Below, piece after piece: positions 1-35,165 of a DNA stretch of 35,165 bases (position 1 is the stretch's first letter; every line of letters starts with the position of its first letter). A program made the translations under genes and the position numbers. The notes under the pieces were generated by a model, which did no database searches, was not told where the DNA came from, and worked only from the letters and a program-made list of their open reading frames with translations. The DNA lies in contig JAQBPN010000105.1 in assembly GCA_028287505.1 (NCBI GenBank), positions 1-35,165 on the forward strand, given 5' to 3'. The stretch is from Fibrobacterota bacterium. Its GTDB lineage: Bacteria > Fibrobacterota > Fibrobacteria > UBA11236.

Positions 1-449
1 GTCTACGGGATTGAAATCCTGAAGGTCCAGGAGATCATCGGCATGATGCCGGTGACCCATGTGCCCAAGACCCCGGCCTTCGTCCGCGGCGTAATCAATC
101 TGCGGGGCAAGGTGATTCCCGTGATCGAACTGCGCCGCAAATTCGGCATGGAAAGCAAGGACGACTCGGACCGCACCTGCATCGTCGTGGTGCAGGTGGT
201 CTGGGCCGCCGGAACCGTGACCATGGGCCTGCGGTCGACGAGGTCTCCGAGGTGCTGAATGTGAGCCGCGAACAAATCGAGGCGCCTCCGTCGTTCGGCG
301 CAAGTGTGGACACGGATTTCATCCTGGGAATGGGAAAGGTCGGGCAGAAAGTCGTGATGCTTCTGGACGTGGACAAGGTATTGGCAAACGAAGAGATTTC
401 GGTATTGGAACAAACGAAACATTCAATCGAAGGAAAGGAGGAAGTTTAA
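1..449 (+). pseudogene. cheW: CheW-like chemotaxis coupling protein, 5'-truncated and frame-broken
   Basis: CheW links chemoreceptors to the histidine kinase CheA at the inner membrane. The window opens inside the gene, with a typical CheW core (VRGVINLRGKVIPVIELRRKF) in frame 1. Frame 1 runs to a TGA at 256-258, but the family-typical continuation ([20 protein letters not shown] and the [20 protein letters not shown] block) is in frame 3, ending with TAA at 447-449. Adding one G near 230 would restore a continuous [11 protein letters not shown] reading. The stop overlaps the ATG of the next gene (TAATG), so the two are translationally coupled, and the receptor's strong AGGAGG-like ribosome site lies in the end of cheW. 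The break may be a real single-base deletion or a sequencing/assembly error. Family assignment is secure; functional state is not. Confidence 0.85.
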
Positions 450-2146
450 TGTTAAAGGGAGCAAGCCTCAGCACGAAACTTTATTTGGGATTCGCATCGG
501 TATTGGTGATTGTCGGCGCATTGGGCATATTCGCCTTCTCGCGCTTGTACGAAATCAAGGGATTCACCGCCGGGATCGTCAACGATAATATTCCCGGAAT
601 TTACAACATCGGGAAACTGGAAGCGTTGGTGCGTCGCAATCTGATTCTGGCCGGCAAACATGTGCTGGCCAACGGGGACAAATCGGAGATCGAGAAGATC
701 GAAGCCGATTACGCCGACAACCGGAAAGCAGTCACGGACATTCTCGGAACATACGAAAAGACCGTTTCCAATCCCAAGGAGCGGGAGCTTTTCGATGCCA
801 TCGGTCCCTTGCGCGAGACTTTCGCCTCGGTTTTGAACAATCAGGTCTTGCCGTTGAGCCGGGCCGGAAAGGTCAAGGAGGCCAAGGAGGTTCTTGATGG
901 GACCTTCGAAACCGCCTATGAAAAGTACCTGGATGCGGTGCTGACGCTGGTGGACTATAACAAGGACTCCGGTGAAGATGCGGGCGCGGAAATCACGGCC
1001 GCCGTCAAGCAGGCCACTGCCGGCATCATTATCGGCCTTTTGGCCGCCATTGCAATCGGCGCCGCCATCGGCATCTTCCTCAGCCGCTCGATTTCCGCCG
1101 CCCTGAACCAGGTGATCAATTCGCTGGCTTCCGGAAGCGAGCAGGTTTCCTCGGCTTCGAATCAGGTCAGCCAATCGAGCCAACAGATGGCCGAAGGCGC
1201 CAGCGAGCAGGCATCCTCGCTGGAGGAGACTTCCGCCTCTTTGGAGGAGATGTCCTCGATGACCAGGCAGAATACCGACAACGCCAAACAGGCTAACATC
1301 ATGGCCACGGAAACCCGCGGCGCCGTGGAAAAGAGCCGCGTTGCCATGACCCGCATGGGAGAGGCCATCACCAAAATCAAGGCATCTTCGGACCAGACCG
1401 CCAAGATCATCAAGACCATCGACGAGATCGCCTTCCAGACGAATCTTTTGGCCCTCAATGCCGCCGTGGAAGCGGCCCGCGCGGGCGATGCCGGCAAGGG
1501 CTTCGCCGTGGTGGCCGAAGAGGTAAGGAACCTGGCCCAGCGTAGCGCCGAAGCGGCCAAGTCCACCGCCTCGCTCATCGAAGAGTCGCAGCAAAACGCC
1601 AATAACGGCGTGGCCGTGTCGAACGAGGTGGCCGGCATCCTTTCCCAAATCGTGGAAAGCGTGCAGAAGCTTACCCAGATAATCGGCGAAGTGTCATCCG
1701 CCAGCGAAGAGCAGAGCAAGGGCATCGGGCAAATCGGCACAGCCGTAACGCAGATGGACAAGCTCACGCAGTCGAACGCATCCAACGCGGAAGAGTCCGC
1801 TTCCGCGAGCGAGGAGTTGTTCGCGCAGGCGAAGGAGCTCACCGAAATGGTTTCCATCCTGGTCGGCATCGTGAAAGGCGCCGGCGCGGCGCAAATCCGG
1901 AATCTCACCCCGCAGGGTGCGGGGCACGGCGCGCCGAACCGGGGCAGGACGGCTGCTTCCATGATCTCAAAACCGGCGGCCAAGGCGGCGAAAAGGAATA
2001 TCGGCTTCGGTCAGGATTGGACGGCCAAGCCTGCCGGTAAGAACGGAGTAAACGGCCATCACAAGACCATTGTCGCTTCGACCATCCGCGTGGCGTCGCC
2101 GGATGAGGTGATTCCCTTGGACGATTCCGAGTTGAAGGATTTCTAA
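449..2146 (+). CDS. Methyl-accepting chemotaxis protein
   Basis: This 565-residue receptor senses a ligand and controls CheA through CheW. TM1 is at about residues 11-30. A helical periplasmic region of about 160 residues follows (four-helix-bundle type by appearance, with the [18 protein letters not shown] segment typical of 4HB sensors). TM2 is at 191-211. The cytoplasmic part is a long coiled coil whose hairpin tip is unmistakable ([21 protein letters not shown], 326-346, then [18 protein letters not shown]). A full HAMP domain is not obvious: the signalling helix begins within about 20 residues of TM2. The last residues (LKDF) do not form a CheR-docking NWETF-type pentapeptide. It is coupled to the upstream cheW by a TAATG overlap. 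Confidence 0.95.
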
Positions 2147-2422
2147 TCGCCTCGCATGCGGCTGAATGAATCACTATGGAACCGGATCCGGGCGCTTTCG
2201 ACGAGTTCCGTTCCCTTTCGATTCCGTTCAAGCGGCGGTGACACGCCGGCTGGAGACGCCTCAAATGCGATTTCGGTCCCGGTCGGCGGCGTCTTCAACG
2301 GGAGATGAGCCGCCTCCGGACGCGATCTCGCCCCAGGACCCCGCCCTGAATGAAGCCATCCGCACCTCTCCACCTCACAAGCTTTCCAATCATGGGAATG
2401 CTAAATTCATAGGATTAGGAAC

Positions 2423-4174
2423 ATGGAACTCCCAGAATATTTCGCATCCACCGATTCCCACCGGGCCGTTAGCCTCACCGATCTCGAAGGCCGCATACTC
2501 CTCTGCAACGAAAGAATGGATACTCTTTTGGGACTGCGCGGAGCCGATACCAACGGGGGTCTGTTCGCCGATCACTTCAAACCGCGGGATCGATCCGAAG
2601 AAAGCATCCGGGACTGGTTCAGTCGATCCGCCGCAGGTGAGCCCGTGGAGGTCCAATGCGTAGGCCAACGCGGGGACGGATCCACTTTTCCGGCCCGGCT
2701 TGTCTTGCACCACCTGCGGGACGGATCCGGGCAGGCATCCGGATTCATGGTCATGGCCGAGAATATGGCCTGGCAAATGGCGATGGAAATGAGCCTCAGG
2801 CTCTCCTCCGAACGCTTTGCCAAGGCCTTTACGAAGAACCCCGACGCCATGGTCATTTTCCGGAAGAGCGATGGGACGATCCTGGAAGTCACCGAGGGAT
2901 GGAATAATATTTTCGGCTCCGCCCGCAAAGAGTCTGTCGGAAAGACCTCTCTGATATTCGATGTTTTCTGGAGCACCGAGGATCTCCGGGGGGCGATGAA
3001 AATCATTTCGGCGCAAGGCCGGGTCCGGGATCGTGAGCTGTGCTACCGGAACAAGGGGGGCCGGAGCATCTATGTCCTTTACTCCTCGGAATTCATCGAA
3101 ATAAACGGCGAAGACTGCCTGCTGACCGTAGTGCGGGACATTACCGACCTGAGAAAGGCGGTGATGTCCCTGGAAAGGAGCGAAGGCGAAAACCGGGCCT
3201 TGCTCACCGCCATCCCGGATGCGATTTTCCAGTTCGGCTCGGATCGGATTTGCCTGGCATTCAAGCCGGGACAAGAGGCCGGCGATTTCGCCTGGTGGGC
3301 AACCTGCATCGGTAAGCACGTCGGGGAAATATTCCCACGGGAGTATTTTCCGGATTTCTCGGCAATCTTTGAAAGATCCCGGCGCCACTCGCATCCGCAG
3401 GTGTACGGCTTTCAGTTGATGGCGAACGGCAGGGCGCGGGATCTGGAAGCGAGGATCGTCTCCTTCGGAGTCGAACAAACCATCATGCTTCTGCGGGAAG
3501 TCACTGGATCCCTGAACCTCGAGAGGACTTTGGCCGGCAGCGCGATGGCGGAGCAGTACCGCCTCGTCGGGGAGTTGCATGACGGAATCAGCCAGGAGCT
3601 CACCGGGATCTCCATCCTGTGCAAATCGCTCCACGGCAGCCTGAGGGACGACCAAAGGGAATTGGCCGCCAGGGTGGAGGAAATATCCGGCCTGGTGAAC
3701 CAAAGCATCGGCAACTTGCGGGTCCTGATCGCCGGGGTCTACCCTCCCGGATTGCGGATGGGATTGGCTCGCGGGCTTCAGGAAATGGCGCTTAGGCTCG
3801 GCAGAATCTACCCCATCGCGTTTTCCTTTTCCGGGGATGACCCCACGCTCGAACAGGAAGAGGCGGCCCATCTCTACAGGATAGCGCAGGAGGCGGCCAA
3901 CAACGCGGCCAAGCATGGATCGCCCAAGGCGGTGCGGATCTCTCTGGAGCAGCAAAGCGATCTGCTGATCCTGCGCGTTTCCGATGACGGTTGCGGATTC
4001 GATCCCGACGAGGAAAAACCGGAGAGCCAGGGGCTTGACATCATGCAGTATCGCGCTCGCCTGGTCGGTGGCTGGGTGGGCGTCGATTCCGATGCCGGTG
4101 CAGGCTGTACCGTCACCTGCAGGATTCCGCTCGGAAAACCCGCATCCTTCCCGGCAGCGCGGACGCCGCAATGA
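2423..4174 (+). CDS. Three-PAS sensor histidine kinase, NarL/HisKA_3 type
   Basis: A soluble 583-residue histidine kinase without membrane segments. Three PAS-like sensor modules are visible at about 10-115, 130-245 and 258-362. The dimerisation/phosphoacceptor helix follows with the HisKA_3 motif GELHDGISQELTG; the phosphorylated residue should be His386. The HATPase domain has an N-box (AQEAANNAAKHG, Asn494) and a G1 box DDGCGF at 521-526. This kinase class normally pairs with LuxR/NarL regulators, and such a gene starts 6 bp downstream. ATG at 2423 is preceded by AGGATTAGG. The 276 bp upstream, after the receptor gene, hold no ORF or structure I can support. Confidence 0.93.
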   Translation: MELPEYFASTDSHRAVSLTDLEGRILLCNERMDTLLGLRGADTNGGLFADHFKPRDRSEESIRDWFSRSAAGEPVEVQCVGQRGDGSTFPARLVLHHLRDGSGQASGFMVMAENMAWQMAMEMSLRLSSERFAKAFTKNPDAMVIFRKSDGTILEVTEGWNNIFGSARKESVGKTSLIFDVFWSTEDLRGAMKIISAQGRVRDRELCYRNKGGRSIYVLYSSEFIEINGEDCLLTVVRDITDLRKAVMSLERSEGENRALLTAIPDAIFQFGSDRICLAFKPGQEAGDFAWWATCIGKHVGEIFPREYFPDFSAIFERSRRHSHPQVYGFQLMANGRARDLEARIVSFGVEQTIMLLREVTGSLNLERTLAGSAMAEQYRLVGELHDGISQELTGISILCKSLHGSLRDDQRELAARVEEISGLVNQSIGNLRVLIAGVYPPGLRMGLARGLQEMALRLGRIYPIAFSFSGDDPTLEQEEAAHLYRIAQEAANNAAKHGSPKAVRISLEQQSDLLILRVSDDGCGFDPDEEKPESQGLDIMQYRARLVGGWVGVDSDAGAGCTVTCRIPLGKPASFPAARTPQ

Positions 4175-4180
4175 CGGCCA

Positions 4181-4912
4181 ATGAATAACGCTTCCCACCG
4201 AAAGCCGAAAACGCCCATGCCCAAGGTCTCCGAAAAATCCGAAACCCTCAATGAGACTGCCAGGAAGGCCCGTATTTTCATAGTGGACGATCATTCCATC
4301 GTCCGTTCCGGCCTGCAACGGATCATAGACGAGCAGCCCGACATGGAGGTGGCCGGAGAGGCGGATAACGGCCTTTCGGCTCTGGAGGGAATAAAGTCGA
4401 CGCGTCCCGATCTCGCCCTCATTGACATATCCCTCAAGGGCATGGATGGGTTGGAACTCATCAAGCATGCCAGGTCTCTCTACCCTTCGCTGGTGGTGCT
4501 GGTCCTCTCTATGCACGATGAGCTGCTATACGCCGAGCGGGCCATCCGCGCGGGCGCCGTGGGGTATATGATGAAAGAGGAAGCCGCGGAAAACATTGTT
4601 CCGGTCCTTCGCAAAATCCTTCGCGGCGAATCCTACCTGAGCGAGAAAATGCACAATCATCTCGTGAAGAGGATTGCCGGAAAGGCGGGCAAGGCCGGCG
4701 CTTCGCCATTGCGCCACTTGAGCGATCGCGAACTTGAAATCTTCAACCTGTTGGGCCAAGGCCGTCGCATCCAGAAAATCGCCGAGGATCTCAGCATCAG
4801 CGTCAAGACGGTGGAGACCCACTGCGCGCACCTCCGCAAAAAACTCGATCGGAAAGGTTCCGTCGAACTGATGCAATTCGCTATCCGCTGGTTTCACACC
4901 CACGGTACCTGA
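4181..4912 (+). CDS. LuxR/NarL-family response regulator
   Basis: A 243-residue DNA-binding response regulator, the probable partner of the adjacent kinase. After a 30-residue polar extension comes a receiver domain: acidic pocket D36-D37, predicted phospho-acceptor Asp82 (LALIDISLKGMDG) and conserved Lys132. The C-terminal third is a LuxR-type helix-turn-helix (LSDRELEIFNLLGQG then IAEDLSISVKTVETHCAHLR). The gap to the kinase is 6 bp, so the two should be co-transcribed. The extension before the receiver is unusual, and an internal ATG at residue 13 could also serve as start. Confidence 0.93.
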   Translation: MNNASHRKPKTPMPKVSEKSETLNETARKARIFIVDDHSIVRSGLQRIIDEQPDMEVAGEADNGLSALEGIKSTRPDLALIDISLKGMDGLELIKHARSLYPSLVVLVLSMHDELLYAERAIRAGAVGYMMKEEAAENIVPVLRKILRGESYLSEKMHNHLVKRIAGKAGKAGASPLRHLSDRELEIFNLLGQGRRIQKIAEDLSISVKTVETHCAHLRKKLDRKGSVELMQFAIRWFHTHGT

Positions 4913-5054
4913 ACCGTTCCCCCGGGCCTCGATGGAATCAGGATGGCCCCGATTCCAGGGCGCTGCGCCATCGATAGAATGGAAAGAGAGTGAACCATGC
5001 CCAGAAACCTGAGCCTTTTTCAAAAGCAAGGCGGGCATCGCAAAGGAAGATCAA

Positions 5055-5519
5055 GTGGATGACATTTCGAAGACTCACGCGAGTCCAATCACGCTCGTCG
5101 CAGATGCAAGACCCGTCATACTCGTAGTGGACCAAAGCATGGCCCTGCTCAAGACCTATAATCAGCTTTTCAGCTCGGTCAAGGATCTGAAAACCCTCGA
5201 ACTGGTCACGCGATCTTCGGCTGAGTTGGCGCATGGCTTCCTGGCCAGCAAGCGCTCCGGGGAGAAGAAACCGGCCGTCATCATCCTGGACATCCATCTC
5301 CCGGGAATGCACGCGCTGACGTTTCTGGACATCCTCAAATCGGACGTCCGTTGGCGGAACATTCCAATCATCATTTCCGCAGGGTCGAAAAGCAACGCGG
5401 AAATCGCCTTGGTCCGGTCGCGCCGGGCCTGTGATTTTCTCCTCAAGCCTTTGCAGACCAGGGCAGTAGTGGGCAAAATCAATCAGGCGCTTTGGCCGCG
5501 TCCGGCCGGATGGGGATAA
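5055..5519 (+). CDS. Stand-alone receiver-domain protein (CheY-like), intact copy
   Basis: A 154-residue protein that is only a receiver domain. An acidic pocket residue is visible at Asp26 (VILVVDQS), the phospho-acceptor is Asp79 in AVIILDIHLPGMHAL, the switch Ser is in IIISAGSKS and the conserved Lys131 in DFLLKPLQ. The start is GTG at 5055, preceded by AAAGGAAG; no in-frame ATG gives the full domain. It follows the kinase/regulator pair by 142 bp and is duplicated downstream. It may be a phosphate sink or protein-protein relay for the neighbouring kinase; this is inference from position. Confidence 0.85.
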   Translation: MDDISKTHASPITLVADARPVILVVDQSMALLKTYNQLFSSVKDLKTLELVTRSSAELAHGFLASKRSGEKKPAVIILDIHLPGMHALTFLDILKSDVRWRNIPIIISAGSKSNAEIALVRSRRACDFLLKPLQTRAVVGKINQALWPRPAGWG

Positions 5520-5789
5520 TCAGAAAACCGTGCCGCAACAAGCGCGTCGCGGGAAGCTTCGCGCGATGAAAGGCGCATGCCATTTCCTGGCGAGGGACAG
5601 CCACTGCAGATCCGTCATCATCAGCTTGGCGTCAGGTTCCCGGGTGCAGCCATGTTGGTGCACGATTATGGTGCGCGCGGTTCCCATATCGGCCGGCAGC
5701 CAGCAATAATAGGTGGGGTCGGAGACCGTGCTGCCTTGCTTGGGAACCGTGAATTGGTAAACGGTTCCCCCGGGGCCTGCGGCGCGCCC
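5520..5789 (-). pseudogene. Remnant of a secreted alpha/beta-hydrolase (esterase) gene
   Basis: On the minus strand an open stretch of 89 codons, without a usable start, reads like the N-terminal part of an extracellular hydrolase: VYQFTVPKQGSTVSDPTYYC, then WLPADMGTARTIIVHQHGCT and LMMTDLQWLSLARKWHAPFI. The HQHGC element after a hydrophobic strand is like the oxyanion-hole region of alpha/beta-hydrolases. Upstream it runs into TGA (5790-5792), and downstream the sequence turns into unrelated residues and stops at 5520-5522. Signal peptide, nucleophile elbow and catalytic His are all missing. It lies exactly between the two receiver copies. The hydrolase assignment rests on motif appearance only. 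Confidence 0.55.
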
Positions 5790-6038
5790 TCAGGAAATCC
5801 CCGATGCTGGACTCGGGGCCTGGCACCGGGGGAATCAGCATAACCCCGATTCGCGGGAACCGCGCCATTGATAAAATGGAAAGAAAGGGAACCAAGCATG
5901 GAAAAGCCGGTTATCAGTTCTGTTTAAAAACAGGGGCTGAAAGCCAGCGATGCGGAGGAACGAATGAAAGTATTGCTGGGCTCAAGGAAAAGTTGAACCC
6001 TTTTCTCAAATAAAGCGGGCGTTGCAAAGGAAGATAAA

Positions 6039-6476
6039 GTGGCTGACATTTCGAAGATGCGCGCAAGACCGATTATTCTCGTCGTGGACAAAAGTATTGC
6101 TCTGCTCAAGACCTATGAACAGCTCTTCAGCTCGCTCGAGGAACTGAAATCCTTCGATCTGGTCACGCGTCCCTCGGCAGAGGCTGCGCTTGGCTTCCTG
6201 TCCGGCAAGCGCGCTGGGGAGAAGAAACCGGCCGTCATCATCCTGGGCATTCATGTCCAGGATCTGGACGCGCTGACGTTTCTGGACATCATTAAATCGG
6301 ACTTTCGTTGGCGGAATATTCCAGTCATCATTTCCGCCGGATCAAAAAGCAATGCGCAAATCGCCTTGGTCCGTTCGCGCCAGGCATGTGATTTCCTGCT
6401 CAAGCCGTTGCAGACCAGGGCGGTGGTCGGAATAATCGAACGGGCGCTCAGGCCTCGCTCAGCCGGATGGGGATAG
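6039..6476 (+). CDS. Pseudo-receiver protein lacking the phospho-acceptor Asp
   Basis: This 145-residue paralogue of the receiver at 5055 keeps the acidic pocket Asp17, the switch Ser and Lys122. The phospho-acceptor is replaced by Gly70 (AVIILGIHVQDLDAL; codon GGC at 6246-6248 against GAC in copy 1). The neighbouring LPGMH loop has also changed to VQDLD. It therefore cannot be phosphorylated in the usual way, yet the frame is fully open and the rest is well conserved, which argues for a retained phosphate-independent role rather than decay. The start is GTG at 6039 behind GCAAAGGAAG, as in copy 1. No further gene follows for 194 bp. Confidence 0.82.
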   Translation: MADISKMRARPIILVVDKSIALLKTYEQLFSSLEELKSFDLVTRPSAEAALGFLSGKRAGEKKPAVIILGIHVQDLDALTFLDIIKSDFRWRNIPVIISAGSKSNAQIALVRSRQACDFLLKPLQTRAVVGIIERALRPRSAGWG

Positions 6477-6557
6477 GAAAAGCGAAACTACTCTCTCTCC
6501 GGGAACATGGAAAACCCTCGTATCGCAAACAAAGCTTCCGTAACCCCGCCCCAAATA

Positions 6558-6572
6558 ACCACTAAAATTGGT
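6558..6572 (+). promoter_or_regulatory. Imperfect palindrome ACCA-N7-TGGT followed by NCTTGA
   Basis: The sequence ACCACTAAAATTGGT is followed by GCTTGATTCCG, about 100 bp upstream of the secreted-protein gene at 6671. Sites of the same length and flank occur at 10463 and 19865. Operator or promoter role is inference. Confidence 0.35.
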
Positions 6573-6670
6573 GCTTGATTCCGTTCGAATCCCCTTATAT
6601 GTTCTAGTCAAGGCAAAAAATCCCAATCGATTTCGCAGAGGAACGGGAAAGACTTCACCAAAGGAACCCC

Positions 6671-7894
6671 ATGATAAAATCTCGACTACAGCAATGCAAC
6701 CCGTTGATTCCCTTGCTGCTCGCGGCGGGAGTCTTCATCGCGCCCGCCTCCGCCCAATTGGCGCTTTCCGCCAGCCAAGCGGTCCAGATCTACGCTTCCA
6801 GCACCCCTGTCGCGGACGCGGTGTGCGCGACCTTGAAGAAAGACGCGAACAACATTTTTCTCTTCCGGTCGACCTGGAACGCCACCTACAAGTATTACGG
6901 CCCTCTCACGGACCCGCAACATACCCGGGTAACCGGCAGCACCGTGCAAAACAAGGATATCTTTACGATCCCGTCGGCGCTCCAGTCCAAGGTGGTGGTG
7001 GCATCGAGCCCGTTGCCTACGGTATCCGCCATCCCTGCCTATAAATGCGTGAATTTCTACCTCAAGAACGTCTACGATCTGGGCGGCGGCAAGCTCCTGG
7101 GTTTCCTCCACCTGGAGTACATGGCGTGGAACAGGAATTCCAACGGGACCTACACCCCGGGCTATGACCCCACCTTGGGAGGCGCCGATCATTACAGCAT
7201 CGGCTTGGCCTATTCGACCAACTCCGGGGATTCCTGGACATTTTGCGGAGACATCATCCGCACGCAGGATAAAACCGTCAACCTCGGATCGGCCAACATC
7301 GGGGGGGCGGCCTATATCGTTGTAGGGTCCAACATTTACGTCTACTTCAACGAAAAAAGCACGTCATCCACCAGTCCCTATCCCTCGGTGGCGATGGCCA
7401 AAATCAGCGACGTCGCTACGGAGGCGGTCAATCATACGGTCACTCCCTGGAAGAAGTATAACGCAGCGACCAAGGCCTTCGATCAGGATGCCATTACGGG
7501 CGTGGGTTCCCAGATCATCGCCGGCGTCGCCTTGGATATGCATACCGATGCGGCTTATTGCGCCGCCCTGAAGCAGTACCTCATTGTCGTAAGCGAGAAC
7601 GTAACCCAATCCCTCTACCTCTACCGCTCCAGGAACGGGATCGATTGGGCCAAGTCGCGCTTCCTGGCGCAGAGCTACGTCGGATCCGATGGCTACGTCC
7701 ACCAGCCCTGCTACCCGTACTTCGCCTCGCTCAACTCCGATGCGAATTCCGACAACAGCACGGTCGGCAAGGCCTTTTCCATCTTCTATATCTCCCAGCA
7801 TTTCGCCAACAACATGGTTCCCAGCGACGAGCCCGTTTGGCGGGTCAATTTCAAAGTCTCCGACATGCTCCCTATTGCGAACATGCTGAAATGA
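6671..7894 (+). CDS. Secreted protein of unknown function, possibly a beta-propeller hydrolase
   Basis: A 407-residue exported protein: residues 1-28 form a signal peptide ending in APASAQ. The mature part has repeated aromatic beta-strand patterns such as LLGFLHLEYMAWNRN, YSIGLAYSTNSGDSWTFCGD and LYLYRSRNGIDWAKSRFLAQ. The SxNSGDSW element resembles an Asp-box as found in sialidase- and GH43-like propellers. I cannot name catalytic residues, so glycoside hydrolase is only a suggestion. No C-terminal sorting domain is seen. An AAAGGAAC ribosome site precedes the ATG. A small secreted-protein gene follows 79 bp downstream. Confidence 0.8.
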   Translation: MIKSRLQQCNPLIPLLLAAGVFIAPASAQLALSASQAVQIYASSTPVADAVCATLKKDANNIFLFRSTWNATYKYYGPLTDPQHTRVTGSTVQNKDIFTIPSALQSKVVVASSPLPTVSAIPAYKCVNFYLKNVYDLGGGKLLGFLHLEYMAWNRNSNGTYTPGYDPTLGGADHYSIGLAYSTNSGDSWTFCGDIIRTQDKTVNLGSANIGGAAYIVVGSNIYVYFNEKSTSSTSPYPSVAMAKISDVATEAVNHTVTPWKKYNAATKAFDQDAITGVGSQIIAGVALDMHTDAAYCAALKQYLIVVSENVTQSLYLYRSRNGIDWAKSRFLAQSYVGSDGYVHQPCYPYFASLNSDANSDNSTVGKAFSIFYISQHFANNMVPSDEPVWRVNFKVSDMLPIANMLK

Positions 7895-7973
7895 CCTGCC
7901 AATAATGCCAAACGAATCCAGCGATACCCATTCACGTTCAAGTTCACATCAACTCAAACCCAAGGAATTCCAT

Positions 7974-8324
7974 ATGATGTTCAAAAAAGCTCTCTTCATG
8001 GCGGCCGGCGCCGTAATCATGTTCAGCACCAACAGTTTCGCCACCCTGCTTTCCGGTTGGACCGGAGAAGGCCGCATCGTCGATGTCTACGTCGGGGTAA
8101 AGGGGGTATATGATGTGAACAACGGCGCGGTCGTCTTCACCGTCGCCGGAGGCTCGGGCCCCTCCCAGTACGCCTTCCCCCTCACGGAAACGATTGATGC
8201 CAAGACCCTTATGTCGCAGATCTACAACGCCAAGACCAATGGCTACTGGATCCAGATCAATACCGATGGCAAGCCGACTTACCTCGGGTTACCCACGGTG
8301 GGCCGGTTGGTTGTCCAGCAGTGA
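7974..8324 (+). CDS. Small secreted protein of unknown function
   Basis: The protein has 116 residues with a clear signal peptide (MMFKKALFMAAGAVIMFSTN, cleavage near SFA). The mature part of about 90 residues looks like one small all-beta domain (WTGEGRIVDVYVGVKGVYD; GYWIQINTDGKPTYLGLPT). The frame is open from 7905, but ATG at 7974 is preferred because CAAGGAATTC lies at the right distance and the extra 23 residues would bury the signal peptide. It follows the 6671 gene by 79 bp and is closed by a terminator at 8397. I do not recognise the family. Confidence 0.75.
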   Translation: MMFKKALFMAAGAVIMFSTNSFATLLSGWTGEGRIVDVYVGVKGVYDVNNGAVVFTVAGGSGPSQYAFPLTETIDAKTLMSQIYNAKTNGYWIQINTDGKPTYLGLPTVGRLVVQQ

Positions 8325-8396
8325 TGGACCGTTCGGAGCCGGCGCGAACCGGTTTCGATGGAACCTCTCAAGTCGGCTGACGAGTCCTCATTAATT

Positions 8397-8441
8397 AAAA
8401 AAGCCCGGATATCCTCACGGAAATCCGGGCTTTTCATTTTT
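8397..8441. terminator. Rho-independent terminator, probably bidirectional
   Basis: The stem AAAGCCCGGAT / ATCCGGGCTTT spans 8399-8433 with a loop of about 11 bases. It is flanked by A-rich sequence on the left and CTTTTCATTTTTA on the right, so it can stop transcription in both directions. It closes the small secreted-protein gene. On the minus strand it lies just downstream of the tRNA remnant, as a tRNA terminator would. Confidence 0.8.
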
Positions 8442-8467
8442 ATATGCGGGGGAAAGAATCCGGGAAG

Positions 8468-8517
8468 GGAAAAGTGGTGGAGTCCGGGAGAGTCGAACTC
8501 CCCACATCCCGCTTGCA
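8468..8517. repeat. 50-bp direct repeat, left copy (tRNA 3' end plus flank)
   Basis: It matches 10615-10664 with three mismatches over 50 bases. The two copies are in direct orientation and flank the lipoprotein gene at 8550-10328, a layout like attL/attR. Confidence 0.75.
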
Positions 8518-8523
8518 GGCGTG
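8475..8523 (-). pseudogene. 3' fragment of a tRNA-Ala gene, including CCA
   Basis: The minus strand contains a T-arm and acceptor 3' strand (GGGGAGTTCGACTCTCCC, then GGACTCCACCA) almost identical to the tRNA-Ala at 10622-10697. The anticodon loop has lost about four bases and the 5' half is absent. The match extends past CCA into the flank. It can be a decayed duplicate or the second attachment site of an old integration. Confidence 0.75.
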
Positions 8524-8549
8524 CCGCCCAAACCGAACCAAAGAAGCCT

Positions 8550-10328
8550 TTAATTCGTCTGAAAAGAAAGTTGTGTCAGACCTTGAATCCCCAGCATCCC
8601 CATTAAAGGATTCCCCGCCAAGTCCTGTATCCCATTCAAGTCGAGGGTTATGGTATCCCCTCTTCCGTCCTTGCCCGGGTCTATCGTTACCTCGATCAAA
8701 GCGGTATTGCCCGCAGTCCAGGTGAACTTGGCGATGCCCGGTTTATAATTGTAATTGCCATAATAATAGCCGCCGATGTAGCCGCCCTCTACCACTTTGA
8801 AAGCCGGCCCTCTGCTGACATCCAACGGTTCCAATGCATTCCCCGCTTGGTTGCGCAAAGTCATTTTCAAAAGAACGGTTTTGGGTTCCGTTCCCGATGT
8901 GTTGTCGAAGCTCTCGTTCTGGTTAACCTTTGCCAAGGTACTGCCGTAGCCCACAGTGGGGCCCAAGCCGTCCTTCAGCGAGAGGACGGGCGCTTTCGAG
9001 ATGTCCCCGCGGCCGCCCTGCGTCATCGCCACGACCATATGCTGCCGGGTCATGGGCTTGTACACCCTGCCGTCGTCCGGAGAAGAATATTCAAAAGTGG
9101 TGTCCCTGAACGCGGTTCCGCTTAGGAGCCAAAGGGCATCGGGGGTTTCGCGCGTATATACCTCGTACTCACCGGCACCCTCGACTTTGTTCCATGTCAA
9201 GGTGTAATGCGGAGTCGAATAATCGACAACATCCGTATCGACTGCAAAGAACGGGTCGGAGAAATAGACGGATTTCACCCAGATGGAATCCACTGGACGC
9301 AAGCCACCCGCCGGCGCTTCGGTAGTGAGATCGATTGCGACCTTCCCGTTCACTGGGCCTTGGAGGAGATTACCGTCCGTATCCTTGAGGCCGCTCAGAT
9401 AGATGGAGAGCGCGCCCAAGGAAGGCCAATCCCCCTGGAAAGGCATAAGGGATAGAATTGTGTTGCCGTCCTTCCAGGAATACCGGATGGCGACGGAGAC
9501 ATTATTGGAAAGCAAGGTTACTGCATCCGTAGGCAGGTCGGCTGTATCGATCGAGTTGGAAAAAAGGATCTCCAATGGCTTTCCAAGCTGCAGCTTTATC
9601 TCCGAGGGAGAGAGCACCAGAAGGCCTCCCTTCGGAAAGAACCTGAGAATGCTGGTCGGGAGCCGATAGTCAACGCCTACCGCCAAGTCTGCAGGCGTGC
9701 GCGGCTGATCGGAAACTCCATAGGTGTCTCCATCCTTCACCAGCGATTGCACGGAAAGCGAACACTCCACGTTTTCAGGAAGGCCCGTGAAGCGGAACTC
9801 GCCCGATTCCGAAGATTGGGCGGTCCGGAAGGCGTCCACGAAATTGCCGTTCAAGCGGAGCTCAACGGTCACCCCATTCCCGACCTGCAAAGCGCCTTTA
9901 CCGCTCTTCGGTCCTATGAGTATTTTGCCCGAAACGGACACGCCCTGTTTATGGAGTAGGATGGTTTTCAAGGTGGCCTGCGGCTTCACGGTCTCGACCC
10001 CATATACGGATAGCTGGACTTCATCTTCCGCGGTCTCGTATCCCTGGAGGCCGGTCCTCACAAGGTGGCTTCCAATCCCGATCGAGTCTACGCTGATAGT
10101 GCCATCTTCCCTGGAAATGACTGTAGGCCCACCGATAAATACGATTTCCGCGCCCTTAAGCGGTTGACGGGTGCTGGCGTCCAAAACGCTGAAGGTGATA
10201 CTGGCCTTGGCCGAAGGATCCACAACCTGGGTTATCGTAGTGCCGCCGTCTTCCTGGCTGCAGCTTGAGAGAACCAGGCACAGGCAGGCAAATAAATAAA
10301 ACCACGGCCTAAAATTTCGTGTGTTCAT
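8550..10328 (-). CDS. Large lipoprotein with carboxypeptidase-regulatory-like and Ig-like domains
   Basis: A 592-residue probable lipoprotein: the lipobox LVLSSC places the lipidated cysteine at 23. Residues 45-130 look like a carboxypeptidase-regulatory-like (transthyretin-type) domain (ITFSVLDASTRQPLKGAEIV), followed by a second similar beta domain. A Big_5/SbsA-like Ig module starts near LLVLSPSEIKLQLGKPLEIL. A C-terminal module of the same type ends with DLNGIQDLAGNPL. Such proteins usually sit on the cell surface; no catalytic motif is seen. The frame is open further upstream, but ATG at 10328 follows TTGGAG and begins the signal peptide. The gene stands alone between a tRNA and a tRNA fragment. 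Confidence 0.85.
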   Translation of the reverse strand: MNTRNFRPWFYLFACLCLVLSSCSQEDGGTTITQVVDPSAKASITFSVLDASTRQPLKGAEIVFIGGPTVISREDGTISVDSIGIGSHLVRTGLQGYETAEDEVQLSVYGVETVKPQATLKTILLHKQGVSVSGKILIGPKSGKGALQVGNGVTVELRLNGNFVDAFRTAQSSESGEFRFTGLPENVECSLSVQSLVKDGDTYGVSDQPRTPADLAVGVDYRLPTSILRFFPKGGLLVLSPSEIKLQLGKPLEILFSNSIDTADLPTDAVTLLSNNVSVAIRYSWKDGNTILSLMPFQGDWPSLGALSIYLSGLKDTDGNLLQGPVNGKVAIDLTTEAPAGGLRPVDSIWVKSVYFSDPFFAVDTDVVDYSTPHYTLTWNKVEGAGEYEVYTRETPDALWLLSGTAFRDTTFEYSSPDDGRVYKPMTRQHMVVAMTQGGRGDISKAPVLSLKDGLGPTVGYGSTLAKVNQNESFDNTSGTEPKTVLLKMTLRNQAGNALEPLDVSRGPAFKVVEGGYIGGYYYGNYNYKPGIAKFTWTAGNTALIEVTIDPGKDGRGDTITLDLNGIQDLAGNPLMGMLGIQGLTQLSFQTN

Positions 10329-10462
10329 TGACGGACTCCAAGGACAGGTGAAAAACGGTTCGGGCAGGAAAAAAAATAAGTACAAAAAGGTGTGACGCCA
10401 TTCAATCGCAATGCGTGTTCCACCCTGCTTTTGGAAAAAAGCCTTTCCAAGCCGGATAAATC

Positions 10463-10477
10463 ACCATTTTAAATGGT
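10463..10477. promoter_or_regulatory. Perfect 15-bp palindrome ACCATTTTAAATGGT
   Basis: It has seven-base arms around one central base, about 135 bp upstream of the lipoprotein start (minus strand). It shares the ACCA-N7-TGGT-N-CTTGA-TCCG pattern with 6558. Function unknown. Confidence 0.4.
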
Positions 10478-10572
10478 ACTTGAATCCGGGACGGGCATAA
10501 GGGATTGGAGGTTTTTGAAGCAGCCCGGTCGAGTCAAACGGTAGGCAGGCTTCCCCGGCAAAACGGCGACGG

Positions 10573-10608
10573 AAAACAAAAAGCCCCGGCCTCATTGGAG
10601 ACCGGGGC
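10573..10608 (-). terminator. Rho-independent terminator of the tRNA-Ala gene
   Basis: On the minus strand the stem GCCCCGG / CCGGGGC is followed by TTTTTGTTTT, beginning about 14 bases after the tRNA CCA end. Confidence 0.85.
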
Positions 10609-10614
10609 GAACCC

Positions 10615-10664
10615 GGAAAAGTGGTGGAGTCTGGGAGAGTCGAACTCCCGACATCCTGCTTGCA
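10615..10664. repeat. 50-bp direct repeat, right copy (inside tRNA-Ala and its flank)
   Basis: It is the partner of 8468-8517. It covers the tRNA from the anticodon to CCA plus seven flanking bases. Confidence 0.75.
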
Positions 10665-10697
10665 AAGCAGGCGCTCTACCAACTGAGCTAAGACCCC
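10622..10697 (-). tRNA. tRNA-Ala (anticodon TGC)
   Basis: A 76-base tRNA read on the minus strand with CCA encoded. The 5' end is GGGGTCTTAGCTCAG and the anticodon loop is CTTTGCAAG (TGC). The T-arm is GGGAGTTCGACTCTCCC. The acceptor stem contains the G3-U70 wobble pair, the classic alanine identity element. A terminator follows directly. Confidence 0.97.
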
Positions 10698-10827
10698 GGA
10701 AAGCCTAAAATGCCTTTTCCCAGGCCATTCTGCAACTCCCGGAGCCCATTTTCCGGTAAAATCCTGCGGAAGACCGGGTCCCGCGGCCATCTGCGTCCTC
10801 GACGGCGCATAATCAGGCCCGGGAAGG

Positions 10828-11325
10828 CTAGCCTCCCAGAGGCAAGCGCACCCCGGCGCCCATGCGCACCCAGATTTCACCCGGACCCTCCCCCAGCAAT
10901 ACGCTCGGCGTAAGGGTCCCGTACAATTGGAACCTGTCCCGGAAATCATACAGGGCCGTGGCATCCATCCCAAGGTTCCACCGCAGCGCCTCGTCACGGA
11001 CGCGGACCATGCCCAGATGCATGCCTATCATGGGCCGGAAGTCGCCGCGGTATGGGGCGAAATAGGAAACCAGCTCGCCGTCGGTGATTTCCATCGCCGC
11101 CTGCGCTCCCGTTCCGGAGCGGGAGGGAAGGAAGTTGTAGTCGAGGCGCAACTCAAGCTCGGTGGATTCATTGGCGCCGTAGGCCAGGCCCATCCCGCCG
11201 CCCATGCCGAATTGGTGGCTGCGATCCCAAAAGGCCGTGCGGGCGCCCGCGTCCAGAAACAAGGAACCGGATTCCGCGCCCCGGGCGGGGACGAAGGCCA
11301 GGCATGACGCCGCGAAAGCTACCAG
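10828..11325 (-). CDS. Small outer-membrane beta-barrel protein, last gene of the caspase operon
   Basis: About 165 residues: a signal peptide (LLSLVAFAASCLAFVPARGA) and alternating-residue beta strands typical of a small barrel (FGMGGGMGLAYG; TELELRLDYNFLPS; FRPMIGMHLGMVRV; IWVRMGAGVRLPL). The start is not resolved: the frame extends far upstream but contains no ATG, GTG or TTG near the signal peptide. The best candidate is CTG at 11325-11323, overlapping the last codons and TAG of the preceding gene, which would suit translational coupling. Otherwise a small indel may have removed an ATG. Its ligand or partner is unknown; position suggests it belongs with the caspase-barrel protein. Confidence 0.7.
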   Translation of the reverse strand: MVAFAASCLAFVPARGAESGSLFLDAGARTAFWDRSHQFGMGGGMGLAYGANESTELELRLDYNFLPSRSGTGAQAAMEITDGELVSYFAPYRGDFRPMIGMHLGMVRVRDEALRWNLGMDATALYDFRDRFQLYGTLTPSVLLGEGPGEIWVRMGAGVRLPLGG

Positions 11326-11918
11326 AGATAATAGCCGACGGAAAGTCCCGCGGTAGGGCCCGATTCGGCGCTGGTGGCGCTGACTCCCTGGCTCGCATCG
11401 ATCCTGGGGCTCACCACCGCTCCGCCGCCGCCGATGACGTAGAAGTATCCGACCGAGGTGGCGAAATAGAAACCCCGTCGATGCCCGAACTCGTAGCCGA
11501 TATGCATCGGGATCGCCTGCTCCGTCCTGGAAACCAGCCGCGACTTTTCCATCACCACGTTTTCCGCCTTGGTCGTTTTCAAGGCGTAGCCGGTCTCGAA
11601 AAAAAGATGCTGCAGGTAATACTTCCCCATCAGGAAATAACTGTCCGTCCGGCTGCGATCGAGCACGGCCAGCAAGTCGCTGGTTCCGCCGCCGCCGGCG
11701 CAGATCTGGATATGCGGGGAAAAATTCCACGCCAGCTGGATGCCCATGGGTCCCGCCGCCGCGCCGGACTTGAGCGCCAAGCCCATGCGGCCATACTCTT
11801 GCGCCCCCGAAGGCGCCGCGGCGAGCAGCAGCAGGGCCGGCAGCAGCGCCCGGCATCGGCTCAGCATGGCTTTTCGCGCCCGCTGCGTTTCCTTTTTTAT
11901 CGTTCCTGCCGTCCACAT
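11319..11918 (-). CDS. Outer-membrane barrel protein, paralogue of the caspase barrel domain
   Basis: A protein of 199 residues with a signal peptide (CRALLPALLLLAAAPSGAQ, cut near 40) and a beta-barrel-like mature part ending in the aromatic VGYYLW, as OMPs usually do. It lines up with the C-terminal part of the upstream caspase: YFLMGKYY-LFFETGYALK with FALMRKYE-YFFDTGLNLK, and IPMHIGYEFGHRRGFYFATS with VPVHFGMEIGPRRSVFGTIS, plus the final SAESGPTAGLSVGYYLW with TAESGLSFGLALGMYLF. ATG at 11918 has GAGGG about ten bases upstream; ATG at 11867 is an alternative. It is 41 bp from the caspase gene. Confidence 0.82.
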   Translation of the reverse strand: MWTAGTIKKETQRARKAMLSRCRALLPALLLLAAAPSGAQEYGRMGLALKSGAAAGPMGIQLAWNFSPHIQICAGGGGTSDLLAVLDRSRTDSYFLMGKYYLQHLFFETGYALKTTKAENVVMEKSRLVSRTEQAIPMHIGYEFGHRRGFYFATSVGYFYVIGGGGAVVSPRIDASQGVSATSAESGPTAGLSVGYYLW

Positions 11919-11959
11919 GATACTGACGCCCTCGATTGCGCGATCCGCTATGCCGTGAT

Positions 11960-13561
11960 TCAGAAGAGGTACATGCCCAAGGCCAGCCCGAAGCTCAAGC
12001 CCGATTCCGCCGTATGGCCGTGGGCGAACGAGCCCGCGGGAGTGCGCGCGGTGACGAAATCGCCGCCGCCGGTCAGCATCATCAGGTAGCCCACGGAAAT
12101 GGTTCCGAACACGGAGCGGCGCGGCCCGATTTCCATTCCGAAGTGCACGGGAACCCCCACTTCCCACCCGGAGTTGGAAACGGTCGCGGAGGAGTCGGTC
12201 ACTTTCACCGTGGATACTTTCAGGTTCAGTCCGGTATCGAAAAAATAGGCGCCTTCGTACTTCCGCATCAGGGCGAAGACGCTGTTCTCGGTGACGGTCT
12301 TGTCCAACAGGGATGCATACTGGATGCCGGGCGGAGGCCCGGGTACGCCGAAACCGGCTTGCAATTGCAGTTCCGGATCCAGGTTGTACAACAGGGAAAG
12401 CCCCAGGATGCCGGTGCCTTCCCCCGCCTTGACGCTGAGGCCCCACCTGCGGTCGGGTCCCATGGGATACATCACGGTGGGCGGTCCCGGTATCACCTGG
12501 TAGTTGTCGGCCAGGCTGCCCTTGATCTGGTTCACCACTTGCGTCTGCTTCCTGAGGGATGCGGTGTTGAAATCGGAGACCTTGCCGCCGGCGACGCTCA
12601 CCTCCGCCACGCGCCATTGATCCTTTTCCACCTTGAGAACGTTGTAGTTCCCTTCCGGCAGGGAGATGAGCAGCTCGCGTTCCGGCCCTTTATAGAAATC
12701 CGCCAGGATGCTGCCGCGATCCTTGTCCACCACCAGGTATTTGCCGTCCTGCCGGAAACCGAAGACCAGACCGGACCGGCCCTGGGTCAGATCGGCCAGC
12801 ACGATATCCCCTTCGCCGTAGATGCGGAACTGGTAGGCGGGATGCTGGATGCCCGCGCGCGTATGCGAGGTGGTCTCGATGGTCATCTGGTACGCGTATT
12901 GGTAGGCCTCGTTGAGGGTAACCTTGCGGTCACCGGAGAGATCCGCGCTGCCGCGCAGGCCGTTGAGCCAATGGTGGGTGAAGACCGAACCCTCCAACTG
13001 GTCCGATTCCTGGGATCGCTCGTCCATGGCGCTGGAAGCGATGATGACCTGGCCGTAAACGTTCTTGAGGCTTTCCAGGGAAATGGGACGCGTGGCGGAA
13101 CCGCCCTTGAAGCGGGTCAGCATGCCGCTCTGGCAGGCGTCGAAAATGCCGATCTTGACCTGGCTGGGAACCGCCTGGAAGGCGTCGCGCAGCCGGTCCA
13201 ACGGGAAGCGGGAGTTCCCCAGCCGCAAGGCGTCCCGATCGGAGTGGCCGGAATAGTAGAAGAGGAAAAGATCCTCCGAGCCCGGAGCGGAGGTTGCCGT
13301 CGTGAGTTTTTTCCGCATGGCCTGCAGGGCCCGGTCCAACCCGGCGCTGTCGCAATCCATCAACACTTGCACGTCGGCTTCTTCGAAACCGGCCAAGCGG
13401 GTCAGCACGTCATGGAAACGCCGGGCATCGCTTTGGGCGAAGCGCAGGGAATCCACTCCCTCGCCGCCGAAATTGTTCCCCACCAACAGGGCGTGGCGGC
13501 GCGCGGAGGCGTCCCCGGCGAGAACCGCCAAGGCCAGCGCCCATGCGGCCGCCTTGTTCAT
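11960..13561 (-). CDS. Secreted caspase-like (C14) protease fused to an outer-membrane barrel
   Basis: A protein of 533 residues: a signal peptide (1-20), then a caspase/metacaspase-like domain (22-255) with the catalytic His106 in FYYSGHSD and Cys143 in GIFDACQSG; ASSAMDERSQES follows as the usual substrate-pocket segment. Residues 207-218 (DLSGDRKVTLNE) fit an EF-hand-like calcium loop, as seen in other bacterial caspases. A PEGA-like beta segment (ELLISLPEGNYNVLKVE) and a C-terminal barrel-like region (about 365-533) follow, ending in GLALGMYLF. A C14 protease attached to a barrel would be cell-envelope located; substrate unknown. It overlaps the anti-sigma gene by ATGA. The fusion is an observation; the location is inference. 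Confidence 0.88.
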   Translation of the reverse strand: MNKAAAWALALAVLAGDASARRHALLVGNNFGGEGVDSLRFAQSDARRFHDVLTRLAGFEEADVQVLMDCDSAGLDRALQAMRKKLTTATSAPGSEDLFLFYYSGHSDRDALRLGNSRFPLDRLRDAFQAVPSQVKIGIFDACQSGMLTRFKGGSATRPISLESLKNVYGQVIIASSAMDERSQESDQLEGSVFTHHWLNGLRGSADLSGDRKVTLNEAYQYAYQMTIETTSHTRAGIQHPAYQFRIYGEGDIVLADLTQGRSGLVFGFRQDGKYLVVDKDRGSILADFYKGPERELLISLPEGNYNVLKVEKDQWRVAEVSVAGGKVSDFNTASLRKQTQVVNQIKGSLADNYQVIPGPPTVMYPMGPDRRWGLSVKAGEGTGILGLSLLYNLDPELQLQAGFGVPGPPPGIQYASLLDKTVTENSVFALMRKYEGAYFFDTGLNLKVSTVKVTDSSATVSNSGWEVGVPVHFGMEIGPRRSVFGTISVGYLMMLTGGGDFVTARTPAGSFAHGHTAESGLSFGLALGMYLF

Positions 13562-14478
13562 GCCTGGGTTTTGCGGAGCAGCAGGGTCTTGACCTCGGCC
13601 CCGCCCTTTCCCGCCGGCTTGCCTTCTCCGCCGGCTCCGGTTTTGCCGGCGCCTTCGGCGCCGCCCGATGAACCGGGGGGAGGCGAAAGCCGGGATACCA
13701 ATCCCTCCAGGTTTCCGGAAGCTCGGGTATAAGCCTCCGTCAACCAGCCTTCCACCCCGCCCCCGGTCAAGGGCAGGGAACCGAAGATCATGACGAAAAG
13801 TTCGGAACCGGGCGAATCGTCCAGGGTCACCGCGAAGGGCAGTGTCTGCTTCTCGCCCGCTTTGGCCGCCAGGCTTACGGGAAGGGTATCGGAGCCCCCG
13901 GTCCGGGCGATTCCGCTATCCGCCGGCGGGTTTTCCCGGGCCGGACGGACGGCTTGCGGCGACCCGTACAGGCTCACGTGGCCGCGCGAGTCGATGCTCG
14001 CCAGGGTAACATAGGCGTGACTGCCGGCCGCGTAGACGAACTGCAGCTCATCCCCGGCCCGATGGAGCTCGGAAGTCTGGCCCGGAGTGACGGCCCCGCC
14101 GCGTTTGAGATAATATTCCAGGACCGGTCCGCCCTTGGTCCGCACGCCCGTTTCCGTGACCACGTTGCCGCGCATGCCGTACCGCAACACCACGGGCACC
14201 AGGACCAGGCACGCGACCAATCCCGCCAAAGCGGGCAGCCAACGGGGAGCCGTGGACTGCTTGCGTCCCGTCTTTTCCTCCGGAAGATGTTTGGCGGCGA
14301 ACTCCCGGAACGGATGGGCCATCAGGTAATCCCGGCGTTCATTCTCCAAAGTGGACAGATGGCCCCGGCATTGGGCGCAATCATCTAGGTGGGCGCGGAC
14401 CGCGCGTTTTTCCTCGGCCCCGCTTTCTCCCAGGAAATAGCGCTCCACCAGGACGCGGTTGCATCGTTCAGTAGGCAT
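13558..14478 (-). CDS. Zinc-finger anti-sigma factor with DUF4384-like periplasmic domain
   Basis: A single-pass membrane protein of 306 residues. The N-terminus has the anti-sigma zinc-finger pattern (RAHLDDCAQCRGHL: His30, Cys34, Cys37), which usually holds the ECF sigma factor inactive. One membrane helix is at about 81-99. The outer domain (about 135-245) resembles DUF4384 (GDELQFVYAAGSHAYVTLAS), a domain often found with bacterial caspases. The C-terminal tail is Gly/Pro-rich. It overlaps the sigma gene by 11 bp and the caspase gene by 4 bp, so the three are translationally coupled. The outer domain may sense the envelope signal; that is inference. Confidence 0.87.
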   Translation of the reverse strand: MPTERCNRVLVERYFLGESGAEEKRAVRAHLDDCAQCRGHLSTLENERRDYLMAHPFREFAAKHLPEEKTGRKQSTAPRWLPALAGLVACLVLVPVVLRYGMRGNVVTETGVRTKGGPVLEYYLKRGGAVTPGQTSELHRAGDELQFVYAAGSHAYVTLASIDSRGHVSLYGSPQAVRPARENPPADSGIARTGGSDTLPVSLAAKAGEKQTLPFAVTLDDSPGSELFVMIFGSLPLTGGGVEGWLTEAYTRASGNLEGLVSRLSPPPGSSGGAEGAGKTGAGGEGKPAGKGGAEVKTLLLRKTQA

Positions 14479-14998
14479 GCTGGCCCTCCAGTTTCTCGAG
14501 CTTCCATTGTTGCGTCGAACGCCGGAAGCGCGTGAGGTGTTTACGGATGGTGGAAGGCGCCAGACCGGTCATGGTCGAGATTTCGTCCTGGGTGTAACCG
14601 TCCCAGTACGTGTACATCACGATGTCCCGGACCATCTTGCTCCAGGGAAACATCAGTTTGCGCAGGATATCGCGGAGGATGATCCGCTTCTCCTCCGAAT
14701 TGTCCGCGTGCAGAGGACTATCCTCCCAGCCGTCCTCGTTGTCCGGACCCTGGAATTTTTTCCGCCGCCAGAGCGATATGCAATGGTTGGTGGTGGTTCT
14801 GTGGATCCAAAACAAGGCGGACTCCCGGTTCTGCACCGATTCCCAGTGTTCCAGCAACTTCAGGAAAACGTCGCTGGTGGCGTCTTGGGCTTCTTCTTTG
14901 GATCGGAGGAAACGCAGGCAGCGACGATAGATCATGGGAGCGTACTTCTCGTACAACTCACGTTGCGTGTCCCTATCGCTCTCTGCCATGTTTTCCAT
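14468..14998 (-). CDS. ECF-type RNA polymerase sigma factor
   Basis: About 176 residues with the two ECF domains: region 2 (RELYEKYAPMIYRRCLRFLR and EEAQDATSDVFLKLLEHWES) and region 4 (VRDIVMYTYWDGYTQDEIST followed by TGLAPSTIRKHLTRFRR as the helix-turn-helix). ATG at 14998 is chosen because GGAG lies just upstream; ATG at 15016 is also open and adds six residues. It is the first gene of the caspase operon and overlaps its anti-sigma gene by 11 bp, the usual arrangement. Such factors commonly activate their own promoter, which should lie in 15000-15250, but no convincing ECF promoter could be picked by eye. Confidence 0.92.
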   Translation of the reverse strand: MENMAESDRDTQRELYEKYAPMIYRRCLRFLRSKEEAQDATSDVFLKLLEHWESVQNRESALFWIHRTTTNHCISLWRRKKFQGPDNEDGWEDSPLHADNSEEKRIILRDILRKLMFPWSKMVRDIVMYTYWDGYTQDEISTMTGLAPSTIRKHLTRFRRSTQQWKLEKLEGQHAY

Positions 14999-15016
14999 TC
15001 CGCTCCGGAACCCCAT

Positions 15017-15655
15017 TCGGCATCCGGGACGTCGATCGCATCCGGAAGATGCGCGTCCCTGCGGGGAAGATGCTGGATTCTTTCGCTTCCAATCGTTTTA
15101 CGCTTCGGACCGTAGGATCCGCTACCCCCCGGCCCGGTCTGATTTGGAGGCCTTGGGCGCCCTCTGACCGGACCCGGTCGCGGAAAGTTAGCTAACGCCC
15201 GGATTCGGCGCAAAAAACCAAAAATTTGACCGGTTTGAATCGCCGTTCGGCCTATTTTCAGAACAGGGGGTTCAGGGATTCAGGATTTGGCCCATAATAA
15301 TGGTCAAAGACATCCAATTAATGCGATTTTCATCACTTTCAGAATCAAGTATCGCTTTTGGGCGTCTTTTAGGGCAAGCTGCGCCGTTCGTTGTACAAAA
15401 AACCATAGCGGATACGGATTTTGTACAAATATTCGCCGCAAGCGTACTCGATTCATTTTCCTTCCCGCCATAGCTTAGAATATCGACTGGGCCGACTCAA
15501 AGGCTGCAGTAGGAGCTGGTGGGGGGTTGATCATTCCATCGCAGGGTTGCGTCCGATTTTTCAATCGGATGTCGCGGTGGTCTTTTGCTTGCGCTCCATG
15601 GGAATCCTGCTGCGGTTGTAGCGGAAAACAATAGGTCGGAGAAGAGGGTATTCCA
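15017..15655. other. 639-bp intergenic region with AT-rich core
   Basis: The region separates the divergent sigma-factor operon and the ThuA-like gene, so it should hold both promoters. The part 15200-15480 is clearly more A+T-rich than its surroundings. It contains a 10-bp palindrome GTTAGCTAAC (15187-15196) and two TTGTACAA palindromes 30 bp apart. The short open frames in it show no signal peptide, ribosome site or recognisable motif. Confidence 0.5.
15391..15428. promoter_or_regulatory. Pair of TTGTACAA palindromes 30 bp apart
   Basis: Identical self-complementary octamers lie at 15391-15398 and 15421-15428, both followed by AA. The 30-bp spacing puts them on the same face of the helix, as for paired operators. 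The nearest downstream gene is the ThuA-like gene (15656). Confidence 0.4.
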
Positions 15656-16750
15656 ATGTTCAAGAAGTCAATCGCCTTTATCGCCGGGTGTTCCCTTTTT
15701 CTCGCTTTGGGAATCGCGAGCGCGCAAACCAATGTGCCTCTAAAGGTCCTGGTAATCAACAAATCGGGGGGATATCCCCACACCGACGCCATCGTCGCCT
15801 TGGGGGATTTGCTCAAGAACAGCGCCACTCCCTGGAATATGGTTGTCACGGCCCAGGACGACGGCGCCAATTTCACGTTGCCTTTCCTGCGCGGATTCAA
15901 CGTCGTGGTCTTCAACAACAACACGTCCCTGGGAAGCGTGATCCAGGGAACGGCGCAAGCCGCATTCATCCAATGGATGCAGGAAGGCGGGGGCGCCATC
16001 GGGTTCCATGGCGCCATGGATCATAGCGACACCTGGAAATGGTACACGGACAACATGGCCCTTTCGAAATTCTCCGGCCATTCCGGTTACTGCGACGCCC
16101 CCAACTCCCAGGTTATGGTCGATACCGTCAAGACTGCCGGCGTTGTCCGGTCGGAAAAGCCGGAATACGCCTCGCTGCTTGCAGTGCTCCCCAAGACGCA
16201 TTGGACCTGGTGCGATGAATGGTACGCCTACACGTCCAATCCCCGCAACCTGGTGGATATGCTCATCACCATCGATGAGAAAACCTTCACCCCCAGTAAC
16301 GTAATGGGCGATCATCCCGTGACTTGGGCCATGAAGCTGCCCGCCGGACCTACGGGAAAGCAGGGCCGGTTCTTCTATTCCTCGCGGGGGCACGCCAAAC
16401 CGGTCTTTGATGACGCGAATACCAAAAGCATGGTCCATTTCGGTCTCTGCTGGGCGGCGGGATTGGGCTTTACCGCCGCCTCCTGCCAGACCGCCACCAC
16501 CTCCGCCTTGGAAATCCCCTTCGTGAAAACCTCCATGGACGCCAGGGTCGTGGACGGTTCGCTTATGATCAAAGTCACGGGTACGGGTGAACACCGGGCG
16601 GAAGTATACGGCTTCAACGGCCGGAAAGTGGCTGAAATCATCACCGAGGGAAACCAGGACATTTCCTTCACCGATTTGCCCAAGGCGAAAATGTATCTGC
16701 TCAAGGTTAAGACGGGGAATCAAGTACTGACCAAACGTATCGTTCTCTGA
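15656..16750 (+). CDS. Secreted ThuA-like protein with C-terminal sorting domain
   Basis: A 364-residue exported protein. Residues 1-24 are a signal peptide (ending ASAQ). Residues 28-260 look like a ThuA domain (class I glutamine-amidotransferase fold): VLVINKSGGYPHTDAI, FNVVVFNNNTSL, FIQWMQEGGGAIGFHGAMDH and a late RFFYSSRGHAK. ThuA-type domains are linked to sugar metabolism, but their reaction is mostly undefined. The last 75 residues form a small beta domain ending LPKAKMYLLKVKTGNQVLTK, like T9SS sorting tails, so it is probably placed on or released from the cell surface. No co-directional partner is close: the next gene starts 141 bp on. Confidence 0.85.
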   Translation: MFKKSIAFIAGCSLFLALGIASAQTNVPLKVLVINKSGGYPHTDAIVALGDLLKNSATPWNMVVTAQDDGANFTLPFLRGFNVVVFNNNTSLGSVIQGTAQAAFIQWMQEGGGAIGFHGAMDHSDTWKWYTDNMALSKFSGHSGYCDAPNSQVMVDTVKTAGVVRSEKPEYASLLAVLPKTHWTWCDEWYAYTSNPRNLVDMLITIDEKTFTPSNVMGDHPVTWAMKLPAGPTGKQGRFFYSSRGHAKPVFDDANTKSMVHFGLCWAAGLGFTAASCQTATTSALEIPFVKTSMDARVVDGSLMIKVTGTGEHRAEVYGFNGRKVAEIITEGNQDISFTDLPKAKMYLLKVKTGNQVLTKRIVL

Positions 16751-16891
16751 ACCCAAGCAACCGCGGGCCGCGAATTTCGGGTTCGGCCCTTGTCCATTCA
16801 CAGAACCATGATATACATTTCCAGTCCGGTTTCCATGCGGCGGTTCGCCGCCGGACCGGACCCGGTTTTCCGGTAGAAGCGAGGAATACGC

Positions 16892-18268
16892 ATGCTTGAA
16901 GCGACAACAACGCGAGGAAGTCTCCTCCGCTGTCTGGCCTTTGCCCTTCCCTTGGCCGCTTCGGCCGCCGCCCACGCGGCCAAAGTCGAGCGGGATGAGT
17001 TGCGGACCGGCGTCATCTTCGACATGGGGCGGATCGAGAAAGGCGAGTTCGACAACATCCCCGTGGAAGGCCAGGTGATCTCGAACACCGGCGTAAGCAT
17101 GATCCAGGCCGTCACCATCGAGGACCGCCTCCGCTTGACAATCGGCGTCGGAGGCCTGTTCTGGTACTCCCTGCCGGAAGAGCCGCAACCGCACCGGCGC
17201 TATACCAAGTTCGGTCCCGCCGTGCTGCAAGCGGAACTGTCCCTGAAGCTAGGCTCCCTGGAAGATCCCTGGGGCAACTTCCAGTTCGGCTTGATTCCGT
17301 TCAAGTACAACCCGGACGCCAAGAACCTGGGCGAATATCTCCTGAGGAGTTCCGCCTACCCGAACGTATTGATCACCGGTGGCTGGAGCAACATCAACTC
17401 CGCCAGCCTGCAGATGCAGGGCCTCAATTTCGAAGTGCGCACCGGACCCTTTACCCACAACTTCCTGATCATGCTGGAAACCGGCTTGGGTCCGCAGCAC
17501 GACATCACGCCCGCCTACCTGATCAACTTCAAGCCCCACCCCGTGTTCCAGGTGGGCGCGGGCGCGGCATTCGCCTCCCTCATTCCCATAGACAACGAAA
17601 TCACCACTCCGGACGGACCGGGCCATCCCGGCGATCTGACCACCCAGCCCCTGGGCCGATACAAAGCCGACACGGTGGTGACGGATCCCAATGACAGCGT
17701 CTATTCGAATTACACCTACCAGGCCATCAAGCTCATGGGCCGGGCGTCAATCCATCCCCAGGCTTTGCTCCAGTCGGACCTGCTGGGCCCGGAGGACCTC
17801 ACCCTTTACACCGAAGCGGCCGTGCTGGGCTGGAAGAATTATCCCTACTACTACGAGAAGAGGTCGCATCGGATTCCCGTCATGGTGGGCTTCAACGTTC
17901 CCACCTTCAAATTGCTCGACATGCTGTCCGTGGAAGTCGAGTACCGCAATACGGATTTCCTGAACAGCAGCCGCGTCTCGTACGGCGAGAGCGCGCTGCC
18001 GGTCCCCTACATCATCCCCAACGGAAACGAAAACTACGCGGACGTGCTCAAGCGGTACGAGGTTCAGCGGGATTCCTTGACCAAGGACATCAAGTTCCAT
18101 TGGTCCGTGTACGCCAAGCGGAGCCTAGTCCCCGGAATGACCCTGTTCGCCCAGGTGGCCAGCGATCATACCCGGGGCATCGAGTTCCATGGTTTTCCGA
18201 TTTCAGAGCCTACGACGACGAGCTGGAAGCAATGGTACTTCCTCTGCCGTCTCGAACTGGGCATTTGA
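16892..18268 (+). CDS. Outer-membrane beta-barrel protein, paralogue A
   Basis: The protein has 458 residues with a signal peptide (about 1-29, ending AHAA). The mature part has dense amphipathic beta strands (LRLTIGVGGLFWYSL; VFQVGAGAAFASLIPI) and finishes with FLCRLELGI, as expected for a porin-like barrel. It shares with the next gene the segments KYNPDAKNLGEYLLRSSAYP, TGGWSNINSA, DMLSVEVEYRNTDF and QVASDHTRGI. I do not recognise a named family; it looks like a lineage-specific OMP. ATG at 16892 follows GAGGA. The paralogue starts 27 bp after its stop. Confidence 0.82.
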   Translation: MLEATTTRGSLLRCLAFALPLAASAAAHAAKVERDELRTGVIFDMGRIEKGEFDNIPVEGQVISNTGVSMIQAVTIEDRLRLTIGVGGLFWYSLPEEPQPHRRYTKFGPAVLQAELSLKLGSLEDPWGNFQFGLIPFKYNPDAKNLGEYLLRSSAYPNVLITGGWSNINSASLQMQGLNFEVRTGPFTHNFLIMLETGLGPQHDITPAYLINFKPHPVFQVGAGAAFASLIPIDNEITTPDGPGHPGDLTTQPLGRYKADTVVTDPNDSVYSNYTYQAIKLMGRASIHPQALLQSDLLGPEDLTLYTEAAVLGWKNYPYYYEKRSHRIPVMVGFNVPTFKLLDMLSVEVEYRNTDFLNSSRVSYGESALPVPYIIPNGNENYADVLKRYEVQRDSLTKDIKFHWSVYAKRSLVPGMTLFAQVASDHTRGIEFHGFPISEPTTTSWKQWYFLCRLELGI

Positions 18269-18295
18269 TTCTCTCCACCATAGATAGGGATGGAT

Positions 18296-19807
18296 ATGCA
18301 ACGATTGGTCTATAAAACAGTCTGGCTCGGAATGGCCATGAGCGTCTGCCTCGCGGCCCCCCGCGCAGAAGTCAAGGTGGTCCGCTCTCCGCTGGAAATC
18401 GGAACGGCATTGGACCTGGGGCAGGTGGTCAAGGGCGTGAACATGATCGATTCGTCCGTGGCGATCCACGGCCTTATGATCCAGCGCACCGGCGTCTCCC
18501 TCAATCAGACCACCACCGTGAACGATCGGCTGGTCATCAAGGTCGGCGTGGGAGGCCTGTTCTTCTACGGTTTTCCCGAGGTCAAGAGCAACGCCCAGTC
18601 CCGATCCATCCGTTTCGGTCCCGGCGTGGGCCAGGCCCAGGGCGTCTACAATTTCGGGGATATCGATCACCCCAAGGCGCTCCTGCAATTCGGGTATTTC
18701 CCGTACAAGTACAACCCGGACGCCAAGAACCTGGGCGAGTTCCTGTTCCGTTCCGGAACCTACCCCGGCTACGAAGTGACCGGAGGCTGGAGCATCATGA
18801 ACAGCGCATTGTACATGGCTTCGGGCTTGCGCATGAATGCCAACTTTTTCGACGGGAAGCTGATCACGGACGTCAACATGTTCCTGGAAAAGGATCTGGA
18901 GCCCATTTACGACCTGAGCCCCGGCCTTGTGGTGACCTACAAGCCCGCGGATGCCTTCGAAGTGGGAGTCGGCGCGGCGTTCGCGCATCTCATTCCCGTG
19001 AATCCCTCCAAGCTGAACAGCAAGTCGTACAAGTACCAGGGCGACTCCCTGTACAGGTACATCGGCGACACCTTGCATAGCGATGCCGCTTCGATGCCGT
19101 ATACGTTCAAGGGCACCAAGCTGATGGCCCGGGCCTCCATGAATTTCGGAGCCTTGATGGACAATCCCTATATCGGCAAGGAAGGGCTCAAGTTCTACTT
19201 CGAAGCCGCCCTGCTGGGCGTGAAGAACTATCCGTATTTCTTCGAGGACAGAATGGCTCGGGTGCCCCTGGTGTTCGGCGTGAACCTTCCCACCTTGAAT
19301 TTCTTCGATGTCCTGTCGGTGGAAATGGAATACCGCAAATGGGATTTCCGCAACAGCACCAAGCGCGTCGGAGAGGACAACCAATCCGTATGGCGCGTTC
19401 CCGAAGTCCAGATCCTGGATACCACCTATCGGTCGATCGGGGGCAAGGAGGAAATCAAGCGCTCGGACAATCCCAATCTGTACCATCCTTCCATGTCCAA
19501 GGATGAATCCGCCCGCGCCGCCCAAGCGTTCATCGACAGCTATGATCCGAATACCAATCCTTCCGGCGGCCTGGGCTACAACGGTATCCTGGTGGATCCG
19601 GGCCAGACCGTGGCCAACACCCAGGGGAATCTGAAGTGGACGGTATACGTCAAGAAGCAATTGATCACCGGCGTGAACGCCTACCTCCAGGTGGCCAGCG
19701 ACCATATGCGCGGCATCCGCTATGAGAGCAACACCCTGGATTTCGAAACCCTGACGCAGAAGCCTTCGGATTGGTACTACCTCTTCCGCCTGGAATTCGG
19801 CATCTAA
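18296..19807 (+). CDS. Outer-membrane beta-barrel protein, paralogue B
   Basis: A protein of 503 residues, homologous to the upstream gene across its whole length (KYNPDAKNLGEFLFRSGTYP, TGGWSIMNSA, DVLSVEMEYRKWDF, QVASDHMRGI, final YLFRLEFGI). A signal peptide ends near LAAPRAE. It is about 45 residues longer than its paralogue because of an insertion around 395-435 (STDSYDPN-type polar loop before the last strands), probably a surface loop. ATG at 18296 is preferred over 18290 because AGGGA lies six bases before it. The pair is surely one operon and may form related pores or a complex; the ligand is unknown. Confidence 0.82.
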   Translation: MQRLVYKTVWLGMAMSVCLAAPRAEVKVVRSPLEIGTALDLGQVVKGVNMIDSSVAIHGLMIQRTGVSLNQTTTVNDRLVIKVGVGGLFFYGFPEVKSNAQSRSIRFGPGVGQAQGVYNFGDIDHPKALLQFGYFPYKYNPDAKNLGEFLFRSGTYPGYEVTGGWSIMNSALYMASGLRMNANFFDGKLITDVNMFLEKDLEPIYDLSPGLVVTYKPADAFEVGVGAAFAHLIPVNPSKLNSKSYKYQGDSLYRYIGDTLHSDAASMPYTFKGTKLMARASMNFGALMDNPYIGKEGLKFYFEAALLGVKNYPYFFEDRMARVPLVFGVNLPTLNFFDVLSVEMEYRKWDFRNSTKRVGEDNQSVWRVPEVQILDTTYRSIGGKEEIKRSDNPNLYHPSMSKDESARAAQAFIDSYDPNTNPSGGLGYNGILVDPGQTVANTQGNLKWTVYVKKQLITGVNAYLQVASDHMRGIRYESNTLDFETLTQKPSDWYYLFRLEFGI

Positions 19808-19864
19808 GCTCCAGAAGGCATTAACCCCCGCCCAGGGAATAATATCGCGGGCGGCGCCTTAGTC

Positions 19865-19879
19865 ACCATTTCCAGTGGT
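19865..19879 (+). promoter_or_regulatory. Third ACCA-N7-TGGT-N-CTT site
   Basis: The sequence ACCATTTCCAGTGGT is followed by CCTTTCCCCGG, the same spacing as at 6558 and 10463. It lies just upstream of the broken gene at 20103. Confidence 0.3.
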
Positions 19880-20102
19880 CCTTTCCCCGGTGTCAGCTCG
19901 AGCCGGGATAATCCTCCCTTTTTATCCTGTTAAAAGCCGAATTAGTACACGGACTTCCAATGTGGAAGCCCTACCTTATTCTCAGCTACCCGCCTTGCAA
20001 ATCCGCGTTATAGACGGGGAAACAATGCGTATATCGGCTTCCGCTCTAATATTCTCGGCGATCCCGGGCATGACCCTGGACACGGGATCCATCCATGGCT
20101 AA

Positions 20103-20954
20103 TACACGGAAAATGACATCTCCATCATCGATGACGTCAATGCCACGGCGGGAAAGGCGATACGGGCCCAGCCCTTGTACAGGTTGAATTGGAGGCAGCC
20201 GGATGGTTCAAACTCCAACGGACCCTGGATCGCGGGCCGCAAATTCTTCCTCCAGTGCACGAGCCTGCCGCAATGCCTGGCCAACATTGGCCGGGGTGCA
20301 ATAAGCCCCGATGCGCAAAGCTATTTCGCGGACGACCGGTTTTCCTCGACAGCCAATTCACGGGGTTATCTCAAGATGGAATACCTGAAGACCGGGACCG
20401 GCCCCACTTCCCAGACCATCAATACGTATTTCATTCCCATTGGCCCTTAGGACATGCGGGTCTCCGGGTCCTTACCCCTCCAGGAAAAGACGGTCGGATT
20501 CGGTTCGATCTTGGATTTGACCAAGATAGTCAGCGTTTCGGCGACCACCCTCTCCGATCCCGTCAATGGAAAAACCCTGGTGAACTATTTCGAACGCCAT
20601 GGGTTTGCGGATGGGCTAATCGCCAATTTTCCCTCGCTGAAGCGCGGCGGGGAATACGGCCACGTGTCCATGCTTGTCACCCCCTCCAACGGCGTGCAAT
20701 GGACGGTGCGGGCCGCAGACGGCGGGACAACGGATCATCCCCATGCCCTCAACGTGCTGAAAGCGCCTATCTACCTGCGCATCGTCAAGACCGGAACCAG
20801 TTACGTGGGTTCCTATTCGGCCAATGGCACCAGTTGGACCCAGTTGTGGTCCGCGGTTTCGATGTCCACTCCCGGAACCTACTACTGCGGATTGGCTGCT
20901 ACAAGCTTCACGAGCGGGTTGAATACGTTGCAATTTTCCAGCCTGACATTCTGA
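20103..20954 (+). pseudogene. Broken gene for a secreted protein with a concanavalin A-like C-terminal domain
   Basis: A single frame has protein-like content from about 20103 to 20954 but contains an in-frame TAG at 20448-20450 and no good start; a TAA (20100-20102) closes the frame upstream. The first part includes LYRLNWRQPDGSNSNGPWIA and two Cys. After the TAG the frame continues with GSLPLQEKTVGFGSILDLTK and ends in a module (APIYLRIVKTGTSYVGSYSA then NGTSWTQLWS and TYYCGLAATS) like DUF1349/concanavalin A-like lectin domains of secreted enzymes. No signal peptide is visible. The segment from ATG 20454 could be translated alone, but it lacks an export signal and a strong ribosome site. 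Stop readthrough or sequencing error are alternatives. Confidence 0.6.
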
Positions 20955-21193
20955 CGAGCTTTGTCCGGATCGGATTCCGATTTTCAGAGTACTTCACAGC
21001 AAGAAAAAACACTGTTCGCGGAATTCGTACCTAAAGTGGGCGATTCCATCCTATTTTCCGCGATTTTCCGTGTTTACATTTGAGAACAGAAGCTGCCAAT
21101 AGAATTAGCAGTGGAAACGGGCGTTCCGCGCGCGTTATCAATCGGTGAGAGTCTCTAACGCCGCCCGTGGGGGGCTGGCATAGGAAAATCAGC

Positions 21194-22459
21194 ATGAATC
21201 CAATCATATCGGTGTGGGGAAAATCCAGGGGAACCGCGGCAATGGTTCTACTGGGATTGTCATTTGCAAGCGCCCAGTTGGGCGCGCTTTTTCACGTGAA
21301 CTGCGGCGGAGAAGCGTTCGCGGACAAGAACGGACATTTCTGGGAATCCGACGCGCACTTTGAAGGAGGCTCCACCTTCTCCTCCGACTCGGCCATCCTG
21401 AACACGGATATGCCCGCCCTATACCAGACGGAGCGCTGGAACGATACGGCCAAGGGCGCCCTCAAATACACCTTCAACGTGCGCCCGGGAGCGTACAAGA
21501 TCTCTCTCCATTACGCCGAGATCTTTACCGGAGCCTTCGCATTAGGAAAGCGCGTATTCGACGTAAAGATCAACGATTCGATCGTAGCCGCCGACATGGA
21601 CATATTCGCCCAAGCGGGCGCGAACACGCCCCTCGTCCTGGACTACCTGACCAACGATGTGGACGGCAAGATCACCGTTGGATTCACGGATAAGGTCCTG
21701 AACGCCAAAATCTCCGGGATAGAAGTCATTCCCCAGAATCCCTACCGGGCCACTGCCGCGCCCTACCGCATCCATTGCGGCGGCGAAGATTATATCGATC
21801 CCCAGGGCAATTACTGGGAAGGGGACGGACACTATTCCAATGGAGCCACCTACGCGTCCGCCAACGTCGTCGCCAACACCGACAAGTCAATCCTCTATCA
21901 GACCGAACGCTACAACGGCAGCAACGATCTGGTCTACGCTTTCGACGTGGCCGAGGGAGCCTACGACGTCAAGCTCCATTTCGCGGAGATATTCTTCCAG
22001 ACCGCCGGACAGAGGGTGTTCAGCATCGACATCAACGGCGCCAGCGCCGCGGAGAATTTCGATATCGCCGCCGAAGCTGGGCCCAACACGGCCTTGGTGA
22101 AGGAATTCACCGCCAACGCGGTCGACGGGAAAATCACCATCGGGTTCCGCAACGGAGTGGAAAACGCCAAGATATCCGGTATTGAAATCATGGAGGCTTC
22201 GCCCACCCGGAATCGGATCGCAACCGGCGCGAAGTTGTCGGACGGGTTCGCGGTCAAGGCCTTGGGGGCCGGCGCGCTGTCCATCCGCTCAAGCGCGCCC
22301 GGATCCTTTACCGCTTTGGTGCTGGACGTCCATGGCCGCCAGGTCGCGTTCGTCAAGGGTTCCGGCAATCAGGCGGTTTCCGGACTGCGCCCCGGGCTGT
22401 ACGTAGTGAAGGTCCAAGCTAGCGGCCGTACGGTGAGCCGCCGGATTCCCGTGCTTTGA
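21194..22459 (+). CDS. Secreted tandem-malectin carbohydrate-binding protein with sorting domain
   Basis: The protein has 421 residues with a signal peptide (about 1-28, ending FASAQ). Two consecutive malectin-like domains are at about 31-180 and 185-335: each starts with CGGE and has the WE-G-H pattern, YQTERW or YQTERY, a LHYAEIF or LHFAEIF strand, and ends KISGIEVI or KISGIEIM. Malectin folds bind glucose-containing sugars. Residues 350-421 form a small beta domain ending LRPGLYVVKVQASGRTVSRR, like a T9SS sorting tail. No catalytic domain is present, so it is probably a surface sugar-binding protein. ATG at 21194 follows TAGGAAAA; the frame is open to 21167 without a better start. Confidence 0.9.
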   Translation: MNPIISVWGKSRGTAAMVLLGLSFASAQLGALFHVNCGGEAFADKNGHFWESDAHFEGGSTFSSDSAILNTDMPALYQTERWNDTAKGALKYTFNVRPGAYKISLHYAEIFTGAFALGKRVFDVKINDSIVAADMDIFAQAGANTPLVLDYLTNDVDGKITVGFTDKVLNAKISGIEVIPQNPYRATAAPYRIHCGGEDYIDPQGNYWEGDGHYSNGATYASANVVANTDKSILYQTERYNGSNDLVYAFDVAEGAYDVKLHFAEIFFQTAGQRVFSIDINGASAAENFDIAAEAGPNTALVKEFTANAVDGKITIGFRNGVENAKISGIEIMEASPTRNRIATGAKLSDGFAVKALGAGALSIRSSAPGSFTALVLDVHGRQVAFVKGSGNQAVSGLRPGLYVVKVQASGRTVSRRIPVL

Positions 22460-22463
22460 TCTT

Positions 22464-22489
22464 TTACGGGCCGCGCTTGCGGCCCGTAA
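22464..22489. terminator. Perfect 11-bp hairpin between convergent genes
   Basis: TTACGGGCCGC, loop GCTT, GCGGCCCGTAA, beginning 5 bp after the malectin-gene stop. No T-run follows on the plus strand, so it may act as an mRNA-end stabiliser or a weak terminator. Confidence 0.55.
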
Positions 22490-22558
22490 CCCCCTCACGA
22501 TTCCCTTTTGGGTCCCAATACCTGATCCAACGCCACGTTTTTCCCGGGGTTTTCGGCG

Positions 22559-22583
22559 AAAAAGGGGGCCCCCGCGGGCTCCC
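22559..22583 (-). terminator. Rho-independent terminator of the Kazal lipoprotein gene
   Basis: On the minus strand the stem GGGAGCCC / GGGCCCCC (one A-C mismatch, loop GCGG) is followed by TTTTT, five bases after the stop codon. Confidence 0.75.
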
Positions 22584-22587
22584 GGGT

Positions 22588-23187
22588 TTATTTGATAAGG
22601 CCTGTGCAGGCGCCTTCATGGGAAACGTTCACATGCCCGATTCCCAGGGCTTGGCAGCCGTTCACGTAGGTGACGCCATCGCAACCGCATACCGGATGGG
22701 ACTCGTTGGTACACTTGACCGCGACGTTGGGAACCGGATCGCCGCAGGTAAGGGAACCGGGGTTGCCGGCAGGACCCGAATCGACGATGGGGTCCCCGGC
22801 GCAAGCGCCCTTGTGGTCGACATTCATTCCGCTGATACCCCAGGCCTGGCAATAGTTGGTATAGGTCTTGCCATCGCAGCTGCACACCGGATCCGCATCA
22901 TTGGTGCATTTGAAGGCGATGCCGAAGTCCGCCGGTCCTTTATCCTTGCAGGTGGCTTTTTCCCACAGCCATTCCCCGTGCGCGCCCTTGGCGCTGTCCG
23001 AGCGCAGCACCTGCTTCACGCCGATGGCTTGCGCTCCCGTTCCGTTGCCGGGCGGATTCGCGATCCCGGAATTCTGGCATCCCATCCACACGGTAGCGGC
23101 GAGCAACACCGTACCCAATGCGACGACACGCGACAATTCGCTCCACCCTTTACGGCGGACTGTCCCTAATCGATTCATTTTCAGCAT
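22588..23187 (-). CDS. Lipoprotein with two Kazal-type protease-inhibitor domains
   Basis: A 199-residue probable lipoprotein: a positively charged start, a hydrophobic helix and a VWMGC lipobox (Cys37). Two Kazal-like domains follow at about 80-129 and 148-194; each has the pattern C...KCTN-PVC-CDG-TY-N-CQA-G...GAC (PVCSCDGKTYTNYCQAWGIS and PVCGCDGVTYVNGCQALGIG). Kazal domains block serine proteases, so this may protect the cell surface from host, competitor or own proteases. ATG at 23187 is chosen because AAAAGGAG precedes it; the frame is open to 23229. It is divergent from the TIGR02147-like gene. Confidence 0.88.
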   Translation of the reverse strand: MLKMNRLGTVRRKGWSELSRVVALGTVLLAATVWMGCQNSGIANPPGNGTGAQAIGVKQVLRSDSAKGAHGEWLWEKATCKDKGPADFGIAFKCTNDADPVCSCDGKTYTNYCQAWGISGMNVDHKGACAGDPIVDSGPAGNPGSLTCGDPVPNVAVKCTNESHPVCGCDGVTYVNGCQALGIGHVNVSHEGACTGLIK

Positions 23188-23377
23188 TCCAGCTCCTTTT
23201 TTAAGTTTTTTGTAGTGTGAATAATCCACTTAAATACCCCACTTGCGTTCATAAGGTAAAGCATTTGGAGGGTGGGTACTAGATTTTATTGGCCAAATTC
23301 ACACTTATTGTTCATATTTTGTTCATACTTTTAGAACCACCGGAAATAATTTCGTAGTGTAATATTTATCAATTCAC
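23188..23377. promoter_or_regulatory. Divergent promoter region with repeated motifs
   Basis: This A+T-rich spacer holds TTGTTCATA twice, 11 bp apart (23308-23316, 23319-23327), a further GTTCATA at 23247-23253, and an inverted pair AGTGTGAAT (23214-23222) and ATTCACACT (23297-23305). Such spacing suits operators for the adjacent regulator; binding is inference. Confidence 0.45.
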
Positions 23378-24235
23378 ATGCCTATCGACACCCCACTCCA
23401 CCTTTTCGAGTACCTGGACTACCGGAAGTTCCTGGGTGATTTTTTCCGGCGGAAGCGGAGCCTGAACAAGGGTTTCTCCTATCGTCTCTTTTGCCGCAAG
23501 GCGAACATCAATTCGCCCGGGTTCATCAGCGAGGTGGTGGGCGGTACGCGGAACCTGTCCAAGGCTTGCGTGGAAAAGTTCGCCGTGGCCCTGGGCTTGG
23601 ACGCAAAGGAAAAATCCTACTTCGAGCTGATGGTCGCCTTCACCCATGCCAAAACCGATGAAGCCAAACAGAGCCTCTATGCGCTGATGGTGAAGGCCAT
23701 GCCCCTGCAAATCCAGGGTCTGAGGCGATCCCAATGGGACTACTTCTCCAAGTGGTATCACGTGGCCGTGCGCGAAACGCTTTCCATCCTCGAGGTGAAA
23801 GACGACTACGCCGCCCTCGCGAACCGGCTCAATCCGGCCATTACCCCGGCCCAGGCCAAATCCGCGGTCGCCTTGCTGCGGGAATTGGGCTTGATTGAAA
23901 GGGATCCGAAGGGATTCTGGAAGGCGCGGCACGTTTCCCTGGTCACCAAAGGGGACGATTCGGAATCGCTCCTGTTCCGGGCCTTCAGGAAAGAGATGCT
24001 GGCCAAGGCGGCCGAAGCCTTGGATCGGTTCCCGGCAAAGGCGCAGAACAGTTCCTGCATCACCCTGAGCATTTCCCCTGAAGGCATGGCGCGGGTGCTG
24101 GCCCACCTGGAGGAGTTCCACCAGCGCGTGATCGAAACCGTCCAGGCGGACCGGGGCGAGGACCGGGTGGTCCAGATCAACATGCAGGTTTTCCCCCTTA
24201 CCGGAATCGAGGAGGCGCATGCCCCGTCCGTTTGA
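23378..24235 (+). CDS. TIGR02147-type regulatory protein (Fibrobacter-type)
   Basis: A soluble protein of 285 residues that fits the TIGR02147 family described from Fibrobacter succinogenes, a group of presumed transcription regulators. Characteristic parts are LFEYLDYRKFLGDFFRRKR near the start, then SYRLFCRKANINSPGFISEV (helix-turn-helix-like, about 33-55), and a C-terminal half with ALLRELGLIERDPKGFW and ITLSISPEGM. No ribosome site is visible before ATG 23378, so the message may be leaderless or weakly translated. Its end overlaps the next lipoprotein gene by 17 bp, indicating joint expression. Family recalled from sequence appearance. Confidence 0.85.
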   Translation: MPIDTPLHLFEYLDYRKFLGDFFRRKRSLNKGFSYRLFCRKANINSPGFISEVVGGTRNLSKACVEKFAVALGLDAKEKSYFELMVAFTHAKTDEAKQSLYALMVKAMPLQIQGLRRSQWDYFSKWYHVAVRETLSILEVKDDYAALANRLNPAITPAQAKSAVALLRELGLIERDPKGFWKARHVSLVTKGDDSESLLFRAFRKEMLAKAAEALDRFPAKAQNSSCITLSISPEGMARVLAHLEEFHQRVIETVQADRGEDRVVQINMQVFPLTGIEEAHAPSV

Positions 24236-24911
24236 TCGCACATTGACGGCCCTGACTGCCATCGCGGCTCTTTTGTTGTCGGCCTGCGTGGAAAGCGGCG
24301 GGGTCCGCATGGCGGGGACATCCACCTCCGTGGGCACCTCCATCGGCGGGACGGCGTTGCTGGCCGATGGAAGCCCGGCGGCGGGAGCGAAGGTAACGGC
24401 GCGGTCGGATGAAATGGACTATCGGAACGGGAAACCGGAAGGCCTACTGCTGGACTCGGCGGTGGCGGATCACCGGGGCGTCTTCGCTTTTCCCACCTTG
24501 AAGGAAAGGGATTTTTTCCTGGAAATCGAATGCGATCCGGCGCGCGCCTGCCCGAACGCACGGACGCCGGAGGTTTTCTTGCGGGAGTTCCGGGTCGAGG
24601 GGAAGGAATCCCTGGGAACCCTGCGGACGCAAGTTCCCGGAGGCTTCCGGGGTACCCTCAATGATACCTCGGGATCCTTGGATTCCACGCTATGGCTCGG
24701 GATTCCGGGCACGGCGCATTTTGCGCGATGGGAGGACGCGAACGATCCCGGACGCCCGCATCTGAAGACGTTCCGTCTCGATGGCCTTTATCCGGGGAGG
24801 TACGTCCTGTCGGTCGTCGCGCCTTCGGATACGGGGAATCCGGCCGCCCGGAAAACCGGATCGTTCCCGGTCATAAGCGGATCCATTACGGATATCGGTT
24901 TCGATCCGTGA
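24219..24911 (+). CDS. Lipoprotein with carboxypeptidase-regulatory-like domain
   Basis: A protein of 230 residues starting with a lipoprotein signal (LTAIAALLLSAC, Cys23). Residues 40-115 look like a carboxypeptidase-regulatory-like beta domain (GGTALLADGSPAAGAKVTAR; VADHRGVFAFPTL). The C-terminal part is a second beta-rich region with RLDGLYPGRYVLSVVAPSDT. It resembles the domain make-up of the large lipoprotein at 8550. The overlap of 17 bp with the regulator gene suggests a functional pair, perhaps an envelope sensor with a cytoplasmic regulator, though no membrane helix connects the two. No catalytic motif is seen. Confidence 0.8.
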   Translation: MPRPFDRTLTALTAIAALLLSACVESGGVRMAGTSTSVGTSIGGTALLADGSPAAGAKVTARSDEMDYRNGKPEGLLLDSAVADHRGVFAFPTLKERDFFLEIECDPARACPNARTPEVFLREFRVEGKESLGTLRTQVPGGFRGTLNDTSGSLDSTLWLGIPGTAHFARWEDANDPGRPHLKTFRLDGLYPGRYVLSVVAPSDTGNPAARKTGSFPVISGSITDIGFDP

Positions 24912-24988
24912 CCGGGTCGCATGCTTTCCGCCGCCGTCAACGCAAATGGGATTACCGGCGTCCCGGGCCGCATTGCTAATTTCATCCC

Positions 24989-25471
24989 ATGCCCAAAAAT
25001 ACGGCGCCGATGGAAATCCCACTCTGGTTGCAGCTGAACAAGGTCTCGAAAAAATGCATGGAGGCGTTGACGGCGCGCCTGAGTCACCTGGGGATCACAA
25101 GGCACTACTTTCTGATCGCCGCGATCGGAGAGGGCAAAGGCTCCCTGACCCAACAACAGTTGGCGGACTTGCTGGATACGGACAAAGTGAGCATGGTGGG
25201 GATTCTCAACTATCTGGCCAAGGCGGGATTCGTGCGGAGAACGCCCAGCCTTACCGATAAGCGGAAACACCTGATCATATTGACGCCCAAGGCGGAAAAG
25301 GCCCTTCCCGAAATCAAAAGCGTGATTGCCGAAATGAACGGAAGGGCGTTCGCGGGGCTTCCGAAGGAGTTCACCCGGATGTTTCCGGGCGCACTGGTCA
25401 AGATGAAAGCGGAATTGGAGAAGGCCGTCTCCGAGGCGGCCTCGCCGTCTTCCCGGAAAAAAAAGCGCTAG
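24989..25471 (+). CDS. MarR-family transcriptional regulator
   Basis: A 160-residue winged-helix regulator. The DNA-binding part is clear: LTQQQLADLLDTDKVSMVGI, LNYLAKAGFVRRTPSLTDKR (wing with the D-x-R motif) and LTPKAEKAL. MarR proteins usually repress neighbouring genes and respond to small phenolic or oxidant ligands; the target here is unknown. The C-terminus is a Lys-rich tail (SSRKKKR). It lies 77 bp after the lipoprotein gene and converges with the dehydrogenase gene across a 22-bp gap that contains a short GATTCC/GGAATC inverted repeat. Confidence 0.9.
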   Translation: MPKNTAPMEIPLWLQLNKVSKKCMEALTARLSHLGITRHYFLIAAIGEGKGSLTQQQLADLLDTDKVSMVGILNYLAKAGFVRRTPSLTDKRKHLIILTPKAEKALPEIKSVIAEMNGRAFAGLPKEFTRMFPGALVKMKAELEKAVSEAASPSSRKKKR

Positions 25472-25493
25472 CGGATTCCCGAGCCGTCCGGAA

Positions 25494-27209
25494 TCACCGT
25501 GCCGGCGCCACTCCCTGATTCAGATACACTCCCCTGAGCATGGCTCGCGGCCCGACCTTGGCCGGCACGGCCACGGAGATCGGAGCGGACACTTCCTCGC
25601 GCCGGTATTCCCAGACATTCCGCCCGTTCGCATCCAGCAGGGAAAAGCCGGTCTCGCCCGCGGCCAGGTCCACCATCCGCGGCCCGCCGATGGGCGGCAG
25701 CAGGAAGCCGCGGCCGGACGGTTTGGCGCCGGGCCGGACCGCGCGGACCATGGAAATGGGAGTGACATCCGGAAGGCAGGTGCCCGTGTACTCGATCCGG
25801 TAAGTCAGGTTGGATCCGTTTTCGCTGTAGTACAGCGCGCCATCCGGTCCGAATCCCATGGCGATGATCGAATAGGTGGAAGTGGATGTGTAGGTAAGAC
25901 CCGCGAAGGCGTCAGCCACGGTCACCGCCTTGGTAACCTGATCGTCCAAGCCGATCACCTTGATCCATTTCTGGAACGCATCGGCCACGAACCATTTGCC
26001 CTCGAAATGGGGCGGCAACTTTATCTTGGAGGGGTTCTTTCCATCGTAGTGGTACATGGGTCCGGTGATGGGGACCGCGCCGCCCCTCAGGAATCCCGGC
26101 AACGGGTTGTTGAGACCGTCCTTGCCGTATGCCACCATCGCCGGCCTGGCCGGCGGCAGCAGCTTCAAGCCGGTGTTGAGTTTGGAGTTGTTGACCGGCG
26201 CGGTCTTGTCGAAAAGAGGCCCGGCTTTGGCGGCCGCATAGTCATAGTTGTTATAAGGCACGTTGGGCCCCATGAACATGGGCCATCCGTAAAATCCGGC
26301 GGTTCGGGTGGCGTTGAACTCATCCATTCCCGCCGGACCTTTTTGCGCGTTGGCGACTTCCGCCTGCGGGCCCACGTCGGCCATGAGAACCGTTCCCGTG
26401 GGCTTGTCCACGTCCAAGGTCCAAGGATTGCGGAAACCCATCATGAATATTTCCGGCCGGGTGCTGTCCTTTCCGGGGGGAAACAGATTCCCCGCGGGGA
26501 TCGTGTACTTTCCGTCCGGTTCCGGATGGATGCGGTTGACCTTGCCTCTCAAATCATTGGTGTTTCCCGCCGTGCGCAGGGAATTGAATTCGGTATGCGT
26601 TTCGTCGACGTTGCCGTAGTTGAGGTTCCAGTCGGAATTCTCACCGGAGGAAAAATACAGGTTGCCCTGGGCATCAAAGGCCATGCCTCCGCCGGAATGG
26701 TCCACGGGAAAGGCTCCTTTGTCGGCGGGATATTCCACGACCAATTTTCCCGAGCCCATATCGAGCTTTCCGGCGGCCAGGGTGTAACGCCAGATCTGAT
26801 AGGAGACCGGCGCGGTCGGGAAGCCCACGGGCTTGGCGGAATAGTCCAGGTAGATCCAGTTATTGGTCGCGAAGGCGGGATCCAAGGCCAGACCGATCAA
26901 TCCCCATGCGGTGCCTCCGCCAATCACGGGAATGTTCGCGAGGGTGGTGGTGGCCGAGGTCTTGGGATCGTACATCCAGACCGATCCGCCGGTGTTGACG
27001 AAAAACATCCGGCCATCGTCCGCGATTTTCATCTTGGTCGGGGAGGAGGGATGTTTGACGGCCACGCTCACTTTGCGGAAGTCGGCAGGCTGGAGATCCG
27101 GGCAGGTGGGCCAGGACAGGCCGGTGCCGGGTTGGGCTTGGGCCGGACCCAGAGCGAAGGCGAAAAGGATTTGCATCAAGGCGACATATCGATAAGAATG
27201 AACCGTCAT
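25494..27209 (-). CDS. Secreted PQQ-type glucose/sorbosone dehydrogenase (1)
   Basis: A 571-residue exported beta-propeller of the GSDH family (soluble glucose dehydrogenase type), which oxidises aldose sugars to lactones with PQQ. The signal peptide ends near AQAQ. The conserved core is GLIGLALDPAF, the probable catalytic His171 in DHSGGGMAFDAQGNLYFSSG, NTNDLRGKVNRIHPEPDGKY, and Arg260 in MMGFRNPWTLDV. A short C-terminal beta domain (FSLLDANGRNVWEYRR) resembles a sorting tail. It shares the N-terminal WP-C-DL-ADF signature with the dehydrogenase at 33467. GGGGGGT precedes the ATG. PQQ synthesis genes are not in the window. Substrate is unknown. Confidence 0.88.
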   Translation of the reverse strand: MTVHSYRYVALMQILFAFALGPAQAQPGTGLSWPTCPDLQPADFRKVSVAVKHPSSPTKMKIADDGRMFFVNTGGSVWMYDPKTSATTTLANIPVIGGGTAWGLIGLALDPAFATNNWIYLDYSAKPVGFPTAPVSYQIWRYTLAAGKLDMGSGKLVVEYPADKGAFPVDHSGGGMAFDAQGNLYFSSGENSDWNLNYGNVDETHTEFNSLRTAGNTNDLRGKVNRIHPEPDGKYTIPAGNLFPPGKDSTRPEIFMMGFRNPWTLDVDKPTGTVLMADVGPQAEVANAQKGPAGMDEFNATRTAGFYGWPMFMGPNVPYNNYDYAAAKAGPLFDKTAPVNNSKLNTGLKLLPPARPAMVAYGKDGLNNPLPGFLRGGAVPITGPMYHYDGKNPSKIKLPPHFEGKWFVADAFQKWIKVIGLDDQVTKAVTVADAFAGLTYTSTSTYSIIAMGFGPDGALYYSENGSNLTYRIEYTGTCLPDVTPISMVRAVRPGAKPSGRGFLLPPIGGPRMVDLAAGETGFSLLDANGRNVWEYRREEVSAPISVAVPAKVGPRAMLRGVYLNQGVAPAR

Positions 27210-27281
27210 TTTGACCCCCCATTTGGTCTTCGCCTAATCTAATGCGAAGCCGCAGGCGAAATCCGGGCCCTTGATGATTCT

Positions 27282-27297
27282 GTTCACAAATGAAAAC
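27282..27297 (-). promoter_or_regulatory. TTCACA-type palindrome upstream of dehydrogenase 1
   Basis: GTTCACAAATGAAAAC: five of seven arm positions are complementary. It lies 73 bp from the start codon, a weaker member of the three-site set. Confidence 0.4.
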
Positions 27298-27353
27298 AGC
27301 CCCAAGAACCCGGAAAAAACCAAATAGATGGAAAAGGGCCGAAAAATGGGGCC

Positions 27354-28460
27354 TTAACGGGAGGCCGGGAAGTACAGGCCTGGCCTGAAAGCGGGAACGC
27401 GCGCCGCGCCGGCAGGGACCTTGAGGCGGACCCGCTGGCCGCGCACATCGACCCATTCCGTTTCCCCCACGGTCTCCAGATCCCTGGGACTGAACGCCAC
27501 CGCGGGCCGGATGCGCGTGGTGGGGGCCGTCATGAACTCGTACACCGACTTGGCGAAGAAATCCACGGTCGAATCCACTCCCGTCGGCCCGATTGGCCGC
27601 GGGCAATGGCAGGCCCCGGTGAAGGTCTTCAGGGCATGCGGAAGGCCGATATGGGTGGCGCGGGCGGAGAAGGCAGTGCCTCCGTAATATTGCATTTTCG
27701 AACCCGCGCCTATGCCGCCCTCGGGATGCACGGTAGGATCCGCGGAACATTGCACCGCGGCGAAAGCAACGTCGCCTTTGTTGATCCAGAGGGTATCGTG
27801 GACGGCGCCGGAAAGGGAAAGCACGCCGGCGATCTTGCTGCTGTACCCGGGATTTCCGCTATTGCCCTCGATGCCTCCGTCCAAGGCGGCCTTGTCGACC
27901 ACGTCCGGGATCTCGCTGAGTTGGTCCAGGTAGCCGGTCCACATGGCGGCGTAGCCTCCCGACGAGCAGCCTCCCACATAGATGAAACCGGTGTCGATGG
28001 AATAGAGCGCCGCATTCTTGCGCAGGAACCGGACGGCGGCGCGGGTGTCCTGGGTGGACATGAAAGCCGGCGTCCCGAAATTCGTAGGGTTGTCCACCCC
28101 GTTCACACCCATGCGGTAATCGCTGGTCACGCAGGTGAAACCCCGCTTGGCGAATTGCTGGCAGGTGCCCGTCTCATCCTTGCGGGTGCCCGTCTTGAAG
28201 CCGCCGCCCCACATGAAAATGATCAAAGGGCGCTTGGTGCAGCTATCCCCGACCGGCTCGAAGACGTCCATGAAGAGATTCACCGAGGCGTTGTTGTAGA
28301 GCGGATTCTTGTTCTGCCCGAACTGGATGTTCGAAGTCTGCTTGACCGTGGCGAAGACGTCCCGATTCCGGTAGCGGTTCGGTTTGTCGTTGCAGGATAA
28401 CGCGGCGGCGGAGCCGGCACAGGCCAGAATCAATAAGGCGGATAGAATGGAAATTTTCAT
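27354..28460 (-). CDS. Secreted alpha/beta-hydrolase (carboxylesterase-like)
   Basis: A 368-residue exported serine hydrolase. The signal peptide is MKISILSALLILACAGSAAA. Its oxyanion-hole strand is LIIFMWGGGF, and the nucleophile elbow YVGGCSSGGYAAM places the catalytic Ser at 166. A His near 285 (TGACHCP) could complete the triad. Several Cys pairs fit an extracellular protein. The C-terminus (VDVRGQRVRL, FRPGLYFPASR) looks like a shortened sorting domain. Esterases of this kind often act on acetylated or feruloylated polysaccharides, but the substrate cannot be read here. It has its own upstream palindrome and a 169-bp leader gap. Confidence 0.85.
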   Translation of the reverse strand: MKISILSALLILACAGSAAALSCNDKPNRYRNRDVFATVKQTSNIQFGQNKNPLYNNASVNLFMDVFEPVGDSCTKRPLIIFMWGGGFKTGTRKDETGTCQQFAKRGFTCVTSDYRMGVNGVDNPTNFGTPAFMSTQDTRAAVRFLRKNAALYSIDTGFIYVGGCSSGGYAAMWTGYLDQLSEIPDVVDKAALDGGIEGNSGNPGYSSKIAGVLSLSGAVHDTLWINKGDVAFAAVQCSADPTVHPEGGIGAGSKMQYYGGTAFSARATHIGLPHALKTFTGACHCPRPIGPTGVDSTVDFFAKSVYEFMTAPTTRIRPAVAFSPRDLETVGETEWVDVRGQRVRLKVPAGAARVPAFRPGLYFPASR

Positions 28461-28538
28461 GGCACAGCCCCCTGTGACCCAAATCTGTCGCGTATTCCGG
28501 GGAGGGACGCCCGGAATTCCGCGCGTTCAGGGGAAACT

Positions 28539-28554
28539 TTTCACAAGTGTGAAA
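28539..28554 (-). promoter_or_regulatory. Perfect palindrome TTTCACA-AG-TGTGAAA
   Basis: Seven-base arms with a two-base centre, 79 bp upstream of the hydrolase start; a further half-site TCACAAG follows at about 28560. It is the best example of the shared motif. Confidence 0.55.
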
Positions 28555-28629
28555 GAAAATCACAAGCGGGAATCGGGAAAGGCACGGAAGTGATCAAGAC
28601 GGCCGTATCCGACGGCCACTCCGATCCGA

Positions 28630-30468
28630 TTAGAAGAAGATCCGCCTCACATAAGAACGACCCGCTTGCTTCACCTGCAGCATCCGCACGGACTTGGCGC
28701 CCGGGGTGGCGGAGAAGTTGAATTCGGCGGGACCGGTTCCCCGGCGCTCATCCAGGCGGGCGCCGTTGAGGGCATGGAGGGATACGCTGTAGTTTCCGGA
28801 CAGGGAAACCTGAACGCGCAATCGACCCGGCAGCACGGTTTGATGGATGGAAAGGTCCATGGCATTGGAGGACGCCGCCGGCCCGTTCCGGTCCGCGATG
28901 GCCACGGTGGCGGTGCTGAACGGAACCTGCGATTGGTAGTTGTGGGTGAAGTAGGCGGTGGCATAGAAGAGCGACGCGCCCGTAGCGGATTTGATCCCGT
29001 TGGTGAGGATCTTGAGTTCGCGATCCAGGGATGCGGTGGCGCCGGTAGAGGCGATGAACACCCGCTTGTGATCGTCCGAGACCTTGACGGAGGCTACGCT
29101 GGGATTGTTGCCCTGGCCGTCGATGCAGCACCCGTACTCCACGGTCCGATTGTAATGCCACTGGGACAAGGTGAAATTGCCCGCAACGGCCGTGGCGGGA
29201 TCGACGGGCTGGGAGAAGACGATTTCCACGCCGCCCTGGCGCGAATGGATCTCCCGCATTTCGAAAGTGGTGTTGGCCGCGGCGTACTTGATGCGGTACA
29301 TGGGCTTGGTGCCACCCGCGGGCCAGTCGCCCATGGCCAGGAAAGTGCCCACGATGATGGCGTCCTCTTTGGGTTGCAGGGCCAGCCGGTTGACGGCCGC
29401 GGTGCCGAAGCCGCCGGTGAAGAAGAAGAGCGCGCCGTTGTAGGTGCCTTCGCCCACCTTGTCCAGGGCCACGCGGGAGAGGCCCGGGCTGTTTACGTCG
29501 CCTATGAGGAAGTCGCCCGCATAGGGCCCCTTGTCCAGGTAAAGAGGCTGGCTCGCCGATTGGTGCACGCCGTCCACCAGCCAGGCGACGGGAGGTTCAT
29601 AGGGCAGGCTTTCCGCCCAATTGGGGGTGTTGGGCGGGCCTTGGCGATACCCATAGTTCTTGCCGGGTTTGATCAACTGGAAACTGCAGGCCGGAAGCCA
29701 GCCGCCCTGGTTGTCGGTCACGAACATTTGCCCGCTTGGCGTGGTGGTCATGCCGTTGGGCTGGCGGAGGCCGCCCGCCACCTTGGTGAGACCGCCGGAT
29801 CCGTCCGGGGCCCAAGAGAGGAACGCGCCGCTATAGCTGGAGGTGGGAGGAGTCAGAGAGCGTCCGCCCGGCTGGGTGGAGCCGCCATAGGGTCCGTAGA
29901 ATTTGCCGTCCACATAGGCCGGAGTCATGACCCATTGATGCCATTGCTCGCCATTGGTCCATTTCAGGCCGGCGTCCGGTTGCGGCCAGCCGATGATCTT
30001 GGTGCGATTGGCTCCGAGGTTGGCCGGATTGTCCAGGTTCTGGATCTGGTAGAAGCCGTCGCGCTCGGCCGCGTATACCTTGTCGTCCACGATTGTGATA
30101 CCGGAGGGTTGCTTCCACATATTGGAGATCTTCTTGACGGAAATCCCGGACATGTCCCCGGTCACTCCGCTCACGATGGCCACGAAACTGTTGGCATCGG
30201 CGGGAGGAATCTCCCCGTTCACGGTCTCGGCCGCGGTAGTGGCCATCACCATGCGGCCGTCGGACAGGAATGCCATGCCCATGTTCATGTACGTCGCGGG
30301 CAGCGGGATGGCGTCTATCACCAGGGACGGATTCTTGGTGTCCTGAGGCCAGGGCGTTTGGGCGCCGGCGGGAGCGGCCAGGAAAGCCGCGGAAAAAGCG
30401 AGGCAAAGGATGGTCGGAAAAGCGGCCGAACGCGCGGGCAAGGCGGCGGATATGTTTGCTCGGATCAT
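28630..30468 (-). CDS. Secreted beta-propeller (sorbosone dehydrogenase-like) protein with sorting domain
   Basis: A protein of 612 residues with a signal peptide ending AGAQ. Residues 50-400 have propeller-type repeats (LSDGRMVMATTAAE; QPNGMTTTPSGQMFVTDNQG; GDFLIGDVNSPGLSRVAL) like glucose/sorbosone dehydrogenase-type proteins. An Ig/SbsA-like segment follows (VEIVFSQPVDPATAVAGNFT). The last 75 residues look like a T9SS sorting tail (LRVQVSLSGNYSVSLHALNG, ending RRIFF). Cofactor residues are not clear, so an enzyme role is unproven. It starts 7 bp after the phosphodiesterase stop, so the two are co-transcribed. A small GGCCGT/ACGGCC hairpin (28601-28617) lies after the stop. Confidence 0.8.
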   Translation of the reverse strand: MIRANISAALPARSAAFPTILCLAFSAAFLAAPAGAQTPWPQDTKNPSLVIDAIPLPATYMNMGMAFLSDGRMVMATTAAETVNGEIPPADANSFVAIVSGVTGDMSGISVKKISNMWKQPSGITIVDDKVYAAERDGFYQIQNLDNPANLGANRTKIIGWPQPDAGLKWTNGEQWHQWVMTPAYVDGKFYGPYGGSTQPGGRSLTPPTSSYSGAFLSWAPDGSGGLTKVAGGLRQPNGMTTTPSGQMFVTDNQGGWLPACSFQLIKPGKNYGYRQGPPNTPNWAESLPYEPPVAWLVDGVHQSASQPLYLDKGPYAGDFLIGDVNSPGLSRVALDKVGEGTYNGALFFFTGGFGTAAVNRLALQPKEDAIIVGTFLAMGDWPAGGTKPMYRIKYAAANTTFEMREIHSRQGGVEIVFSQPVDPATAVAGNFTLSQWHYNRTVEYGCCIDGQGNNPSVASVKVSDDHKRVFIASTGATASLDRELKILTNGIKSATGASLFYATAYFTHNYQSQVPFSTATVAIADRNGPAASSNAMDLSIHQTVLPGRLRVQVSLSGNYSVSLHALNGARLDERRGTGPAEFNFSATPGAKSVRMLQVKQAGRSYVRRIFF

Positions 30469-30475
30469 GGTAGCC

Positions 30476-31798
30476 TCAGCGAGCGGAAGGGGTCAGCGAT
30501 TGGGCGATAGGCTTGCCGTCCTTGCGGAGCCGCACTACGGTGGCGCCGGTAGGGACGATACCGGGAAGGTCCAGGGACTTGCCCAGGGCGCCTTCACGGG
30601 AGAACAAGGTCCTGCCGTCAGCGGCCATCACGTCCACCTGGTCGAACAGGTATGGGGCCACGATGCGCATGCCCCCGCCGGACAGGGTGCGGATGGCGAA
30701 CTTCTCCGGAGCGCGTTGCATATCCATCAGCCGCCGAGTCTGTTCCGATATCGAAACCGGCGAGTACTGTTTCAGGATGGGGATCAATGTGTTCCGATAG
30801 CTGATGTAGTCGGCTTTGGGCTTCTGGTTAACGGCCGCGAGAAAGCGTTCGATGTAGCGGGGATGGTTCAGTTCCTTGGGCGAGCCGAGGAAGAGGTTGG
30901 ATAGGAAGGAACCGGTCGGTTCTTTCGGACCAATGGTCACCTTGGGATCCAGCACGCCCTTGAGCGGACGCAAACCCAGCCAATAGTCGGCCATGATGGC
31001 GATATCCGAGAGCTCCGCATAGGGGATGGTCTCCCCCTTCTTGAGGCCCGGCCCGTGGAAGCTGATGAAGGGATCCCAGGAGGTGATCTGGTCGGCATCA
31101 TGCAGGGAGATGGGATTGTTGTTCATGCCGTGATCGGCTGCGACGATAAGATAGGTGCTGTCCCAGACGCCGCCGTCCTTCAAGGTCTGGATGAGCCGGC
31201 CCAATTCCGCGTCGGCCACAAGGATGGCCTTGTTATAGGTGGAGTTGGGATCGGGAATCCCGGCGGGCCCGGTCCAGCCATCGCGGATGCGCTGCGGATG
31301 CAGGCGGATCAGGCGGGTATGATCGGCCTTGAAATGATCGATGCCGAACTGGACCACCGCTTGGTCCGTGATTTCACCGGCAGTGTGGAAATCAGGCGTG
31401 GTGATTTCCGTGTAATTGGCGGTACCGCCGGCAAAGACGGATTTGATCCCCTTTTCCCGGCCTGCGAGGAAAATATCGTCCACGTTTTTGGATTCGAATA
31501 TATGGCACCCGTTATGGCAGGCGACGTTGCCCGGAGAAGTGTTCCCCCAGGGAGCCGTGCCGTTTTCGATGGTGTAGCCTTCCTTGGGATAGGGCGAAAG
31601 GGAGGTCTCCGCCACCACGCCGCTGTCGAACATGAACTTCAGGTTCTTGGCACCGTTCGCGGCCATCAATTTGGCGGATTCCGGTTGCAGCCCATCGATG
31701 AAGAAGATGACCACCGTGGTCTTCTGGGCCAAGACCGGAAAGGCCAGGGCCAGGGCCATCAGACCGGATTTCAAAATGGAATTTAATGGCAATTTCAT
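30476..31798 (-). CDS. Secreted nucleotide pyrophosphatase/phosphodiesterase-like enzyme
   Basis: A 440-residue exported protein of the alkaline-phosphatase superfamily. The signal peptide ends ALAFPVLAQ. The metal-binding start VVIFFIDGLQP (Asp35), the central AADHGMNNNP (Asp222-His223) and a late SFHGPGL fit type I phosphodiesterases. The region NGTAPWGNTSPGNVACHNG should hold the nucleophile, but which Thr or Ser is not certain. A short C-terminal beta segment (VDVMAADGRTLFS, VVRLRKDGKPIAQSL) resembles a sorting tail. It is first of a two-gene unit with the propeller gene and has the palindrome 93 bp upstream. Substrate unknown. Confidence 0.83.
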   Translation of the reverse strand: MKLPLNSILKSGLMALALAFPVLAQKTTVVIFFIDGLQPESAKLMAANGAKNLKFMFDSGVVAETSLSPYPKEGYTIENGTAPWGNTSPGNVACHNGCHIFESKNVDDIFLAGREKGIKSVFAGGTANYTEITTPDFHTAGEITDQAVVQFGIDHFKADHTRLIRLHPQRIRDGWTGPAGIPDPNSTYNKAILVADAELGRLIQTLKDGGVWDSTYLIVAADHGMNNNPISLHDADQITSWDPFISFHGPGLKKGETIPYAELSDIAIMADYWLGLRPLKGVLDPKVTIGPKEPTGSFLSNLFLGSPKELNHPRYIERFLAAVNQKPKADYISYRNTLIPILKQYSPVSISEQTRRLMDMQRAPEKFAIRTLSGGGMRIVAPYLFDQVDVMAADGRTLFSREGALGKSLDLPGIVPTGATVVRLRKDGKPIAQSLTPSAR

Positions 31799-31890
31799 GG
31801 TACCCCACGTCCATCGAGGTTTGGATATCGGCTAACGTAATTGTGGGGAGGCTACTTGACCCAACATACCTTAGGGGGATGCGATCTTTT

Positions 31891-31906
31891 ATTCACAAGA
31901 GTGAAT
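31891..31906 (-). promoter_or_regulatory. Palindrome ATTCACA-AG-AGTGAAT
   Basis: Six of seven arm positions are complementary, 93 bp upstream of the phosphodiesterase start. It shares TTCACAAG with the site at 28539. Confidence 0.5.
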
Positions 31907-32075
31907 CCTCCCCGCGGAGCCGATTCGGGCCCGATTCCGCTCGGAGGGGGAAAATTACCCGAAAAACAGCCGGATTCGCAGCCGGCCATCGTGAGGAACG
32001 GCTTTCCCAAAATCGGCGGAAGCCTGCCGAAAACGGGGCTGGGCTTAGACCCCGGGGCCTGGTAACCGCCTGCCG

Positions 32076-33356
32076 CTATCTGCCCACCGCCAGGATCCGC
32101 GTTCCCCGGGAAAGCGTCCAAGCCGTGAACCCGGCCGGAACCTTGCCGCTTCCTGAGGCCGTTAACACGGAGGTTACCGGATCCAGGGTCCCCGACCAGA
32201 CTGCCAAGGTGCGGTCGGCCGCATCGATGGCGCTGAGGCTCAATCCTCCCGTAGGGGAAGCTCCCCCGGCCCCCCAAACCTTTTCGTCGCCGGCCATCCG
32301 GGACGCGACCGGGCTCAGGAAACCCGCCCCGGAAATCCCCGCAATCCGGATGGGCCGCGCCAGGGTAAAGGCCAACCCGGTCTTGCGGTTGGCGACAGTG
32401 GGATACCCGGGCTGCCTGCGCCCCGGAATCTTGAGGCGGATGGAGTAGATGCCCCCGTCGCCGGAAATGTAAAGCGTCTTGTTCTCCGGTCCTCCGAATG
32501 CGCAGTTGCTGGTATTGGCTTCCGTGCCCGCGAAGGTATCGTAGTTTCCCTTCGCCGTCATGGTGATCATGCCCAGCTTCTGTCCCGCCGCGTTGAACAC
32601 ATTGATGGCGCCCAAGGTATAGCTTGCCACGTAGAAGTTCCCGTGGGCGTCCAGGGTCAGGCCGTCCGGCCCGGTCTGATCGCAGAAGTGCTGCGGGGCG
32701 CCCAAGGATCCGTCCGGATTGATCGGATACCGGCGGACCTCATTGGAAAACCCTTCGTTGATGTAGACGGAGCCTTTTTCCTCTACCAGCTCCACGCCAT
32801 TGGCGCCCTGGGCGTTGGCATAGGCCACCGTGAGCTTGCCCGCCACGTCCACATGGAAGATACTGGTGTTGAGATCGGTGAAGTAAAAGGAACCGTTGGA
32901 ATGGATGCTCAAATCGTTGGCCAGACCGAAGCTGGCACCCTGGCCGGAGGTGGCCAGCACGGTCGGCGCGCCGGTCGAATCATAGCGAGTCACCTTCCCG
33001 TTCTGGGCGGCGACCAAACGCCCCTGCGCGTCGAAATTCATGCCATTGGCCTGGCTGGAGTTCCTCACGAAAACCACGCCCGTGTCCGTCGGATTCCCGG
33101 GATTGATTTTCCAGATGGGCCATTCCTGGGTGCTGCGGCTTTTCTGCTCCGTAAAATACAGGTAGCCGTTCGGGGCCATGCATGGGCCTTCGCAATAGGC
33201 GACCATTTTCTTGACCCAGTTGACCTTGGTGCCGGGGTCCATGATGCTGTCGGGCAGAACGGCCGTGCCGGGATCCTGGCTGTGCGCCTTCGCGGCGGCG
33301 AGGGTCAGGAGAATGGCGAGCAGGCGCGCGGAAAAGGGATACGATGGCAATCGCAT
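32076..33356 (-). CDS. Secreted SMP-30/gluconolactonase-like beta-propeller
   Basis: A 426-residue exported protein with a signal peptide ending AKAHSQ. The propeller is of the SMP-30/gluconolactonase/LRE type: YCEGPCMAPNGYLYFTEQ, ANGMNFDAQGRLVAAQNGKV, LANDLSIHSNGSFYFTDLN, and TGPDGLTLDAHGNFYVAS then CAFGGPENKTLYIS. Such enzymes open sugar lactones, so it could hydrolyse the lactone made by a PQQ dehydrogenase next door. The C-terminal 90 residues are a separate beta region. The frame is open far upstream, but ATG at 33356 follows TTGGAG and starts the signal peptide. The gap to the upstream dehydrogenase is 110 bp. Confidence 0.86.
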   Translation of the reverse strand: MRLPSYPFSARLLAILLTLAAAKAHSQDPGTAVLPDSIMDPGTKVNWVKKMVAYCEGPCMAPNGYLYFTEQKSRSTQEWPIWKINPGNPTDTGVVFVRNSSQANGMNFDAQGRLVAAQNGKVTRYDSTGAPTVLATSGQGASFGLANDLSIHSNGSFYFTDLNTSIFHVDVAGKLTVAYANAQGANGVELVEEKGSVYINEGFSNEVRRYPINPDGSLGAPQHFCDQTGPDGLTLDAHGNFYVASYTLGAINVFNAAGQKLGMITMTAKGNYDTFAGTEANTSNCAFGGPENKTLYISGDGGIYSIRLKIPGRRQPGYPTVANRKTGLAFTLARPIRIAGISGAGFLSPVASRMAGDEKVWGAGGASPTGGLSLSAIDAADRTLAVWSGTLDPVTSVLTASGSGKVPAGFTAWTLSRGTRILAVGR

Positions 33357-33466
33357 TTGTATTTCTCCAAGGTTCTGGAAACGGCCTACGGGATCCCCAC
33401 CCCGGCTTCCGACTTGGAGAAATATACTTCCGGACCGCGCGGAATCATCCCATGCGGCTGAGATTC

Positions 33467-35146
33467 CTATTTCCGGAAAAGCTTGAGGGTACGAAAGCCC
33501 TCTGAGCCGTTCACGGACAAAATGTAGACTCCGGCGGCACGGGCCTCTCCAAAGGTAATTTGTACGGTACCTATTCCCGAGCGGGTGGCCACGGGCTTTC
33601 CCGACAGATTGAAAAGCCGGACAACGAAGGCGCCGGCGCTTTTCACCTCGATGGACAGCTCCCGGCCCGGCAACACATCCACCAGGGGACCCCGGCCGCG
33701 CATGCCTCTGCGATCCTCGGGGATTCCGGTGGTTTCCACCTTCGGGAGCGCGGGACGGCAATCGCCCAGGTAATCGATGCGGACGATGCTGGTCGCATCG
33801 GTTACGGTCCGATAGCCGGCATAGTTGGATACATAGAAGGCGCCATCCGGACCCGCCTGGAAATCCAGGGGCGCCTTCAAAGCGATTTTCGCAAAAACCG
33901 GATCCTGGGCGAGCTTGGTCTTGCCATCGTCGCTTACCGTAACCGCCGTGACCTTGTTCTGGCCGTTGAAATCGGTCACGAACCATTTCCGGTTGAAATG
34001 GGGCGGCATTTTGACGGAGGAGTTCAGTTCGCCGTCGTACCGATAGATAGGACCGGTCATGACGCAGCCGCGGGCGATGGGGAAAACCGGAGCGATTGCC
34101 GGAGGCAAGGTATCCAGGCCTTGGGGATAGCCGGCCCAATTGGTCCCGGCCGGAATGATGGGGCGGGCCGGATCGATACCTGATTTCATCGCCTTGGCGC
34201 CGGAGAAGAACGGATAACCGTAATTGCCGGGGACGGTGGCCAAATCGTATTCTTCGGTTTTGTCGGTCCCGGAGTTGGCTCCGTTAATCGCTTTGCCATC
34301 CATGTCGAAATCGTCCGGTCCCACGTCGCCCCAGGTCGCCCAACGCCGAACCGGATCCAGCGACAAGGAGTATGGATTCCGCGTCCCCATCACGTAGATT
34401 TCCGGCCGGGTCTTCCCCGCCGGATATTTCCCGGCGGGAAAAAGATTGGTGGCCGGACTTGAATAGGTGCCATCCGGATTCGGGTGGATGCGGAGCACCT
34501 TGCCCCGGAGATCATTCGTGTTGGCGGAGCTCCAGACAGGATAGGCGTCCGTGCCGGACATGTCGTTTCCGGTGGTGATCCAGAGATCCCCGTACGCGTC
34601 GAATTGCATGGCCCCGCCCGGATGCTGGCTTCCGATTTTGATGGGGATGCTGAGCACAGCTTTTTCCGAGGCCATATCCAGATGTTCATTTGCCGCGTCA
34701 AGGGCGAATCGCGAAACCCGCCAGCTGGTTTCGCTGGCGCCCTTGAAGGTGTAATACAAGTAGAGCCAGTGATTGGACTTGAAGGCCGGATCCAGGGCTA
34801 TGCCCAGTAGTCCGTCGGATGTTCCGCCGCCGACTGTAGTGACTACCGTGCCCAAAGTCAGCACCTTGTTCTGCCGGGAATCGTACTTGCGAAGGTTTCC
34901 GTAGCGCTCCGTGAAGTAAACGTCGACCTTGCCTTTGGCATCCTCGCCGGGCTTTGCCAAAAGGTCGAAGGCCATTTTCATGGGCTCCGCGATCTTGTCG
35001 ACGGAACGCGAAACCAAGGTCGTGACGCTGAAGTCGGCATCCGTCAAATCCTTGCAGCCCGGCCAGGTCAAAGCCGAATGGGCAACGGTAATCGCGCATC
35101 CGATCGTGAAGAGAATTATTTTCGATTTATTCCGATTGGCGCTCAT
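33467..35146 (-). CDS. Secreted PQQ-type glucose/sorbosone dehydrogenase (2) with sorting domain
   Basis: A 559-residue exported GSDH-family propeller. A signal peptide spans about 1-24. Its core matches soluble glucose dehydrogenases: GLLGIALDPAF, His175 in GSQHPGGAMQFDAYGDLWIT, NTNDLRGKVLRIHPNPDGTY, and Arg256 in VMGTRNPYSLSLDP. The last 75 residues are a clear T9SS-like sorting tail (VVRLFNLSGKPVATRSG; AAGVYILSVNGSEGFRTLKL). ATG at 35146 follows GGGGGGAAC. The promoter lies outside the window. Paired with the lactonase-like gene downstream it could carry out sugar to aldonate conversion; substrate and cofactor are inferred from family. Confidence 0.9.
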   Translation of the reverse strand: MSANRNKSKIILFTIGCAITVAHSALTWPGCKDLTDADFSVTTLVSRSVDKIAEPMKMAFDLLAKPGEDAKGKVDVYFTERYGNLRKYDSRQNKVLTLGTVVTTVGGGTSDGLLGIALDPAFKSNHWLYLYYTFKGASETSWRVSRFALDAANEHLDMASEKAVLSIPIKIGSQHPGGAMQFDAYGDLWITTGNDMSGTDAYPVWSSANTNDLRGKVLRIHPNPDGTYSSPATNLFPAGKYPAGKTRPEIYVMGTRNPYSLSLDPVRRWATWGDVGPDDFDMDGKAINGANSGTDKTEEYDLATVPGNYGYPFFSGAKAMKSGIDPARPIIPAGTNWAGYPQGLDTLPPAIAPVFPIARGCVMTGPIYRYDGELNSSVKMPPHFNRKWFVTDFNGQNKVTAVTVSDDGKTKLAQDPVFAKIALKAPLDFQAGPDGAFYVSNYAGYRTVTDATSIVRIDYLGDCRPALPKVETTGIPEDRRGMRGRGPLVDVLPGRELSIEVKSAGAFVVRLFNLSGKPVATRSGIGTVQITFGEARAAGVYILSVNGSEGFRTLKLFRK

Positions 35147-35165
35147 GTTCCCCCCAAAGATCCCG

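Follow-up and report, generated by a model that had tools for sequence, protein, structure and literature searches.

The locus described here raises the question of what an exported caspase-like protease does in the same operon as an ECF sigma factor and an anti-sigma factor and, in particular, which protein it cuts. The window, that is the whole stretch of DNA that was analysed (35,165 nt), is an entire contig; the genome to which it belongs has 6.07 Mb, and among named relatives the nearest are metagenome assemblies of 'Fibrobacteres'. Five ORFs are located at positions 10828-15016, all on the minus strand, and the coordinates given for them by an earlier reading of the DNA (hereafter, the sequence-only reading) were reproduced. 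From the first to the last gene, they are the following.

14468-15016, minus strand: ECF sigma factor, 182 aa (Pfam Sigma70_r2 and Sigma70_r4_2; TIGR02937; orthologues)
13558-14478, minus strand: anti-sigma factor (Pfam; AlphaFold2 model; transmembrane (TM) helix counts in relatives)
11960-13561, minus strand: secreted caspase with a C-terminal outer-membrane barrel, 533 aa (Peptidase_C14; model; Foldseek)
11319-11918, minus strand: gene 4, signal peptide and stand-alone barrel (paralogue of the caspase barrel)
10828-11325, minus strand: gene 5, small outer-membrane-protein-like ORF (start uncertain, either CTG 11325 or TTG 11262)

As reported before, the sigma and anti-sigma genes overlap by 11 bp (14468-14478) and the anti-sigma and caspase genes by 4 bp (13558-13561), and co-transcription of the sigma gene with the metacaspase-type caspase gene can be inferred from these overlaps. 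The 41-bp gap between the caspase gene and gene 4 is correct provided that gene 4 starts at ATG 11918. The 7-bp overlap assigned to gene 5 has to be given up for any ATG, GTG or TTG start, none of which yields it; it is obtained only from the CTG at 11325, and there is no ATG, GTG or TTG in frame between this codon and the TTG at 11262. A tRNA-Ala gene is located after gene 5, at 10622-10697.

The conserved unit consists of three genes of the five, namely those for the ECF sigma factor, the zf-HC2 anti-sigma factor and the secreted caspase. Public genomes gave 80 caspase loci. In at least 74 of them the anti-sigma gene was directly upstream of the caspase gene, and in at least 66 the full order sigma, anti-sigma, caspase was present; the loci breaking this order were mostly contig ends, artefacts of domain picking, or members of a Myxococcus group having the anti-sigma and the caspase without the sigma factor. 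The same order was found in 37 of 41 loci when the whole genomes of relatives were considered. The conservation of gene order for genes 1-3 is far above chance and, as regards the other Fibrobacterota, in which the sequence-only reading had suggested looking for it, the core order is kept rather than lost. The trio is found across Fibrobacterota, many Myxococcota and Spirochaetota, often with several copies per genome, and caspase relatives were present in 52 of the 61 genomes searched, again with several copies per genome within the same genus. The genome scan was run with an alignment of 14 members, one of 27 diverse caspases having proved too divergent.

As for the two remaining genes, gene 4 is paralogous to the barrel within the caspase itself (37% identity, E 3e-20) and came after the caspase gene in all four close orthologous loci. 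Gene 5 is local: it has no relative in related trio loci, its homologues are elsewhere in the genomes, and it was in no examined relative's operon. This rules out the five-gene operon as the unit, so that only genes 1-3 are left of the unit initially proposed.

The sigma factor matched Sigma70_r2 (57.3 bits, E 1.4e-15), Sigma70_r4_2 (30.3 bits, E 3.2e-7) and TIGR02937 (73 bits), all above the respective cut-offs, and its orthologues in the same position are 83-92% identical in three relatives and 53% identical in a fourth. The anti-sigma factor matched the Pfam zf-HC2 model at residues 11-38 (24.7 bits, with a cut-off of 22.2); at E ≤ 0.01 this match was present in 17 of 44 anti-sigma relatives, the HC2 residues being lost in the others. 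The attribution to it of a DUF4384-like outer domain also stands: the score is below the cut-off in this member (17.4 bits against 27), but 28 of the 44 relatives have the match at E ≤ 0.01. In the AlphaFold2 model (pLDDT 82), cytoplasmic helices extend to residue 64 and are followed by a TM helix (81-100), a disordered linker (104-112) and the DUF4384-like beta domain (119-303), for which no PDB fold match was obtained at E ≤ 0.001. Nearly all anti-sigma relatives have exactly one TM helix. From the model we infer an RseA-like orientation, with a single TM helix and the DUF4384-like domain in the periplasm.

For the caspase, two features are needed at this point.

13133-13135, minus strand: catalytic Cys143 (with His106 at 13244-13246)
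11963-12445, minus strand: C-terminal eight-stranded OmpA-like outer-membrane beta-barrel, residues 373-533, ending in GMYLF (model; OprF and CarO matches)

The protein scored 56.2 bits for Peptidase_C14, with a cut-off of 21.4, in agreement with its initial description as a secreted caspase-like protease. His106 and Cys143 were invariant in 109 of 109 trio caspases; Asp141 was invariant in the same set, as was Asp45 with the exception of one gap. Both aspartates align with acidic residues of metacaspases, Asp45 precisely with the Asp of the metacaspase N-D-[AV] motif. In the structure model, based on 43 sequences (pLDDT 80), the caspase domain (21-260) is followed by a beta domain (263-340), and a disordered linker (342-366) leads to the eight-stranded barrel (373-533); the active-site dyad is complete, and the lack of a plausible active site, considered beforehand as a possible outcome of such a prediction, did not occur. 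The gene-4 barrels were left out of the structure alignment, having been misaligned onto the protease domain. Foldseek matched the model to the yeast metacaspase Yca1 (E 5.7e-8) and to the OprF barrel (E 5.1e-5), VIA-align gave a Z of 21.5 against metacaspase 4 (rmsd 2.7 over 208 aligned residues), and metacaspases are the solved structures nearest to the protein both by sequence and by fold. In Pfam the protease matched Peptidase_C14 and not CHAT, of which a weak match was present in only 1 of 27 relatives, and it scored 67.6 bits for the EACC1-associated caspase model NF047832, below the cut-off of 140. Gene 4 is one of the two separate barrel proteins that had been described, whereas the main barrel is in the caspase gene itself.

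Outer-membrane proteins with a signal peptide and an even-stranded C-terminal barrel have their N-terminal domain on the periplasmic side. Because the caspase has an N-terminal signal peptide, as do most of its relatives, and an even-stranded barrel at its C-terminus, its protease domain is expected, from the model, on the periplasmic side of the outer membrane. Metacaspases cleave after Arg or Lys, and cleavage after these residues is predicted for the caspase of the window as well. Orthocaspases cleave after positively charged residues (PMC6426788).

We then considered the Lys-Gly pairs of the two proteins, three of which would be suitable sites for such an enzyme.

14131-14136, minus strand: K115-G116 of the anti-sigma, in the periplasmic linker next to the membrane, where cleavage is predicted; R-x-K-G (conservation; model; control set)
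13103-13108, minus strand: K152-G153 of the caspase, in the loop that follows Cys143, where self-processing is predicted (109 of 109; model)
12518-12523, minus strand: K347-G348 of the caspase, between the protease and the barrel, where release is predicted ([KR]G in 105 of 109; model)

In the anti-sigma factors, the Lys was conserved in 107 of 107 sequences and the Gly in 106 of 107, usually in the context R-x-K-G, and these are the most conserved residues of the protein, ahead of those of the zinc finger. In the model they are in an exposed coil between the TM helix and the first strand, just outside the inner membrane. Caspases are processed in the loop following the catalytic Cys, and here the invariant K152-G153, again mostly R-x-K-G, is in a low-confidence loop (150-164). 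The third pair, [KR]347-G348, is in the disordered linker 342-366, the sequence of which is otherwise variable. Only two other basic-Gly positions were present in more than 60 caspases, 169-170 (81 of 109) and 203-204 (73 of 109), both outside the flexible segments.

These pairs could also be structural or folding features, the one marking the start of the beta domain and the other a contact in the caspase loop, with the shared operon serving joint regulation under envelope stress and with no proteolytic step among the three proteins. K115-G116 is in fact directly before the first strand, and certain C14 proteins that do not belong to the module also have an R-G after the active site. We regard this explanation as improbable, since all three pairs are in or beside segments that the models leave unstructured, the residues flanking them are variable, and a switch between Lys and Arg is common to both proteins.

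As a control we used 19 zf-HC2 membrane anti-sigma factors outside the module, from some of the same genomes, and a K-G within 40 residues after the TM helix was found in only 1 of them, which rules out chance as the origin of the pair. Members of the anti-sigma family that lack a caspase included two without the K-G and a third that reads K-S-G. DUF4384 domains outside the module gave no further control, because every match of the Pfam model in four genomes was an anti-sigma factor of this family.

The correspondence between the anti-sigma site and the caspase loop was also analysed across divergent pairs. In five Myxococcota pairs, representing about two lineages, R-G was present both in the anti-sigma factor and in the loop, while for caspases of the same type a K-G anti-sigma was associated with a K-G loop in 13 of 13 divergent pairs; two mixed pairs were present among the divergent Myxococcota trios. 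Divergent Myxococcota caspases with ATCHSG active sites (among loci L202-L205 and L213-L220) have no K-G in the loop, with K-G in the anti-sigma. An Arg at P3 was common to the loop and the anti-sigma site (Fisher p 7e-4 for 60 representatives at 80% identity; p 4e-4 for representatives at 60% identity plus the divergent pairs), and the association was not significant within the main family alone (29 representatives at 60% identity, p 0.30). The excess of identity at P4 and P2 ranked 16th and 36th of 58,319 column pairs, against a background that includes shared ancestry; the normalised mutual information at P2/P4 was in the top 3-6% only, and any covariation between the two sites is inflated by related sequences. 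Because R-G is also present in some C14 proteins outside the module, an R-G or K-G after the active site may be an ancestral self-processing feature. On the simplest reading of the sequences, the site in the anti-sigma would copy, as a substrate, the one at which the caspase itself is processed.

Cleavage of the anti-sigma factor by the caspase was absent from the proposal of the sequence-only reading, yet it is the step that the data favour, and most likely the caspase would act as the site-1 protease for its partner. We assign a probability of roughly 60% to a three-gene switch from the surface to the nucleoid, in which the caspase matures, frees itself and cuts the anti-sigma, starting the release of the sigma factor. 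The more specific form of this reading is a periplasmic relay: in response to a surface signal, the caspase would detach from the outer membrane by a cut in itself at K347|G348, move across the periplasm and cleave the inner-membrane anti-sigma at K115|G116. A caspase would then be the site-1 protease in a sigma pathway of wide occurrence; we hold this form more tentatively, as somewhat short of an even chance.

Precisely, the cytoplasmic zf-HC2 domain of the anti-sigma would hold the sigma factor, with the predicted single helix through the inner membrane and the DUF4384-like domain in the periplasm, and the exported caspase would hang in the periplasm from its barrel by the disordered linker. 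A signal at the barrel or in the envelope would cause maturation of the caspase by a cut in the activation loop after K152, followed by its release from the barrel by a cut after K347; the freed caspase would then cleave the anti-sigma after K115, close to the periplasmic face of the inner membrane, and an RseP-like M50 protease would finish the anti-sigma. The genome encodes an M50 family protein (E 3.4e-63), a candidate site-2 protease. Once free, the sigma factor would drive transcription of the operon that encodes it and perhaps of further targets. Gene 4 duplicates the barrel but has no protease, and its product might conceivably act as an additional sensor or regulate the barrel of the caspase.

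Conserved order with tight spacing, the single-TM anti-sigma factors and the signal peptides of the caspases are points for the cut in the anti-sigma. Points against it are the closeness of the K-G to the beta domain, whose first strand is only three residues away, so that the pair may be structural; the lack of the loop K-G in ATCHSG-type caspases already described; the trio caspases that do not end in an obvious barrel; and a type of locus in the genomes with the sigma-less Myxococcus loci, where the sigma factor, a K-G anti-sigma and a stand-alone barrel are together without an adjacent caspase, the caspase being elsewhere in the genome.

As for the targets of the sigma factor, the region upstream of the operon contains one candidate.

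15095-15195, minus strand: candidate promoter/operator with two conserved blocks (aligned in the two closest orthologues)

The first block is TTAGCTAACTTTCCG at 15181-15195 and the second is TAGCGGATC-N12-GCGTAAAAC at 15095-15124. A search of this genome with the two blocks, run to find a regulon, gave one match for each, in the operon's own promoter region, and no further targets; hence, the operon itself may be the main target of the sigma factor. Counts of consensus promoters and terminators in the operon were not clearly above those in shuffled sequences.

An operon that is its own main target would also suit a caspase that is the output of the pathway. In this case the sigma and anti-sigma factors would sense envelope stress through the DUF4384-like domain and another site-1 protease and would induce the caspase, which would degrade envelope proteins or kill the cell, the K-G of the anti-sigma being cut by that other protease or structural. 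Co-transcribed ECF operons often encode their own regulon, and prokaryotic caspases are usually tied to cell death in the literature (PMC3501461). We consider such a role unlikely, albeit less so than a purely structural one for the Lys-Gly pairs, since it leaves unexplained the match between the anti-sigma site and the caspase loop site, the shared Lys/Arg switch and the absence of the site from ordinary anti-sigma factors.

The sequence-only reading had tied the regulatory switch to an outer-membrane caspase and to the envelope, and this part of it stands. Its other part, a response to phage or to self/non-self, would make the operon an analogue of Craspase in which contact of a phage with the barrel triggers the caspase, and in type III-E CRISPR loci ECF sigma factors are under the control of caspase-family proteases (PMC10028731). 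None of the five proteins had a PADLOC match at E ≤ 0.01 (the library covers described systems only), and the distribution of the module along the phylum is not patchy, the module being conserved and present in several copies, so that we regard a defence role as very improbable.

Bacterial caspase homologues have mostly unknown roles and are usually framed in terms of cell death. If the proposed switch is true, a large family of caspases in Fibrobacterota, Myxococcota and Spirochaetota would gain a defined substrate, cut site and output, which would be a use different from cell death; the function of prokaryotic caspases would become testable in Myxococcus xanthus and Fibrobacter succinogenes; and the control of sigma factors by regulated proteolysis would gain a new class of site-1 protease, at the outer membrane.

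The association of these genes is not new. In 2012 Asplund-Samuelsson et al. noted operons of sigma-70 factors and metacaspases in Myxococcus, Anaeromyxobacter, Haliangium, Sorangium, Ralstonia and Fibrobacter (PMC3501461), and this is the same association as in the trio of the window. Their text names sigma factors only, the term 'anti-sigma' does not occur in it, and the passages considered here give no outer-membrane barrel, cleavage sites or mechanism. The association was thus already known, and what is new here is the matching Lys-Gly sites; a literature search, with most subscription journals outside its scope, gave no description of an anti-sigma factor being cut by an outer-membrane caspase.

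Other systems share elements with the trio. In Craspase/CASP-sigma (Cas7-11, Csx29, Csx30) a caspase-clan protease cuts the inhibitor of an ECF sigma factor (PMC10028731), but there the protease, a TPR-CHAT protein, is under the control of a CRISPR RNA complex, whereas here it is an exported C14 caspase with a barrel. In the EACC1/EACC2 systems, too, a caspase domain of bacterial origin occurs with partners that vary; an ECF sigma factor can be present in EACC2 loci (PMC8195603) and ECF genes have been noted near CHAT or EACC2 caspases (PMC8999054; PMC8195603), whereas no TPR or TRADD-N domain is among the matches here. FecI-FecR-FecA has its genes in the same order, those for the sigma and anti-sigma factors being followed by one for an outer-membrane barrel, the N-terminal part of which is periplasmic and directed at the anti-sigma. 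It has, however, FecR and a TonB-dependent receptor of 22 strands, neither of which is among the Pfam matches of the anti-sigma and the caspase (zf-HC2/DUF4384 and Peptidase_C14 only), and here the barrel has eight strands and its periplasmic part is a protease. RseA/DegS/RseP would be a parallel in the order of events: there, too, an ECF sigma factor is set free when a single-TM anti-sigma is cut first in the periplasm and next by an M50 protease. An M50 protein is encoded here as well, and the cleavage would follow the same order. In that system the site-1 protease is DegS, a PDZ serine protease of the inner membrane, whereas here a caspase with an outer-membrane tether would take this place.

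5′ of the ECF sigma gene of the window (14468..15016, minus strand), two blocks at 15095-15195 are kept in the two closest orthologues, and each of them occurs only once in the genome; the palindrome GTTAGCTAAC lies inside the first. Upstream of the operon, we annotated the following feature:

15656-16750, divergent from the operon: protein with a ThuA domain, whose C-terminus weakly resembles Por_Secre_tail

In Myxococcus-type genomes, one locus (L190, L191) carries the sigma factor, an anti-sigma with the Lys-Gly (K-G) pair and a stand-alone barrel, without a caspase, and another locus (L098, L100, L103) carries a K-G anti-sigma and a caspase-barrel protein, without a sigma factor. We consider this arrangement as a split or duplicated module, which may work in trans. 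In a divergent family of Myxococcota caspases with an ATCHSG-like active site (L203, L205, L213, L215, L217, L219, L220), the genes likewise follow those of the sigma factor and the K-G anti-sigma, and the activation loop has no K-G pair at its usual position.

Long G-x-Q-type repeats, a possible variable surface part, precede the last barrel strands in the C-terminal region of the Fibrobacter-type trio caspases (L044, L046, L048-L054). Past the active site of C14 proteins not belonging to the module (L206-L209), R-G-L is conserved, and this may be a general self-processing feature among bacterial C14 proteins.
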